Origin: Bacteroidota bacterium
GTDB taxonomy: Bacteria; Bacteroidota; Ignavibacteria; Ignavibacteriales; Ignavibacteriaceae
NCBI GenBank assembly: GCA_022562275.1
Contig: JADFPP010000003.1
Location: 1 to 64,000 of the forward strand
Reading direction: 5' to 3'
Length of the DNA stretch: 64,000 bases
Made by a program: the position numbers and the translations under genes. Numbering within the stretch: the first letter of the stretch is position 1; each line of letters opens with the position of its first letter. The notes beneath the pieces were generated by a model. The model did no database searches, had not been told where the DNA came from, and worked only from the letters and a program-made list of their open reading frames with translations. Shown piece after piece: positions 1 through 64,000 of this stretch.

Positions 1-12
1 AATGTTATGTGG

Positions 13-124
13 GTTCTGGACTTTAGTCCAAAAAAACAAAACAATATGCGCTAAAGCCCGGTTTTCGTAATCTCTTCCTGCCACGACTTATCACAAAGTG
101 ATTCCTTCGGAAAAAGTTATGGCA
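13..124. repeat. Intergenic hairpin repeats
   Basis: Two hairpins lie in the first 130 bases. At 17-30 the arms TGGACT and AGTCCA enclose two bases. At 79-124 the arms TGCCACGACTT and AAGTTATGGCA (9 of 11 pairs if reversed) enclose a loop holding ACAAAGTGATTCCTTCG. Part of that loop recurs inverted at 216-234. The arrangement resembles interspersed palindromic repeats of Bacteroidota/Ignavibacteria genomes. No coding potential was recognised here. Confidence 0.45.
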
Positions 125-183
125 ATTCAAATATTATATTGCATAAGGTGAGTTAATTAGTCATTTAATCAATATAAAATAGC

Positions 184-214
184 CCTCATTCAGTATTGAG
201 TGAGAGTTTTTTTT
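184..214 (+). terminator. Likely intrinsic terminator of an upstream + strand gene
   Basis: The arms CTCATTCA and TGAGTGAG pair at 7 of 8 positions plus a G-T pair around a 4-base loop. A run of eight T follows after two bases. This has the form of a rho-independent terminator for a plus-strand gene ending before the window. Confidence 0.55.
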
Positions 215-356
215 ACGGAAGTGAATCACTTTGTATGATGTATAATTCTAACGAATCTTTTATATTGCAAACAGTTTATTCATCACAACAGAAGTTTCAA
301 AATTATGCAGGTTTCCCAGACAGAATATCTAATCCAATTATTGAGCAGGGGGCTAC

Positions 357-1586
357 TTGTTTAAATATTCTTTTTTGTGGGTAATTATTTTTGTAAACAT
401 TTCTTTTGTTAACGCGCAGCAAATCCAAATAAAAAGTTTAGAGGTCTACTCATCCGATGATCGTTTAGCGCTTCCTGTTATTACACCTAAAAATAAATTA
501 ATTATAGAATTTGATGTAAAATCTGAATTTGAACCTTCTCTTAATATAGTTTTCAGGTTTTGTGATAAGGGCTGGACGCCTACTCAAAATATTTTTCTTC
601 TAAATCAAAATAGAAATTCATTCTTTCTCTTTAATTTTGACAGACTTCCTGTAACTGTTGAAGAAGCCGACTATCATTTTAAGGGCAGTTTTCCCGATAA
701 AGACGGTTTTATTGAATTACCTTTTTCCGGCAAGTGGAAATTTTATATTACCGATTCACAGGATACATCTTTGGTATATGTAGAAGGCAGATTTTTTGTT
801 GTGGATAATAATGTCTCTTTACATCCGGCATTAAAAAGAGATGAACTTGAGGGTAAAACCTTTTGGCCAGTTGAATTAGCTAAAGTATTCAACATTAAAA
901 CTGATTTTCTTTTGCCGGAGGATTTTTATCCGACTTATGTTGATAGGTTAGAAATAATTCAGAATAGAAATATTTATTACCCATTTGTGATAGAACGAAA
1001 TGCAAACACATTGGTAAGACAATTTAAGTGGGATGCAGACAGAAAATTCACTTACATTGCCAGAGATATACAGGCAGGCAAAGAATACAGAAAAGTTGAT
1101 ATAAGGAATTTTAATTTTTTTGCAGATAAAAATGTAAAGGCACAACGGAACGGTCTTGAATTTTCAAGGTTCTTTTTAAATGCAGGTAACGATCTTAATG
1201 GAAATAAAATTTATATGGATTTCAAAGAACCTTATGCTACTTATCTGAATGTAACATTCTCCATTCGTCCACCTGAAGAGATTAAGAGTGATATTTTTCT
1301 TGTTGGTGCATTTAACAGCTTTCAGCTTCTACCGGAATATAAATTGAATAATGACAACGGAATTTTTTCAATTACAATACCGTTAAAAAGAGGAATTTAT
1401 GATTATCAATATGTTGTTGCAGATGAGAGTAACAGTGAAATTATTAATGCTGATTGGTTAATACTGGAGGGTAATACCTGGAATAATAAAAAAGTTTATG
1501 ATATTTTTCTTTATTATGATGAACCAAATTTTGGGGGTTATGAAAGAATTATCGGTTATACAAGACTTCCGAGGGTTGAAAGATGA
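357..1586 (+). CDS. Type IX secretion system plug-like protein (DUF5103 family)
   Basis: This 409-residue exported protein begins with a signal peptide (residues 1-20, ending VNA before QQ). Residues 25-150 match the N-terminal plug domain, with the stretch FRFCDKGWTP corresponding to the conserved H/D-x-D-W segment. Residues about 290-400 form an early-set-like domain (DIFLVGAFNSF, RGIYDYQYVV). In Bacteroidota, proteins of this family block the SprA translocon of the type IX system. That fits the three sorting-domain substrates elsewhere in the window. The start is TTG, preceded by a GGGGG ribosome site; no in-frame ATG lies nearby upstream. The gene overlaps the next one by four bases (ATGA). 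The family call is firm; the exact role in this organism is inferred. Confidence 0.75.
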   Translation: MFKYSFLWVIIFVNISFVNAQQIQIKSLEVYSSDDRLALPVITPKNKLIIEFDVKSEFEPSLNIVFRFCDKGWTPTQNIFLLNQNRNSFFLFNFDRLPVTVEEADYHFKGSFPDKDGFIELPFSGKWKFYITDSQDTSLVYVEGRFFVVDNNVSLHPALKRDELEGKTFWPVELAKVFNIKTDFLLPEDFYPTYVDRLEIIQNRNIYYPFVIERNANTLVRQFKWDADRKFTYIARDIQAGKEYRKVDIRNFNFFADKNVKAQRNGLEFSRFFLNAGNDLNGNKIYMDFKEPYATYLNVTFSIRPPEEIKSDIFLVGAFNSFQLLPEYKLNNDNGIFSITIPLKRGIYDYQYVVADESNSEIINADWLILEGNTWNNKKVYDIFLYYDEPNFGGYERIIGYTRLPRVER

Positions 1587-2578
1587 ATGAATTAAATGTT
1601 GGTGTTGTAGGAACCGGTCATCTTGGTAAACTTCATATAAAAATGTTCAGAGATATTGAAAATTGCAATCTCGTTGGTGTACACGATTCTAATACTGAAC
1701 AAGCAAAATTAGCTTCGGATAAGTTTTCCGTTAAAGTATTTGATTCACTGGAAAGTCTCTTGGAAAATGTTAATGCAATATCGATCGCCGCTACAACAAG
1801 CGCACATTATGAGCTTGCAAAAGAATGTCTTCAGGCAGGCAGGCATATATTCATAGAAAAACCTATAACAGCTACAATACCAGAGGCAGAAGAAATAGTT
1901 GATCTGGCAAATTCGTTAAATCTTAAATTACAGATTGGGCATATTGAAAGATTTAATCCAGCACTTGTTTCAATGGAGAAGTATATTATTGATCCAAAAT
2001 TTATTCAGACGGATAGATTAGCTCAATTTAACCCGCGTGGAACTGATGTAGCAGTTGTGCTCGATCTGATGATACATGATATTGATATTATTTTAAGCCT
2101 GATAAAAAGCAAAGTAGAAAATATTGAAGCAAACGGAGTGGCTGTTGTATCCGATAATATTGATATTGCCAATGCTCGTATTCAATTTGAAAACGGTTCG
2201 GTAGCCAATGTTACAGCAAGCAGAATTTCTCAAAAGAAAATGCGTAAGATGAGAATTTTTCAGCGCAATAGTTATGTTGCACTGGATTTTGTAACCGGTG
2301 TTTCCGAAGTGTACAGATTATTACCTGTAGATCAGGAAGTAGAGCACTCTCTAATTTCTTTTGGTGAAATTGGTGTTGGTGATAAAAAGAAAAGACTGGT
2401 GTACGAGCAGCCGGAACATAAACATATTAATGCTCTAAAATATGAACTGCAATTGTTTGTAGATTCTGTGCTGGAAAATAAAAATCCTGTTATTACAGGA
2501 AGTGATGGTTTACGAGCATTAAGGATTGCCAAAATTATTATTGATAAAATTCAAAGTTCGAAGGTTGATCTGAATTGA
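1583..2578 (+). CDS. Gfo/Idh/MocA family oxidoreductase, GnnA-like
   Basis: The 331-residue protein has an N-terminal NAD(P) Rossmann fold (GVVGTGHLGKLH, residues 7-18), the family EKP motif (IFIEKPI, around residue 94) and the usual C-terminal alpha/beta domain. The segment RKMRIFQRNSYVALDF resembles UDP-N-acetylglucosamine 3-dehydrogenases (GnnA) that make the diamino sugar of some lipid A. It may therefore act on a sugar nucleotide, but that substrate is inferred. Translation is probably coupled to the plug gene through the ATGA overlap. The CAGGCAGGCAGG tract inside encodes the native QAGRH before the EKP motif. Confidence 0.8.
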   Translation: MNELNVGVVGTGHLGKLHIKMFRDIENCNLVGVHDSNTEQAKLASDKFSVKVFDSLESLLENVNAISIAATTSAHYELAKECLQAGRHIFIEKPITATIPEAEEIVDLANSLNLKLQIGHIERFNPALVSMEKYIIDPKFIQTDRLAQFNPRGTDVAVVLDLMIHDIDIILSLIKSKVENIEANGVAVVSDNIDIANARIQFENGSVANVTASRISQKKMRKMRIFQRNSYVALDFVTGVSEVYRLLPVDQEVEHSLISFGEIGVGDKKKRLVYEQPEHKHINALKYELQLFVDSVLENKNPVITGSDGLRALRIAKIIIDKIQSSKVDLN

Positions 2579-2617
2579 AAATATTTATTATCAAAATACA
2601 TATTCAATAGTAATTAA

Positions 2618-3595
2618 ATGGCAGATAATAAAATGAGTGGTAGAAATAAATACGCTGTTGGTATTGATCTTGGCGGAACTAATATAAAGATAGGATTAGT
2701 TTCACCATCAGGAAAGATCACCAGGAAATATTCTGTTAGTACTCAGGCTGATGAAGGACCCCATAGAATTATTGAGAATATAAAAATTGGTATTCACACA
2801 CTGCTGGCAAAATCTAAAGTACATATTGAAGGAATTGGTATTGGTTCTCCAGGGACGGTAAACTCTGAAAAAGGAACAGTAGAAAACCCACCAAATTTTC
2901 CCGGATGGGACAAGGTAAATTTAGGCAGGGCAATTAGTATGGAATTTGAAAAAGACGTGTTTTTAGATAATGATGCAAACGTAGCAGCGATTGGTGAACT
3001 TATTTTTGGAAATGGTATGAAGCTAAATTCTTTTATAATGGTAACCTTGGGCACCGGGGTTGGTGGGGGGATAATCATTAACAGAAAATTGTATCATGGG
3101 GATTTTGGTGCTGCAGGAGAAATAGGTCATATAACTATAAATTACAATGGACCAAAATGTAATTGCGGCTCTTACGGTTGTATTGAAGCGTATGCAGGAA
3201 ATAAATATTTAACAGAAAGAGTTCGAAAAGAATTAAAGAAGCACCGGGACTCTCTTTTATTAAAACTTATCAACAATGATCATGATTTAATCACCCCCCG
3301 AAAGATAAAAGAAGCTGCTGATAAAGGTGATAAATATGCTCATTCGGTTATTATTGATTTGGGTACAAAACTGGGAGCCGCTTTTGCAACTGTAAGCAAT
3401 ATACTCGATATCAGCACTTATATAATCGGTGGGGGAGTAGCCGGCTTTGGAAAACCTTTGTTGGATTCGATAAAAAATTCTCTTACTTCAAGGGTATTAA
3501 AACCCATCAAACCGAGAGTGAAAATCCTGCCGGCAAAATTGAAAAATGATGCCGGCATTAAAGGCGCCTCTGCACTTGTTTTTCATGGTTATTAA
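2618..3595 (+). CDS. ROK family sugar kinase (glucokinase-like)
   Basis: The 325-residue protein shows all marks of a ROK kinase. It has the ATP-binding phosphate-1 motif (GIDLGGTNIKIG, residues 16-27), the catalytic DNDAN motif near residue 117, the glycine loop GTGVGGGI, and the zinc-binding segment GHITINYNG...CNCGSYGCIEAYAG with its three cysteines. Such enzymes phosphorylate glucose, N-acetylmannosamine or related hexoses in the cytoplasm; the substrate cannot be read from sequence. It lies 39 bases after the dehydrogenase gene and is probably cotranscribed. A second ATG lies 15 bases after the chosen start and is possible. Confidence 0.88.
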   Translation: MADNKMSGRNKYAVGIDLGGTNIKIGLVSPSGKITRKYSVSTQADEGPHRIIENIKIGIHTLLAKSKVHIEGIGIGSPGTVNSEKGTVENPPNFPGWDKVNLGRAISMEFEKDVFLDNDANVAAIGELIFGNGMKLNSFIMVTLGTGVGGGIIINRKLYHGDFGAAGEIGHITINYNGPKCNCGSYGCIEAYAGNKYLTERVRKELKKHRDSLLLKLINNDHDLITPRKIKEAADKGDKYAHSVIIDLGTKLGAAFATVSNILDISTYIIGGGVAGFGKPLLDSIKNSLTSRVLKPIKPRVKILPAKLKNDAGIKGASALVFHGY

Positions 3596-3719
3596 GTTAG
3601 AGTATAATTCAGACCGCCTTTTTTTGTAGCACTTCCTTTACTCTGTAACAATTACATTTTACTAATCGTCTTCAAATAATGCATTACACATAATGCAGCT
3701 ATATTATTATCTTTAAATT

Positions 3720-6272
3720 ATGAAATTTTATTACTCGGTTATACTATTTTCTTTAGTGTTTGCACCTGTCTTTGCGCAAGAAAAAGATACCCTCAATATT
3801 AGTACAATCGATTCAGTGTTAACATCTCACGTAGATACATTGATAAGTAAAACATCCGGTTCGGACATAGATACTGTAATTTACTCATCTGCCTCCGATT
3901 CATTGATCTTTTTTGTAAAAGATAAAAAAATGAGCATTTACGGCAATGGAAAAATTCAATACAAACAAATGCAAATTGTAAGCGCGAATATTTTTGTTGA
4001 TTTTGAAAAAAACAATTTGAAAGCCATTGGTGAACAATCTGATTCAACAGGAAAAAAAATGATCAATACACCCATATTAACAGAAGCCGGCGAAAGTTTT
4101 GACAGCTACACTATGAGCTATAATTTTAAAACCGGTAGAGGTATAATGACTGCAGCAAATACCGAGATGGATGAAGCCTTTTTTACCGGAGTTAAAATTA
4201 AAAAAGTTGATAAGATAACTTTTTTTATTAAGGACGGAAAATATACAACGTGTGATGCAGATACACCCCACTACTATATTTCTTCATCTAAAATGAAAAT
4301 GGTGCAGGATGAGGAGTTGGTTGCAGAATGGATATGGTTGAACTTTGGCGGTGTGCCTTTTCCAATCCCTCTCCCTTTCGGTGTCATCCCAGTGCAGTCC
4401 GGAAGACGCTCCGGAATGATCGCACCTGTATTTGGAACAGATGCCACATTCGGATCTTACATTGGCAGGTTCGGTTACTTTTGGGCAATAAATGATTATA
4501 TGGATTGGAATATAACCGCGGATTATTATACACGCGGAAGTATCAATTTAAATAGCAGGTTCAGATATGCAAAACGATATTCATACACCGGCAGCATTCA
4601 GGGATCATATTCTGATTTTAGCCAGGGCGAAAAAACCGATCCGGATTTTAGTGAGCAAATAGACTGGAGATTAAAATGGTATCACAATCAATCAATCACG
4701 CCCACACTTCGATTAGATGTAAATCTTGAATTCATATCTACAAATTTTTTATCCAGAAATGTGTCCAACTTAAATGATTTGTTGAGGAATGAAATAGTTT
4801 CGAATGCCACTTTTTCAAAAACCTGGGAAGAATCGGGAAACAGTATGAACATTAACTACAACAGGAGGCAGGTAATCGAAACGAATGATGTTTATGAGAT
4901 ACTTCCTAACATAACATTCAGCAAAGCTCAGAGTTATCCATTCAGAGATGAGTTTAATACGAGTGATCGTGCGTGGTATGAATTTTTCGGTTATACTTAT
5001 AATGGATTCTTTAAGAATAACAGGAACAAAGTTGACGGGCAATTGAATATCCGGGGCGGTTTTAGGCATAATGTCAATATGGATTTTTCACCCAAAATCG
5101 GATTCTTTAGTATTACTCCTAAATTTAGATATGAGGAAAGATGGTATAATAAAAAAGTAGAAAAATTCGTGGTACAAAGTTCAACGGGTGAAGATTCGAT
5201 TGTTACAAACGATGTTAATGAAATAAATTTCGTGAGAACATTTAACACCGGAATAAGTGCATCAACAAAGTTTTTTGGCATTTTTGGATCACCTATCCCA
5301 GGAATTTCTTCAATCAGGCATACAGTCACTCCAAGTATAACTTATTCTTTCCGTCCGGATTTTTCAGAACCGGGTTGGGGATATTATGATAGCTACTCTA
5401 AATCAGATGGAACAGAGGTGAGGTATAATAAGTTTGAAAGAGAAATATTTGGAGGTCCCTCGTCGCAACAACAATCGAGTCTTTCATTTAATATCGGTAA
5501 TATTTTTGAAATGAAATCTGAAGTCGATCCGACAGACACAACGGATAAGGAAGAAAAATATCAACTCTTGAATCTGAATATTGGATCGGGTTACAACTTT
5601 GCCGCCGACACGTTAAAATTTTCCGATATAAGATTATCATATAGAACCCGGGTAAGTGATTTTTTTGATTTCGCAGGTTCAAACACTTTTACTCTATACG
5701 ATTATTCGAGCACAACTTCAAGAATAAATAAGTTCTTAATTGATCAGGGCAAAGGGCTGCTTAGAATGACAAGTTTTAATTTTACCGTAACAACGAGGTT
5801 ATCCGGTGAAAGATTAAAATCAAAAGATACAGGGAAACCGCTTCCTTCAACTAATCAGAATGATGAATTTGGTTTAGGGGCTGCTGAGCAAAGAAATGTT
5901 TATCAGGGAATTTATACAGACAGAGACCCGGATTTTGCAATTCCATGGGATATTGCATTAACCTATACTTTCAATTTAAACCGTCAAACTCCTGAAACAG
6001 AGACAAAATTTTCAAGTATTAATGGCAGCTTAAATTTTAACTTAACTCCAAACTGGAAATTTTCAATTACAGGAAGTTATGATATAGAAAGAAAAGAATT
6101 TGTTGCACCTCAAATAAAAATATCAAGAGATTTGCATGCCTGGTTTATGAACTTTACCTGGAATCCTATAGGCACTTATCAAGGTTTCAGATTTGAAATA
6201 AGAGTTAAAGCACCCCAACTTCAGGATTTAAAGCTTACCAAGCAAGACCGGTTCTACACCACAAACAGATAG
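3720..6272 (+). CDS. lptD: LPS-assembly outer-membrane protein LptD
   Basis: This 850-residue protein has a signal peptide (residues 1-19, VFA before QEKD). An OstA/LptA-like periplasmic domain follows (about 55-200, FVKDKKMSIYGNGKI), then a long beta-barrel region with many alternating aromatic strands. The layout matches the Bacteroidota-type LptD that inserts lipopolysaccharide into the outer leaflet of the outer membrane. It shows that the organism has an LPS-bearing outer membrane. The 124-base gap before it holds no gene, only a small TGCATTA/TAATGCA hairpin. The NYN-domain gene follows after 28 bases. Confidence 0.88.
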   Translation: MKFYYSVILFSLVFAPVFAQEKDTLNISTIDSVLTSHVDTLISKTSGSDIDTVIYSSASDSLIFFVKDKKMSIYGNGKIQYKQMQIVSANIFVDFEKNNLKAIGEQSDSTGKKMINTPILTEAGESFDSYTMSYNFKTGRGIMTAANTEMDEAFFTGVKIKKVDKITFFIKDGKYTTCDADTPHYYISSSKMKMVQDEELVAEWIWLNFGGVPFPIPLPFGVIPVQSGRRSGMIAPVFGTDATFGSYIGRFGYFWAINDYMDWNITADYYTRGSINLNSRFRYAKRYSYTGSIQGSYSDFSQGEKTDPDFSEQIDWRLKWYHNQSITPTLRLDVNLEFISTNFLSRNVSNLNDLLRNEIVSNATFSKTWEESGNSMNINYNRRQVIETNDVYEILPNITFSKAQSYPFRDEFNTSDRAWYEFFGYTYNGFFKNNRNKVDGQLNIRGGFRHNVNMDFSPKIGFFSITPKFRYEERWYNKKVEKFVVQSSTGEDSIVTNDVNEINFVRTFNTGISASTKFFGIFGSPIPGISSIRHTVTPSITYSFRPDFSEPGWGYYDSYSKSDGTEVRYNKFEREIFGGPSSQQQSSLSFNIGNIFEMKSEVDPTDTTDKEEKYQLLNLNIGSGYNFAADTLKFSDIRLSYRTRVSDFFDFAGSNTFTLYDYSSTTSRINKFLIDQGKGLLRMTSFNFTVTTRLSGERLKSKDTGKPLPSTNQNDEFGLGAAEQRNVYQGIYTDRDPDFAIPWDIALTYTFNLNRQTPETETKFSSINGSLNFNLTPNWKFSITGSYDIERKEFVAPQIKISRDLHAWFMNFTWNPIGTYQGFRFEIRVKAPQLQDLKLTKQDRFYTTNR

Positions 6273-6300
6273 TTTATTAGAAAGGGTTCACCATACTTTA

Positions 6301-6762
6301 ATGAAACATTATATTATTGACGGAAATAATTTGATTGGGAAAATAAAATCCCTGCATAAAATGCAGCAATCAAATAAGCAAGGAAGCAGGGAGAAACTGT
6401 CATTCATGATCGATAATTATTTCCACGATAAAAAAGCAAAGGTAACAATCCATTTCGATGGATTTGCCAAACTACCTATTAAACTCACTTACGCTAATAT
6501 TATTTACTCAGAAAACCATAGTGCAGATAGTAAAATAAAAAATCAAATAGAAATGAGTAACAATAGAAGAATAATAACTGTGATCACATCCGATAATAAT
6601 CTGCGTGAGTATGCACGAGTGTGTTCTACTTCGCTGCTTAAAAGTGAAGAGTTTGCAAAAATTTTGTCTCATAAGATTATAGATGATGAGGAAGATAGAA
6701 TCATCCAGATGAAAAATAGCATAGAAGAGTTTAAAAAAATATTTGGCGTGGATGATGATTAA
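6301..6762 (+). CDS. NYN/PIN-like domain protein (YacP-type)
   Basis: The 153-residue protein starts with YIIDGNNLIG, the first conserved aspartate motif of NYN (PIN-like) nucleases. It also has later acidic positions in a TVITSDNNLREYAR segment, a typical D-x-x-L site. Family members of this size (YacP/Rae1) cut mRNA or bind RNA. Here the function is inferred from fold signature only. The gene lies 28 bases downstream of lptD on the same strand and is probably cotranscribed. Confidence 0.7.
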   Translation: MKHYIIDGNNLIGKIKSLHKMQQSNKQGSREKLSFMIDNYFHDKKAKVTIHFDGFAKLPIKLTYANIIYSENHSADSKIKNQIEMSNNRRIITVITSDNNLREYARVCSTSLLKSEEFAKILSHKIIDDEEDRIIQMKNSIEEFKKIFGVDDD

Positions 6763-7100
6763 GAATGACAAGGACCAAAAAAATTAGTCGGCTTAATTCG
6801 ACCAGTTTTGGATAGCCCTGCTTTAAATTAGAAAAATATCCTACACCTAATACAATCAATACATGACTATACAACTGTTGCATTAAATGCCGTACTATAC
6901 CGGTCCAGCCTTCAGCATTGATACCTCTGGCTCCCTCAGGGATAATTCAAACCAAAATCTTTATTCTTTGCAAGAAATATATTTGATAAAAGAATTATAA
7001 CAGGATAAACAAATAATAGCAATCGCTCAAAGTTTGCCCAATTATTTTATGAAAATAATCGATGTAACCATCTTATTCACGATTGAAAATAAATACAAAG
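6763..7100. other. Intergenic stretch between convergent genes, no gene recognised
   Basis: These 338 bases separate the end of the NYN-domain gene from the end of a small membrane-protein gene. On the minus strand about 6785-6945 reads open, with a segment EGWTGIVRHLMQQLYSH that faintly recalls DinB-type helices. It has no start codon or ribosome site, so it is not called as a gene. No tRNA, hairpin terminator or repeat was found. Confidence 0.4.
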
Positions 7101-7355
7101 TTATTCTTTACCAACAGATAATTTATTGTACAGCAAGGCAAATATTGCACCAATTATAAGTCCATCAACAAAACCCCAAATCAGACCAACAAAGGCGCCA
7201 CCCCAGCTAACTGAGTAACCTATATAAAATTTTGACAGCTTTCCCAAAGTTTTTCCTGATGCACCAATTATAAGAATCCAAAAAGTTGAGAGTAAAACTG
7301 ATAGTCCCCAGATTATTCCGCAGGTTAGACTGAATGCTTTGATATTGAATTTCAT
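7101..7355 (-). CDS. Small two-helix membrane protein (holin-like family)
   Basis: The 84-residue protein has two hydrophobic, glycine-rich helices (about residues 8-32 and 50-78) joined by a short basic loop. This matches small conserved proteins that databases label bacteriophage holin, although they occur as ordinary chromosomal genes. The start at 7355 is chosen because AAGGAGG lies six bases upstream. A longer reading from 7424 would have no such site and would add a charged, non-homologous leader. No phage genes are nearby, so a lysis role is not supported. Confidence 0.65.
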   Translation of the reverse strand: MKFNIKAFSLTCGIIWGLSVLLSTFWILIIGASGKTLGKLSKFYIGYSVSWGGAFVGLIWGFVDGLIIGAIFALLYNKLSVGKE

Positions 7356-7611
7356 AACATCCTCCTTAAGATTGTGTCCTTTAATATGATAATATTTTGG
7401 ATGGATTGCAATAAAATTTAACAATATTTTTTACTGAAATTGATTGACCCAAATGATTTTACTTAAACAATTCCAGAGAAAATAAATATATCCAGAATTA
7501 AGCACTTTGGAGAGGTTATAAAATGAACTGAATGAAATTAATTTAACGAATGAAATATATTTACATATACTATATGTGGTTAAGTTTCGGGAAGTTTATA
7601 AGTTGATAAGG

Positions 7612-8355
7612 TTAAAACGAAGTTTGAAAATTTAAATTTAAACTTGTTGGTAGATTTATATTACTTTTCATTCCTAACGAGATATTCCAGCTAAGCTCGT
7701 CCTCAACCCGATTATTATATGAAGAAACTAATCGAGCAGCATTTATTGCACTTATAACTCTATTTAAAATCATAGCGCCTACAACAAATCTTAAATCATT
7801 AAAAGTCTGTTCACTGGATAGCCACATACTGCGATACGTTTTTCTATCTTCAGTACTATTCCATTTCCAGAAAGAAGTTTTCGGATCAAACATCTCGTTG
7901 AAATTTCTTTCTAATGCTTTTTCATCGTTGTATGATTCGATGTCTTCGAATTCACTTATTGTTGCAAAGTAATCGTTATCCTTGCCCTCAGTATTTACGA
8001 GGGCGTTAACAGTTGCAAAAGTTTTGTAATTATCTTCCTGGTTGTTAGCATAAATACTCATCCCAATATAAGTTCCCCATAAAGCACCTTCTGCAATTGT
8101 AAAGTATTTACCACTGCTATATTTGTCTGCATAAAGTTCACCCATACCGGGTAATAAAAGAGAATAAACAATTGCCAATCCAGTGCTTTTTTTTCTGGAC
8201 AGATCAATACTGTTAAAGTTTATATTATCATCATTAGAATCAATGGTTTTAGAATTTTTAATTGTTTCCTCTAATTGTAATATAGATTTGAAATTATTCT
8301 GTTGTGGAAAAATTATTGTTGATGAGAAGAGAATCAGAAATGCAATAAGTTTCAT
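7612..8355 (-). CDS. Exported DUF5683-like membrane-associated protein
   Basis: The 247-residue protein starts with a signal peptide (residues 1-17, ending IIFPQQ). A low-complexity linker follows, then the hallmark LAIVYSLLLPGMGELYADKY near residue 60. That is the proline-glycine turn of the DUF5683 family of envelope proteins. A second hydrophobic helix (YFTIAEGALWGTYIGMSIYA) and a C-terminal helix (FVVGAMILNRVISAINAARL) follow. Function is unknown. The gene ends upstream of nothing but a 187-base spacer. It lies 15 bases downstream of mtaB and probably shares its transcript. Confidence 0.6.
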   Translation of the reverse strand: MKLIAFLILFSSTIIFPQQNNFKSILQLEETIKNSKTIDSNDDNINFNSIDLSRKKSTGLAIVYSLLLPGMGELYADKYSSGKYFTIAEGALWGTYIGMSIYANNQEDNYKTFATVNALVNTEGKDNDYFATISEFEDIESYNDEKALERNFNEMFDPKTSFWKWNSTEDRKTYRSMWLSSEQTFNDLRFVVGAMILNRVISAINAARLVSSYNNRVEDELSWNISLGMKSNINLPTSLNLNFQTSF

Positions 8356-8370
8356 GTTTTTGAATTAATA

Positions 8371-9708
8371 TTAACTTATAGATGATATAAATTCAATTGA
8401 TTTATTAGTGACTTTAAATATTCCACTGCATAATCCATCATCCGTTATTCCGGTAATTTCAAAATTTTGAATTTTATTAACTGAAGATTTATCAAAATCA
8501 TGTACAACTCTAATATAATTTGAAGTATATCCCTGCATGCTGCCTGCAGCGTTTTCATCTTCAAACAAAACTTCTAACTTTCTACCCAGCATACGATTAT
8601 AAAAATGGTTCTTTTTTTTATTGCTCAAGATTCTTAAAACTTTGTTACGTCTTTTCCTTTCAACAATCTCAACTGTATTTGATAATTTTATTGCTTTTGT
8701 ATCCGGTCTCTCAGAGTAAGTAAAAACGTGCAGATATGATATTGGCAAATCTTGTAAAAAGTTATGAGTTTCAATAAACTGTTCTTCAGTTTCACCCGGG
8801 AATCCAACTATTACATCAACACCGACACCAAGATCCTCTATATTCTCAACAGCTTTTGTAATTCTGTTTTCATATTCCTTAACGGTATATCTTCTTTGCA
8901 TTGCTTTAAGAATATTGGGAGAACCGCTTTGCAGTGGAATATGAAGATGGTTGCAGATCTTTTTTTCCTCAGCTATTAGATTTATTATTTCATCTGTTAA
9001 TAAATTTGGTTCGATGGAGCTTATTCTAATTCTAAAATCGCCATCGATCTTTACGAAATCCAATAAGAGATCGTAAAGCCCAATCCCAAACGCTTTACCA
9101 TAATCACCAACGTTTACGCCTGTTAAAATAATTTCTTTGTAACCATCATCAATCAACTTCCTGAAATCTGCCAGGGCACTTTGCGGGTGCATACTTCTGC
9201 TTCTGCCTCTGGCAAGTGGAATTGTACAGAACGTACATTTATAATCACATCCATCCTGTATCTTAAAATATGCTCTGGTCCGGCTGTCCGCATCAGTTGA
9301 ACGAGCCTCACCAAATTCATTAATATCTTCTAAAGAACCAACCTTGATGCAGGCAAACTCAGATTTATCAAAACTATCTAGATAAGAAAATAAATTTAAC
9401 TTCTCGCTGTTCCCCAGAACAACATCAACTCCTTTAATCTCACTAATCTCATTAGGACGTAATTGTGCGTAGCAGCCGGTAATTATTATATATGCTTTTG
9501 GGTTGTCTCTTAAGACCCTGCGAACCAGCTGTCTGCACTCTCGTTCGGCATTCCCGGTAACTGCGCAAGTATTAAACACATAAATGTCTGCTCTTTGTTT
9601 GAAATCAACAATCTCAAAGCCCTCATCAATAAATTGTTTGCCGATTGTTGATGATTCGGAAAAGTTTAATTTGCAACCTAATGTATGTAATGCTACTTTG
9701 CCCTTCAT
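8371..9708 (-). CDS. mtaB: tRNA t6A37 methylthiotransferase MtaB
   Basis: The 445-residue enzyme adds a methylthio group to N6-threonylcarbamoyladenosine-37 of tRNAs. The N-terminal UPF0004 domain carries three cluster cysteines (TLGCKLN at about 12, NTCAVT at about 49, GCYAQ at about 80). The radical SAM core has the CxxxCxxC motif in DGCDYKCTFCTIPLARG near residue 155, and the C-terminus has a TRAM-like domain. The TLGCKLN motif favours MtaB over MiaB or RimO. A terminator-like hairpin and the rpsA gene lie upstream, so it has its own promoter or depends on readthrough. Confidence 0.9.
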   Translation of the reverse strand: MKGKVALHTLGCKLNFSESSTIGKQFIDEGFEIVDFKQRADIYVFNTCAVTGNAERECRQLVRRVLRDNPKAYIIITGCYAQLRPNEISEIKGVDVVLGNSEKLNLFSYLDSFDKSEFACIKVGSLEDINEFGEARSTDADSRTRAYFKIQDGCDYKCTFCTIPLARGRSRSMHPQSALADFRKLIDDGYKEIILTGVNVGDYGKAFGIGLYDLLLDFVKIDGDFRIRISSIEPNLLTDEIINLIAEEKKICNHLHIPLQSGSPNILKAMQRRYTVKEYENRITKAVENIEDLGVGVDVIVGFPGETEEQFIETHNFLQDLPISYLHVFTYSERPDTKAIKLSNTVEIVERKRRNKVLRILSNKKKNHFYNRMLGRKLEVLFEDENAAGSMQGYTSNYIRVVHDFDKSSVNKIQNFEITGITDDGLCSGIFKVTNKSIEFISSIS

Positions 9709-9723
9709 TTAATAATTTGTAAT

Positions 9724-9752
9724 AAAAAAAGAGCGGTAAAATATCCCGCTCT
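9724..9752 (-). terminator. Intrinsic terminator of rpsA
   Basis: Seven-base arms AGAGCGG (9730-9736) and CCGCTCT (9746-9752) flank a 9-base loop. On the minus strand the stem is followed by a run of seven T. It lies 25 bases past the rpsA stop and just before mtaB, so it separates the two transcripts. Confidence 0.8.
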
Positions 9753-9776
9753 AAAATTAGTTATTATTTAATAACA

Positions 9777-11654
9777 TTATTTTTCTTCAGTCTCTTCTTC
9801 CGGTTTTTGCTTTGCAGGTTGTTCCCGATTTTGCTCTATAGGCTGAGGCTTTTGGTGCTGTTGGTTTTCCGGAACCTCAAATATTGGAAATTCAGATGAA
9901 TCTATTGTTCCGGTCTCGGAGTTTTTAATGCTCTGAACTGAAACTCTGTCAAGTTTATGATCATTTAAGTATTTCTGGACTTCTTCTTCAGTTTTGTTTT
10001 TTAATGTACTGATTGCACTTAAAACTATTTTTTTATTCTCTTTGTCGAACTCAATCACCGTAAGAGAAATTACATTATCAACGGGGAAATGATTAGCAAT
10101 GTTTTTTAACCTTGATGTAGATAAATGCGTTGCAGGAACAAACCCATCAACATGATCCGGCAGTTCGGCAATCAATCCTTTTTCAATTATTCTTACAACG
10201 GTACCATCAGTAACTGTTCCCAGGGCATATTTCTTTTCGAAAGTGTCCCAGGGATTATCAATCAATTGCTTATGACCAAGAGAAATTTTTCTTTGTTCCA
10301 CATCAACACTAAGGACAACAACTTCAATCGGTTCGCCTTTCTTAACTACTTCACCAGGATGACGAATTTTCTTTGTCCAGGATAGATCTGATATATGAAC
10401 AAGCCCATCGACTCCAGGTTCAAGTTCAACAAAAACACCAAAGTTAGTTAAGTTTCTTGCAACTCCACTGTGGTGTGAACCATCCGGATATTTCTGCATT
10501 AAGGATTCCCAGGGATCCGGTTCGAGTTGCTTAATGCCCAGAGATATCTTTTTTTCATCTTTATCGAGGCTTAATATTACGGCATCTATTATCTGGCCCA
10601 TTGCAACTACCTGAGAGGGATGTTTGATATGTTGTGTCCAGCTCATCTCAGAATTATGAATAAGTCCTTCTATCCCTTTTTCTATTTCGATGAAAGCGCC
10701 GTAATCGGTTAGGGAAACCACCCGACCAGAAACTGTATCTCCAATATTATGTTTGTCGGTAATGTCGCTCCACGGATTAGGTGTAAGTTTTTTCAAACTA
10801 AGGGATATTCTCTTTTTCTCTTCATCAAAATCTGTAACGAGAATTTTAATCGTTTCATCAAGCTTTACTATTTCGCTGGGATGATTTATTCTTCCCCAGC
10901 TTAAATCGGTTATGTGAATTAATCCATCAACACCGCCAAGATCAACAAACACACCAAAATCAGTTATAGCTTTTACTGTTCCTTCAAGAATTTGACCGAC
11001 CTCCAAACCTTCAAGTATTGAATTTCTCTGATCTGCAACTTCTTCTTCAACTAAAACTTTGTGCGAAACAACAACATTTTCTGTTGGTTCATTCACCTTG
11101 ACAACTTTAAAATCCATAGTTTGACCAACAAAAACATCGAAATCTCTGATGGGTCTGATGTCAATTTGTGAACCCGGAAGAAATGCTTCCATACCAAAAA
11201 GATCTACAATCATACCGCCTTTAATTCTTTTAATAATTTTTCCTTCGAGAATTTCACCAGTTTCGTAAGCATTCATTACTCTATCCCAGATCTTTAAGAA
11301 ATCGGCTCTTTCTTTACTTAAAATCAGATTCCCATACTGATCTTCAACATTTTCCAATACAACTTCTATTTCACTGCCAATTATTAATTCAGGATCCTCA
11401 CCGAATTCAAAAATGGGAATAGAACCTTCAGATTTAAATCCAACATCAACAATTACGTGATCATTTTGTACACTAACAATAGTACCTTTTATAAGTTCAC
11501 CTTCTCTTACATTGGTAAATGAATCGGCATATAGTTGTGCCAATGAAAGAAACTCATCTTCTGAATATTCTTCACGCTGAAATTTAGTTTTCGATCTTTC
11601 GTAGTCTTTAGCAGTTACAACTACTTTTTTCTTTTCTTTAGTCTCTTCGGACAT
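9777..11654 (-). CDS. rpsA: 30S ribosomal protein S1
   Basis: The 625-residue protein contains six S1 RNA-binding domains, at roughly 53-120, 138-205, 222-290, 307-375, 394-460 and 478-545. Domains 3 to 5 show the classic G-x-V-x-x-x-x-D-F/Y-G-A/V-F-V pattern (TDFGVFVDLGGVDGLIH). It tethers mRNA to the small subunit. The C-terminal 50 residues are a Q/P/E-rich tail that is probably disordered. The start is supported by an AGGAGG site five bases upstream. It follows cmk by 107 bases, the conserved cmk-rpsA order, and a terminator follows it. Confidence 0.95.
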   Translation of the reverse strand: MSEETKEKKKVVVTAKDYERSKTKFQREEYSEDEFLSLAQLYADSFTNVREGELIKGTIVSVQNDHVIVDVGFKSEGSIPIFEFGEDPELIIGSEIEVVLENVEDQYGNLILSKERADFLKIWDRVMNAYETGEILEGKIIKRIKGGMIVDLFGMEAFLPGSQIDIRPIRDFDVFVGQTMDFKVVKVNEPTENVVVSHKVLVEEEVADQRNSILEGLEVGQILEGTVKAITDFGVFVDLGGVDGLIHITDLSWGRINHPSEIVKLDETIKILVTDFDEEKKRISLSLKKLTPNPWSDITDKHNIGDTVSGRVVSLTDYGAFIEIEKGIEGLIHNSEMSWTQHIKHPSQVVAMGQIIDAVILSLDKDEKKISLGIKQLEPDPWESLMQKYPDGSHHSGVARNLTNFGVFVELEPGVDGLVHISDLSWTKKIRHPGEVVKKGEPIEVVVLSVDVEQRKISLGHKQLIDNPWDTFEKKYALGTVTDGTVVRIIEKGLIAELPDHVDGFVPATHLSTSRLKNIANHFPVDNVISLTVIEFDKENKKIVLSAISTLKNKTEEEVQKYLNDHKLDRVSVQSIKNSETGTIDSSEFPIFEVPENQQHQKPQPIEQNREQPAKQKPEEETEEK

Positions 11655-11761
11655 TCATCCTCCTAAAAAGATTTGTTCCTGTGTTATTGCTAAAGCCAAT
11701 AAAATACAACAGCACAAATAATTTAGTTAAACAATATTAATTGTTTTGGCTTTTAAAAATC

Positions 11762-12463
11762 TTAGTTTATCACTATTTCAATATTTCGTTTTGAAGCGGC
11801 TTTTTTAACTTCTTCAAGAATCATATTAACCTGATCTTCAATTTTTACATGGCTTGTATCAACAACAATTGCATCTTCTGCTTGCTTTAATGGGCTAACC
11901 TTTCTGTTCGAATCTATAATATCTCTTTTTTGTAAACTCGTTTTCACTTCACTTACAGGTATTGGTTTTCCATTTTCAGCGTATTCTTTTGCTCTTCTTA
12001 TAGCTCTTTTATCAATAAATGCAGTTAAAAATATTTTTACATCAGCATTTGTGAAAACAACAGTTGCAATATCTCTTCCTTCCATAACAATTCCTTTTTC
12101 CGTCTTTCCCAATTGCCGTTGTATTTTCACTAATATTTTTCTAACACCTTCAATTCTACTAATGTTGCTAACATTCTTATTTACTTCCGGTGTTCGGATC
12201 TTATCAGTTAAATCTTCATCATTAACTTTTACATATGTCAACCCGTTAATAAAATCAAGTTTTATATCGCTATTTTTGGTGAGTTCTATAATTTTATCCT
12301 CGTCACCCAAATAATTGCTCCTGATTGCCAAATATGTTATTGCCCTGTACATTGCTCCGGTATCTATATAAAGAAATCCTAATTTTTGAGCCACTAATTT
12401 AGCAGAGGTACTTTTACCGGAACCAGCAGGACCATCGATTGCGATGATAAGATTTTTTGACAT
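11762..12463 (-). CDS. cmk: Cytidylate kinase
   Basis: The 233-residue enzyme phosphorylates CMP and dCMP. The P-loop IAIDGPAGSGKST is at residues 6-18, followed by the CMP-binding YIDTGAMYRAIT and the lid region RAIRRAKEYAENG with RDIIDSNRK. Start 12463 is chosen because homologous kinases begin just before the P-loop; the longer frame to 12499 adds a non-conserved leader. No clear ribosome site precedes it, which is common in this lineage. It lies upstream of rpsA on the same strand. Confidence 0.92.
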   Translation of the reverse strand: MSKNLIIAIDGPAGSGKSTSAKLVAQKLGFLYIDTGAMYRAITYLAIRSNYLGDEDKIIELTKNSDIKLDFINGLTYVKVNDEDLTDKIRTPEVNKNVSNISRIEGVRKILVKIQRQLGKTEKGIVMEGRDIATVVFTNADVKIFLTAFIDKRAIRRAKEYAENGKPIPVSEVKTSLQKRDIIDSNRKVSPLKQAEDAIVVDTSHVKIEDQVNMILEEVKKAASKRNIEIVIN

Positions 12464-12548
12464 AAACTGCAAAAATAGATATAATTTAATATTAATCAAA
12501 TCATTAAGGTGTTCCTGGCAGGAATTATCCGAAGATCCAAGAGGAGAC

Positions 12549-14240
12549 TTAATTTACTTTTATTCCACCCAATTCATTAATAATCACATCTTCGTAGGGA
12601 TCTATGGAAGCTGTTTTTGTGACAGAATTGTCATCATTCATTTTAGTTAATTTTTTCTCATACTTGATCGTTTGTGCCGGATTAGTAGAGATAGTTATTC
12701 GCAGAGGTTTTCCAAAAATATTTTCAGATTTCTTTTCCAGGTATTTTTTATTTATTTCAATTGTTCTTCTAATTTCTGAAAAGTTAGATGAAACATTTAG
12801 TTGATTACCTGAGAGCGATTGTAATTCCAGAGAGTTAACTGCAGGGCCTAAGGTAAGACCTCGCTCATTTGATATTTCATCGATAAAAAACTGCCATTTA
12901 TTACTTACGAATTCGAAATTGAACTCTTCACTTTCGGCTTTTCTCGATGTACCATTTAATACATTTTTATCCTTAGGCAATTCGGATGACTTTTGAACCA
13001 CTGAAGATGATTTTTTTTCCATACTTTCTAAACTGATGGTAGATGTTTGCTGAGCTGGAGTATATTGCAGTTTTATAGATTTATTTATTTCATTTTTTTT
13101 TTCGTTGGTTGACGTTGAATTTATTTCAGAAAGTAGTTCGCTTATTGTTGAGGTCTTTTCAAGCCCTACCAGATGACTTAAAGAAATCTCTAATTTAAGT
13201 TTTTGATTATCGGAAAATCTGAGTTCCTGTTGTATAGTAGATAAATAATTAAGTATTCTCAGCAAATCTCCTTTGGAGAATTGATTCAGATAATTCATAT
13301 AGCGTTCACGGTAAACATCGGCTGTTTCGGCAAGGGAAGTTCTTTCTGTAAGTATTACGGTCATAATATTTCTAAAGTGCTCAATCAATCCATCGACAAA
13401 GTCAATAAAATCCCAGCCGTTTTCATAAATTTTATTTGTTACATTAAACACTGTAATAAATTCTTTATTCAGTATTGCATTCGAAATATCAAAATAAACT
13501 TCATCATCAATTAAGTTTAACATTTTGGCAACTGTATCGGAATCAATTTTATTTCCACAATAAGATACTACCTGATCGAAGTAACTTTCGGCATCCCTCA
13601 AAGCACCATCGGCTTTTTTTGCAATTATTGTTAAAGTTTTATCATCTATATTAATTTCTTCTGCCTTTGCTATAAATGCAAGTGTCTCCTTTATTGTGTT
13701 CAACTGAATTCTTCTGAAGTCGAATCTCTGGCAACGTGATATTATCGTTAATGGAACTTTATGTGCATCTGTAGTGGCAAAAATAAAAATTATGTGTTCG
13801 GGTGGTTCTTCTAAAGTTTTAAGGAACGCATTGAAGGATTCCCTTGTTAACATGTGCACTTCATCAATAATATAGATCTTATATTTACTTTTTGCCGGCG
13901 CATATTTTACTGATTCTCTTAATTTTCTAACCTCATCTATTCCCCGGTTAGAGGCACCATCAATCTCAATAAAATCCATTGATTGTGCATTTTGAATTTC
14001 CATGCACATTTCACATTTGTTGCATGGTTCAGCATTTGAAGGATTTTTACAATTAAGTGCTTTAGCAAAAATACGTGCAGTGGTTGTTTTGCCAACACCC
14101 CGCGGTCCTGTAAACAAATATGCATGCGCAACCCGATTATTTAGTATCGCATTTTTTAGTGTCTCGGTTATATGTTCCTGCCCAACCACAGTGCTAAAAG
14201 TTTGTGGTCTCCATTTTCTCGCTGTTACCTGATAACCCAT
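12549..14240 (-). CDS. dnaX: DNA polymerase III subunit gamma/tau
   Basis: The 563-residue clamp-loader ATPase has Walker A GPRGVGKTT (residues 45-53), four zinc-binding cysteines between about 64 and 80, Walker B IIDEVHML (124-131) and sensor SRC (168-170). Domain III ends near residue 365. A serine/lysine-rich linker follows, then a short tau-type C-terminal domain. The linker contains a run of ten A on the coding strand (plus-strand 13093-13102, from codon 380) and a run of eight A (13011-13018). Slippage at the ten-A run would yield a gamma-like product of about 384 residues. That is a prediction, described under findings. Confidence 0.93.
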   Translation of the reverse strand: MGYQVTARKWRPQTFSTVVGQEHITETLKNAILNNRVAHAYLFTGPRGVGKTTTARIFAKALNCKNPSNAEPCNKCEMCMEIQNAQSMDFIEIDGASNRGIDEVRKLRESVKYAPAKSKYKIYIIDEVHMLTRESFNAFLKTLEEPPEHIIFIFATTDAHKVPLTIISRCQRFDFRRIQLNTIKETLAFIAKAEEINIDDKTLTIIAKKADGALRDAESYFDQVVSYCGNKIDSDTVAKMLNLIDDEVYFDISNAILNKEFITVFNVTNKIYENGWDFIDFVDGLIEHFRNIMTVILTERTSLAETADVYRERYMNYLNQFSKGDLLRILNYLSTIQQELRFSDNQKLKLEISLSHLVGLEKTSTISELLSEINSTSTNEKKNEINKSIKLQYTPAQQTSTISLESMEKKSSSVVQKSSELPKDKNVLNGTSRKAESEEFNFEFVSNKWQFFIDEISNERGLTLGPAVNSLELQSLSGNQLNVSSNFSEIRRTIEINKKYLEKKSENIFGKPLRITISTNPAQTIKYEKKLTKMNDDNSVTKTASIDPYEDVIINELGGIKVN

Positions 14241-14328
14241 ATGCCAATATAATTTTAACTATTTAATTGGTAATAATAATATTATCTGTTAGGAAAACAC
14301 TTATCTCTTCCAAGTATTGTTTATCAAT

Positions 14329-14763
14329 TTAGTCAAAGGCGCTGTATTCAGTACTATCCAAATCAAGCACTCCGTATAGTGATCCATCTTTATTGATGAT
14401 TGGAACAACAATTTCAGATTTTGAATCAGTATCACAAACAATATGCCCCGGAAATTTATTAACATCGGCAACAATGATAGATTCTTTATTTGCTGCTGCT
14501 GTTCCGCAAATTCCTTTACCCGGTTCAATAGATGTACAGGCAACCTTTCCCTGGAACGGTCCAAGATAAAGTTTTCTATCTTCAAATATATAAAAACCCA
14601 CCCAACTTATTTTATCGAAAGTCTGCTTTAATGCTGCTGTTAAATTTGATAAGTTTGATATTAATGGGTCCTCACTATTTAAGAGTCCTGATAACTGTTT
14701 GATCAAAAGTTTATATTTTTCTTTTTCCGATTGAATATTTTCAGAGATTACTAATTCTTCCAA
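14329..14763 (-). CDS. msrC: Free methionine-(R)-sulfoxide reductase, C-terminus cut by in-frame stop
   Basis: The 144-residue GAF-domain protein belongs to the fRMsr family, which reduces free methionine-R-sulfoxide. Three cysteines at 76, 86 and 110 have exactly the spacing (10 and 24) of E. coli Cys84, Cys94 and Cys118. The motifs WVGFYIF and SEIVVPI are typical. The frame ends at TAA directly after SAFD, where relatives continue with an acidic helix. The same frame stays open for 21 more codons (IDKQYLEEISVFL...) to a second TAA at 14263. A single-base nonsense change (GAA to TAA) is the simplest explanation. The gene starts 2 bases after lon and shares its operon. Activity of the short form is uncertain. 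Confidence 0.8.
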   Translation of the reverse strand: MEELVISENIQSEKEKYKLLIKQLSGLLNSEDPLISNLSNLTAALKQTFDKISWVGFYIFEDRKLYLGPFQGKVACTSIEPGKGICGTAAANKESIIVADVNKFPGHIVCDTDSKSEIVVPIINKDGSLYGVLDLDSTEYSAFD

Positions 14764-14765
14764 AT

Positions 14766-17207
14766 TTAATGTGATTTATTAATTTTCTTCTTCCTTTTAA
14801 GAGATGATTTTCTTTTTGGTGCTGAATGGAAAACATATGGTAATGCATCTTCCAGTTTTTCTATTGGAATAATTTTAATTCCGCTTTTAACCTTTTCTGA
14901 TATTTCTTTCAAATCAATTTCATTGTCTTTCGGAATCAAAACAGTTTTAATATCATTTCTTTTAGCCGCTAATAGTTTTTCATTTAAACCGCCAATAGCA
15001 AGTATAGAACCGGTTAAAGTAATCTCACCTGTCATCGCAACATTATTTGAGGCGGCTTTTTTACTGACAGCCGAAAGCATTGCCATCGCCATCGTTATTC
15101 CGGCTGATGGCCCGTCCTTTGGAATAGCACCCTCAGGAACATGAATATGTATCTCCTTACCTTTAAAAAAATCATTGTTTAATCCGAAATTTTTTGCGGA
15201 TGATCTTAAATAACTTAGTGCAGCATGAGCCGATTCCTTCATTACATTGCCAAGCTGCCCGGTTAGATTCAGCTTACCTGATCCGCTCATAATCGTAACT
15301 TCTACATTTAATAATTCACCGCCAACACTTGTCCAGGCTAATCCCGTTACACTTCCAATACGATTGGATTTCTCATGTCGATGAGTACGGAATCTTGGAT
15401 TCTTCAAATATTTTTCAACCTTCTTATCATCTATTACAAAACTATTTATTTTCTTTTTCTTGCCGTTAGAAGATTCCTTCATAACAATATCTCTTGCTAC
15501 TTTTCGGAAGACTGAAGCTAATTCTCTTTCAAGATTTCTTACACCGGCTTCCCTTGTATAATCCCCAATTATTTTTTTTATTCCGCTATCTGTTATTTCA
15601 ACTTTTCTTTTATTTAAACCGTGCGCCTTTAATTGTTTTGGAACCAGATGACGTTTCGCTATTTCCATTTTGTCGTATTCTAAATATCCTGGCAGTTCAA
15701 TAATTTCCATTCTATCCTGAAGCGGAAGAGGAATATTGTATCTTACATTTGCTGTTGTAATAAACATTACTTGCTTAAGATCATAATCAACTTCAATGTA
15801 ATGATCGCTAAAAGTATGATTTTGTTCGGGATCGAGGACCTCTAGCATAGCTGATGATGGGTCACCTCTGAAATCAACACTCATCTTATCGATCTCATCC
15901 AGTAGGATTACCGGGTTAATTGTTCCTGCTTTCTTCATGGATTGAATAATTTTACCAGGCATTGATCCAATATAAGTTCTCCTGTGCCCTCTTATTTCTG
16001 CTTCGTCGCGAACACCACCTAAACTTATCCGGACGAATTTTCTTCCCAAAGCTCTTGCGATAGATTTACCCAGCGATGTTTTACCAACTCCCGGTGGACC
16101 TATAAAACAAAGTATCTGGCCCCTCATTTGCTTTACAAGATTTAATACTGCAATATGCTCGATAATTCTTTCCTTGGGTTTTTCCAATCCAAAATGATCT
16201 TCATCAAGTATTTTTTGAACATGCTTAATATCAAGATTATCTTTTGTTTTTTTAGACCATGGAACATCTGTTAGCCAATCAAGATAATTTCTTATTACAG
16301 TTGATTCAGGAGACATTGGCGGAGTTTTTTTTAATTTGCTCAATTCTTCAAGTGCTTTTTCCTCTGCCTCCTTTGGCATTTTTACTTTTTTAATCTTATT
16401 TCTTATCTTAATAAACTCCGGTGAACTATCCTCATCATCTCCCAGTTCATCCTGTAATATCTTGATTTGCTCCTGAATAATAAATTTTCTCTGAGTCTTT
16501 GATATGTTTTCCTGTACTTTATTATCAATTTCTTTTTCAATTTTTAAAATGTCAATCTCTGAATTTAATATCTTAATAACTTCATAGTATTGATCCTTTA
16601 ATGTGTACTTTTGAAGAATTGATTGCTTGACTTCTATTAGTTGATTAATATTAGCCGCAACGTAAAACAGTTTCCTGTCCGGTTCCTCTATATTTTCAAA
16701 TGCACTTAAAGTATCTGCGGAAACAGTTCTGCTAATTTTAACATATTCCTTGAAAAGCTGAGACATCTGTCTTTCCATTGCATTCATCTCGTGATCTTTT
16801 ATTAATGGAGGCAAAATAATTTCAACTTTGCCCTCAAAAAATTCAGTCCTCTCTGTAAATTCAACTACTTTTGCTTGAATTAATCCATCAACTAGAATTT
16901 TCATTAAACCGTTAGGCAGCTTAAGAATTTGTACTATTTTTGCTATAGTTCCATCGGTGTATATATCACTTTTGGAAGGTGATTCAACATTAGATTTTTT
17001 TTGGGTAGAAAGGAAAATATACTTTGTTTTTTCTGATGCATAATTTGCAGCTCTAATAGATTGTTCTCTGCCAACAAGAACAGGGAAAATCATATATGGA
17101 AAAATTACAATATCTCTTAGAGGAAGTATGGGAAGAATTTCCGGAATATCCTCAACAATTGAACCTTCGCTTTTCCCACTAATTTCTACATTATTTATCT
17201 GATCCAA
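14766..17207 (-). CDS. lon: ATP-dependent protease Lon
   Basis: The 813-residue cytoplasmic protease has an N-terminal LON substrate-binding domain (about 24-220), a coiled-coil linker, an AAA+ module with Walker A GPPGVGKT near residue 370, and a C-terminal protease domain. The catalytic serine lies in PKDGPSAGITMA, with a downstream lysine. It degrades damaged and regulatory proteins. The start is TTG, preceded by AGGA at suitable distance. The basic tail KRKSSLKRKKK is typical of the phylum. The msrC-like gene follows after 2 bases. Confidence 0.95.
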   Translation of the reverse strand: MDQINNVEISGKSEGSIVEDIPEILPILPLRDIVIFPYMIFPVLVGREQSIRAANYASEKTKYIFLSTQKKSNVESPSKSDIYTDGTIAKIVQILKLPNGLMKILVDGLIQAKVVEFTERTEFFEGKVEIILPPLIKDHEMNAMERQMSQLFKEYVKISRTVSADTLSAFENIEEPDRKLFYVAANINQLIEVKQSILQKYTLKDQYYEVIKILNSEIDILKIEKEIDNKVQENISKTQRKFIIQEQIKILQDELGDDEDSSPEFIKIRNKIKKVKMPKEAEEKALEELSKLKKTPPMSPESTVIRNYLDWLTDVPWSKKTKDNLDIKHVQKILDEDHFGLEKPKERIIEHIAVLNLVKQMRGQILCFIGPPGVGKTSLGKSIARALGRKFVRISLGGVRDEAEIRGHRRTYIGSMPGKIIQSMKKAGTINPVILLDEIDKMSVDFRGDPSSAMLEVLDPEQNHTFSDHYIEVDYDLKQVMFITTANVRYNIPLPLQDRMEIIELPGYLEYDKMEIAKRHLVPKQLKAHGLNKRKVEITDSGIKKIIGDYTREAGVRNLERELASVFRKVARDIVMKESSNGKKKKINSFVIDDKKVEKYLKNPRFRTHRHEKSNRIGSVTGLAWTSVGGELLNVEVTIMSGSGKLNLTGQLGNVMKESAHAALSYLRSSAKNFGLNNDFFKGKEIHIHVPEGAIPKDGPSAGITMAMAMLSAVSKKAASNNVAMTGEITLTGSILAIGGLNEKLLAAKRNDIKTVLIPKDNEIDLKEISEKVKSGIKIIPIEKLEDALPYVFHSAPKRKSSLKRKKKINKSH

Positions 17208-17373
17208 GAATTATAATCCTTTTTTTTGTATATAATTGATATTAAAATATACCAAAATAGAGTAGGGCATTCAAGGAACTTAGAATTGGGTGTTAATCTG
17301 TTACCCCAGATATAGGAAACCCTATTCGCAATTAAGTTATAACAAGATGAACAAACAATAATTTAAAACAAAT

Positions 17374-18147
17374 ATGATTAACGATTTAATAGAGATCAGT
17401 AAACAAGCGGGCAAATTAATTAAAGAAGGATTTGGTAAAAATTTACAGGTTAATTACAAAACCAATGAAATAAATTTAGTTACTCAAATTGATAAAGCTT
17501 CCGAAAAACTTATCATCGATTTCATTAAAAATAAATTTCCATCTCATAGCATCCTGGCAGAAGAAGGTGGGGGTGTAAAAAATGATTCGGAATATCTTTG
17601 GGTAGTTGATCCTCTTGATGGAACTACAAATTTTACTCACGGGTTGCCAATATTTGCTGTATCAATTGGTGTACAAAAAAATAACGAAACAATTGCGGGC
17701 GTTGTATTCGATGTAATGCGGGATGTTATATATTCAGCCGAACTGGGTAGCGGAGCATTTGCAAATTCAAGCAAATTGAATGTAACTGATACAGGAAAGC
17801 TTAACCACAGTTTGTTAGTTACTGGTTTTCCGTATAATATAGCTGAGAATCCCGACCATGCCTTTGAGCGATTTATAGCATTAACAAAGAAATCCAGGGG
17901 TGTAAGAAGATTAGGTTCAGCAGCCATCGATTTTTGCTATCTGGCTTCCGGGGTATTTGATGGATTCTGGGAAGTGAATTTACAGCCGTGGGATATCTGT
18001 GCGGGGAAGCTTATTGTTGAAGAAGCTGGCGGATTGGTGACCGATTTTGAATGTAAACAGATTGATATTTATTCTAAAAAAATATTATGCACAAACAATA
18101 AAATACACAATCAGATTATTGATGTTATGAACGAGTTAAGTTATTGA
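17374..18147 (+). CDS. Inositol monophosphatase family protein
   Basis: The 257-residue metal-dependent phosphatase shows the family motifs AEEGG (metal ligand, about residue 65), DPLDGTTNF (about 80-88) and LQPWDICAG (about 205-213). Family members hydrolyse inositol-1-phosphate, and many bacterial ones also act on other sugar phosphates or NADP. Substrate is not readable from sequence. The gene stands alone on the plus strand between minus-strand genes, so it must have its own promoter in the 166-base gap; none was identified with confidence. Confidence 0.88.
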   Translation: MINDLIEISKQAGKLIKEGFGKNLQVNYKTNEINLVTQIDKASEKLIIDFIKNKFPSHSILAEEGGGVKNDSEYLWVVDPLDGTTNFTHGLPIFAVSIGVQKNNETIAGVVFDVMRDVIYSAELGSGAFANSSKLNVTDTGKLNHSLLVTGFPYNIAENPDHAFERFIALTKKSRGVRRLGSAAIDFCYLASGVFDGFWEVNLQPWDICAGKLIVEEAGGLVTDFECKQIDIYSKKILCTNNKIHNQIIDVMNELSY

Positions 18148-18177
18148 TTATTTCGAATAAGAATTAATTCAGCTTAC

Positions 18178-19995
18178 CTACATTCCTTCGTACATTCTTT
18201 CAATAAGTTCATTGTAGTTGCTTTCCACTACTTTACGCTTCAGCTTCATACTGGGTGTAATTTCACCCGAATCAATAGTAAATGGTTTTTCTAACAGAAC
18301 AAATTTTCTCACCCGTTCGTAATTAGCCAGCTTTTTCTGGAACTTAGTCATATCGTTTTCAAGAAGTTTATAAATCTCATGATTCTTAACGAGATTTTTC
18401 TCATCGGTATATGAAATATTATTAGCGTCAGCATACTCTTTAATTGCTTCAAAATCCGGTACGATCAGTGCGCTAAGAAACATTCTTCTATCGCCTATCA
18501 AAATAAATTGATCAATATATTTGCTTGCAAGAAAGGTACTCTCAATATGTGTTGGTGCTATATATTTTCCGGCAGATGTTTTAAACAGATTTTTTTTCCT
18601 GTCGGTTATCATTAGAAAACCATCTGCATCAAAAACTCCAATATCACCTGTGTAAAGCCAACCATCTTTTAACATAGCTGCTGTATCTTTTTTATTTTTA
18701 TAAAAGCCCTGCATTATATTTGGTCCTCTTGCAAGTATTTCACCATCCGGTGCAATTTTAATTTCTACGTTGGCAAGTGGTTTGCCCACCGTGCCAAATT
18801 TATAATCATCAACCCTGTTTGCTGCAAGAACCGGTGAAGACTCTGTTAATCCATAGCCCTCAATTATAATTAGCCCAGCAGCCTCAAAAAATTCACCCAT
18901 TTCACGTGGCAGCGCAGCACCTCCTGAGATAAAAAATTTTATTTTTCCACCCATACGCTCAAGCAATTTATTCAATACCAGCTTTCTTGCTATTTTATAT
19001 TTAATAGTAAGAGCGAGAGGAATTTTACCTGTTTTTTTTGCCGATGCGAATTCTTTTCCAACTTCCATCGCCCAGTAAAATATTTTTTGTTTTTTTTCTG
19101 ATTGACTCTCTACATTCTTTATTATCCTCGAATGTATTCTTTCAAATAATCTTGGAACTGCCGTCATTAGAGTAGGCTTAACTTCCATTAAATTTGCTGC
19201 CACCTTTTCAATACTTTCAGCGTAATAAACTGATGCACCTGCAGCAAATGCACAGTAGTAACCTGCCATCCTTTCAAAAATATGGCACAATGGTAAAAAT
19301 GATAAAAACACGTCTTCATCCGTGATAGGGAATGCTTCTAATGCACTCATCACATTCGACATAATATTTTTATGGGTTAGAAGAACTCCTTTAGGTTCAC
19401 CTGTAGTACCTGAAGTGTAAATTATTGTACATACATCATCTTCATTTACCAAGTTCATACTTTCGTTTATAAAATTTTGATTACTCATTTTATAGTCCAG
19501 ACCCATTTCCTGAATTTGCTTAAAAGTATGAAGGTCTTTAATTGAAGGGTCAAAATCTTTTTCATTTATAATTATGATGAATTTCAGATATTTACATTTG
19601 TTACGAATTTTTAATACTTTATTTAATTGAAATTTAGTTGAGACTACTATGCCTTTCGATTCTGAATTGTTTAGCATAAATTCAATAGTGGCTGATGTTA
19701 GTGAGGGATATATAGGGACATTTATTGCTCCTAATATATGTGAAGCCATATCGGTATAAACCCATTCGGGTCTGTTCTCGGATACAAGTGCAATTTTTTC
19801 ACGACGCTTTAAACCCAACGATGCTAAACCAAATGCCAGTAACTCGGTTTCCTCTTTTAACTTCGTGTAAGAAATTCCGGTGTATTTATCATTTACTTTA
19901 TAATTGAGTAAATATTTATCTACAGTTCTCCCGTATTCCTCAGTTAAGAATTGATAAAGTTCTGTTATTGTATTAAACGCTTTTAATGATGCCAT
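18178..19995 (-). CDS. Long-chain fatty acid-CoA ligase (AMP-binding)
   Basis: The 605-residue adenylate-forming enzyme carries the P-loop-like TIIYTSGTTGEPKGV near residue 190, the GYGLTES motif near 380, YTGDIG near 450 and the FAA1-type hinge ITDRKKNLFKTSAGKYIAP. It activates fatty acids to acyl-CoA, probably at the inner membrane face, for lipid synthesis or beta-oxidation. The start has an AGGAG site seven bases upstream. Chain-length preference cannot be told. Confidence 0.9.
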   Translation of the reverse strand: MASLKAFNTITELYQFLTEEYGRTVDKYLLNYKVNDKYTGISYTKLKEETELLAFGLASLGLKRREKIALVSENRPEWVYTDMASHILGAINVPIYPSLTSATIEFMLNNSESKGIVVSTKFQLNKVLKIRNKCKYLKFIIIINEKDFDPSIKDLHTFKQIQEMGLDYKMSNQNFINESMNLVNEDDVCTIIYTSGTTGEPKGVLLTHKNIMSNVMSALEAFPITDEDVFLSFLPLCHIFERMAGYYCAFAAGASVYYAESIEKVAANLMEVKPTLMTAVPRLFERIHSRIIKNVESQSEKKQKIFYWAMEVGKEFASAKKTGKIPLALTIKYKIARKLVLNKLLERMGGKIKFFISGGAALPREMGEFFEAAGLIIIEGYGLTESSPVLAANRVDDYKFGTVGKPLANVEIKIAPDGEILARGPNIMQGFYKNKKDTAAMLKDGWLYTGDIGVFDADGFLMITDRKKNLFKTSAGKYIAPTHIESTFLASKYIDQFILIGDRRMFLSALIVPDFEAIKEYADANNISYTDEKNLVKNHEIYKLLENDMTKFQKKLANYERVRKFVLLEKPFTIDSGEITPSMKLKRKVVESNYNELIERMYEGM

Positions 19996-20259
19996 GCTTT
20001 ACTCCTAATGAAATAAATATATTATCGCACAACTGTCGGTTTTGTCTTAGCACAGAATAAAATAGTAATCTCTCATCAGAAAAAATATACTATAGATTTA
20101 ATATAACATCATTGATGCAAAATCAAAAGCTGAGATATCGAAACTTGAGAAGGTAAATACCGTTTACACGTCCTCATATAACCAATCAAAATTGCTTATC
20201 AAAATCAAAAGGGTTAATTTTTCTAAACTATTTATAAATTTTTATCGGGAGAATTATAA

Positions 20260-21807
20260 ATGAAAGTTAAGCCGTTCAGGAATGAACCATTAACTGATTT
20301 TTCTAAAAAGTCGAATGTAGAAATACAAAAAAGAGCACTTGCTTCAGTTAAAGGACAATTGGGTAAAACATTTCCAATGGTAGTTGATGGGAAAAAACTG
20401 AGATCCGATGGCAGAATAGTGTCTTATAATCCATCTAATAAAGATGAAGTTATTGCAAGATTTTATAAAGGAACGAAGGAAATTGCCAGGCGTGCAGTGG
20501 AAAGTGCGTATAAAAAATTTGAAGAGTGGAGATACATTTTCCCTGAAGAGAGAGCCAGCTACCTTTTTAAAGCTGCAGCGCTGGTTAGGAAGAGGAAATT
20601 TGAAATAAATGCCTGGATGATTTATGAAACAGGGAAGAACTATGCTGAAGCTGATGGAGATACTGCAGAGGCAATTGATTTTATGGAGTTTTATGCAAGG
20701 GAAATGCTGCGTTACGCAGCCAGGCAGCCTGTAACACCTATCAAAGGTGAGAGAAATGAATTAGTTTATCTACCCCTCGGAGTTGGTATAACAATTCCGC
20801 CGTGGAATTTTCCATTCGCAATATTAGTTGGGATGACTTCTGCAGCAATTGTTACGGGAAACACTGTTGTGTTAAAACCATCCAGCGATTCTCCGATGAT
20901 GGGAAAAATATTTTGTGATATTATGAAAGAAGTGGGGCTGCCGGATGGAGTGCTTAACTTTTTACCGGGTTCCGGTGGCGAAGTTGGCGATACATTGGTA
21001 GGTCATCCAAAAACAAGATTCATTACCTTTACCGGTTCGATGGAAGTCGGTAAGCACATTTATGAATTGGCTTCCAAAGTTCAGCACGGTCAGATCTGGT
21101 TGAAAAGAGTTGTTGCTGAAATGGGTGGTAAAGATTGTATAATAGTTGATAAGGAGACGAATGTTGATGTTGCTGTAAAGGATGTAGTTGCATCTGCCTT
21201 TGGTTTCCAGGGTCAGAAGTGTTCAGCTTGTTCAAGGGCTATTGTTGATAAAACTGTTTATTCAAAATTTGTAAATAAATTAAAAACTGAAGTTGGAAAA
21301 ATCCAGGTTGGATCTCCAACAGAAAATAATAGTATGGGTGCAGTAATTAATGAAAATGCCCGAAAAAGTATTCTCAATTACATAAGGATAGGTAAAAGGG
21401 AGGGTAAACTATTAGTTGGCGGTGGAAAAGCACGTGGGAACGGATACTTTATTAAACCAACAGTTTTTATCGATATAAAACCTGATTCCAGGTTAGCTCA
21501 GGAAGAAGTATTTGGTCCCGTACTCGCCGTCATTAAATCAAATGATTATGAACAGAGTTTAAAAATTGCAAATAATACAATCTATGGTTTAACTGGTGCA
21601 GTTTATACACGAAATCGTAAGAAGATAAAAGCTGCAAAAAAACATTTGTTGATCGGAAATCTTTACTTCAACCGAAAATGTACCGGAGCCCTTGTTGGTG
21701 CTCATCCATTTGGCGGTTTCAATATGTCTGGTACTGATTCTAAAGCGGGTGGAAGAGATTATTTGTTACTCTTTCTCCAGGCAAAATTAATGAGCGAAAA
21801 AATATAA
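20260..21807 (+). CDS. pruA: L-glutamate gamma-semialdehyde (P5C) dehydrogenase
   Basis: The 515-residue aldehyde dehydrogenase matches the length of Bacillus RocA. The catalytic cysteine is in GFQGQKCSACSRA near residue 325, the general-base glutamate in VAEMGGKDC near 285, and the NAD-binding segment in IPPWNFPFAI. It oxidises P5C/glutamate semialdehyde to glutamate, the second step of proline and arginine breakdown. No proline dehydrogenase gene is next to it. A GGGAGA site precedes the ATG. The gene may be cotranscribed with sucC, 61 bases downstream. The 264 bases upstream hold no gene. Confidence 0.88.
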   Translation: MKVKPFRNEPLTDFSKKSNVEIQKRALASVKGQLGKTFPMVVDGKKLRSDGRIVSYNPSNKDEVIARFYKGTKEIARRAVESAYKKFEEWRYIFPEERASYLFKAAALVRKRKFEINAWMIYETGKNYAEADGDTAEAIDFMEFYAREMLRYAARQPVTPIKGERNELVYLPLGVGITIPPWNFPFAILVGMTSAAIVTGNTVVLKPSSDSPMMGKIFCDIMKEVGLPDGVLNFLPGSGGEVGDTLVGHPKTRFITFTGSMEVGKHIYELASKVQHGQIWLKRVVAEMGGKDCIIVDKETNVDVAVKDVVASAFGFQGQKCSACSRAIVDKTVYSKFVNKLKTEVGKIQVGSPTENNSMGAVINENARKSILNYIRIGKREGKLLVGGGKARGNGYFIKPTVFIDIKPDSRLAQEEVFGPVLAVIKSNDYEQSLKIANNTIYGLTGAVYTRNRKKIKAAKKHLLIGNLYFNRKCTGALVGAHPFGGFNMSGTDSKAGGRDYLLLFLQAKLMSEKI

Positions 21808-21868
21808 ATCGATAACAGGTTATTAATTGAGCTAACTTGTTGGTAACTATTTAGTAAAAGGATGTTAA

Positions 21869-23032
21869 ATGAAAATTCATGAATATCAGGCGAAAGAGAT
21901 ATTAAGAAAATATAATGTTGCTGTTCCCAGGGGCGGTGTAGTGTTCAATGCCGAAGACGCAGTAAAAAAAGCCAAAGTAGATTTAGGTGGTAATATTTGG
22001 GTTTTAAAAGCACAGATTCATGCCGGCGGAAGAGGAAAAGGCGGCGGTGTAAAAGTGGCTAAATCTCTTCACCAGGTTCGGGAGATTGCAAGTAAAATAA
22101 TTGGAATGAATCTGGTTACTCATCAAACCGGACCGGAAGGAAGAAGAGTAAAAAGACTATTGGTTGAAGAAGGAATAAATATAGATAAAGAGTTGTATGT
22201 TGGTATTACTTTAGATAGAGCACAATCCAAAAACGTTATAATGGTTTCACGGGAAGGTGGTGTTGAAATAGAAAAAGTTGCTGCCGAATCTCCTGAAAAG
22301 ATTGTTAAAGAAATAGTTGAACCTGATTTAGGGCTGCAGCCGTTTCAGGCAAGGAAATTAGCTTATGCGCTTGGGTTAAAGGATGATCAGCATAAAAAAG
22401 CGGTTAAATTTTTATTTGCTCTGTATAAATCTTATGAAGAAGAAGATGCATCGATTGCTGAGATAAATCCATTGGTTATAACAAAAGAGGGCGATGTAAT
22501 TGCATTAGATGCGAAGATGAACTTTGATGATAATGCTTTATACAAGCACAAAGATATTTTAGAATACCGTGACCTTGATGAAGAAGATAAACTTGAAGTT
22601 GAAGCATCAAAGTACGATTTGAATTATATAAAGCTCGATGGTAATGTAGGATGTATGGTGAATGGTGCGGGGTTGGCAATGAGTACTATGGATATAATAA
22701 TGTTAGCAGGCGGTGAGCCGGCAAACTTTTTGGATGTTGGCGGTGGAGCAAATAAAACTACCGTTGCAAATGGTTTTAAAATAATTCTCTCGGATCCAAA
22801 TGTTAAAGCAATATTAATTAATATATTTGGTGGAATCGTACGATGTGATAGAGTTGCGCAAGGTGTGATTGATGCAACAAAACAAATGCACGTTAAAGTT
22901 CCTATAGTTGTTCGGCTCGAGGGTACTAATGCTAAAGAAGCCGGCGTATTATTAAATAATTCCGGACTTAATTTTGAAGTTGCTAAAAATTTTAAGGATG
23001 CGGCTGAAAAAGTTACTGCCGTATTAAACTAA
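21869..23032 (+). CDS. sucC: Succinyl-CoA ligase (ADP-forming) subunit beta
   Basis: The 387-residue ATP-grasp protein starts with the typical [20 protein letters not shown] and contains the glycine-rich [11 protein letters not shown] nucleotide site. The C-terminal flavodoxin-like domain has [15 protein letters not shown]. It catalyses substrate-level ATP formation in the citric acid cycle. The alpha subunit gene sucD is not in the window, so the pair is split, as in many members of this phylum. An AGGA site lies ahead of the ATG. Confidence 0.94.
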
Positions 23033-23203
23033 AAACTAATTGTATCTTTGGATAATAATAAAAATGCACTGTTTACATGGCACGGCATTTGAGTTTTAAA
23101 TTAATACAAAAAATATTATTCATTATAAATTTGAATTTTAATTGTTTTTATAATTTATTGGTAGTGAGATTATTTTTTATAAGAATGAATAACGGAGAAT
23201 TGG

Positions 23204-24619
23204 ATGTCCTTTTATGATTTCAGTTTTAATGACGATAATATTGGACCGAATGGTTTTCATATAGAGGAAGAGATTAATGCTTGTCGTAATTTGATTGATA
23301 GCAACATGATTTATGAATCTATTGATCGGATTGAAGATGTGATTTTACTTTGCGTTGATAATAATTATTTAAATGACGGGTTATTTTTTGTCAATCATCT
23401 TTTAGGAATATCAGCATATAATTCGGAATTATGGTCTAAGAAAGGATTGCTGTTAAATTTATCCGATGATTATGAAGAAGCAATTGAATGTTTTGATAAA
23501 GCATTATCATTAAACCCGGGAGATTCTGAGATATTAATTGACAGATCTACTGTTGAGGAAAATCTGGGGTATTATTTAAAAGCTGAAGAAACACTTAAAT
23601 CCGTTTTAAATATAGACCCTAATAATGAGGAAGCCCTCTACAATCTGGGTATATTAAATCAAAGAAAAGAAGACTTTAGAATTGCGAAGCATTATTTCAT
23701 TAAAGTGTTGAAGATCGACCCAAATTTTGCTGAAGCATATTATGAATTGGGTTATTGTGATGAAAATTTGAATATGTATGAACAAGCCCTTAATATGTAT
23801 GATAAGTTTTTGGAATTAGATCCGTATAATGCTAATGGTTGGTACAATAGGGGAATTGTGTTATCTAAACAAAATAAATTTGAGCAATCGTTGAATAGTT
23901 ATGATCTTGCTGTTTCGTTAAAAGATAATTTTTCAAGTGCCTGGTTTAACAAAGGTAATGTTCTTTCAGAATTGGGAAGATCAACTGAGGCAATGGAAAG
24001 TTTTAAGAAAGCATATCAGATTGACAAATTTGATGAATCTATCTGCTTTAATATTGCTAATTTATACGAAGAAAAAGGGGATATGATAAATGCTATAAAA
24101 TATTTTACGCAGGCAATTAAAATAAATGATCAGTTTTACGAAGCCTTTTTGGCTCGTGGATATTGTTTTGATTCAACTTGCAAATATCATCTCGCATTAA
24201 AGGATTTTAACCGGGCAATATCATTGTCAAGTGATAAAGAGGAAGCATGGTATGCAAAGGCTGATTTGGAATATTCACTTGGAAAATTGCAGGAATCGGT
24301 TAATAGTTATTTAGCTGCATTGAAGATTACTCCGGATAATCATCAGTTTTGGTTTAGTCTGGCAGAGACATATTTTGAATTAGGAAACTGGCTTGATGCA
24401 ATAAATGCATACGATAAATGTATAAATATTAATCCTCAGGATGCCGGATCATTTTACGGAAAAGCCAAGGTGAGTTTTCTTTTAAGGCAAACTCAAGAAG
24501 CAATTGGCTGCTTAAAAAAAGCTTTTGCTATAGACCCTGAGATTAAGCAAAAATTCACAAAAGATTATCCCGAAATAAAAACTTCAAAATTATTCAAGAA
24601 ATTGTTGGATGAAAACTAA
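23204..24619 (+). CDS. Tetratricopeptide-repeat protein
   Basis: This acidic 471-residue protein is almost entirely TPR units of 34 residues from about residue 70 to 455, roughly eleven copies. Recurring cores include AWFNKGNVLSELG, AFLARGYCFDS and AWYAKADLEYSLGK. No signal peptide or membrane segment is seen, so it is probably a cytoplasmic scaffold. The partner is unknown. It has a GGAG ribosome site and stands 171 bases after sucC. Confidence 0.82.
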   Translation: MSFYDFSFNDDNIGPNGFHIEEEINACRNLIDSNMIYESIDRIEDVILLCVDNNYLNDGLFFVNHLLGISAYNSELWSKKGLLLNLSDDYEEAIECFDKALSLNPGDSEILIDRSTVEENLGYYLKAEETLKSVLNIDPNNEEALYNLGILNQRKEDFRIAKHYFIKVLKIDPNFAEAYYELGYCDENLNMYEQALNMYDKFLELDPYNANGWYNRGIVLSKQNKFEQSLNSYDLAVSLKDNFSSAWFNKGNVLSELGRSTEAMESFKKAYQIDKFDESICFNIANLYEEKGDMINAIKYFTQAIKINDQFYEAFLARGYCFDSTCKYHLALKDFNRAISLSSDKEEAWYAKADLEYSLGKLQESVNSYLAALKITPDNHQFWFSLAETYFELGNWLDAINAYDKCININPQDAGSFYGKAKVSFLLRQTQEAIGCLKKAFAIDPEIKQKFTKDYPEIKTSKLFKKLLDEN

Positions 24620-24686
24620 CAACATCAGCAATTGTCTATCCTAAATAGTTCAATTATATTTTGAAGTTACCTTATTGAATTAGAAC

Positions 24687-25559
24687 ATGAAAAATTCATT
24701 TTTTGCAAATACAAAATTAGTCGGTCTTATCGGGCATCCAATAAAGCAATCCTATTCCCCTTTTATTAATAATGTTGCATTTCAATTAAATAATATAGAT
24801 TACATCTATCTCCCTTTTGATGTTACATCAGATGATCTGGAAAACGCAGTTAAAGGTGTCCTTGCACTTGGTATAAATGGTTTAAATGTTACAATTCCTC
24901 ACAAAGAAAAAATTATAGAATATTTAGATGATCTTTCCGAAGAAGTTACGATGATCGGCGCTGTTAATACAATAACAAATGATAATGGTAAACTGAAGGG
25001 TTTCAATACAGATGTACAGGGTATAGTTGCAACATTATCTTCATTTAAAAAAGATATTTCCGGTGCAAAAGTAAGTGTAATTGGTTCCGGCGGCGGTGCG
25101 AGAGCTGTAATATATACACTCATCAGATTTTTTAAGCCTGCAGAAATAACAATTATTAACAGAACAATACAACGCGCAGATACATTGCAAAGCTTCTTCA
25201 GTGAAAAGATGAGATACGATAATTTCAAAACGGAAGAATTAATTCCGCCTGACTTAACCGAGACTCTTCATAATTCAAAATTAATAGTGAACGCTACTCC
25301 AATAGGAATGTTCCCTGATTCGGATGACACACCGACTTATTTAGAGGAATCATTTCACGAAAATCAGATAATATTCGATATGGTATACAATCCTCCCGAA
25401 ACGAAATTCTTATCAGTGGCTAAAAATCAAGGAGCAAAGGTAGTCGGCGGGTTAACCATGCTGGTACATCAGGCGGCTAAATCATTCGAATTGTGGACCG
25501 AACAAAAAATGCCCGTTGAAAAGATATCTGACTCCCTGGAATTAATGATTAATGAATAA
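24687..25559 (+). CDS. aroE: Shikimate dehydrogenase
   Basis: The 290-residue NADP enzyme reduces 3-dehydroshikimate in aromatic amino-acid synthesis. The shikimate-binding segments GHPIKQSYSPFINN (residues 13-26) and NVTIPHKE (catalytic lysine, near 72) are present. So are the Rossmann glycine loop VIGSGGGARAV and the C-terminal GLTMLVHQAAKSFELW. It sits 67 bases after the TPR gene. Confidence 0.93.
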   Translation: MKNSFFANTKLVGLIGHPIKQSYSPFINNVAFQLNNIDYIYLPFDVTSDDLENAVKGVLALGINGLNVTIPHKEKIIEYLDDLSEEVTMIGAVNTITNDNGKLKGFNTDVQGIVATLSSFKKDISGAKVSVIGSGGGARAVIYTLIRFFKPAEITIINRTIQRADTLQSFFSEKMRYDNFKTEELIPPDLTETLHNSKLIVNATPIGMFPDSDDTPTYLEESFHENQIIFDMVYNPPETKFLSVAKNQGAKVVGGLTMLVHQAAKSFELWTEQKMPVEKISDSLELMINE

Positions 25560-25688
25560 ATCGTTAAATTTTTCAGCATTATCCATAATGGGTCTATATT
25601 GTATTCTGTTTGAAAGCCAGAGGTATAATTTTGTAATTTGACAATACTAGTAAGAATATATAATTTGTTAAAAAATTTGAGGATTGAA

Positions 25689-26342
25689 ATGAAAGCTGTA
25701 ACTATTTTTACGCTGTTTATAATATTAATTTCTGTTGCCTGTATTAGTGCTCAAAAATTACATCGTAAATCATTATTTTTTGGAGGTCTGGTTGGTGGTG
25801 CACAGATAAGCAATTCCAACCCGGGGTCTGAGGGTACCGTGGCACTTTCGTTTGGTGGAAGTTTCGGGATTCCCATTACAACCAATCTTTTCATTTACAC
25901 AAGAGCATCTTATTCTTCTAAATCAAACTTTCAGTCATTTTATAATACAGCTTATCTTACGTCTCAATTTCAACTATCGGATCAGTTTGCCGAGGCAAAT
26001 TCATCATTCTCCCAGTTATTGCTGAACGGAGGATTACTGTATAATTTTTATCTGTCTGATGAATTTACGATTGGAGTGAATGGAGGAGTTACATTTTCAA
26101 TTCTAAACCAGGAAGCTGTGCTTATTGGTGGTCAAGTTATTTCGAGTGTTAACAACGAAGCAATTTGGGGATATTTCGGTGGTATAATTTTAGAGAAAGG
26201 TTTGGAAGATAGTAATGCATCTATATTTGCCGAAGCTCAATATAATTATGCCGTAAGTGATGCGCCTTATCGCGCAAGTGCTTTAAATGCGATGAATTTT
26301 GCATTTGGTGCAAGGTATTATTTGAGTGGAAGTAGATTTTAA
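25689..26342 (+). CDS. Outer-membrane beta-barrel protein
   Basis: The 217-residue protein has a signal peptide (residues 1-21, ending ISA before QKLH). The remainder is a small porin-like barrel with alternating hydrophobic strands and closing motif NFAFGARYYLSGSRF, a typical terminal strand. The ATG at 25689 is chosen because GAGG precedes it and the signal peptide starts there. An upstream TTG would add 17 residues before the basic n-region. Function is unknown; a surface or porin role is inferred. Confidence 0.7.
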   Translation: MKAVTIFTLFIILISVACISAQKLHRKSLFFGGLVGGAQISNSNPGSEGTVALSFGGSFGIPITTNLFIYTRASYSSKSNFQSFYNTAYLTSQFQLSDQFAEANSSFSQLLLNGGLLYNFYLSDEFTIGVNGGVTFSILNQEAVLIGGQVISSVNNEAIWGYFGGIILEKGLEDSNASIFAEAQYNYAVSDAPYRASALNAMNFAFGARYYLSGSRF

Positions 26343-26417
26343 TCCCAAATAAATATTCAGCCGCACTATTAATTAACTGAAGGTAATAGGGAAGTTAACT
26401 TAAGTGAAAACTATATA

Positions 26418-26918
26418 TCAATTCGTATGATCCTTTACTTTATTATACAATTCTTTTGCATGAGAAAGTATTCTATCAACATCTGATCCTTCCAGATCTG
26501 CCTTTTTTTTATCATAATTCTTGTAATACTTTACTACAGACCCATCCTGGTTCAGATAAAGAATTAATTTAGATAATATCTTTCTCAACTTGTTATTGCT
26601 ATCCCTGATAGATTGCAATTTACTTTCTTTAAAGTATATCAGTGCCCCGTCTTTAAAGTAATATAAATTAAACGAGTCGCCGCCTGACCTGAATTTATAA
26701 GTCTCGTTCAGGAAAATTATATCGGGATCGGGATAAAGTGCCTTTATTTGTGAATATGCACTTTTTGATGCCCATTGATATTGTGTTGGTGTAAAATCTT
26801 TTAATTTATTATTAGTTTTTTCTACAATAGCATCGATATCCTCTTGTGAATATTTATTCACATTACAGGAACTAACAATAAATAAAAACAAAACAAATGA
26901 AATAATTTTATTAGTCAT
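26418..26918 (-). CDS. Putative lipoprotein of unknown function
   Basis: The 166-residue protein begins with a lipoprotein signal (lipobox VSSC, cysteine at about 18), so it is probably anchored in the envelope. The mature part is charged and helical at both ends, with a central beta-rich segment (YKFRSGGDSFNLYYFKDGALIYF). No family was recognised. Its end is 75 bases from the convergent barrel gene. Confidence 0.6.
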   Translation of the reverse strand: MTNKIISFVLFLFIVSSCNVNKYSQEDIDAIVEKTNNKLKDFTPTQYQWASKSAYSQIKALYPDPDIIFLNETYKFRSGGDSFNLYYFKDGALIYFKESKLQSIRDSNNKLRKILSKLILYLNQDGSVVKYYKNYDKKKADLEGSDVDRILSHAKELYNKVKDHTN

Positions 26919-27003
26919 TATAAATAAATTCTTAAAAAGTTTAACGGATACACCAAACCTAAATTATTAGTCGGGTATATTCAAGGATGGTAACTAATTT
27001 TAC

Positions 27004-27109
27004 CTGCCCATTAAATTACAGGCATTTACTCATACTCAATCCCATGCTTATTTTTTATCTTCTATAATTATCTAACCGGGTTCGGATGCCCATTTTATTC
27101 TATTAATTT
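27004..27109 (-). pseudogene. Fossil 3' end of an aminotransferase gene
   Basis: This stretch aligns along its length with 27757-27869, the 3' end and downstream flank of the aminotransferase gene. Both read TTTACTCATAC, then ATTTTTTAT, and end in the shared 20-mer TGCCCATTTTATTCTATTAA. On the minus strand it reads RIKWASEPG-stop-IIIEDKK-stop, against RIKWALDPNSAGEIIIGNKK in the intact gene. It is a decayed remnant of a duplicate copy. Confidence 0.75.
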
Positions 27110-27124
27110 CTTATTGCTTAATAA

Positions 27125-27583
27125 CTATTTGTCCAATAATCGTCTATGGTAGTTTATCTGCCCGAGATGATAACTAAGGTGAGTTGTTAAATGAGTTAGA
27201 AAAAATCCAGTTGTCATTTCATATCCAAAAACATTTATAGGATAAATATCTTTCAATCTTTTTTCGTCGAGTTCGTTTAAAGTTTTTTTTATGATGATAA
27301 TTGTTTCATCTATCTCTTTTTGCATTTCCTCCACGGGTGCATTCTTTCTGCTGAATTCTGCATCGCGATTTCTATCATAACCTGATTTACCAAGTGTTGT
27401 ACCGATGAAGTGCTGCAGGTTGCCAAGCAAGTGAAGACAAAGATTTCCAGCAGAATTTTTTATATCCCCCGATACTTCCCACATTTTCTTTTCATCTTTG
27501 TAGGAAGTTATCTCGGTTTTTAGTTTTTCGAGATCGCGCTTGAAGAGCTGAGCTAATATTTCCGTTATTCTTAATTTTTCCAT
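27125..27583 (-). CDS. DinB-superfamily protein (DUF1572-like)
   Basis: The 152-residue four-helix-bundle protein has histidines placed as metal ligands of the DinB/YfiT fold (LGNLQHFIG near residue 55, LTTHLSYHLGQINYH near 135). Such proteins are metal-dependent transferases or hydrolases, often thiol-related. A bacillithiol link is possible because bshB1 is encoded elsewhere in the window, but that is speculative. It is bounded by the aminotransferase fossil on one side and an inverted repeat on the other. Confidence 0.7.
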   Translation of the reverse strand: MEKLRITEILAQLFKRDLEKLKTEITSYKDEKKMWEVSGDIKNSAGNLCLHLLGNLQHFIGTTLGKSGYDRNRDAEFSRKNAPVEEMQKEIDETIIIIKKTLNELDEKRLKDIYPINVFGYEMTTGFFLTHLTTHLSYHLGQINYHRRLLDK

Positions 27584-27602
27584 GTTATTCCATTACTTTT
27601 GC

Positions 27603-27667
27603 AGATATGCCAGATTTCCAAAATCTGGCATATCTACTAGGATTAAGTTTTGAAATCTGGCATATCT
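27603..27667. repeat. Perfect inverted repeat plus a third direct copy
   Basis: AGATATGCCAGATTT (27603-27617) and its perfect complement AAATCTGGCATATCT (27621-27635) form a 15-bp hairpin with a 3-base loop. The second half recurs exactly at 27653-27667. It lies between the DinB and aminotransferase genes. No T-run follows, so a terminator role is not evident. Confidence 0.85.
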
Positions 27668-27781
27668 AATACATTATCTTATAGTTGTCTTCAATAATAA
27701 AATTATCAGATTTCAAGTTGATATTCTTCTCGTTATGAATGCTTATAAAATTTTCTCTGCCGTTAAAACGCAGGAATTTAC

Positions 27782-28999
27782 TCATACCCGATCCCTTACA
27801 TATTTTTTATTACCTATAATTATTTCACCAGCTGAATTAGGATCGAGTGCCCATTTTATTCTATTAATTCCTTCTGTTATATCTTGTTCAGTTCCGCAAA
27901 AACTTATCCTCAAATATCCATCCATTCCAAATCCAGTTCCCGGTACTGTAAGTACCTGTGCTTTATCAATAAGATGTTCGGAAAGTTTATTTGAATCTTT
28001 ATTAAATGTGCTAAAGTCTGCAAAGCAATAAAAAGTTCCATCAGGCTTTGTTACCTTTACTCCATCTAAATCGTTTAACATCTTCATCATTAAATTCCGT
28101 TTATTCTCAAGTGTGTCACGTAAACTTTCAATACACGATTGATCACCATTCAAAGCACCAACTGCGCCCTTTTGAGTTAAAACGGAAGGACCGGATGTTT
28201 GATGTGCCTGCATGTTTGTCATTGCTTCTATCAAATAATTATTCGCAATTGCCCAACCAATTCTAAATCCCGTCATTGCATACTGTTTTGAGACGCCATT
28301 AATGATTATCAGCTTTGAATTATCATCAAGTTTCTTCACATAATCATAAGGGTTCAATCGTTTTTTGCCATCAAAAATTAAACGATGATAAATATCATCC
28401 ATAATTAAATAAAGATCTTTCTTCTCACAAAATTGAACAACATCAGAAATGAATTCTTCTGAATACATTGCACCGCTTGGGTTATTGGGGCTGTTGATAA
28501 TAACGGCTTTTGTAAGAGAACTAATTCTATCTTCTATGTCTTTTAATTGAGGATAGAAACTTTTGTTCTTGGGATACGCTGGTATAGGTACTGCTCCGCA
28601 TAATCTTACCATTTCAGGATAGCTTACCCAATAAGGTGAAGGAAATATAACTTCTTCACCCGGATTTACAACGGCTTGCAGCGCAAGCATTATCGCTTGT
28701 TTTGCACCACCGGAAGCCATAACATTTGCCGATGCTACTTTTCGGTTATAAAATTCCTCAGTATAATTTATTATTGCCTGCTTTAGTTCCGGAATTCCAT
28801 CTACGGGGGCATATCTTATTTCTCTTGTATTTAAATGTTTTATTGTAGCTGTAACCGCCTCCATAGGCACTTTACTTTTTGGTTCACCGCCGCCAAGGTG
28901 AATTACGGGATTCCCTTTTTGTTTTAGTATCGCAAATTTCTTGTTCAAAAACAGGGTGGGGGATCCCTTAATAGTTTTAGCAATTTGGCTTAGACTCAT
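27782..28999 (-). CDS. Class I PLP-dependent aminotransferase (aspartate type)
   Basis: The 405-residue fold-type I enzyme has the motifs VIHLGGGEPK, SGGAKQAI (phosphate binding), NSPNNPSGA (around residue 170) and the PLP lysine in NGVSKQYAMTGFRIGWA near residue 235. It transfers amino groups, most likely aspartate or prephenate/aromatic; the exact substrate is not clear. A decayed copy of its last 25 codons and flank lies about 750 bases downstream. It is transcribed alone or with the DinB gene. Confidence 0.88.
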   Translation of the reverse strand: MSLSQIAKTIKGSPTLFLNKKFAILKQKGNPVIHLGGGEPKSKVPMEAVTATIKHLNTREIRYAPVDGIPELKQAIINYTEEFYNRKVASANVMASGGAKQAIMLALQAVVNPGEEVIFPSPYWVSYPEMVRLCGAVPIPAYPKNKSFYPQLKDIEDRISSLTKAVIINSPNNPSGAMYSEEFISDVVQFCEKKDLYLIMDDIYHRLIFDGKKRLNPYDYVKKLDDNSKLIIINGVSKQYAMTGFRIGWAIANNYLIEAMTNMQAHQTSGPSVLTQKGAVGALNGDQSCIESLRDTLENKRNLMMKMLNDLDGVKVTKPDGTFYCFADFSTFNKDSNKLSEHLIDKAQVLTVPGTGFGMDGYLRISFCGTEQDITEGINRIKWALDPNSAGEIIIGNKKYVRDRV

Positions 29000-29149
29000 T
29001 TCTTTTCCTTATGATTAAAGAAGTTATAAAAAAACATATCAAAAATATTTGTAGTAAACACTATAAGCAAATTAATAAACAATAAATCGGTTTTGGTTTA
29101 AATCAGCAGCAAGAAATGCGTAGCATTGAAAGCAGGAATCCAGTATCCA

Positions 29150-29473
29150 TTAGCTTGTGTAATCTTCCCTAACCGGATAAAACGTATCAATTATTTTACA
29201 ATCTGTAATTGCTTTGCCCGAGTGTGGTGTGTTTGATGGAATAATGGATACATCATTCGGTTTGAGAATATGCGAGGTACCATCAACAGTCAACTCGAAT
29301 TCACCTTTTATCATTGAAGAAATTTGTTCGTGGGGATGCGAATGTGCCGGAAGGGAAGAACCGGCTTTTATATTCCAGTAAGAAATTGTCATATTTTCAG
29401 AATGAACAAACCGGGCGAAGAATCCGGGTACGACTTCTTTTTCTTCAATTGAATTTAAATCTATTTTATTCAT
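29150..29473 (-). CDS. Cupin-domain protein
   Basis: The 107-residue single-domain cupin has both motifs. The first is HSHPHEQISSMIKGE (residues about 44-58, histidines and glutamate as metal ligands). The second is PSNTPHSGKAI (histidine near 85). Proteins of this size bind metal and sense or modify small molecules. The start lies 3 bases after the dipeptidase stop, so the two form an operon with the dipeptidase gene first. The 150 bases after its stop contain a short GAAAGCAGGAATCCAG stretch that resembles a common interspersed repeat. Confidence 0.82.
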   Translation of the reverse strand: MNKIDLNSIEEKEVVPGFFARFVHSENMTISYWNIKAGSSLPAHSHPHEQISSMIKGEFELTVDGTSHILKPNDVSIIPSNTPHSGKAITDCKIIDTFYPVREDYTS

Positions 29474-29476
29474 TAT

Positions 29477-30703
29477 TTAATCCTCAATTAATTGCAATCT
29501 TTTAGCAGTTTGTTCTACTTCTTTCCAAACTCGTAACAAATTTTCCGAGCAGATCTTTTCAATATCATTTTCTGAATAACCTCTTTTCAGTAATTCATAA
29601 ATAAGGTTCGGATAGCCGGATACATCTTTTAAACCGGTTGGCAAACTATCGCCGACTCCGTCAAAATCGGAGCCGATTCCTAAGTGATCAATTCCAACTA
29701 AATTAATAATATGGTCAATATGATCGGCAACATCCTTTACATCAGCATATTTACGTGGATGTTCTCTATCATAATTTTCAATAAATATTTTTGCTTCAGA
29801 AGAACTTTTATCTAAATTATTTTCTTTCAGCCAACTATTAATTTTCTCTCCTCTCGTTGTCCTATTCTGACGTATGTCTCCCCTTAAAAAAGAAGAACCA
29901 AAATTAATTTGGATTACCCCACCATTTTCAGCCAACAATTTTATCATATCATCGGACATATTTCGCTGCCAGCCGGGAGTAAAATATCTGCTGGAAGAAT
30001 GAGATGCTATCACAGGCGCTGCCGTAGTTTTTATTACCTGGTAAAATGTACTATCCGAAACGTGTGAAATATCTACCATTATACCAAGCCGGTTCATCTC
30101 TTTTACTACTTCAATCCCAAATGGACTTAAGCCATTCCACGTTACTTCATCATCATAGGATGAATCGCAAATTTTATTATTCTTTGAATGTGTTAGTGTT
30201 ATATACCTGATTCCTCTATCGTAGAAGTATTTTAGATTTTTAATATCTCCTTCAATCGGTGCTCCGTTTTCCATTCCCATACAAATAGAAATCCTGGTCT
30301 TCGAAAATTGATTAATAATATCTGATGGGGAAGTAGCAATTATAAATTTATCAGACCAATCCTTTGCAAATTTGTTTACCATGTCAATCAGTGTATCAGC
30401 AAGTTCTTTTGCACCACCTGTTAACTGGTAACTTGCCGGGATGTATATCGACATAAACGGAGCATTCAATCCTCCCTTTATTGCTCTTGGATAATCGAAG
30501 TTTCCTTCTTCAGTTGATTGAGAAATGTTTTTCCATTTGGTATGCAAACGTGCAGGTATATCTATGTGTGTATCAATAATAATTAAATTTTGTGCAAGCT
30601 CGTTCGCTTTTTCTTTTAAACTTTGCTCATTATCTGAATTTGAATTACAGGATGGTAAAATCGAAATAAAAATTAAAATGGTAAGGAAAACTAAGTATCT
30701 CAT
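29477..30703 (-). CDS. Membrane dipeptidase (renal dipeptidase family), lipoprotein
   Basis: The 408-residue peptidase M19 protein has a lipobox (LPSC, cysteine at about 19). The zinc ligands are seen in DTHIDIP (HxD), GMENGAPIEGD (glutamate), DISHVSD and IASHSSSR (histidines), with the active-site aspartate in IGSDFDG. It cleaves dipeptides, or lactonase and D-amino-acid dipeptide substrates, at the cell envelope. The cupin gene follows within 3 bases. Confidence 0.9.
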   Translation of the reverse strand: MRYLVFLTILIFISILPSCNSNSDNEQSLKEKANELAQNLIIIDTHIDIPARLHTKWKNISQSTEEGNFDYPRAIKGGLNAPFMSIYIPASYQLTGGAKELADTLIDMVNKFAKDWSDKFIIATSPSDIINQFSKTRISICMGMENGAPIEGDIKNLKYFYDRGIRYITLTHSKNNKICDSSYDDEVTWNGLSPFGIEVVKEMNRLGIMVDISHVSDSTFYQVIKTTAAPVIASHSSSRYFTPGWQRNMSDDMIKLLAENGGVIQINFGSSFLRGDIRQNRTTRGEKINSWLKENNLDKSSSEAKIFIENYDREHPRKYADVKDVADHIDHIINLVGIDHLGIGSDFDGVGDSLPTGLKDVSGYPNLIYELLKRGYSENDIEKICSENLLRVWKEVEQTAKRLQLIED

Positions 30704-30739
30704 CTATATACTTTTTGTAAAATTTTGCATTAAAATAAG

Positions 30740-31219
30740 TTAGGATTCAAATTTCTTTTTAAGTGCTTTATGCACAACCGGTGGAACAAATTCACTAACA
30801 TCACTATGAAGACTTGCAAGGTTCCTTATTATTGTAGAGTTTAAATAAGTGTACTTTTCGTGAGGCATTAAAAAAATTGTGGAAATATTTCCCGCAAGTT
30901 TTCTGTTCATCAGTGCCATCTGGAACTCATATTCAAAATCACTTACTGCTCTTAATCCCCTGATTATCCCCGTTGCTCCCATATTTTTTGCATGATCGAC
31001 AAGTAAACCGTTAAAGGAATCGACAGAAACATTGTCGAAATCTTTTAAGCTTTCCTTTAACATTTCAATGCGTTCATCAGCAGAAAACAGAGGTTCCTTA
31101 CCAGGGTTAATTGCAACAGTAACAACAACGGAAGTAAACAATTCCATTGCTCTTTTTATAACATCAATATGTCCGTTTGTTACAGGATCGAATGTGCCTG
31201 GGTATATTACTTTCGGCAT
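30740..31219 (-). CDS. coaD: Phosphopantetheine adenylyltransferase
   Basis: The 159-residue nucleotidyltransferase shows YPGTFDPVTNGHIDVI (the T/HxGH motif, residues 6-21) and the second ATP site LNSTIIRNLAS near residue 128. It makes dephospho-CoA from phosphopantetheine. Length is standard. It is upstream of the dipeptidase gene on the same strand, 36 bases away. Confidence 0.95.
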   Translation of the reverse strand: MPKVIYPGTFDPVTNGHIDVIKRAMELFTSVVVTVAINPGKEPLFSADERIEMLKESLKDFDNVSVDSFNGLLVDHAKNMGATGIIRGLRAVSDFEYEFQMALMNRKLAGNISTIFLMPHEKYTYLNSTIIRNLASLHSDVSEFVPPVVHKALKKKFES

Positions 31220-31522
31220 TTTTCTTATTTATTGATTAAACTCAAACGAAATATAAAAATTCTAAGGATAGTATAAAATTTTAAAAATAAAAAGCCAGCT
31301 TTGAATTAAACGGGCTTAATAATTAATTAAATCCAAACAGTTGATAAATACAAGAAACTTCTAAAAAATTTCATTATGATTAAAACTTCGTTTTAAACCT
31401 TCCTGTACAAAGCTACGGAAAGCAGGTTCATTTTAAAATCTTGCTGGAGATGCCGAAATGAATTCAACATGACTCAAGTAAGCAAATTTTCCAAAAGTGT
31501 TTACTAATATTTTTTGCTCAAG
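31220..31522. other. Intergenic stretch with one interspersed-repeat copy
   Basis: No gene was found in these 303 bases. The only recognised structure is at 31447-31473, which on the minus strand reads GTCATGTTGAATTC then ATTTCGGCATCTC. It is a copy of the repeat also seen, interrupted, at 46243-46290. The rest is AT-rich and probably holds the coaD promoter. Confidence 0.5.
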
Positions 31523-33454
31523 TTATTTTAACAGACTCATTTTAATTATTTGAATAAATAAGCCGGCAGTTATTCTTGCAATGTATACACCGGAAGAGAA
31601 ATTTCCTGCATCAAATGTAACAGTATAATTACCAGCCGGTTTACTTTCATTTACCAACCCGGCTACTTTTTCTCCAAGTGAATTATAAACTGTAAGGTTC
31701 ACAAACTCAGAACTTGCAATGCTAAACTGAATTTGAGTAGATGGATTAAACGGATTAGGATAATTTTGCTTTAAGGAATATGATCCCGGATTATTTTCGT
31801 CTTCTACATCAGTTATCGGTTCTACGAATATGCTCCAGGATTTTTCCGTAGAAAGATACCCGTTCGAAACGACAACCTTAATAACATCGGTATGTGGCGG
31901 TGGATCAAATGAAGAATGTCTGTAATGGTATGTGTTATTGTTACCAATAACCTGTCGATCATTTTTAAACCATTTATAACTTAGCTCCAGTCCGCTTGTA
32001 TCAACAGCTTCAACCAGAAAATCTATCTCATCATTTTTTTGAATGGTTGTATCTCCAGAAGGAAAGAAAGATGTAATACCAGGAATTCCCGGTAATACAA
32101 CAAAGAAGGAAAATAATTCAGGAGGAGGTGTTCCACCCAGAGGATTTATACCCGATCCTCCAGCAGGTAAAGTAGAGACTTTGTTAACATCGTCAACTGC
32201 AGCAAGATAATATTCGACTGTTGTTAAATGCTGCTGTCCGGGAATTTCAAACTCATACGTGTTATTCGTTGGTCCATTGAGATCGTTAACTAAAAACCAG
32301 TCGCTTGTACTGCCATCAAAAGTAGTTCGATAGTGAATATTAGCATCCACAACCTGACCGTCATCTACTATTCCTGCTGATATTGTGATAGGATCGGTGT
32401 TAAGAACATCATCCATAGGTACGTGAATAATTGTTGGTGGAACATCGCCTGGTGTAAATTGGAATATAAATAATCCATCAGCGATGTCGGAGCCAATGGT
32501 TATGCCGGAAGGCAGAAATGGATAAATTCCCCACAGAACAGGTGTTGAGTACTCACCAATCAAAAAAGGTAATTGCGGATTTGAGATATCCAATACAACG
32601 TAACCATCAGAATAATATGAGATATGTGCGTAATTTCCCTGGATAAATAAATTATGTACCGTTGCTCCCGAATTAGTTTCCCACGATGGAACAACAAGAT
32701 CCCAGGAGGTTCTATCCTGCAGATCCCAAACGGTTATATCAACGGAATTAAATTCTTCTGTACCAAAAAAGTATCTTTTATCTTCTGTCATCCATCCGCT
32801 ATGAGCAAAAATACCCGAAATCGATGGACTTGCACTAACAAGTTGCGGATCCGATTTATTAGTTACATCTACAAGATGATATTCTCCTGAAATTCCTGCG
32901 CAAACAACCACAGTGTCATCCCAAACATATAAGTCATGAATATTTCCACTTTCATTGTAAACAGCAGTTTCAGTTGGATCAACCGGATTGGATAAATCCA
33001 AAATATGCATTCCGCCACTTCCAGTTCCTACAACATAAAGAAATCCGTTATCTATAAAAATATTGTGTGATTGTTGGAAAAAAGCTGTAGTTTGATTCGC
33101 CAACGTAGCAGTGTTTGGAAGCTGTGATAGATCGATTATTTGTAATCCATCATTGGTATTATCCGATACAACATAAGCATACTGCTCATGTGTTTTAATA
33201 TCTCTCCAGATTGAATTTGTTCCAGGAATAAATGCAACTTCTACAGGATTTGCAGGATTAGAAAGATCAATAATTGAAGTTCCGTTTCTAACTCCAAGCA
33301 GTGCATATTCATTACCCATTGGGTCAACATATCCCCAGATATCGTTATATCCAACTGAAGGATATTGATTGAGACTTCCGAGTAATTCAATATTTGTTTG
33401 TCCTAATAAAATTGTACCGAATAAGGACAAAAACAGAAATGTAATTTTTATCAT
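31523..33454 (-). CDS. Secreted choice-of-anchor B protein with type IX sorting domain
   Basis: The 643-residue protein has a signal peptide (residues 1-18). Residues about 20-340 form a choice-of-anchor-B beta-propeller with repeated phrases such as IIDLSNPANPVEVAF and ILDLSNPVDPTETAV. Ig-like domains follow (to about 550), then a C-terminal sorting domain (KQNYPNPFNPSTQI, NLTVYNSLGEKV, SSGVYIARI). The sorting domain marks it as a type IX secretion substrate kept on the surface or released. The ATG has a GAGGAA site. Ligand is unknown. Confidence 0.85.
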   Translation of the reverse strand: MIKITFLFLSLFGTILLGQTNIELLGSLNQYPSVGYNDIWGYVDPMGNEYALLGVRNGTSIIDLSNPANPVEVAFIPGTNSIWRDIKTHEQYAYVVSDNTNDGLQIIDLSQLPNTATLANQTTAFFQQSHNIFIDNGFLYVVGTGSGGMHILDLSNPVDPTETAVYNESGNIHDLYVWDDTVVVCAGISGEYHLVDVTNKSDPQLVSASPSISGIFAHSGWMTEDKRYFFGTEEFNSVDITVWDLQDRTSWDLVVPSWETNSGATVHNLFIQGNYAHISYYSDGYVVLDISNPQLPFLIGEYSTPVLWGIYPFLPSGITIGSDIADGLFIFQFTPGDVPPTIIHVPMDDVLNTDPITISAGIVDDGQVVDANIHYRTTFDGSTSDWFLVNDLNGPTNNTYEFEIPGQQHLTTVEYYLAAVDDVNKVSTLPAGGSGINPLGGTPPPELFSFFVVLPGIPGITSFFPSGDTTIQKNDEIDFLVEAVDTSGLELSYKWFKNDRQVIGNNNTYHYRHSSFDPPPHTDVIKVVVSNGYLSTEKSWSIFVEPITDVEDENNPGSYSLKQNYPNPFNPSTQIQFSIASSEFVNLTVYNSLGEKVAGLVNESKPAGNYTVTFDAGNFSSGVYIARITAGLFIQIIKMSLLK

Positions 33455-33756
33455 TATTTCCTCTTAATGATTAGTGTTAGATTATTTTAGCAGACTCATT
33501 TTTATTATTTGATTATGTCGCGCCAGAATTAATACTGCCGATAAGTTCCTTTATAACTGATTTCAATGTCTAAGTAAATCAATATTTTGTGTAAAATAGG
33601 ATGAGCCGCAACATGAAAAGTTGATGGCAGCTCTGCTATTTCATCTTCAAATCAGTTACAGTTATGTTTAATTAAAGATATAAACCGCCTTGCACATTTC
33701 CAAGGAATAAATCCGTATCGCTATTATTATCAATACCAGTAAAATGATTCAAACCA
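33455..33756. other. Intergenic stretch with sorting-domain fossil
   Basis: These 302 bases hold no intact gene. The part next to the choice-of-anchor-B gene (33482-33523) is a remnant of another sorting-domain gene, listed separately. The remainder is AT-rich without hairpin terminators or recognisable repeats. Confidence 0.5.
33482..33523 (-). pseudogene. Fossil 3' end of a sorting-domain gene
   Basis: On the minus strand these 42 bases read RHNQIIKMSLLK followed by a stop. That is nearly identical to the last residues (FIQIIKMSLLK) of the neighbouring choice-of-anchor-B protein. Nothing upstream in frame continues the domain, so only the tail survives. It suggests that a second secreted-protein gene was lost here or that recombination occurred between sorting-domain ends. 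Confidence 0.6.
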
Positions 33757-34311
33757 TTAAACATTATTTAATTTGTATAAACAGGTATCTCCAATAGTTT
33801 TAAATGGTTCTATATTGAAATTACCTACGTCCTTAACTTTTGTTTGAACAGAACGTTCAATAACCATAAACGCATCATTAAGAAGATATTTATTAGTTAA
33901 AATATTTTCCACAACGGAATATATATCGCCCTTAAAAAAAGGGGGATCAGCGAGAATAAGATCATATTTACATTCTGGTTGTCTTCCGGAAAATTTATCG
34001 GCAGCCATCTTAAAAACAGAACAGTTATTCTCAACTTCAAGAGATTTTATATTCTCAACAAGGTTTTTATGGATGATAAAATCTCTTTCTACAAAATGAA
34101 CTTCTTTTGCCCCCCTGCTAATACACTCCAGACCCAGAGATCCTGAACCTGCGTACAGATCTAGAACTTTAATATTTTCAAAATCAATCAAATTGGTTAA
34201 CAGGTTAAACAGGGTTTCCTTAACCCTGCCGGTTGTTGGCCTGATCAATTTTGATCTGGGAACATTTATCATCCGGCTTTTTAGATAACCGGAAATAATT
34301 CTTAATTTCAT
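33757..34311 (-). CDS. rsmD: 16S rRNA (guanine966-N2)-methyltransferase RsmD
   Basis: The 184-residue SAM-dependent methyltransferase has the N-terminal RIISGYLKSR and RPTTGRVKETLFNLL signature, motif I VLDLYAGSGSLG (about residues 50-61) and the catalytic DPPF in LILADPPFFKG (about 120-130). It methylates G966 of 16S rRNA during 30S assembly. In many bacteria rsmD lies near coaD; here coaD is 2.5 kb away, with the secreted-protein gene between them. Confidence 0.92.
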   Translation of the reverse strand: MKLRIISGYLKSRMINVPRSKLIRPTTGRVKETLFNLLTNLIDFENIKVLDLYAGSGSLGLECISRGAKEVHFVERDFIIHKNLVENIKSLEVENNCSVFKMAADKFSGRQPECKYDLILADPPFFKGDIYSVVENILTNKYLLNDAFMVIERSVQTKVKDVGNFNIEPFKTIGDTCLYKLNNV

Positions 34312-34343
34312 GCTGATAAAATAATAAACAGCAGTAAGTGTTA

Positions 34344-35270
34344 TTATACAATTCTGTATGCAATTCCTGCTGCCGGGGAGAAAGTGTTAAACCTCTGTAA
34401 ATAGAGGGGACTCTCTTTAATTTTCAGAGCCGCAGTTAGTTTATCAAAAGGGTTAAATGCAATAAAATCCAATCCCGTTTCAGCATTCAAAGTCTTTACT
34501 AAGGATTCAGAAATTCGTTCCCCTGTTATATACGCCGCTTGAATAAGTCCCTTAGTTAAATTTTTTGATTCCAAAGAAGATATTTCATTTTGAACTATCG
34601 TTATAATATCATCATTATTATTGTGCGGGTAAACCTTTTGGGAGATTGGTTTTCCATCCAGCGATAATATAATTGATAAATTATTTTTAGAGATAAAAAC
34701 GCTCAAACGGAATCCATTGTTTATACAGGAGTTACTCAAAACAAGAGCTCTTTCAGATGACAAATGAACATTATCGACGTGACCAAGTTTAAAATTGTTT
34801 TGCTCACATAATTTATTGAATAGTCTCAGATACCTACGCTCAATACCGTACACAATAGCAGTGTTTTTTGTATAGATCATGTTCTTATCAACTTCGTAGT
34901 ACTGAATAATAATTTCTTCATCTTTTATATGAGGAAACATAACGGAATATTCCCATTTGAATTCTTCTACGATATCACGGTGTAATAATGTGTTATCATA
35001 AGGTAGTTGTGTAATATGAAACATTTCAAGGGGAAGAGAAAAAGAAAGTGTTCTGCTTTTTATAGGTTTTTTTATACGGATCTCATCCAAAGCTACCTGA
35101 AGCAAAGAGAGTATTTTTACGTCTCTGTCCGATTTAAAATTTATAGGTTCGGCAAAAACTATCTCGTTAAGATTGTCTAAACGTACTTCACCGTGTGTCC
35201 CAAATATCTCTACTAATTGTAGCTTTGTGTTAGATATATTTAGTCCGGCGTGAACATTTAATTCAGCCAT
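34344..35270 (-). CDS. PilM-like actin-fold protein (putative)
   Basis: The 308-residue cytoplasmic protein begins HAGLNISNTKLQLVEI, as the phosphate-1 segment of PilM/FtsA-like ATPases does. It also contains LPLEMFHITQLP and a later GHVDNVHLSSERALVLS resembling their second subdomain. Similarity is by eye and weak. The following pseudopilin-like and ComEA-like genes make a role in a type IV pilus or DNA-uptake machine attractive, but no PilN, PilO or secretin gene is here. It lies 10 bases after the preceding gene, in one operon. Confidence 0.45.
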   Translation of the reverse strand: MAELNVHAGLNISNTKLQLVEIFGTHGEVRLDNLNEIVFAEPINFKSDRDVKILSLLQVALDEIRIKKPIKSRTLSFSLPLEMFHITQLPYDNTLLHRDIVEEFKWEYSVMFPHIKDEEIIIQYYEVDKNMIYTKNTAIVYGIERRYLRLFNKLCEQNNFKLGHVDNVHLSSERALVLSNSCINNGFRLSVFISKNNLSIILSLDGKPISQKVYPHNNNDDIITIVQNEISSLESKNLTKGLIQAAYITGERISESLVKTLNAETGLDFIAFNPFDKLTAALKIKESPLYLQRFNTFSPAAGIAYRIV

Positions 35271-35280
35271 TTAAGGAATA

Positions 35281-35835
35281 TCACTCCCACGATGCCGTGT
35301 TTTTAAGTGCCTCATTATCTAAACTGCCTATTGTACCATATCCATCCGGATCTTCAATGTAATAACGGTTCCCAAGAATAATTGATGTATCTACTCTTGT
35401 AATTTTACCTCTTCTATTAATAAAACTATCGATTACAACAGAGGTATCAATCAGTAAAATATACGGAGAAAATGTCTTTGGAGATAATCTTAAACTGTCA
35501 GGATTAAATTCTCCACTAGTCAATTTTTTGAACGGATTGTTAACCCTCAGAACTAATGAATCAAACGCGTTTACAAGACTATCTACATATGGAGATTTGA
35601 TAAAAGAAATTAAAGTATCGATACTATTTGTGTAGCTCCCGCTTTTTCTCTGCCAGATTATTTCAGCTTCCTTTATGTTATTCATTCTAAGGCGGGATTC
35701 GGTTTTATAGAATTTTTCTGTTTCAACATAATCATGCGGATCAATAATTGCTACTTTAATAAGTATTATAGTTAGTATTGCAATTACAACATATAAAGCT
35801 GCATGAATATACCACGGGTCCGATCTGGAATTCAT
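35281..35835 (-). CDS. Single-pass membrane protein, pseudopilin-like (putative)
   Basis: The 184-residue protein has one N-terminal transmembrane helix (residues 11-31, AALYVVIAILTIILIKVAII). It is followed by RMNNIKEAEIIWQRKSGSYTNSIDTLISFI, which resembles the helix and turn after the leader of GspG-type pseudopilins. A C-terminal YYIEDPDGYGTIGSL segment follows. No prepilin peptidase site (G before F) is present, so it is not a classical pilin. Function is unknown; it sits between the PilM-like and ComEA-like genes. Confidence 0.4.
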   Translation of the reverse strand: MNSRSDPWYIHAALYVVIAILTIILIKVAIIDPHDYVETEKFYKTESRLRMNNIKEAEIIWQRKSGSYTNSIDTLISFIKSPYVDSLVNAFDSLVLRVNNPFKKLTSGEFNPDSLRLSPKTFSPYILLIDTSVVIDSFINRRGKITRVDTSIILGNRYYIEDPDGYGTIGSLDNEALKNTASWE

Positions 35836-35859
35836 TTTTCCTCCGATCTAATAAAATTT

Positions 35860-36372
35860 TCAGAATGCTGATTCAATATATAAAAACTTTTTAATTTTAT
35901 TCAACTTCACTTTGCCAATACCTTTTACTTCAAGTATTTCTTCCAAACTTTTAAAATTTCCATTAACATTTCTAAAATCAATAATGTTCAAAGCAGTCTT
36001 TTCTCCAATACCGGGTAACCTGGTTAAAGTCTCAAAATCAGCTGTATTAATATTAATGCTTTTTTCTTCAAGTGGTGGAAGATCTTTCTTTTTATCAAAA
36101 TTTGTGTACTGAAAACCTAAAATTTCTCCTTTTGAATCAATTATATTTTCCTCTCTTTTTTCTTTTTCATTTCTCAGATTTTCTTCGGCTTGAGATTTAT
36201 AATAATTAAAGAGACTATCCTCCTCAGAATAATCATACTCTTTATAATCTTCCTTTGCAATATCTTTGTATGTTTTGATCGATAATCCAATGATAAAACT
36301 GATTGTCAAAAAGAGAATTACGTAAATTTCAGTCTCTGTAAAACCAATTTTCCTTGAGACTTTTTTGAACAT
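35860..36372 (-). CDS. ComEA-like helix-hairpin-helix protein
   Basis: The 170-residue protein has an N-terminal membrane helix (about 15-33), a charged linker, then two helix-hairpin-helix motifs. The first is INTADFETLTRLPGIGEKTALNIIDFR (about residues 107-133) and the second is LEEILEVKGIGKVKLNKIKK. ComEA proteins bind incoming double-stranded DNA in competence. Many Bacteroidota carry such proteins without a proven uptake role. It is the first gene of the three-gene operon that continues with the two pilus-like genes. Confidence 0.75.
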   Translation of the reverse strand: MFKKVSRKIGFTETEIYVILFLTISFIIGLSIKTYKDIAKEDYKEYDYSEEDSLFNYYKSQAEENLRNEKEKREENIIDSKGEILGFQYTNFDKKKDLPPLEEKSININTADFETLTRLPGIGEKTALNIIDFRNVNGNFKSLEEILEVKGIGKVKLNKIKKFLYIESAF

Positions 36373-36468
36373 TTAATACAGCCGTAATTAATTATCAATT
36401 ACTAAAAATATAGAGATACAAACTTCTGAGGGCAAGTGTTCTCGCATAGATTATGCTGAAGGAATAAT

Positions 36469-37614
36469 TTATAAATGAAAACGCTTGAAAAAACTTTTTT
36501 CTTCAGCTTTGGAAGAATCTTTGATATTCGGCATCTCGGAAAGCTGCTTAAGGAGCTCTTTTTCTTTTGAATTTATTTTTTGTGGTACTGCAACATTTAC
36601 TTTTACAATCTGGTTTCCAACGCCTGACGAATTCAGATGTTTGATACCTTTGCCCCTCATTTTCAACAATTTACCCGGTTGCGTACCTGCATCAATCTTC
36701 AGAACAGCTTTGCCGTTTAAAGTAGGCACTTCCACTTCGGCTCCAAGAACAGCCTGTGGATAGGTAATGAATAAATTATAAACTATTTCATCTTCCGTCC
36801 GTACAAAATATTTGTGCGGCAATTCTTCAAATACAACTATTATCGATCCATCTTCACCACCTCTTTTGCCCGCATTACCTTCTCTGCGCAATGTCATATA
36901 ACTGCCGTCGTTAACACCTGCCGGAACATTTACATCCAGCATTTTCTCACCCTGATATCTTCCATCACCCATACATTTAGGGCATGGAATATCAATAACC
37001 CTTCCTTCACCATCGCAGTTGTGACAGGTTGTAATATTTACAAACTGACCGAATACCGAACGGGATACCGACTTCACTTCGCCAAGTCCGTTACAAACCG
37101 GACAGGTTTTAAGTGATGTGGATTTATCAGCGCCGGTACCGTTGCACCGATCGCACTTAACCTGTTTTTTAATTCTGATTTTTTTTGTCGTACCGGCAGC
37201 AATTTCTTCGAGAGTTAGTTTTAAATTAATACGAAGATCTGCCCCCGGGCTGCCTGCACCCCTCCTCCTGCCTCGTTGGGTTCTTCCGCCAAAAATATCA
37301 TCAAATATTGATGATCCACCAAAGATATCGGAGAAATGAGAAAAGATATCATTTACGTCAGTAAATCCGGAAGAACCGAAACCACTGGCTTTCACTCCAT
37401 CATGACCAAAACGATCATACTTCACTCTTTTCTCATCGTTATTTAAAACATCATATGCTTCTGCAGCTTCTTTAAATTTTTCCTCTGCTTCTTTATCATC
37501 AGGATTTCTATCAGGATGGTACTTCATTGCAAGTTTCCGATAGGCTTTTTTAAGCTCCTCTTTGCTGGCATTCCTATCAACATTAAGAACAGAGTAATAA
37601 TCTCTTTTTGTCAT
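36469..37614 (-). CDS. dnaJ: Chaperone DnaJ
   Basis: The 381-residue cochaperone has the J domain with HPD (YHPDRNPD, about 32-39) and a G/F-rich linker. Four zinc-finger repeats follow ([32 protein letters not shown], about residues 150-220), then the C-terminal substrate domain. It stimulates DnaK and binds unfolded proteins. It follows grpE by 12 bases in the hrcA-grpE-dnaJ order. dnaK is not in the window. Confidence 0.96.
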
Positions 37615-37626
37615 AAAATTTTAGCA

Positions 37627-38220
37627 CTAATTTGAATTTTGTTCGTCATTTTCTGTTTCTTCATCTGCACTGCTCTTTTCCTCACTTACAATTACTTTAG
37701 CATGCCTTATTACTTTATCATTATAAGTGTAACCTTTTTCAAGCTCATCAAGAACAGTATGCGATTCAACAGAATCATCAGCTCTTTGCATTAACGCCTC
37801 GTGATATTCTACATCAAAGTGCTTTCCAACAGAATCTATTTTTTTGACGCCCTGCTCCTGAAAAACTTTCATTAATTTATCGTAGATAAGTTTGATGCCT
37901 TGTTTAATTGCGCCAATATCCTGTGCATCTTCAATGTGTTGTAATGATCTTTCAAAATCATCTATAACCGGTAAAAGTTTTTTAATAAAAGATTCTGCTG
38001 CATAGGTAAGTAGATTCATCTGATCATTTTCTGTTCTTCTTTTATAATTTTCAAATTCCGCAGCTTTTCTTAATAGTTTATCTTTAAATTCCAAAACTTC
38101 CGTTTCAAGTTGATTTATTTTTTCTTCAGTGCTGGTTTCAATTATTTCTTCGTTCGATTTTTCATCTTCTATTTCAACTTCTTTCATTTTTTTAACCTTT
38201 TTATTTTTACTCATATTCAT
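37627..38220 (-). CDS. grpE: Nucleotide exchange factor GrpE
   Basis: The 197-residue protein has an acidic disordered N-terminus, a long coiled coil (about 30-100) and the conserved C-terminal beta domain (YHEALMQRADDSVESHTVLDEL split over residues 145-170, then VIRHAKVIVS). It releases ADP from DnaK. The start is supported by AGGAGA three to four bases upstream. It lies 12 bases after hrcA. Confidence 0.93.
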   Translation of the reverse strand: MNMSKNKKVKKMKEVEIEDEKSNEEIIETSTEEKINQLETEVLEFKDKLLRKAAEFENYKRRTENDQMNLLTYAAESFIKKLLPVIDDFERSLQHIEDAQDIGAIKQGIKLIYDKLMKVFQEQGVKKIDSVGKHFDVEYHEALMQRADDSVESHTVLDELEKGYTYNDKVIRHAKVIVSEEKSSADEETENDEQNSN

Positions 38221-38232
38221 TTATTCTCCTAA

Positions 38233-39288
38233 TTATTTAGCCGGATTTTTTATAAACTCTGATAGCATCGTTGCTATATAATCAACTATTGCAACAACTC
38301 TTGAATATTCCATTCGTTTTGGTCCAACAATTCCCAAAGTTCCAACTGATTCGCCAAATTTATATTCTTTGCTGATAAAACTATAGTCCTGCATTTTTTT
38401 ATCTTCATTTTCACTTCCGATAGAAATAAAAATATCATTAGTATCGGCTTCATTTGATTTTTCCATTATGTGGATTATTATATCTTTATTTTCCATTAAT
38501 TCAATTATACTTTCAAAATTTTCCGGAGTTTCAAACTCAGGCTGTTTAATAATATTACGTGCGCCTGTAATAATTAGCCTGTCGATCATTCTCTCCTCTT
38601 TAAATATTTTATCAGCCGAATCGATAAACAAACGTATTACCGGTTTCTGCTTTTCTCCAACGTCTTTAAGACGATCTTTTAGTGTTTTACGAATATCACT
38701 GAATCTTAATCCTGACAATCGTTCATTAAGCAAATTCTGAACAGTTTCTAACTGGGATTGTTTTATATCACTGTTTATTTCGAGTGTAATTGTTTTTACA
38801 AGACCTGATTTTATACTGATAACAACCATTAATTTTGTGGATGTTAAACTTATTATTTGTAGTTTTTCAAAAATTCCGGAATCTATGTTGGGATAAGTAA
38901 CACAAGCCAATTGGTTCGTTATTGTGCTTAACAATGAAGAAGCAACTTTGAATAACTCATCGGTATCGGTAACATCATTCTTAAGTGATTTTGAAATTAA
39001 TCCTTTCTCCGATTTTTTTATTCGCTTTAATTCCATTAAGGAATCAACATAATATCTGTATCCCTTATCCGTTGGCATCCTGCCAGCTGATGTATGCGGA
39101 TGATTTATATATCCGGATTCCTCGAGATCTGCCATAATATTTCTAACAGTTGCCGGTGATATTCCCATCTCGTACTTTTTTGCAATATTGCGGGAACCTA
39201 CGGGTGAGGCAGTAAGAATAAATTGCTGAATCACCGATCGAAGAATATTTTTTTCTCTCTCGTTTAAGTTTTCTTCGTTATGTTTCAT
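38233..39288 (-). CDS. hrcA: Heat-inducible transcription repressor HrcA
   Basis: The 351-residue repressor has the N-terminal winged helix (ILRSVIQQFILTASPVGSR, residues 14-32, and SPATVRNIMADLEESGYI) and the GAF-like C-terminal domain ending GIVGPKRMEYSRVVAIVDY. It represses chaperone operons through CIRCE and is kept active by GroEL. It is the first gene of hrcA-grpE-dnaJ. The 251-base divergent region shared with purM does not contain a recognisable TTAGCACTC/GAGTGCTAA operator. Confidence 0.93.
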   Translation of the reverse strand: MKHNEENLNEREKNILRSVIQQFILTASPVGSRNIAKKYEMGISPATVRNIMADLEESGYINHPHTSAGRMPTDKGYRYYVDSLMELKRIKKSEKGLISKSLKNDVTDTDELFKVASSLLSTITNQLACVTYPNIDSGIFEKLQIISLTSTKLMVVISIKSGLVKTITLEINSDIKQSQLETVQNLLNERLSGLRFSDIRKTLKDRLKDVGEKQKPVIRLFIDSADKIFKEERMIDRLIITGARNIIKQPEFETPENFESIIELMENKDIIIHIMEKSNEADTNDIFISIGSENEDKKMQDYSFISKEYKFGESVGTLGIVGPKRMEYSRVVAIVDYIATMLSEFIKNPAK

Positions 39289-39539
39289 ATAATCACTATG
39301 TTTTAAAATTCTGAGTGTGCAAATATATTAAAATCATCTTAATATTTTTGTGCAAACACATTTACCTGATAGATTTATATCCAATAACTTAATCCGGTGT
39401 AAGATGAAAATTGTTGCGAAATGATTCAAGTTATAAATATTTGATATTCCTATGAATATATTCTTTTTGATTAAGAAAATAATAAGTGGTAAATTTTTAT
39501 TGAAAATTAGTAAAAATAAAAAGGATTTTAGAGAATCTT

Positions 39540-40535
39540 TTGGATGATACTTACAAAGCATCCGGTGTTGATATTTCGAAGGCTGAAGAAACATTGGATG
39601 GAATTAAGAAATATGTTAAATCAACTTACAATTCAAATGTCCTTTCTGATATAGGTAATTTCGGAGGGTTATTTCAGTTTGATTCAGATAAATATAAAAT
39701 GCCCGTACTCGTTTCAAGCACAGATGGTGTTGGAACAAAATTAAAAATTGCCATTGACGCAGGGAAGCATGACACGATTGGACAGGACCTTGTAAATCAT
39801 TGTGTAAATGATATTGCAGTTAGCGGTGCCGAACCATTATTCTTTTTAGATTATATGGCATTCGGGAAACTTAATCAGGATGTAGCGACGGAAATTGTTA
39901 AGGGATTTTCAATTGCCTGCAATGAGAATAATTGTGCACTGATCGGCGGTGAAACTGCGGAAATGCCAGGCATTTATAATGAGAATGATTATGATATTTC
40001 CGGAACGATTGTCGGTGTTGTTGAAAAAGAATCAATCCTTGCAGGCAGGAATATTGAAACCGGAGATCTTCTTATAGGATTTCATTCAAATGGTCTGCAC
40101 ACAAATGGATATTCTTTAGCAAGGGGAGTATTGTTAGAAAAATATAAACTTACCGATCATATTGATGAATTAAACAGAACTTTAGCAGAAGAATTGCTAA
40201 GAGTACATAAATCCTATCTTAATTTAATCCGGGAATTATTATTAACTGTTAATGTTAAAGCATTCGCTCATATAACAGGCGGTGGTATAGTAGGGAATAC
40301 ATCCAGAATAATTCCGGAAGGATTGAATATCAAAATTCATTGGGGAAACTGGGATATTCCACCTGTTTTCAAACTCATACAGCAGACTGCTAATATTAGC
40401 AGCGATGAGATGCGTAAAGTTTTTAACATGGGCATCGGGTTAATTGCAGTTGTACCGTACGATCAGGAAGAGATAACAATGCAAGCAGCCAATTCAAAAA
40501 GAGAACATGCAATTGTTGTTGGGAAAGTGGAATAA
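39540..40535 (+). CDS. purM: Phosphoribosylformylglycinamidine cyclo-ligase
   Basis: The 331-residue enzyme forms aminoimidazole ribonucleotide in purine synthesis. It starts YKASGVDISKAEETL and has the ATP-binding STDGVGTKLKIAI, HCVNDIAVSGAEPLFFLDY and the C-terminal FNMGIGLIAVV. Start codon is TTG, preceded by AAGGAT and GAGA. No in-frame ATG is available before the conserved region. The TatD fusion gene follows after 32 bases. Confidence 0.94.
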   Translation: MDDTYKASGVDISKAEETLDGIKKYVKSTYNSNVLSDIGNFGGLFQFDSDKYKMPVLVSSTDGVGTKLKIAIDAGKHDTIGQDLVNHCVNDIAVSGAEPLFFLDYMAFGKLNQDVATEIVKGFSIACNENNCALIGGETAEMPGIYNENDYDISGTIVGVVEKESILAGRNIETGDLLIGFHSNGLHTNGYSLARGVLLEKYKLTDHIDELNRTLAEELLRVHKSYLNLIRELLLTVNVKAFAHITGGGIVGNTSRIIPEGLNIKIHWGNWDIPPVFKLIQQTANISSDEMRKVFNMGIGLIAVVPYDQEEITMQAANSKREHAIVVGKVE

Positions 40536-40567
40536 TTTTTTTAATCATAATATCAGATTCACTATTT

Positions 40568-41929
40568 ATGTTAATTGATACTCATGCACATTTATTCTAT
40601 CCGAATTTTGAAGATGATCTTGAAGAAGTAATTCAAAGAGCTGAAGAAGCGGGAATAGATTTTATTCTTGTACCTGCAACGGATTTACAATCGGCTGAAA
40701 AAGTTATAAAGCTTACCGAACAGTATGATATGATCTATGGTGCGGTTGGAATTCATCCGCATGAAACTAAAGGGTGGAATTCATCATTAGTTGAAGAAAT
40801 TGAATCTCTGGCAGGACACAATAAAATTGTGGCAATTGGGGAAATTGGATTAGATTATTATTATGACTACTCACCAAAGGAAAAACAGATCGAAGCATTT
40901 AAATCTCAAATTGATCTTGCATTAAAACTAGACTTACCGATAATTGTGCATAACAGGGATTCGGATGAAGATATGATGGAGATAATTGGTAGTTATTGCA
41001 GCAGTGGATTGAAAGCACAATTCCATTGTTTCAACGGCTCGCAAAAAGATGCATATGAGTTGATGCACATGGGTTACATGATCTCATTTACAGGAAATAT
41101 AACTTTTAAAAAAGCAGATGAGCTTAGAGAAATTTTAAAGAATATAAGAATTGATCAAATTCTTTTGGAAACTGACTCTCCATTTTTAACTCCCGTACCA
41201 TACAGGGGCAAAAGGAATGAACCGGCTAATGTTAAATTTATAGCTGAACAAGTTGCGGAAGCACATAATTTAAGTGTTGCTGATGTCGGACGGATTACAT
41301 CTTTTAATGCTTTTAGGATTTTTGGCATTGGAAGCAAAACACCCACATCCTTTACATATAAGATCGGGAATTCTTTATACATAAATATTACAAACAGATG
41401 TGATTCTCATTGTTCATTCTGTAGAAGAAAAAGTGATCCGGTTTTAAAAGGATATAATCTTGGAATGGAAAGAAGTGAAGAACCGGATGCTGAAGTTTAT
41501 ATTAAAGAAATTGGAGATCCGGCTGAACATGAAGAAATAATTTTTTGCGGCTACGGCGAACCAACAATAAGATGGGATGTTGTAAAACAAATCTCAAGAT
41601 ATGTGAAAGATAAAGGGGGACATACCAGATTAAATACAAATGGGCATGGCAGCCATATTAATAAAAGGAATATAGCCCCTGAATTCAAAGGTTTGATTGA
41701 TGTAGTTTCTATTAGTTTAAATTCATTTAATGCAAAACAATATGCTGAGCTTATGGGGATTGAAACTGGAATGTTTAACGAAATGGTATCCTTTGCTAAA
41801 AATGTAAAAAGTTATGTTGAAAAAGTTATTATGACAATTGTGTCTGTTGATGAAGTGGATATTGCAAAAGCAAGGAAAACGGTTGAGGAAAAAATCGGAG
41901 CAGAATTTAGAGCCAGACCATATTTTTAA
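40568..41929 (+). CDS. TatD-family hydrolase fused to a radical SAM domain
   Basis: The 453-residue protein joins two enzymes. Residues 1-255 are a TatD metal-dependent nuclease (DTHAHLF with HxH at 5-7, IGEIGLDYYY, LETDSPFLTP). Residues about 265-453 are a compact radical SAM domain with CxxxCxxC at 278, 282 and 285 (NRCDSHCSFCRRK) followed by the GYGEPT motif. This matches the TatD-linked radical SAM family (TIGR04038), normally a neighbour of tatD. Natural fusion supports a joint role in DNA or tRNA end processing, but the substrate is unknown. It is complete, not truncated. Confidence 0.9.
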   Translation: MLIDTHAHLFYPNFEDDLEEVIQRAEEAGIDFILVPATDLQSAEKVIKLTEQYDMIYGAVGIHPHETKGWNSSLVEEIESLAGHNKIVAIGEIGLDYYYDYSPKEKQIEAFKSQIDLALKLDLPIIVHNRDSDEDMMEIIGSYCSSGLKAQFHCFNGSQKDAYELMHMGYMISFTGNITFKKADELREILKNIRIDQILLETDSPFLTPVPYRGKRNEPANVKFIAEQVAEAHNLSVADVGRITSFNAFRIFGIGSKTPTSFTYKIGNSLYINITNRCDSHCSFCRRKSDPVLKGYNLGMERSEEPDAEVYIKEIGDPAEHEEIIFCGYGEPTIRWDVVKQISRYVKDKGGHTRLNTNGHGSHINKRNIAPEFKGLIDVVSISLNSFNAKQYAELMGIETGMFNEMVSFAKNVKSYVEKVIMTIVSVDEVDIAKARKTVEEKIGAEFRARPYF

Positions 41930-42003
41930 TTTTAATATAAATTTAAATGCAAGTTTCAGCTTGCTAATTATGTAAAGACAATTGAACCTTAATAATTTTA
42001 TCC

Positions 42004-43434
42004 ATGATTAATAAGTCTATTCTTTTAATAATTTGCTTCTCTTTAAATCTTATTGCCCAATCTGGCTTAATCAAACTAAAAAATGATATAGATAAAATTG
42101 TTGATGATGAATTTTTCAATCGCTCACAAATTGCAATTGAGATTTATGACCTGACAGATGGTATAAGCCTTTATAAGCACAATAATAAATTGTTGCTTCA
42201 TCCTGCATCAACTATGAAATTGCTTACTACTGCGGCGGCACTATTATATCTTGGTATAGATTATCAGTTTACAACCGAGCTTTATCACACAGGCGTGATA
42301 GAAAGTGAAACTCTGTACGGTGATCTTTTTATTGTAGGCGGTCTCGATCCTGATTTTACAACTGATGATATCGATTCTTTAGTTAGTATTATTAATTCAC
42401 TGGGTATAAAGTATATCACTAAAAATCTCTATGCTGATACATCAGTTAAAGACTCAGTTTATTGGGGCAAGGGATGGATGTGGGATGATAACCCTGATCC
42501 TGGTGCGCCTTATTTAAGTGCGTTAAATATAAACGATAACGCAATTGAGGTTTTTGTTGATGGGACCGAAGTTGACTCGGCAGCTTTAATTACCCTCGAC
42601 CCAAATACAGGTTACTTAACAATAGAAAATAATTGTAAAACAGTTGCATCCTCGGAACCTAATGATTTGGAGATAATAAGAGACTGGCAAAATAACAAGA
42701 ACACGATTATTGTTAACGGAAAAGTACGACAGGGAGAAATCATTGATTCATCCGAACATTCTGAAAAGTTAAATTTACTTGAGCCGGATAAATATTTTTT
42801 AACGTTGTTCAAAGAGCATTTGGAAGAAAATGGGGTAGAGGTAAAAGGTGATATTAAAATAGAAAATCTCCCGGATAATTCTGTTTATCTTTCTTCTATA
42901 CGAAGGTCTATAGACACAGTTCTGACTAACATCAATAAGGAAAGTGATAACCTGAGTGCCGAAATGCTATTATATGCACTTGCACTTAATGATTCGGGTG
43001 CGCCGGCAAATGCTGAAAATGGAATTGAGGCTATTAATAATTTAGTTGATACAATTGGACTCGATCACGAAGATTATTTATTCGCAGACGGTTCGGGTGT
43101 ATCGAGATATAGTTTGGTCTCCGCTGAACTTTTAACAGAAGTACTAAAATATTTTTATTCCATTAATAATAATTTATTTAATATCTATTACAATTCTCTT
43201 CCTGTTGCCGGAGTTGATGGAACCTTGAAAAAAAGGATGATAGGAACGAGAGCGGAAAACAATGTTCATGCAAAAACGGGAACTTTATCAGGAGTTAGCA
43301 ATCTATCGGGTTATGTAACAGCACGGAATGGTAATCTATTGGCATTCTCAATTCTTATTCAGAACTTTCTTGACGAAACCAAAGAAGCAAGAGCGATACA
43401 GGATAAGATTTGTGAACTATTAGCAAACTATTAA
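42004..43434 (+). CDS. dacB: D-alanyl-D-alanine carboxypeptidase/endopeptidase (PBP4 class)
   Basis: The 476-residue exported enzyme has a signal peptide (residues 1-19, ending LIAQ). The serine peptidase S13 motifs are PASTMK (Ser69, Lys72), SDNLSAEM (SxN, near 320) and HAKTGTLSG (KTG, near 420). The insert domain between motifs 1 and 2 is present, as in PBP4. It trims peptidoglycan peptides in the periplasm. It stands 74 bases after the TatD fusion gene. Confidence 0.92.
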   Translation: MINKSILLIICFSLNLIAQSGLIKLKNDIDKIVDDEFFNRSQIAIEIYDLTDGISLYKHNNKLLLHPASTMKLLTTAAALLYLGIDYQFTTELYHTGVIESETLYGDLFIVGGLDPDFTTDDIDSLVSIINSLGIKYITKNLYADTSVKDSVYWGKGWMWDDNPDPGAPYLSALNINDNAIEVFVDGTEVDSAALITLDPNTGYLTIENNCKTVASSEPNDLEIIRDWQNNKNTIIVNGKVRQGEIIDSSEHSEKLNLLEPDKYFLTLFKEHLEENGVEVKGDIKIENLPDNSVYLSSIRRSIDTVLTNINKESDNLSAEMLLYALALNDSGAPANAENGIEAINNLVDTIGLDHEDYLFADGSGVSRYSLVSAELLTEVLKYFYSINNNLFNIYYNSLPVAGVDGTLKKRMIGTRAENNVHAKTGTLSGVSNLSGYVTARNGNLLAFSILIQNFLDETKEARAIQDKICELLANY

Positions 43435-43516
43435 TAAAGAGCAAATTAAATGAATGAATAGATAATTGCTAATCAGTGTAAATCAGTACGATCAAAGTTA
43501 TCTGTGTTCCGTTTTT

Positions 43517-45205
43517 TTATCGCTTGTAAATAATCTTACCATCAAAAATCGTTATCTCAACTTTTACATCCCAGATCATAACCGGATCAATCATTAATAT
43601 ATCATCACTCAATACAACCATATCTGCTAACTTACCCACTTCAATACTTCCTTTAATATTTTCTTCATAACTTGCGTAGGCGGCATCGAGTGTATACGCT
43701 TTTATCGCTTCTTCAATTGTAATTTTCTGTTCGGGCAGCCAGCCACCAGGATTTTTACCATCAACGGTTCTGCGTGTAACTGCTGCGTAAATTCCGTACA
43801 ATGGATTTAATGGAGCTACAGGCCAATCTGTTCCGAATGCTATTACTACATTATTATTCAAATACGATTTATACATATGTGTCAACATCTCTCTTACTTT
43901 ACCGATTCGATTTCTTACCCACACTCCGTCATCAATTGCATGATACGGCTGCACCGAAGCAATAACATTAATCTCTTTAAAACGTTTTACATCTCCGGGA
44001 ATTAAGTGCTGTGCATGTTCAATCCTAAATCGTCTGTCCCATTCGGGATTTTCATTTTTTATTTCTTCATAAAGATTCAGAACATAATTATTTGTTCTGT
44101 CACCAATTGCATGAATACTTATCTGCAGTTTGTTTTTATCAGCATCCAATGCCCATCGTTTCAATGAACCATTTGAAATAATATCATATACAAGACCATA
44201 ATTTGATGAATCATCAGCATAGGGTTCAAAAAACCATGCAGATCTTGAACCAAGTGCTCCATCCCCATAGGCTTTAATCGAACCCAACTTTACATAATTT
44301 GTACCTGAATTATGAAGTATGTTTTTATCTAATAAATCTTTGTAATAATCAATAGGTATTCTCGCTTGTATTCGGCAGGTAAGCTGATGATTCTTTTCCA
44401 GTTGTTTATAAGTTTGGAGATCGTATAAGGGCTTGTTTTCATCGCCTGCAAAATTAAAAGTAATATCCTGAACACTTGTAATGCCAAATGCTTTAAATTC
44501 ATTAAGAGCAGCGAGTGCGGCGTTTATATAATCATCTTCAGGAGGTTCTGAAATAACAGTATCAAATAATTCCAGTGCAAGATCTTTAAGCAATCCATTT
44601 GGATCACCGGTTACCGGATCTTTAACAATTATACCACCCTCCGGAGAAGGAGTATCTTTTGTTATTCCCGCAAGTTTGAGTGCATAAGAATTCGCAAGCG
44701 CAAGGTGTCCGTCAATTCTTTTTACCAGTATAGGAGTAGTTTGGGAAAAGTCATCTATCCAATCTTTTGTGGGCAACGATTTATCATCCCACTTTTCATT
44801 ATCCCACCGACCCTGCGTTACCCACTCGCCCGGATTCTTCTTTACGTATTCTTTTAATATACTTGTAAACTCCGCTCTTGATTTTGCCGGACGAAGATCA
44901 ACCTCAAGTGTATAGAATCCGCCGGAAATCATATGCAGATGTGCATCGATAAAGCCGGGCAGCATTAGTTTACTGTTTAAATCAATTACTTTTGTTGAAG
45001 CATCAATAAATTTTTGCGCTTCTTCGTTCGAACCGACAAAAACAATTTTATTATCTTCAATCAACACTGCCTGGGCTATTGGCTGCTCTTTATTTACTGT
45101 ATAGATTTTACCGTTTATGAATGCTGTTTTCATTTTATTTTCCGAACAACTTATTAGTGCAAATATTGAAATGAATATTATTAGGTATTTAAGTGAGTGC
45201 ATCAT
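43517..45205 (-). CDS. Amidohydrolase 3 family protein (YtcJ-like), lipoprotein
   Basis: The 562-residue protein has a lipoprotein signal (lipobox LISC near residue 20). The amidohydrolase barrel has metal-binding PGFIDAHLHMISG (HxH), IHAIGDRTNN and FGTDWPVAP, and ends with the composite beta domain GKLADMVVLSDD. Members hydrolyse amide or formamide bonds of unknown small molecules. The start 45205 (first of two ATG) removes eight residues of a TTG-started leader and places the basic n-region at the front. Substrate is unknown. Confidence 0.85.
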   Translation of the reverse strand: MMHSLKYLIIFISIFALISCSENKMKTAFINGKIYTVNKEQPIAQAVLIEDNKIVFVGSNEEAQKFIDASTKVIDLNSKLMLPGFIDAHLHMISGGFYTLEVDLRPAKSRAEFTSILKEYVKKNPGEWVTQGRWDNEKWDDKSLPTKDWIDDFSQTTPILVKRIDGHLALANSYALKLAGITKDTPSPEGGIIVKDPVTGDPNGLLKDLALELFDTVISEPPEDDYINAALAALNEFKAFGITSVQDITFNFAGDENKPLYDLQTYKQLEKNHQLTCRIQARIPIDYYKDLLDKNILHNSGTNYVKLGSIKAYGDGALGSRSAWFFEPYADDSSNYGLVYDIISNGSLKRWALDADKNKLQISIHAIGDRTNNYVLNLYEEIKNENPEWDRRFRIEHAQHLIPGDVKRFKEINVIASVQPYHAIDDGVWVRNRIGKVREMLTHMYKSYLNNNVVIAFGTDWPVAPLNPLYGIYAAVTRRTVDGKNPGGWLPEQKITIEEAIKAYTLDAAYASYEENIKGSIEVGKLADMVVLSDDILMIDPVMIWDVKVEITIFDGKIIYKR

Positions 45206-45716
45206 TCCGTCTAAATAAAAATAAATCAAATTTATAGCTTTTTACAAACATATAAATAATTTTTGAGGTTTATTTTTCATTCTATAATTAGAATATTTAA
45301 TTATTCAAATTTAACTTTTTAAAATGATTTAAAAAGAAATAAGATATGGAACAATTCCTGCTTGAGCGGGACGAGTTTCCCAAAACTTCGGGACAAAAAC
45401 AATCAATCCGCTTTATGGAATAAGAATAGGGAATACAGATAACCTTGGTGACTTCTATAAAAGATTTGGCGATTTCCTTAAACAGCGTTGTAAAAATTCG
45501 GCAGCATTTATTTACTTTGGTGATAGAAAGTTTATTAAAAACATAGGATTAAAACCAACCTGGAAAAAGCCACTTTCAAACGGTGGGTTTGATGGTCGAT
45601 TTGTAAAAGATGAGTTGTATTGAATTTTAAATGTTAGTAGTTCTGTAAAGTTTAATATATTGGTTTCCACAACCGGTTTATTAATCAGAACAGAAGAAGA
45701 ATAAAAGGAAAAAGTA
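45206..45716. other. Intergenic stretch with a methyltransferase gene fossil
   Basis: Apart from the fossil at 45393-45623, this 511-base stretch is non-coding and AT-rich. At 45356-45393 it holds GC-richer sequence (CTGCTTGAGCGGGAC and CCCAAAACTTCGGGAC) resembling short palindromic repeats, exactly where the fossil begins. The last 60 bases lead into the DinB gene. Confidence 0.5.
45393..45623 (+). pseudogene. 3' fragment of a THUMP-type 23S rRNA methyltransferase (RlmL-like)
   Basis: The frame reads TKTINPLYGIRIG, then GDFYKRFGDFLKQ, NIGLKPTWKKPLSNGG and finally FVKDELY-stop. This corresponds to the end of class I SAM RNA methyltransferases of the RlmL/YpsC family, starting at their NPPYG catalytic motif (here NPLYG). 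The preceding 300 or so residues are absent and no start codon or ribosome site is present. It is a truncated, non-functional copy. Whether the full gene exists elsewhere cannot be seen. Confidence 0.8.
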
Positions 45717-46190
45717 ATGGATCAAATTAAAGAATACCGGTATCGCGGTGCGGGCGTGCTTATTTTCTTACAGGAAAAGTGTATGCGTTCCTTCCTGCTT
45801 GTTTGGAAGCAAGCAAAGGAAAAAAATGTTAAACTGCCTGAAACAACTGATACGGATTATCAATCCCTTGAGACTGTTCTCTTTCATGTTTTTCGTGCCT
45901 CAAGAGGATATATAAAATGGATTTGTGAAAAATTAGATTTACCGGAACCGGGAATTGATTCTCCCCCGGCATTGGAAGATATAGAAAATAAAGCAGACAG
46001 CTATCTTGAACATCTTTTGGAAAAATGGAGAGACCCTTTAAAAGAATTAGATGAAAAAGTTTTTCACGATAAAGCTTACAAAGCTAGATGGGGAGTTGAA
46101 TATTGTATAGATGCAATGCTCGAGCACGCGGTGATGCACCCGGTGCGCCACGAATTCCAGTTAACAAATTTAATCACCGGCAGCAACTAA
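45717..46190 (+). CDS. DinB-like four-helix-bundle protein
   Basis: The 157-residue protein has histidines spaced as DinB metal ligands (LFHVFRASRGY near residue 53, LEHAVMHPVRHEFQL near 138-150). Its helical layout matches small DinB-like proteins of unknown enzymatic role. A good AGGA site precedes the ATG. It is not closely similar to the DinB protein at 27125-27583, so it is not a recent duplicate. The gene has no operon partner. Confidence 0.7.
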   Translation: MDQIKEYRYRGAGVLIFLQEKCMRSFLLVWKQAKEKNVKLPETTDTDYQSLETVLFHVFRASRGYIKWICEKLDLPEPGIDSPPALEDIENKADSYLEHLLEKWRDPLKELDEKVFHDKAYKARWGVEYCIDAMLEHAVMHPVRHEFQLTNLITGSN

Positions 46191-46242
46191 CCGGAATAAT
46201 TTTTTTGTAGTCCTAATTTCTTTAGAACAGTAAAAAATAGAT

Positions 46243-46347
46243 GTCATTCTGAACCTGCCTGACGGCAGTCAGGTTTATTTCAGGATCTCATTAATAAAAC
46301 GTGATCCTGAATTAGGCCCGCCTATAAGTAGTCAGGTTCAGGATGAC
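46243..46347. repeat. Composite interspersed repeat with nested palindromes
   Basis: The outer arms GTCATTCTGAA and TTCAGGATGAC form an imperfect inverted repeat. Inside them TCAGGATC and GATCCTGA form another. A GC-rich palindrome, CCTGCCTGACGGCAGTCAGG (46254-46273), interrupts the left arm, and a related block ending GTAGTCAGG (46329-46337) interrupts the right arm. The uninterrupted arrangement is seen at 31447-31473. Confidence 0.75.
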
Positions 46348-46422
46348 GCGGTGAAATTAGGACACTCCAGAATTTTTTATTATTTGATAAGGATCCCCGA
46401 TAATATCAGGATTTCAGACCAG

Positions 46423-46461
46423 TCTGCCGCCAGGCAGATCAAATGATGGCATCATTTGATC
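46423..46461. repeat. Two adjacent palindromes across a gene end
   Basis: TCTGCC and GGCAGA (46423-46438) enclose four bases. Directly next to it, GATCAAATGATG and CATCATTTGATC (46437-46461) form a perfect 12-bp stem around one base. The second spans the stop codon of the sorting-domain gene read from the right and could act as its transcript end, although no T-run follows. Confidence 0.7.
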
Positions 46462-47258
46462 ATCAACATTTTCTTCACATTAATAATATCTTTAGTCTCA
46501 AGTTTGTAAATATAAACACCACTGGAAAGCTGGGTGCCATTGAATCTAACCTGGTAAGTGCCTGCGGGTTTTTCTTCGTTAACTAAAGAAGCAACCTCGT
46601 TCCCTAAAATATCATAAACTTTTAAAGAAATATATTGCCTGCTACTTACCGTATATTCAATACTGGTACCCGGGTTAAACGGATTCGGATAATTTTGTGC
46701 GAGCTGAAATTCAGATGGTAAAATTTCATCCTCAACTGTTACAGGAATATCTATAACTCTTACAGGAAAATTCTCACCGAAGTTCCATTTATCACCTAAT
46801 ATAGGATTGCCATCTCCGTTAACACTATTAGCAACTGAATAAATTGTATCAACAACAATACTATTCGGTGCTGTATATTTAAAACTCCAGAACACGGTAT
46901 CATTTTTAAAAGTATTTGGCATTGTGTGTGTTAATTCCAGCGGAAATCCCTCTGAGAATAACATCCGATGACTTAATGTATCGACTGAATCTATCGTACC
47001 GTATCTAACTGCAATATTAAAACCTCCGGCTACTGCCGGTCCCCCTGTTATTAAAACTTTATACTCAACCGAATCGCTTATCAATAAACTGTCGGGTCCT
47101 TCTATCCATACATGTACAGAATCAGTAAATTCTATTCCATGGCATAGGCAGCCGTTGCCATTTAAACGGGTAAGCCCTATATGTCCTGTTTCAAAATTTC
47201 TTTCAGCGAAAATAATTACAGATATAAAAGTAGCAATAAGCAGCAAATTTATTTTCAT
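46452..47258 (-). CDS. Secreted choice-of-anchor V-like protein with type IX sorting domain
   Basis: The 268-residue protein has a signal peptide (ending FA before ERNF). The N-terminal segment GHIGLTRLNGNGCLCHG has a CxCH motif like the cysteine-rich start of choice-of-anchor-V/Reelin-type domains. A beta-rich domain and a sorting domain follow (AQNYPNPFNPGTSI, SLKVYDILGNEV, SSGVYIYKLE). It is exported by the type IX system. Start ATG at 47258 is preferred over the TTG just before it, because AAGGAG lies five bases upstream. Ligand or redox role of the CxCH is unknown. Confidence 0.75.
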   Translation of the reverse strand: MKINLLLIATFISVIIFAERNFETGHIGLTRLNGNGCLCHGIEFTDSVHVWIEGPDSLLISDSVEYKVLITGGPAVAGGFNIAVRYGTIDSVDTLSHRMLFSEGFPLELTHTMPNTFKNDTVFWSFKYTAPNSIVVDTIYSVANSVNGDGNPILGDKWNFGENFPVRVIDIPVTVEDEILPSEFQLAQNYPNPFNPGTSIEYTVSSRQYISLKVYDILGNEVASLVNEEKPAGTYQVRFNGTQLSSGVYIYKLETKDIINVKKMLMIK

Positions 47259-47281
47259 CAAATCTCCTTGCAGTTTAAAAT

Positions 47282-47320
47282 AAAAAAAGCACGGTGAACT
47301 AAATTAGCTTAACCGTGCTT
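47282..47320 (-). terminator. Intrinsic terminator
   Basis: Perfect nine-base arms AAGCACGGT (47287-47295) and ACCGTGCTT (47312-47320) are followed on the minus strand by a T run (plus-strand A at 47282-47288). It lies 17 bases past the stop of the BNR-repeat protein gene and separates it from the next sorting-domain gene. Confidence 0.85.
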
Positions 47321-47337
47321 AAAGAGAAAGCATTATT

Positions 47338-48900
47338 CTATTTCGTTAAAATCATTTTCTTGGTAGCGGTAAAATTACTACCGTTATTTCCGTTTGCTTC
47401 CAGAACATAAAAATAAGTTCCGCTTGATAATCTGCTTGCATTAAAATCAATATGATGAATTCCAACAGAAATTTCCGAATTTAATAATTCAGCTACTTCC
47501 TGACCAAGCAAATTAAATAATTTCAATTTTACATTTGAATCAACCGGGATAGAGAACTTGATTGAAGTGGAAGGGTTGAATGGATTCGGATAATTCTGAA
47601 ACAACACATACTGTGCGGGAGTTAGTCCTTCAACTTCTATTGCATCCGAATATTCGTAAGTTCCGTCAAAATCAATTTGTTTCAATCTATAATATTGAGT
47701 GCCCGAAGCAAATTCAATAATTTTGTACGTATAACTTTTTGATTCAGTTGTTGTTCCGAAACCGGGAACAAATCCAATTTTTTCAAAAGTTTGATTATCA
47801 GTGCTTCTCTCAATTTCAAAACCCTGGTTATTTAACTCGGTTGCTGTCGTCCAATTTAAGCTGATTTCATTTTCTGAAGTTTCAGCAGTAAAAGAAGTTA
47901 ACTCAACAGGTATAAATAAATCGGAATTTAGTTTATAAAAACCGTTACCCTGTGCAGCAAATTGAGTAATTGAATCAACAATAAAAATTTGATAGTTTTG
48001 CGAAGCTATGCTAATTTGGGTCCAGGTTGTACCACCGTTAACACTTCTCCAAGCATTTCCGCAAGAATAGCATGCATTCATAACAAGATTGCTATCATGA
48101 AGTTGAACATGTACTCCCCACATATCTTCACCATTAAATCCGGGAACCAGAGTCCAGTTTTCTCCATAATCAGTTGATTTTAGGAATCCCCCGCCTCCAG
48201 CCCATTTAGTAGCCCATGCTGTACCTGGATTTGTATAATCGACAGAAATGGTTGGTATTTCGCCAGATGTATTTAAGACTGCGGTCCAGGTTTTACCGCG
48301 ATTTAAACTTCTAAAAATGCCGGTAGTGTTATCACCGATGAGTATAATACTTGTATCTGGAAATACTGCAATATCACAAGGTGCCGAAACCGGACCAAAA
48401 TTACTGGCAATAGTAATCCAGGTATCGCCAAAGTTTGTTGAACGCTTAAAATTATTATCAACCATTGTATAAATCGTATCCGGATGTGATGGATCCTGCT
48501 CCATCGGAATTCCGAAGAAAGACATTTGACCTTCATTTAGTTTTAGCATCCAGGTTTGACCATCATCTGTGGTTTTATATATTTTATCATTTGATCCAAT
48601 GTGTTCTATAGCAACTAAAAATGTTCCGGAATTGAAATCATCTAAGATAACTGCTTTTATTTTCGATGCATTAGGCACGTTTGTACCTGTTTGCGTAAAG
48701 GTTTCACCGCGGTCTGTACTTTTATAAATTTTATTGTTTGAACCATAATAAACGATATCTGTGTTAAACTTGTAAACATCTATCGGTCCGCCTATGCTGC
48801 TCCCGGCTTGTTTCAATTCCCAATAGTAGATCGGTTGGCTAAAACTTATTGCAGCAAATAAACATATCATAAAAATTGTATAACTAGAATTCTTCTTCAA
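47338..48900 (-). CDS. Secreted BNR/sialidase-like propeller protein with type IX sorting domain
   Basis: The 520-residue protein has a signal peptide (ending FSQ). Repeated S-x-D-x-G-x-T-W Asp-box motifs (STDRGETF, TTDDGQTW, STNFGDTW, SLNRGKTW, STDYGENW, SVNGGTTW) form a propeller to about residue 320. A fibronectin-like domain follows (about 335-420), then a sorting domain (FQNYPNPFNPSTSI). The catalytic residues of true sialidases are not evident, so it is probably a surface or binding protein. Start is TTG, with AGGAG six bases upstream. A terminator follows the gene. Confidence 0.82.
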   Translation of the reverse strand: MKKNSSYTIFMICLFAAISFSQPIYYWELKQAGSSIGGPIDVYKFNTDIVYYGSNNKIYKSTDRGETFTQTGTNVPNASKIKAVILDDFNSGTFLVAIEHIGSNDKIYKTTDDGQTWMLKLNEGQMSFFGIPMEQDPSHPDTIYTMVDNNFKRSTNFGDTWITIASNFGPVSAPCDIAVFPDTSIILIGDNTTGIFRSLNRGKTWTAVLNTSGEIPTISVDYTNPGTAWATKWAGGGGFLKSTDYGENWTLVPGFNGEDMWGVHVQLHDSNLVMNACYSCGNAWRSVNGGTTWTQISIASQNYQIFIVDSITQFAAQGNGFYKLNSDLFIPVELTSFTAETSENEISLNWTTATELNNQGFEIERSTDNQTFEKIGFVPGFGTTTESKSYTYKIIEFASGTQYYRLKQIDFDGTYEYSDAIEVEGLTPAQYVLFQNYPNPFNPSTSIKFSIPVDSNVKLKLFNLLGQEVAELLNSEISVGIHHIDFNASRLSSGTYFYVLEANGNNGSNFTATKKMILTK

Positions 48901-49112
48901 AATATACTCCTGCTATTTTATTAGAAACATGATAGAAAACTTAGGATGATTTATTTATAAAATAAGAATTATGATTATAAAATAAAAATAATATTACTTA
49001 ATCTATCCGAGTCATTGTGATTATTTAAATAATGCACACTTGAGTTATTGGATTGATATTGAAAAAAATGTTAGTTTCATAATTAGATTAATAAAAATAA
49101 TAGGAATAATAA

Positions 49113-49832
49113 ATGAATTTAGATGTGCTAGTATTTGCAGCACACCCGGATGATGCTGAATTATCAATGGGCGGGACGATTGCAAAATTTACGGAAAGCG
49201 GTTTTAAAGTTGGAATTATTGATCTGACCCAGGGGGAAATGGGAACACGAGGGAGTGTAGAAATACGGAAAAATGAAGCAGCTGATGCTGCAAAGATTCT
49301 TAAAATATCTGTAAGAGAAAATCTGTTAATCCCTGATGGAGATATCCGGATTTCGAATGAAAATATAAATAAAGTTGTAGTGATGATGAGAAAATATTGC
49401 CCGGGTTTAGTATTTGCACCTTACTTTAATGATAGGCATCCGGATCACATTCATACCAGTGATTTAATTAAGGAGGCAATGTTCGTTTCAGGATTATCTA
49501 AAGCAAAAACTTTTGTGGGAGAAAATGCACAAGCTGTATTCCGTCCTTCAAAGCTTTTTTATTATATGCAGACCTACACTTTTCAGCCATCATTCATTGT
49601 TGATATAACCGGCTCATTTGAAAAAAAATTGAACTCGATTAGAGCATTTAAAACACAATTTCATAATCCTGATAGTAACGAACCTGAAACATTTATAAGC
49701 AAACCTGAATTTATTGATTTTGTTGAGGCACGGGCAAAATATTTTGGATTTCAGATAGGGAAAAAGTTTGGTGAACCATTTTACTCAGAGGTAAATATTG
49801 AACTTAGCATTAATGATATGTTAAATAATTGA
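49113..49832 (+). CDS. bshB1: Bacillithiol biosynthesis deacetylase BshB1
   Basis: The 239-residue zinc-dependent LmbE-family deacetylase has metal ligands in AAHPDDAELSMGGT (residues 10-23) and RHPDHIHTS near 110. The BshB1-typical DLTQGEMGTRGS and EAADAAKIL segments are present. It deacetylates GlcNAc-malate to GlcN-malate in bacillithiol synthesis, so the organism probably uses bacillithiol as its low-molecular thiol. bshA and bshC are not in the window. AGGA precedes the ATG. It ends 2 bases from the convergent kinase gene. Confidence 0.93.
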   Translation: MNLDVLVFAAHPDDAELSMGGTIAKFTESGFKVGIIDLTQGEMGTRGSVEIRKNEAADAAKILKISVRENLLIPDGDIRISNENINKVVVMMRKYCPGLVFAPYFNDRHPDHIHTSDLIKEAMFVSGLSKAKTFVGENAQAVFRPSKLFYYMQTYTFQPSFIVDITGSFEKKLNSIRAFKTQFHNPDSNEPETFISKPEFIDFVEARAKYFGFQIGKKFGEPFYSEVNIELSINDMLNN

Positions 49833-49834
49833 TA

Positions 49835-50917
49835 TTATTTTTCAGCCAAAGGTAATCTGACAATCGCCTCTGTCTGTTTTCCATGAGTGCTATTTATTTT
49901 AAAATCACCTCCATATATTTTGGTTATTTTTATGGATAAATCTAGTCCAAGTCCTGTGCCTTGCTGTTCATACTTGTTTCTTTCAAATTGAAAGTAAGCA
50001 CCTATATTGGCAATTTGCTCTTCGGTCATTCCTCTTCCCTTATCGATTACTTTTAACTCAAAATAATCTTCATCCTTTTCTGCATTAAGAGTCACTTTTG
50101 TTCCCGGCTCTGAAAATTTGAATGCATTATCCAATAATTCTTCAATCAACAATGTGAAATAAGTAATTGGGATTTTTACCGATGCATCTTGTAAATTAAT
50201 TTGGAGATCATCTCTTCTTTTAAACCCTTCTGCAACATTATTAGCAATTTTACTTAATAAACCAGAATCGACCTTTGTTATGCCCCGACTTAAATCTTTT
50301 GCTTTTGAATCGCTGTTAATTGACTCTAATTGTTGATAAACGATTAATTTCTTTACCAACTTATTTAGTCTCATTCCTGCTTGAAGAATTGCACGAGAAA
50401 ATTCCATTGCTTCCTCATCTGAATTATCACTAAATTTTTCGACCAGCATTTCAGCATAACCCATTATTGAAACAAGAGGTGTTTGTAATTCGTGGGGAAG
50501 CGAATATGCGATGTTGTCTCTCAAAACATCCATTCGTTCTTTTAAAACGGAATATTTTTCAAGCCGTGTTTTAACTGAGTTCAGTAAATCTTCCGGCTGG
50601 AACGGTTTGGTAATATAATCATCTGCACCGAGAATCATTCCTCTCCTAAGATCTCCTTTGTCTACCATACCGCTTAAAAAAATAAATGGTATAGTTGATG
50701 TTTTAGGATCATCTCTTAAATCCTGTAAAACCTGGTGCCCGTTTACTCCGGGCATTTTTATATCACAGACTATTAAATCGGGTGTTTCATCTTTTGCTTT
50801 CTGAATCCCTTCTTCTCCGTTTGTAGCTATCAAGCAATCATATCCTTCAAGCTGCAGGTACTCAGCAATAGATTCGAGGATAAGATGTTCGTCTTCAATT
50901 ATTAATATTTTTTCCAA
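49835..50917 (-). CDS. Receiver domain-histidine kinase hybrid
   Basis: The 360-residue cytoplasmic protein has a receiver domain first (acidic pocket Glu8/Asp9, phosphoacceptor Asp52 in VCDIKMPG, Lys104 in YITKPF). A HisKA dimerisation helix follows with His142 (PHELQTPLVS), then an ATPase domain (N box DNAFKFSEPG, G1 DKGRGM, G2 GTGLGLDLS). No membrane segment or sensor domain is seen. It probably relays a signal received by phosphotransfer from another kinase. Output partner is unknown. Confidence 0.9.
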   Translation of the reverse strand: MEKILIIEDEHLILESIAEYLQLEGYDCLIATNGEEGIQKAKDETPDLIVCDIKMPGVNGHQVLQDLRDDPKTSTIPFIFLSGMVDKGDLRRGMILGADDYITKPFQPEDLLNSVKTRLEKYSVLKERMDVLRDNIAYSLPHELQTPLVSIMGYAEMLVEKFSDNSDEEAMEFSRAILQAGMRLNKLVKKLIVYQQLESINSDSKAKDLSRGITKVDSGLLSKIANNVAEGFKRRDDLQINLQDASVKIPITYFTLLIEELLDNAFKFSEPGTKVTLNAEKDEDYFELKVIDKGRGMTEEQIANIGAYFQFERNKYEQQGTGLGLDLSIKITKIYGGDFKINSTHGKQTEAIVRLPLAEK

Positions 50918-51222
50918 AATAATATATTTTTTAGTTAGTGCTTAAATTTCTTACTTACTATTACCAATTACCGTTATAAGAAATATAATAAAATTATATA
51001 AAATTTAATAAACAAAGGTTAAGCATGTTACAAAAAATGGATGCGATAAATAAAAATAAAATTTAATGAAGATTGAACATCAATTCAAAATATCTAAAAA
51101 ATACTTAAATTTAATCTATCATATTTCTACTTTTGGTAAATAATAAATGTAACTATATGTTCGAAATATTATCCAAAGAAAAAATAATTAACCTTTTTTT
51201 ATTTATTAACATGTGAGCCGAT
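50918..51222. other. AT-rich divergent promoter region, no gene
   Basis: These 305 bases lie between the divergently transcribed kinase and pckA genes and must hold both promoters. The octamer TACTTTTG at 51128-51135 fits the TAnnTTTG consensus of Bacteroidota -7 elements on the plus strand. No matching -33 element was found, so it is not called. No repeat or RNA gene was seen. Confidence 0.4.
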
Positions 51223-52830
51223 ATGCCTGTTATCAACTTATCAAAATATGGCATTTTAAATATTAATAAAATTATTCATAATCCATCTTATGATGAGATT
51301 TATGAATTTGAGACCGAAGGAGGATTGGAAAGTTTTGAAAAATGCTATCCAACTGAATTGGGCGCTTTGAATGTTCTAACAGGAGTATTTACAGGACGTT
51401 CACCTAAAGATAAATATATAGTAATGGATGATGTTACCAGGGATACAATATGGTGGACTTCGGAGAAAGCTAAAAACGATAACAAGCCAATTACACAGGA
51501 GGTTTGGAACGATCTTAAGGCAATAGTTCAAAAACAATTATCAGAAAAAGAACTTTATGTTGTTGATACTTATTGCGGTGCAAATGAAGATTCACGTTTA
51601 AAAGTAAGATTTATAACTGAAGTTGCCTGGCAGGCACACTTTGTTACTAATATGTTTTTAAGACTTTCCAAAGAGGAACTTGAAAATTATGACGAGCCCG
51701 ATTTTATTGTTTTAAATGGTTCTAAAACCAGTAATCCAAAATGGAAAGAACATGGAATGAACTCTGAAGTTTTTACGGTGTTTAACCTAACAGAAAAAAT
51801 GCAGGTAATTGGCGGAACATGGTACGGTGGAGAGATGAAAAAAGGAATCTTTGCAATGATGAACTATTACCTGCCGTTAAAGGGTATTGCATCAATGCAT
51901 TGCTCAGCTAATCAGGGTAAAGATGGAGATGTAACAATTTTCTTCGGGTTAAGTGGTACCGGTAAAACAACTCTTTCAACAGATCCAAAAAGAGTACTAA
52001 TTGGGGATGATGAACATGGTTGGGACGATGATGGTATATTTAATTTTGAGGGTGGATGTTACGCTAAAACAATTAACCTCGATAAAGATTCTGAACCGGA
52101 TATTTATGATGCAATTAAAAAAAATGCTTTGCTGGAAAATGTAGCTGTTGATGAAAACGGTAAAATAGATTTTAATGACAGCTCAGTTACTCAAAACACA
52201 CGCGTTTCATATCCTATATACCATATTGAAAATATCGTTAAACCTTTTTCCAAAGGTGGACATGCGAATAAAGTAATCTTTTTAACTGCTGATGCATTTG
52301 GTGTTATGCCCCCGGTATCCAAACTATCTTCTGAGCAAACAAAGTATCATTTCTTATCCGGATTTACAGCCAAGTTAGCTGGTACCGAGCGAGGAGTAAC
52401 TACACCGCAGCCAACGTTTTCTGCCTGCTTTGGAAAAGCTTTCCTTTCTCTCCATCCAACAAAATATGGTGAGGAACTGGTTAGGAAAATGACAGCTCAT
52501 AATACTAAAGCATATTTAGTAAATACAGGTTGGAATGGTACAGGTAAGAGAATATCGATTAAAGATACACGCTGCATTATAGATGCCATCATGGATGGTT
52601 CAATTGACACTGCTGATACTAAAACCATCCCTATCTTCAACCTGGAAACACCAACTGCGCTCCCGGGTGTTAACCCGGCAATTCTGGATCCCCGCGATAC
52701 TTATGAAGATCCTTCTGAATGGTATAAGAAAGCTAATGAACTTGCTGAATTGTTTATAAAGAATTTTGAGCAGTACACAGATAGCGAGGAAGGAAAAGCA
52801 TTAGTTGCAGCCGGTCCAAAAGCTAATTAA
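51223..52830 (+). CDS. pckA: Phosphoenolpyruvate carboxykinase (ATP)
   Basis: The 535-residue enzyme interconverts oxaloacetate and phosphoenolpyruvate. It has the phosphate loop [11 protein letters not shown] (near 245-255), the metal-binding [22 protein letters not shown], the TGRSPKDKY substrate site and the adenine-binding [13 protein letters not shown]. Length matches the ATP-dependent family. It probably serves gluconeogenesis together with the acetate-activating enzyme encoded next. Confidence 0.96.
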
Positions 52831-53011
52831 TTTTATATTAATAAATTGAAAATTTAATATTGATAAATAATTTGTAGAGAGATATTTTCATTTCTCAAAC
52901 TTGATTATCGGTTTTACAACTCTTAACTTCATATGCAAATCTGTTTATCCTTTTTTCAGTAATACTAAAAATAAATAAGTTCAGATTGTTATTAATAATT
53001 GGAGAAATTAA

Positions 53012-54901
53012 ATGTCCGAGAAAAAACTTTCCGGCGATGTTTACCATCCTACCGAAGAAGTAATAAATAATGCTAATGCAAAATGCGATGAGCTTTACAA
53101 TTTTGCTGAAAGAGATTATGAAGGATTTTGGGCGAAAGAAGCCGAAGAATTGCATTGGTTCCAGAAGTGGGATAAAGTATTAGATGATTCAAATAAGCCG
53201 TTCTTTAAATGGTTTACTGAAGGCAAGACAAATATTTGTTATAACTGTCTCGATGTTCATCTTGATTCGGCAAGGCGTAACAAGCTTGCACTAATTTGGG
53301 AAGGTGAAGACGGAGAGTTTAAATCATTCTCATATTTTGCATTGCACAGGGATGTAAACAAGTTTGCTAATGTTTTAAAAAGTCTTGGCGTACGTAAAGG
53401 CGATAGAGTTACAATCTATATGGGAAGGATACCGGAGCTTGCTATTGCTATGCTTGCCTGTGCGCGTATCGGAGCAGTTCACTCAGTGGTTTACGGCGGT
53501 TTTTCTGTTGAAGCACTGCATGAAAGAATTGATGACAGTGAATCAAAAGTATTGATAACCTGTGACGGTGCATACCAGCGTGGAAAAATTATTGAACTAA
53601 AACAAATTTCTGATGAAGCATTACAGCGTGCTGCAACAGTCTCGAGCGTAGTGGTTGTTAAAAGAACAGGACACGAAATAAATATGGAACCGGGAAGAGA
53701 TATGTGGTATCACGATCTAATGGCGCTGCCAATTGCAAGTAACGAAGAAAATGTGGAAATGATGGATGCTGAAGATCCGTTATTCCTTCTTTATACTTCA
53801 GGCACAACGGGTAAACCAAAAGCAATACTGCATGTGCATGGTGGTTATATGGTTGGAACTTATACAACTCTTAAATATGTTTTTGATATTCACGAAGATG
53901 ATAGATTTTGGTGTGCGGCTGATCCGGGATGGATTACGGGGCACAGTTATATTGTGTACGGTCCCTTGTTAAACGGGGTAACTTCTTTTATGTACGAGGG
54001 TGCTCCAACATTTCCTTATCCAAGCCGCTGGTGGCAGATGATTGAAAAATATGGTATCAACATTCTTTATACAGCACCAACGGCAATAAGAGGATTAATG
54101 CGTTTTGGTGAAGCATGGCCAAATCGTCACGATCTTTCTTCATTACGCTTATTAGGCACAGTTGGCGAACCGATAAATCCCGAAGCATGGAAGTGGTACT
54201 ATAAAGTAATCGGAAATGAAAAATGCCCGATAATGGATACCTGGTGGCAGACTGAAACCGGAATGTTTATGATAACTCCAATGCCTTGCACTCCTTTGAA
54301 ACCCGGTTCAGGTACATTGCCATTTCCCGGATTACAAATGGATATTCTAGACGAGGAAGGAAATCCCGTTAAACCCGGTGAAGAAGGATTTCTCGTAATT
54401 AAAAATTCCTGGCCTGCTATGCTTAGAACAATTTGGAATGATCCGGATAGGTATGTAGAACAATACTGGAGCAAATATGATGGAATGTACTTAACCGGCG
54501 ATTCTGCAAAGAGAGATGAGGACGGTTACTATTGGATTATCGGAAGGGTTGATGATGTAATAAAAGTATCCGGTTATCGTTTGGGAAGTGCTGAGATTGA
54601 AAGTGCGTTGGTTAGTCATCCCGCTGTTGCGGAAGCTGCAGCAATTGCATTACCTCACGAGGTAAAGGGAAATGCAATACACGCTTTTGTTATTTTACGT
54701 GATGGGTATAAACGAACCGATACTTTTGTTGAAGAGTTAAGAAAACATGTCGGACACGAAATGGGTCCGATTGCAAAACCGGAACATATTGAAATAGTTG
54801 ATTCGCTTCCTAAAACAAGAAGCGGAAAAATTATGCGAAGAGTGTTAAAAGCAAAAGCACTTGGTGTTGATCCCGGTAATATCTCAACATTAGCTGATTA
54901 A
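53012..54901 (+). CDS. acs: Acetyl-CoA synthetase
   Basis: The 629-residue AMP-forming ligase has the P-loop-like LYTSGTTGKPKAI near residue 260, the DTWWQTETG motif near 410, the YLTGDSAKRDEDGY segment and the acetylatable lysine in PKTRSGKIMRR near 607. The N-terminal FWAKEAEELHWFQKWDKV is typical of Acs. It activates acetate for entry into the citric acid cycle. GGAG precedes the ATG. It stands 181 bases after pckA, whose gap holds no gene. Confidence 0.95.
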   Translation: MSEKKLSGDVYHPTEEVINNANAKCDELYNFAERDYEGFWAKEAEELHWFQKWDKVLDDSNKPFFKWFTEGKTNICYNCLDVHLDSARRNKLALIWEGEDGEFKSFSYFALHRDVNKFANVLKSLGVRKGDRVTIYMGRIPELAIAMLACARIGAVHSVVYGGFSVEALHERIDDSESKVLITCDGAYQRGKIIELKQISDEALQRAATVSSVVVVKRTGHEINMEPGRDMWYHDLMALPIASNEENVEMMDAEDPLFLLYTSGTTGKPKAILHVHGGYMVGTYTTLKYVFDIHEDDRFWCAADPGWITGHSYIVYGPLLNGVTSFMYEGAPTFPYPSRWWQMIEKYGINILYTAPTAIRGLMRFGEAWPNRHDLSSLRLLGTVGEPINPEAWKWYYKVIGNEKCPIMDTWWQTETGMFMITPMPCTPLKPGSGTLPFPGLQMDILDEEGNPVKPGEEGFLVIKNSWPAMLRTIWNDPDRYVEQYWSKYDGMYLTGDSAKRDEDGYYWIIGRVDDVIKVSGYRLGSAEIESALVSHPAVAEAAAIALPHEVKGNAIHAFVILRDGYKRTDTFVEELRKHVGHEMGPIAKPEHIEIVDSLPKTRSGKIMRRVLKAKALGVDPGNISTLAD

Positions 54902-54909
54902 TTTATGTG

Positions 54910-55473
54910 TTATGTGGACATCTTATCTTCTTTATAAAGAAAATCAACTTTATCAATCTTCTGTGAAGAAAATAAGATAAATTCATCAATACTGTTAAAT
55001 TCTTTTTGTATAAGTGTTTTGTCGATTAGTGTTCCTTTTCTTTTACCAATGTAGTCTCTATAACTAGAAAATTCCCAGTCAACGATATTCTTTACAATTC
55101 CTATCCTTAAGGGATTCTGGTGAATATAATTTGTTAATGTTAAAAGATATCTTTCGTCTGTGATTAACTTAGTCTTCGTATGATTTTGAAATAAGCTCCC
55201 TGTTCTGGAGAATGCTTTATTAATTGCTTTTGTGTACGAACTTAGTAGTATTCCTATATTCTTTTTTATCAATTCTGTTTCTAATGAATTAACATAAATT
55301 AGAAAATGGAAATGTGTTGGCATTAAACAATAGGAAAGTGTAGTTACATACTCGCTCAAGTAATGTCGATATTTTCTCAGGAAGAATAGGTAATTCTTTC
55401 TTTCCTTGAAAACAAGTTCTCGGTTGTTAGAGCGATTGTAAAGATGAAAATATTTATGGTGGAATAAATCCAT
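54910..55473 (-). CDS. REP-associated tyrosine transposase (RAYT, Y1 family)
   Basis: The 187-residue HUH single-strand transposase begins HHKYFHLYNRSNNRELVF. It has the HxH metal motif in MPTHFHFLIY (His54, His56), the catalytic tyrosine Tyr80 in ILLSSYTKAINKAF, and the FQNHTKTKLI segment typical of RAYTs. It binds and nicks at palindromic REP sequences. A strong palindrome lies 7 bases before its start (55480-55520), between it and citF. The frame is intact, so activity is possible. Confidence 0.9.
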   Translation of the reverse strand: MDLFHHKYFHLYNRSNNRELVFKERKNYLFFLRKYRHYLSEYVTTLSYCLMPTHFHFLIYVNSLETELIKKNIGILLSSYTKAINKAFSRTGSLFQNHTKTKLITDERYLLTLTNYIHQNPLRIGIVKNIVDWEFSSYRDYIGKRKGTLIDKTLIQKEFNSIDEFILFSSQKIDKVDFLYKEDKMST

Positions 55474-55475
55474 TT

Positions 55476-57074
55476 CTATGTAAATGTGGAGCCCACCTTA
55501 GAGGTGGACTCCACATTTACTACATTTACCTGGAATACAGAATCAAGCACAGTTCCATCAACCCATTTAATTATTGCTATCACCTTATTCTTATCAATAT
55601 TTGGCTTAGCTGGTTTACCGCCGCAAATTTCATAAACTTCTTTTTTTATAGCTCGGATAGATTTAATGGGTAGCTTGGAATTTTTTACAGAATTAAAAAG
55701 ATCTTTTCGTTTAGGATTAATCGCAATTCCTCTTTCCGTGATTATCACATCAATCAGTTCACCTGGCCCAACTAGTGTCGTAACTTTGTCAACAATTACA
55801 GGGATTCTATCTCTAAAAGAGGGAATAGCTAAAATTGTACACTTTGAGTAAAGACAATTCTGCCATCCGCCAATTCCGTGAAGTAAATATCCATCGGAGT
55901 GAGTAACAACATTGCCGTTAAAATTAATGTCAACTTCGGTTGCACCAAGAACAGCAACATCAACCATTGAAGCAAAATTACCTTTGCCGTGAAAGTTATA
56001 GCTTGTAAACGGTGAAGTGTTTACATGATTTGGATTTTCGCGCATACTTCTTACGCCTTCAAGGTCAAAAGTTTGTCCGTCAAGAATAAAATCTGTTAAA
56101 CCATCTTCAAGCATCTCAACGAGGTACTTCGTGCTGCCGCCGCGCATAAATCTGGCTTTAACATTTTTTTCTTTCATCCTTTCTTTTAAGAAAACTGCAA
56201 ACGCAAGATTAGTTCCGCCTGCTCCGGCTTGAAGTGAAAAACTGTCTTTCATTATTCCCGCTGCTTCAATAAAATCAGCAACATATTCGGCTATCAATAA
56301 TCTATCAGGAGATTTTGTAACCTGAGTAGTGCCGGAAACAATTTTTGAAGAATCACCCAGTGACTCTACTTCAACAACAAAATCTACATTGTTGCCTTGT
56401 ATTTGCCAGGGAACACAAGGAAAAGGAACAAGGCTATCTGTAACAACTATAACCTTATCAGCATATTCTGAGTCTACAAGTGCAAAGCCTAACAATCCGC
56501 ATGCAGCAGGTCCGTCAATCCCGTTTGCATTACCAAAAGGGTCCGATTGTGGAGCTGCGATTACTGCGATATCAATATGTATTTCACCATCCTGCACCGC
56601 CTGGTATCTGCCACCATGCGAACGAAGCACTCCTGTACCATTCATCTTACCGAGTGAAGCAAATCCTCCCAGAGGTCCGTTCATACTTCCTTCAATGTGA
56701 TGAATAGTTCCGTCTTCAAGGTATTTTATTAAATGATTGTGAACAGGGAATGATGCGGAAGGGAACCACATTATGTTTTTTATACCCATCTTTTTAATCG
56801 TATCGAAAAGTAAGTTTGTAACTGCATCACCATTCCTTAAGTGATGATGAGTGGAAATTGTCATTCCGTTTTTCAGTCCGGCATTCTTTAATGCTTCTCT
56901 CAAATTCTTCTGTACTTTATTTCCGTCCCAAGGATAGTCTAAACAAGACCTGATAGGAGGATCAGCTTTGTGTCCGGTTGGTTTATGTTTATTAACTCCT
57001 TTAAAAGGAATTTGTTTTTTCCCGTTAACTAATATCGGGACTAATCTTCCAGCAGCATTTTTTACTAATTTCAT
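55476..57074 (-). CDS. citF: Citrate lyase alpha subunit (citrate CoA-transferase)
   Basis: The 532-residue protein starts MKLVKNAAGRLVPILVNG and carries CitF landmarks: TISTHHHLRNGDAV, GGFASLGKMNGTGVLRSHGG, and GAGGTNLAFAVFL. It swaps the acetyl group on the acyl-carrier prosthetic group for citrate. Start 57074 is chosen by this conserved N-terminus; the frame is open to 57143 but without homology. The conserved end WVDGTVLDSVFQV is followed by about 16 residues, of which the last 13 (NVESTSKVGSTFT) are encoded by the RAYT-associated palindrome. The native stop was thus probably replaced by insertion. Confidence 0.9.
   Translation of the reverse strand: MKLVKNAAGRLVPILVNGKKQIPFKGVNKHKPTGHKADPPIRSCLDYPWDGNKVQKNLREALKNAGLKNGMTISTHHHLRNGDAVTNLLFDTIKKMGIKNIMWFPSASFPVHNHLIKYLEDGTIHHIEGSMNGPLGGFASLGKMNGTGVLRSHGGRYQAVQDGEIHIDIAVIAAPQSDPFGNANGIDGPAACGLLGFALVDSEYADKVIVVTDSLVPFPCVPWQIQGNNVDFVVEVESLGDSSKIVSGTTQVTKSPDRLLIAEYVADFIEAAGIMKDSFSLQAGAGGTNLAFAVFLKERMKEKNVKARFMRGGSTKYLVEMLEDGLTDFILDGQTFDLEGVRSMRENPNHVNTSPFTSYNFHGKGNFASMVDVAVLGATEVDINFNGNVVTHSDGYLLHGIGGWQNCLYSKCTILAIPSFRDRIPVIVDKVTTLVGPGELIDVIITERGIAINPKRKDLFNSVKNSKLPIKSIRAIKKEVYEICGGKPAKPNIDKNKVIAIIKWVDGTVLDSVFQVNVVNVESTSKVGSTFT
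55480..55520. repeat. RAYT-associated palindrome
   Basis: Nineteen-base arms (55480-55498 and 55502-55520) pair at 18 positions around a 3-base loop. The right arm is AGGTGGACTCCACATTTAC. The palindrome lies between the RAYT start and the conserved end of citF and forms the final codons of citF. It is the likely REP target of the neighbouring transposase. Confidence 0.85.
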
Positions 57075-57080
57075 TTTATA

Positions 57081-57113
57081 AAATTGTTTAATTGTTATAT
57101 TGTTAAATTGCTT
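57081..57113 (-). promoter_or_regulatory. Conserved AT-rich 33-bp element upstream of citF
   Basis: The plus strand reads AATTGTTTAATTG at 57082, then TATTG and AATTG at spacings shared with the copies at 60449-60481 and 63679-63711. It starts 7 bases before the citF start codon. It could be a 5' leader or operator, or a simple repeat. Confidence 0.4.
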
Positions 57114-57152
57114 AGTATTATATACTATCTGATCTTCGGTCAATAGTCATTG

Positions 57153-57583
57153 GTCATTGTGTCATTGGACTAATTATTTTTCCCTATGGCGTTAATATAA
57201 TTGTTTAATTTTTTCCCAATCACATCGAGCGAATTTATAAAATTATTAAAATCATTATTAGAAATTAAATTTCTGTTGTTAGCTTTTGTAACCCAGGTTC
57301 TTGTTTCAAAGAGTGAACCTCTTGAGTAATAACAAAACTGTCTGTTCTCTTTATAAAAATATCTACCGAATCCCTCACTAAGATTTCAGCTATTGAGTCA
57401 GCAGACTTGACCAATTGTTTGCCAACTGTATCTTTTTCAAAATAATTCCATTTTGCTACTATATTCCATATTTTCTCCCCAAATTCTATAGATAACTGAT
57501 AAACCTGCAATTCTTCTAAGTTCATAATTATAGCTATTTAATATTTCAAAAAATGTTTTATAGAGGACTAATGACATAATGAC
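57153..57583. mobile_element. Possible inverted-repeat-bounded cassette with four-helix-bundle pseudogene
   Basis: GTCATTGTGTCATTGG (57153-57168) and CTAATGACATAATGAC (57568-57583) are complementary at 14 of 16 positions. They bracket the four-helix-bundle pseudogene closely on both sides. Four-helix-bundle proteins of this family are known from 23S rRNA intervening sequences, which end in inverted repeats. The ATGAC motif is also repeated nearby (57644-57680), so chance is not excluded. Confidence 0.35.
57170..57525 (-). pseudogene. Four-helix-bundle (23S rRNA IVS-type) protein, frameshifted
   Basis: The first 48 codons read LEELQVYQLSIEFGEKIW then WNYFEKDTVGKQLVKSADSIAE, the conserved start of the S23/IVP four-helix-bundle family. 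Then the frame shifts near 57380. In the other frame it continues EGFGRYFYKENRQFCYYSRG, SLFETRTWVTKANNRN and further, to a TAG at 57170. Two extra bases (or one lost) explain it. Without the shift the protein would be about 117 residues, the family length. The surviving 86-residue frame has a meaningless end. Confidence 0.88.
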
Positions 57584-57643
57584 AAGTAACTAAATAATTT
57601 CGCTCCACTTTTTATTTATTAAATTATTAGAATAAAATCCTTT

Positions 57644-57680
57644 AAATGACAAATGACAAATGACTTAATGACTTAATGAC
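57644..57680. repeat. Short tandem repeats (AAATGAC)3 (TTAATGAC)2
   Basis: Three exact AAATGAC units are followed by two exact TTAATGAC units, ending at the stop codon region of the CitD-CitE fusion gene. It is a simple tandem repeat and could vary in copy number. Confidence 0.85.
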
Positions 57681-58897
57681 TAATTATCGGCATACCAATT
57701 TCTATGTAACAAATTAACTTGAATTGCCATCTCAATAGTTTTCTGTGCACGCTTAACAACCGGAGCATCAATCATTTTACTGCCGATGGATACTACACCC
57801 AAACCCTTTTTATCAGCTTCTTCAAATGTTATTACAATTTTTTTGGCTTTTTCAATTTCCTGCAAAGTTGGAGCAAAAGCTTCGTGCACAATTTTTACTT
57901 GTCGAGGATGGATACATCCTTTTCCCTCGAAACCTAATCCCTTTGCTTCGATAACACTTTCTCTCAAACCTTCCATATTTGTTATATCAGAATATACCGT
58001 ATCAATGGGTTGAATACCCGCAGCACATGCTGCATTTATAACCATGCTTCGTGCATAAAAGCTTTCTTTTCCTTCTTCAGTTCTTTGTGTTCCGATATCG
58101 GCTGTATAATCTTCCAATCCGATTGCGAGACTGCAAATATTTTTTGATGCTGAAGCAATTTCGTAAGAATTTATCACTCCCAGAGCACTCTCGATAATAG
58201 GCATTAAAAATATTTCTGTATTAATGTTTTTTATTTTCATTATCCTGGCAATTTCTTTGTCCACTCGTTTTACGTTATCGGCACTTTCACATTTTGGTAT
58301 CAGTATTACGTGAACATTATGTGGTACGATATATTTTAAGTCATTCAATCCTTCCGGAAGCTGGTTTATTCTAACCATTCTTTCACTACCATAAAAATTT
58401 ACTGACCGGAGTGCATTCCGTACCACCAACTGTGCAGAATCTTTTTCATTTGGGGCAACACTATCTTCCAGATCTAATATTATACAGTCCGGTTTGTGTA
58501 ATCCAGCGTTGATAAAATATTTAGGTTCATTTCCGGGCAGGTATAACCTGCTTCTTCTGAGTCTCTGTTTTGCAGATTTATATTGAGATTTTTTATTTAT
58601 CGGTGATAAATATTCTTTTTTGATCCCAGGAGAATTTCTTTTTAGCGCAGTCTCTATTCTTGCAGCTATTGTAAAGGGAAGTGCGCCATAATCCTCAATC
58701 TTAATCTTTGCATTTTTAATATTAAAAAATCTGCACATATCAATAACCAATTCATGGATTGATTCACCATACATTGATTCAACCTTGCTTTTAAGATCAG
58801 TTTTTATTCCGCCCGAGTTTCTCAACACAAGTTCTATATAACAATCCGAGCGGACATTATCTCCTTTGTTACCTGCCGATGATTTTTTATTACTCAT
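57680..58897 (-). CDS. citE: Citrate lyase: acyl-carrier (CitD) and beta (CitE) subunits fused
   Basis: The 405-residue protein has two parts. Residues 15-90 match the CitD acyl carrier (SDCYIELVLRNSGGIKTDLK and GALPFTIAARIETALKR), with Ser17 placed like the Ser that carries the triphosphoribosyl-dephospho-CoA group. Residues about 110-405 are a CitE/HpcH aldolase (RRSRLYLPGNEPKYF, DCIILDLEDSVAPNEK, GKGCIHPRQ). It cleaves citryl-ACP to oxaloacetate and acetyl-ACP. Separate citD is absent, so fusion replaces it. Citramalate is an alternative substrate. citC, citG and citX are not in the window. Confidence 0.88.
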   Translation of the reverse strand: MSNKKSSAGNKGDNVRSDCYIELVLRNSGGIKTDLKSKVESMYGESIHELVIDMCRFFNIKNAKIKIEDYGALPFTIAARIETALKRNSPGIKKEYLSPINKKSQYKSAKQRLRRSRLYLPGNEPKYFINAGLHKPDCIILDLEDSVAPNEKDSAQLVVRNALRSVNFYGSERMVRINQLPEGLNDLKYIVPHNVHVILIPKCESADNVKRVDKEIARIMKIKNINTEIFLMPIIESALGVINSYEIASASKNICSLAIGLEDYTADIGTQRTEEGKESFYARSMVINAACAAGIQPIDTVYSDITNMEGLRESVIEAKGLGFEGKGCIHPRQVKIVHEAFAPTLQEIEKAKKIVITFEEADKKGLGVVSIGSKMIDAPVVKRAQKTIEMAIQVNLLHRNWYADN

Positions 58898-58921
58898 ATA
58901 TTTCTCACGTGCAAATTATTA

Positions 58922-59001
58922 GTCATTGCGAGGAGCAAAGTGACGAAGCAATCTTAATTAAATGGATTGCTTCTCCCGACTGAAGTCGGGATCGCAATGA
59001 C
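58922..59001. repeat. Interspersed GTCATTGCGA repeat with nested palindrome
   Basis: Outer arms GTCATTGCGA and TCGCAATGAC enclose GAAGCAATC and GATTGCTTC. The left arm continues GGAGCAAAGTGAC, but the right arm instead contains the palindrome CCCGACTGAAGTCGGG (58975-58990). The outer sequence is a widespread bacterial interspersed repeat type. It fills most of the gap between the CitD-CitE and PrpD genes. Confidence 0.85.
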
Positions 59002-59009
59002 AGAATGAA

Positions 59010-60443
59010 TTATACAATTAATTTATTCATAAAATCTTTTATCGTCATTTCTTCACAATTAAATATCATTTCTTTAATCTGATAAATATTTTCGTCATTA
59101 AGCAATTCATTTGAGAGCGCACTGAATTTATTATCCAGATCTTCCATAGTCATCGGCTCTCTCGGATCACCTTTTGGATACTCAAGATACTCAGAATATT
59201 CATTACCATCGATAGTTTTAACAACAACATTTGAAGGCTGTTTTGCAGGAAACATTTTTTCAAATTCAAGAGATGGTTCCCCTTTTATTTTATCAATCAC
59301 TTCCCAGATGCGTGGGTCTTTTAGTTTTTCATCACTGAATGACTGGGTTGTAATTTTATGATCAACCAAAGCTGCAGCGATGCAGTAGGGGAGTGAATGA
59401 TCCGCTGTTTCTCTCGATTCAGGTCTGTATTTGTGCGGATCGAAAAGAATATCATAAGCTTGTGCCAATGTGGTTAAGGTTACAGATTCTATTTGATCAT
59501 AGCTGATATTGTTTGTTGTTACAACTTTTAATGTTGCCGATAGATGTGTGTGGGTTAATGCTTCTGTAGGGAATGCCTTCATACTGCATTCCATTATTTT
59601 ATAACTTTCGCCTAATCCACCAAGCAAGGCATCAATATTCCAACTCCACTCGTTTAAGCCATCTCTTCCTTCCATTTGTACAGGTTTTACTTTTTGATCT
59701 TTAGTATCCCAGCCAAGGAAAGTATCCATAAGCCCTTCTTTACCTTCAAATACTGCCTCGGTTCCGCTAAATCCTTTTTGTGCTAAAAGTGCAGCAAACA
59801 CTCCTGCCTGCACTGCCATCGGATCAACTGTGTTTTTCATCATCGTTAACTTACCTGCAGTGGGGCAACCGATTGTGTGATTGTGGCATCCACTGATACC
59901 AATGGCATTAACCATTTGGTCTTCATTCAATCCTAATAATTTTCCTGCAACAATTGGCGATACAAACTGTGTAAGTGTAGCATGATGCCATTTGCGCTCA
60001 CGCACACCCGGAGTTGCGAACAAACATAATCGCTGTTCAAATTCATAAGCAAGAACAATTGCCGTAATAACTTCTTTCATTGATGCACCGACAAGTTCTC
60101 CAATTGAGAATGCAGCAGGAATAATATCCGATGGATGACAAGGGTCTTCTTTCCAATAGATATCATTAAAATCCAAAGCGCGTATCATTAATGAGTTGAC
60201 AAGAGTTGCATTAACGGCAGGAAGTTTTTCACCAAATCCTATTATTGTTGATTCACTTTTTCCACCCATGTCTTTGTAAATATCTCTGATAATATTTACA
60301 TCTTTAGTATGATAGCCTCCAAACGCACAGCCGATTGAATCGTATAAAAATCTTTTAACTTCATGAACTACTTCTTCTGGTAAATCTTCATATTTAAGTT
60401 TAATTGCAAATTCTGCCATTTGCCGTGAGATTGATTTGCTCAT
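59010..60443 (-). CDS. MmgE/PrpD family protein
   Basis: The 477-residue protein starts SKSISRQMAEFAIKLKYEDL and has the family motifs FLYDSIGCAFGGY, ALDFNDIYWK, HPSDIIPAAF, and AVQAGVFAALLAQKGFSG. MmgE/PrpD members include 2-methylcitrate dehydratase and cis-aconitate decarboxylase. Both act on tricarboxylates like those of the neighbouring genes, but the actual substrate is not known. The conserved AT-rich element lies 5 bases before its ATG. A fossil of the start of a second copy lies at 61052-61153. Confidence 0.88.
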   Translation of the reverse strand: MSKSISRQMAEFAIKLKYEDLPEEVVHEVKRFLYDSIGCAFGGYHTKDVNIIRDIYKDMGGKSESTIIGFGEKLPAVNATLVNSLMIRALDFNDIYWKEDPCHPSDIIPAAFSIGELVGASMKEVITAIVLAYEFEQRLCLFATPGVRERKWHHATLTQFVSPIVAGKLLGLNEDQMVNAIGISGCHNHTIGCPTAGKLTMMKNTVDPMAVQAGVFAALLAQKGFSGTEAVFEGKEGLMDTFLGWDTKDQKVKPVQMEGRDGLNEWSWNIDALLGGLGESYKIMECSMKAFPTEALTHTHLSATLKVVTTNNISYDQIESVTLTTLAQAYDILFDPHKYRPESRETADHSLPYCIAAALVDHKITTQSFSDEKLKDPRIWEVIDKIKGEPSLEFEKMFPAKQPSNVVVKTIDGNEYSEYLEYPKGDPREPMTMEDLDNKFSALSNELLNDENIYQIKEMIFNCEEMTIKDFMNKLIV

Positions 60444-60448
60444 AATTT

Positions 60449-60481
60449 TAATTGTTTAATTGTTTTATTGCTTAATTGTTA
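60449..60481 (-). promoter_or_regulatory. Conserved AT-rich 33-bp element upstream of the PrpD-family gene
   Basis: AATTGTTTAATTG begins at 60450, followed by TATTG at 60466 and AATTG at 60474, in the same spacing as the citF copy. It starts 5 bases before the start codon of the MmgE/PrpD gene. Confidence 0.4.
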
Positions 60482-60534
60482 TTTTATTTGGTTAAAATAT
60501 GAATCCACAAATTTTAATTTTATAACTATTGTTA

Positions 60535-61055
60535 TTAGTCTATGGTAAAACCTATCTTCTTTTTGGGAGAAACAGTCGGTGTAACTAGTTGATTTATCAC
60601 TTGAATTATCTGAACAATTTGATTGTCATGTTCTTTAAGCTTTGTTTCCAGCTCTTTCAATTTTTCTTCAACCTTTTTGTTAGTTGATATAATTTCTCTA
60701 AGTTTTACAAAAGCTCGCATTATTAGAATGTTTACTTCAATCGCTCTTTCGCTATTCAATACAGATGAGAGCATTGCAACGCCTTGCTAAGTAAATGACA
60801 TCGGATTAGCACCACCCAAGTAACTTTTAGATGGTATCACATTTTGTGACTCCAATTGATCAATTTCCTTTTTGATTAGAACAAACATAAAATCGGATGG
60901 AAATCTTTTAATATTTCTTTTAACAGCTTGTTTCAATGCGCATGTTTCAACTTTGTATAGAAATGCCAGGTCTCTATCCAGAATCACTTTCTGATTCCTG
61001 ATAACAGAATTTTATTTATTGCATTTTCTGTTGGTATTAATGATTTTGCTGTCAT
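60535..61055 (-). pseudogene. ORF6N-domain DNA-binding protein, two lesions
   Basis: From ATG at 61055 the frame reads MTAKSLIPTENAINKILL. It then shifts by one lost base near 61002 into NQKVILDRDLAFLYKVET and KQAVKRNIKRFPSDFMFVL. A TAG at 60787-60789 replaces the conserved GAG in PMSFT-stop-QGVAMLSSVL. The rest (NSERAIEVNILIMRAFVKLRE, coiled coil) continues to 60535. ORF6N proteins are phage-type or repeat-associated DNA-binding proteins. Two independent lesions show that the gene is dead, yet each part is still well conserved, so decay is recent. Confidence 0.88.
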
Positions 61056-61153
61056 AAGGAATTTGTAATTACGTTAGTTACTTCTTCTGGTACATCTTTA
61101 TAATTAAGAATGATTACGAATTTTGCTATTTGGCCTAAGATTGATTTTTGCAT
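61052..61153 (-). pseudogene. Fossil 5' end of a second MmgE/PrpD gene
   Basis: From the ATG at 61153 the frame reads MQKSILGQIAKFVIILNY then KDVPEEVTNVITNSL-stop. The intact gene begins MSKSISRQMAEFAIKLKY then EDLPEEVVHEVKRFL. DNA similarity is clear over about 80 bases (CTTCTTCTGGTA, TTTGC). Beyond this the copy is replaced by the ORF6N pseudogene. Confidence 0.8.
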
Positions 61154-61173
61154 ACACGATCCTCAATAAGAAT

Positions 61174-61596
61174 TTAATGGAACGCTGATCTAACTGATCG
61201 AACGGATTTAAACTGATTTTTTATAGATGTTCTCAAAAATCTTTCTTTTAAATTGAGGTTTTTTACCAAAGTTAAATAAAAACCAACTTCAATTTCAGTT
61301 GCTTTTAAATAATTTAGTAATTGTACTTCGTGTTCCTCTACTAATCCTTCAGCAGCTTTTAATTCAATAATAACTTTATTCTCGACAATTATATCTGTAA
61401 AGTATTCTCCAACATTGTATCCTTTAAATGAAACTGATATAGGTTTCTGTTTTTCGCAATTCAATCTGAGAGATTGTAATTCAATCATTAAAGCATTTTC
61501 GTATACTTTTTCCAAAAAGCCGTAGCCAGGTTCATTATATACATTATAATAAGCTTTTATAATTTTTTCTGTTAAACCTTGATGCAGATATTTCAA
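61174..61596 (-). CDS. GxxExxY protein (PD-(D/E)XK nuclease-like superfamily)
   Basis: The 140-residue protein has the namesake GYGFLEKVYENAL (G-x-x-E-x-x-Y, near residue 27) and the nuclease-fold core EYFTDIIVENKVIIELKA (D and ExK, near 65-78), then LNYLKATEIEVGFYLTL. The family is predicted nuclease-like but uncharacterised, and often occurs in many copies per genome. Start is TTG with an in-frame TAA immediately before it. The C-terminal SVRSVRSAFH is encoded by the left inverted repeat of the flanking pair. Confidence 0.88.
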   Translation of the reverse strand: MKYLHQGLTEKIIKAYYNVYNEPGYGFLEKVYENALMIELQSLRLNCEKQKPISVSFKGYNVGEYFTDIIVENKVIIELKAAEGLVEEHEVQLLNYLKATEIEVGFYLTLVKNLNLKERFLRTSIKNQFKSVRSVRSAFH

Positions 61597-61638
61597 TTAA
61601 TCAGTTCCCATCTGTTTAATCTGTTAAATCAGTGTTCT
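61179..61638. mobile_element. Putative GxxExxY cassette bounded by 29-bp inverted repeats
   Basis: The sequence at 61179-61207 is complementary to 61610-61638 at 22 of 29 positions (core ATCAGCGTTC against ATCAGTGTTC). All but one of the differences are C/T or G/A changes. The pair brackets the GxxExxY gene. The left copy encodes the end of that protein, and the right copy supplies the stop codon of the hydratase gene. Confidence 0.55.
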
Positions 61639-63644
61639 ATCGTGTTCTTCACCCAGTTCTCCAATCCACCGGCAATGATAATCTCCTGTGCGGCTTCGCC
61701 AACAGGATCAATGGAGTATTGCCTATCATCAAAAGTTATTGAAGAATTTCTAAAATCTATTCTTATTTTTTTATTTGTTTGAACTGTTAATTTTTCAGTT
61801 CCGAATTGTTTTTTCAAATCGTCGATGAGTTCCGGGCATTCAATTACCAAAAAACCGTTGTTAATTGCATTTCGTTTATATGTTTCGCTGAATGAACCGG
61901 CAATAATACAGGCAATGCCTTTATACTTAAGTGATGTAGCGGCTTGCTCGCGGGAACTTCCAGTTCCAAAATTGAAACCACCGACAATGATGTCTCCCTT
62001 CTTTGCAATCTTACTAAATTCAGGATCGTAATTTTCCATAACAACTTCAGCTTGCTGTTCTGGAGTGAAGTCATCTATGTAAGTGTATTTGCCGGGGTAA
62101 ATCCCATCTGTATTAAGATTATCCTGATGACAGAATATCAAATCACCTTCAATCAGTTCAGGAAAACCATGAAGGATTTTTACCTTTGGTTTATCTGCAA
62201 CAGATTTTGTGTTTACTTTAATTTCACCTATAATAGATAGATTATCATTCTGCCAATCAAAACCTGCCTGTCCGGTAGGCAGGTCAATCTTACCGGAAAC
62301 AGCAGATGCGGCAACAACGGCAGGGGAAGCCAAATATGCCTGGGCAGTTGGTGAACCCATTCTTCCTTTGAAGTTTCTGTTAGTTGCAGAAATTCCGACT
62401 TCGCCATCTTCGAGCAATCCCACACCTAAACCAATACAAGGACCACATCCCGGTGGGAGCGGCTTAGCACCTGCATCGAGAAGTGATTGCCAATAACCCA
62501 GTCTTTCGCATTCAGTTTGTACTTCACTTGATGCAGCAGCAATGTAAAACTCAACTCCATCAGCTACTTTTTTTCCGTTTATAATTTCCGCTGCTTCTTT
62601 TATATCTTCAACTCTGCTGTTTACACAGGAAATGAGATATGCTTTATCTATTTTTATATTCTGCTCTTTTAACTCGGAAATTTTTGTCATAATCTTTACC
62701 GAGTTTGGTCCCGATACATAAGGGTCGATTGATGAGAGATCGATTATTATTTCTTTCGAATAAAAAGCATCTTCATCTGCTAAGATGATATTTTTTTCTA
62801 TTTCGGAAATTCTTTCGTCATTTATTCTTGGATGTTTTCTGCCAATGGCATCCATACGGACATTTCCATCCTCATCAGAAGGAACACCTTCCAAACCTCT
62901 TTCTTCTATAAACGCCTTTCTTCGTTTCAACCAATCAAAAGTAACTTCATCAATAGGGAAGACGCCCGCAAGTGCACCCCATTCTGTGGTCATATTTGCG
63001 ATTGTAAGTCTTTCATTAAGAGAAAGATGTTTAACACCTTCACCAACAAATTCAACTGAATGATTTAAAACTTCATCATTATTAAAATAACCGCACAAAG
63101 CGATAATCACATCCTTGCCGGTTATACCTTTATGCAAGCTGCCCACAAATTCTACTTTAGCAATCGGCGGGACTTTCCACCATGTTTTTCCTGTTGCCCA
63201 GATAGCTGCTGCATCCGTACGCACGATGGGAGTTCCTAAACATCCCAAACCGCCGTACATATTGGAATGACTGTCAGACGCAACTACCATAGTACCCGGC
63301 CAGGCATAACCTTCTTCGCACATAACCTGATGACCGATTCCTCTTCCGGCAGGATAAAAATCGGCGCCCATCTCATTTGAAAATGCTTCGATCTTTCTGT
63401 ACTTCTCTAAATTTTTTTCACTTTTGTTTTGAATGTCGTGATCTAAGGTATGTACGACTTGCCTTGGATTAAAGAATTGTGTTGCTCCAATAGATTTAAA
63501 TTTAGGAATAACCGCTCCGGTATTATCATGCGTCATCACATAAGCCGGTTGTATCATAATATAATCACCGGAATGTATTTTATGATCAGGGGATAATCCC
63601 ACAGCAAATTTTTGTGCTATTTTTTCTATTAATGTTTGAGGCAT
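61629..63644 (-). CDS. Aconitase-superfamily hydratase, homoaconitase (LYS4)-like
   Basis: The 671-residue protein begins LIEKIAQKFAVGLSPDHKIH. It has VMTHDNTGAVIPKF, TLDHDIQNKSEKNLEKYRKI, FYPAGRGIGHQVMCEEGYAW and SDSHSNMYGGLGCLGTPIVR, a pattern I recall from fungal mitochondrial homoaconitase rather than from AcnA or AcnB. Iron-sulfur cysteines are in LISCVNSRVED and GCGPCIG, and the swivel domain is near residues 530-650. Substrate may be aconitate, homoaconitate or a methyl analogue. The segment DLPTGQAGF (about residues 452-461) comes from a palindrome inserted in frame. The final TIEH and stop lie in an inverted repeat of the GxxExxY cassette. Confidence 0.85.
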   Translation of the reverse strand: MPQTLIEKIAQKFAVGLSPDHKIHSGDYIMIQPAYVMTHDNTGAVIPKFKSIGATQFFNPRQVVHTLDHDIQNKSEKNLEKYRKIEAFSNEMGADFYPAGRGIGHQVMCEEGYAWPGTMVVASDSHSNMYGGLGCLGTPIVRTDAAAIWATGKTWWKVPPIAKVEFVGSLHKGITGKDVIIALCGYFNNDEVLNHSVEFVGEGVKHLSLNERLTIANMTTEWGALAGVFPIDEVTFDWLKRRKAFIEERGLEGVPSDEDGNVRMDAIGRKHPRINDERISEIEKNIILADEDAFYSKEIIIDLSSIDPYVSGPNSVKIMTKISELKEQNIKIDKAYLISCVNSRVEDIKEAAEIINGKKVADGVEFYIAAASSEVQTECERLGYWQSLLDAGAKPLPPGCGPCIGLGVGLLEDGEVGISATNRNFKGRMGSPTAQAYLASPAVVAASAVSGKIDLPTGQAGFDWQNDNLSIIGEIKVNTKSVADKPKVKILHGFPELIEGDLIFCHQDNLNTDGIYPGKYTYIDDFTPEQQAEVVMENYDPEFSKIAKKGDIIVGGFNFGTGSSREQAATSLKYKGIACIIAGSFSETYKRNAINNGFLVIECPELIDDLKKQFGTEKLTVQTNKKIRIDFRNSSITFDDRQYSIDPVGEAAQEIIIAGGLENWVKNTIEH
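62263..62283. repeat. In-frame palindromic insertion (LPTGQAG type)
   Basis: CCTGCCTGTCCGG then TAGGCAGG forms a 21-bp palindrome inside the hydratase gene. On the coding strand it reads as LPTGQAG without breaking the frame. A related palindrome occurs at 46254-46273 inside another repeat. Confidence 0.8.
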
Positions 63645-63678
63645 CTTATGCTCTAATTTATAAAAAAGTTATGGTTTA

Positions 63679-63711
63679 TAATTGTTTAATTGCTGTATTG
63701 TTCAATTGTTT
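63679..63711 (-). promoter_or_regulatory. Conserved AT-rich 33-bp element upstream of the hydratase gene
   Basis: AATTGTTTAATTG begins at 63680, with TATTG at 63696 and AATTG at 63704, the same spacing as the citF and PrpD copies. It lies 34 bases before the start codon of the homoaconitase-like gene. A further partial CAATTTAACAATTAA lies at 63740-63754, at the end of the HD-domain gene. Confidence 0.4.
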
Positions 63712-63750
63712 TTTGGAGAGTAGCAATAAAGCAATGCAACAATTTAACAA

Positions 63751-64000
63751 TTAATTTTTAAACGGTTCAAACGATACAAAATCTGCATGATGAACAATGA
63801 TCGCTTCAACTGTTCTTTTTCCTAAATCTCCTTCTTTTGAATGGTATGCAATTATATGCTGAACCTCCGGCGGTAAACCAAAACGATCAGCTAGGGCAAC
63901 ACCGCTGAATGGATGCCTTAATAATTTTCCTGCATTGCTTGTTGTTAGTTTACCATCAACTTTATCATATTCTAAAAGTTTTCCTACATCAATTAAAATT
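63751..64000 (-). CDS. HD-domain protein, C-terminal part (cut by window end)
   Basis: Only the last 83 residues are present. LIDVGKLLEYDKVDGK, then LRHPFSGVALADRFGLPPEV, IIAYHSKEGDLGKRTVEAII and HHADFVSFEPF match the later half of HD/HDIG metal-dependent phosphohydrolases (the H and HHAD ligands). It is the most upstream visible gene on the minus strand of the organic-acid cluster, 106 bases before the hydratase gene. Its substrate, and whether it is functionally linked, are unknown. Confidence 0.75.
   Translation of the reverse strand, partial: ILIDVGKLLEYDKVDGKLTTSNAGKLLRHPFSGVALADRFGLPPEVQHIIAYHSKEGDLGKRTVEAIIVHHADFVSFEPFKN

Follow-up and report, generated by a model that had tools for sequence, protein, structure and literature searches.

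GxxExxY genes between inverted arrays of short units: a candidate transposase-free mobile cassette

In REP/RAYT systems a small gene is flanked by palindromes, and related palindromes are found elsewhere in the genome, in intergenic positions. The 23S rRNA IVS of Coxiella is 428-444 nt long and contains an internal sense ORF within a terminal 28-bp stem (PMC4990558). Proteins of the named family GxxExxY are encoded in many bacterial phyla and in some Archaea, often in several copies per genome. The open-access literature, searched for GxxExxY, PF13366, TIGR02436, the repeat sequences and four-helix-bundle elements, yielded no description of an element of the kind reported here, and in open-access full text GxxExxY appears in passing mentions only. 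The locus considered here belongs to a Bacteroidota bacterium of the Ignavibacteriaceae and lies in a stretch of 64,000 nucleotides (contig JADFPP010000003.1), hereafter the window, which was compared with 59 related genomes and with GxxExxY loci from other phyla. The best reading of these comparisons is that the GxxExxY gene, with the repeats on its two sides, is an undescribed transposase-free mobile cassette.

The window locus and its product

The GxxExxY gene of the window is located between two genes of the same strand and is framed by two arms in inverted orientation. The features of the locus are:

61174..61596, minus strand: GxxExxY gene, PD-(D/E)XK nuclease-like protein of 140 aa (putative), TTG start as listed; TIGR04256, PF13366
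61599..61640, minus strand: 5' arm in gene orientation, ATAGAACACTGATTTAACAGATTAAACAGATGGGAACTGATT, an array of 9-bp ACNGAT-type units
61177..61218, plus strand: 3' arm, inverted copy, ATGGAACGCTGATCTAACTGATCGAACGGATTTAAACTGATT; its outer part provides the codons of the last ten residues of the protein
61177..61640, minus strand: putative whole element, about 464 bp, from comparison with relatives G033, G023, the empty G034 and others
61629..63644, minus strand: host gene upstream of the element, of the aconitase family with homoaconitase TIGR00139 as best model; its C-terminus extends into the 5' arm
59010..60443, minus strand: downstream host gene, MmgE/PrpD family; where relatives have an empty site, it comes directly after the aconitase gene

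The outermost bases of the element are placed to within a few nt, because a precise empty site was not found. A sequence-only reading of the window had reported inverted repeats at 61179-61207 and 61610-61638; these match at 22 of 29 positions after reverse complementation and, as was stated, differ mostly by transitions (six, with one transversion, among the seven differences). The repeats are therefore real, but their extent is larger than was described, about 42 nt each (61177-61218 and 61599-61640). They also double as coding ends, as had been noticed: the last ten GxxExxY codons are in one of them, while the stop codon of the aconitase-family gene (61629-61631) falls inside the other, the 5' arm. 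The two-arm consensus AACNCTGATNTAACNGATNRAACNGAT has no matches in the 64 kb other than the two arms, with up to three mismatches allowed, and 0 matches in 100 dinucleotide shuffles, a count that is not a p-value since the pattern was derived from the arms. A general inverted-repeat search of the window with 9-base seeds missed the pair, because the arms are arrays of degenerate ACNGAT units.

The sole ORF between the arms is that of the PD-(D/E)XK protein, and no DDE, HUH, serine or tyrosine transposase is encoded there. The protein matches TIGR04256 (E 4e-34, 117.5 bits, cut-off 35) and PF13366 PDDEXK_3 (E 2e-35, 122.4 bits, cut-off 22). Residues G24, G26, E29, Y32, D68, E78, Q92 and Y96 are invariant over 58 sequences, and K80 is nearly so. 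The AlphaFold model (mean pLDDT 85, pTM 0.77) has its best structural match in Cas4 SSO0001 (Z 9.8), followed by restriction-endonuclease-like folds, Hjc (7.2) and lambda exonuclease (6.1). Both the modelled fold and the conserved E, D, ExK and QxxxY are those of RecB/Cas4-like PD-(D/E)XK proteins, and on this prediction GxxExxY is very likely an active nuclease of the RecB/Cas4 type.

Arms and proteins across loci

Arms were compared at 170 GxxExxY loci, 80 from named genomes and about 90 from relatives; each locus was oriented by its gene, and the 5' flank was scored against the reverse complement of the 3' flank, with a threshold of 36. This score is reached in 62% of the loci, in many phyla, and clear arms are absent in the remaining 38%; the controls gave 3.1% for other genes of the same loci, 3.6% for arms paired across loci and 0.1% for shuffles. 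Inverted repeats are thus present in the flanks of other GxxExxY genes, where the sequence-only reading had proposed to look for them, at 62% versus 3% of control genes. In 113 of 122 loci the arms have a best period of 8-10 bp, and the types of unit (ACRCNGAT, CGCAAAG/CACAGAG, CACTAATT, AATCC/AGAATT, ACATAAGA) vary from locus to locus and agree inside one locus. The element has a median length of 494 bp, a median of 14 nt separates the end of the left arm from the start codon, and the right arm sets in at the stop codon.

Some orthologues clearly show the two arms evolving in concert; those of Chryseobacterium L076 and L089 give 0.95 within the locus and 0.79 between species. Concerted evolution is not seen overall (17 of 30 pairs), so that it is not claimed. 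Two of the three copies found in a WOR-3 MAG (L055, L057) have an extra hairpin insert, CACCCTGTTAAATAA...TTTAACAGGGT, in the left arm.

When arm type is placed on a tree of 115 proteins, 8 changes are required, where the minimum possible is 5 and the mean of shuffles is 47.5 (0 of 200 shuffles were that low); the tree rests on few columns and has many open forks, and near-copies inflate the clustering. Types were assigned from aligned arms, with some labels given by hand, strict regular expressions being too narrow. For loci of the relatives, arm type is correctly predicted by the closest protein from a different locus in 68 of 72 cases. The window's genome itself has one GAT-type, one RAG-type and one AAT-type GxxExxY copy, and RAG-clade proteins with RAG arms are found in Ignavibacteria, Thiotrichaceae, Opitutales and Parachlamydiaceae. 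Arm type tracks the protein tree rather than the host, and this congruence shows that the gene goes together with its arms as one unit. By itself it is no proof of recognition; linked inheritance alone could explain it.

A like layout is found around the genes of four-helix-bundle proteins (TIGR02436), which are present in 12 copies in the window's genome and in up to 20 in relatives. Their arms reach the arm score in 65% of 31 loci, compared with 1.3% across loci, and their units of 7-10 bp (GGCAGTA, AGAATGT, AATTACG and others) also vary by locus and match within a locus (L098-L108, L321-L349). GxxExxY and the four-helix bundle are two unrelated proteins in one architecture. The window has a broken TIGR02436 gene between inverted arrays of GTCATTG-type units at 57141-57610, 4 kb off, as a second element with this layout but a different protein.

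Distribution, placement and orientation

GxxExxY copies range from 0 to 11 per genome in the 59 relatives, and several of them are decayed. The gap between the aconitase and PrpD genes contains a gene-bearing element in the window and in G033, a decayed element in G023 and gene-less hairpins in G001, G003, G006, G045 and G052, and is empty, with 22-31 nt, in G034, G035, G022, G019 and G024. Genome G045 has a gene-bearing element (L262) and two gene-less ones (L287, L295) in gaps that are without an element in congeners. The hemE-hemN gap is occupied by a RAG gene-bearing element in G054 and by a GAT gene-less hairpin in the congener G041, and has nothing in G036; its contents vary by type, and therefore different elements entered the same gap. 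The empty sites that the earlier reading wished to see sought in relatives were found, among other places, at the aconitase-PrpD, L262 and hemE-hemN gaps. Of the two outcomes that it had named as refuting, flanks without inverted repeats and loci that are never empty, neither was obtained.

For GxxExxY pairs of at least 70% identity, the two sites are unrelated in 178 cases and orthologous in 28; in one WOR-3 MAG three copies with 82-87% identity are at unrelated sites, and some sites are vertically common to a genus, as in Chryseobacterium. Comparison of the genomes thus establishes mobility over evolutionary time, and the earlier proposal of a small mobile cassette is well supported by the general occurrence of arms together with the empty sites. 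An ordinary operon gene with a regulatory stem, immobile, would agree with the sites common to a genus and with the strict sense orientation described below; however, it is contradicted by the patchy copy number, the empty sites and the different element types in one gap, as well as by close relatives at unrelated sites and several arm types per genome, and is hardly credible.

A homing-like origin, in which bare palindromes are older and the nuclease gene invades their centre, would make the arms the two halves of a target. Indeed, the arms of bare hairpins (69-82 nt) equal the gene-flanking ones in length, and the aconitase gap has bare and gene-bearing forms of one unit type. However, sites that bear the gene in one genome are wholly empty in relatives, with no palindrome (L262 in G052, hemE-hemN in G036), and the bare hairpin of hemE-hemN in the congener is of another type; such an origin is quite improbable.

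The AATRG...CYATT ends had raised the idea of a target duplication of TA or AT, which was not upheld, because the ends differ (AATAG/CCATT) and the empty sites have diverged too far to define one. GxxExxY is found in 7 of 72,556 plasmid records and is absent from 50,697 phage records, and therefore seems not to travel on either.

The first 100 bp of prpD are duplicated in the window (60344-60444 and 61054-61154), where they bracket a broken ORF6N gene (60535-60987). An intact ORF6N gene is found in the aconitase-prpD gap of G046, and fragments of the prpD start lie beside other small genes in G003, G006 and G038; the aconitase-prpD gap is therefore an insertion hotspot.

The gene-less hairpins of 69-82 nt amount to 36 copies in 14 of the 59 genomes, while the reversed control pattern gave 0. 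They are short and non-coding, with inverted repeats and several dispersed copies, as MITEs are, and mostly lie no more than a few nt from a stop codon; tandem genes flank 15 of them, convergent genes 5 and divergent genes 0. In the window's genome the repeat occurs at four further gene-less places, including hairpins on C73 (about 105 bp) and C53 (69 bp). Gene-less hairpins are present in 12 of 24 genomes with a GAT-clade GxxExxY and in 2 of the 35 others (p 1e-4, a statistic that ignores kinship); the association with other GxxExxY clades is weaker (p 0.01). Since hairpins with the same ends have spread in several genomes, and such repeats are commonly moved in trans, an unlinked transposase might recognise the arms, with the nuclease gene as a passenger. 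However, the window's genome has no other carrier of the repeat, and the arm types stay with the matching GxxExxY clades across phyla, which a shared outside transposase does not predict; this explanation appears improbable. Three gene-less hairpins of G045 (L285, L286, L291) are located within another inverted repeat, GAGACYTCTGAAAAAT...TTTTCAGARGTCTC, found at several places, which suggests that they were inserted, in nested fashion, into repeats of a second family.

Placement behind stop codons is established by comparison of loci: the left arm begins a median of 4 nt after the stop codon of the upstream gene, a codon that is inside the arm in 29 of 107 cases, and also in the window. Between tandem genes GxxExxY is in sense orientation 131 times and antisense once, against 76 to 18 for control genes (p 6e-7), and for the six decayed copies where this could be assessed, the neighbouring gene upstream lies on the same strand. 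This near-absolute sense orientation, which the sequence-only reading had not foreseen, does not fit a simple two-ended DNA transposon and is the main misfit for the nuclease-driven movement proposed below; a DNA element with symmetric ends predicts no sense-only rule without selection. Selection for expression could account for the rule; alternatively, the element may be active as RNA. In the latter case, similarly to an IVS, the arms would pair in the transcript, the stem would be processed (e.g. by RNase III) and spread would be linked to RNA, leading to copies that are always sense. This agrees with the sense-only position behind transcribed genes, decayed copies too, with an anatomy equal to that of the Coxiella 23S rRNA IVS (PMC4990558) and with the presence in these genomes of the IVS protein family (four-helix bundle) in an equal layout. 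However, the differences between arms are not biased to pairs capable of G-U in the sense RNA (239 to 210, p 0.19), A/T transversions, which break pairing, are common between arms, 5 of 20 gene-less hairpins are between convergent genes, and the predicted protein fold is DNA-nuclease-like. An element spreading at the RNA level is a possible but rather unlikely alternative.

Proposed movement and relation to known systems

We give slightly better than even chances to the reading that the gene and its two arms are a mobile element of about 0.5 kb, moved by its own nuclease, which reads the arms, and inserted behind stop codons. The copy of the window would have been inserted at the stop codon of the aconitase-family gene, overlapping it, with arms made of inverted arrays of 8-10 bp units and, as a single product, a predicted minimal nuclease of the Cas4/RecB-type PD-(D/E)XK group. 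The nuclease would recognise and cut the arrays of units that make up its own arms and, in trans, those of gene-less hairpin copies; after the cut the element would be released or copied, and host repair would set it behind the stop codon of another gene. Read-through would then express the inserted gene, favouring sense copies, while the gene-less hairpins would be internally deleted relatives mobilised in trans. That the element's own nuclease acts on the arms and drives movement, as the sequence-only reading had suggested, may be inferred; it fits the conserved catalytic residues and the predicted resemblance to Cas4, as well as the agreement of arm type with protein clade and the fact that the element encodes no other protein.

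There is a fair chance that GxxExxY elements are a class of their own. In a wider form, which we propose tentatively and rate somewhat below an even chance, they would be a separate transposase-free class of Bacteria and some Archaea, in which a Cas4-like nuclease moves its own gene by means of arm units of 8-10 bp, the specificity of the protein and the units co-evolve, and insertion is directed behind the stop codons of transcribed genes; four-helix-bundle (S23/IVP) genes would share this layout but combine it with a different protein and different units. If GxxExxY, a family so far without a known role, is the enzyme of an element of about 0.5 kb, the elements would be among the smallest self-contained mobile elements and would rest on a stand-alone Cas4/RecB-like nuclease; they would be a natural system where protein and DNA-repeat specificity diversify together, and would explain a class of periodic intergenic repeats (ACGCAGAT, CGCAAAG and CACGAAT arrays). 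Moreover, the layout common to four-helix-bundle genes makes the origin and spread of the 23S rRNA IVS testable.

GxxExxY elements are without one defining feature each of insertion sequences, REP/RAYT and rRNA IVS, yet they are like each of them. With insertion sequences and DNA transposons they have terminal inverted repeats in common, but they encode no transposase of the DDE, HUH, serine or tyrosine kind and do not insert freely in both orientations (131 sense to 1 antisense between tandem genes). They resemble the 23S rRNA IVS in size (about 430-500 bp), in terminal inverted repeats that measure about 28 bp or longer, in the single small sense ORF inside a transcribed unit and in sporadic occurrence; conversely, they are placed behind protein genes, their ORF is a PF13366 PD-(D/E)XK protein and not the S23/four-helix-bundle one, their arms are arrays of 8-10 bp units, and selection for RNA pairing was not detected in the G-U test. 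No rRNA was found in 20 scanned loci, and Rfam gave no match. The gene-less hairpins of 69-82 bp, with inverted repeats and dispersed behind stop codons, are like MITEs and other short palindromes, from which they differ in having a related gene-bearing form that encodes a nuclease and no known transposase; a target duplication was not found, the empty sites being diverged. As in REP/RAYT, there is one small palindrome-flanked gene with related intergenic palindromes elsewhere, but the protein is PD-(D/E)XK, not HUH/Y1, and the gene is inside the arms of the palindrome. Homing endonuclease genes are similar as small nuclease genes of patchy distribution, whereas the GxxExxY element brings its own arms, occupies many sites and is missing together with its arms from wholly empty sites. 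Finally, the predicted fold and the D...ExK and QxxxY residues are those of Cas4, RecB and lambda exonuclease; differently from these, GxxExxY is a single minimal domain of about 115-140 aa, which stands alone between its own inverted repeats.
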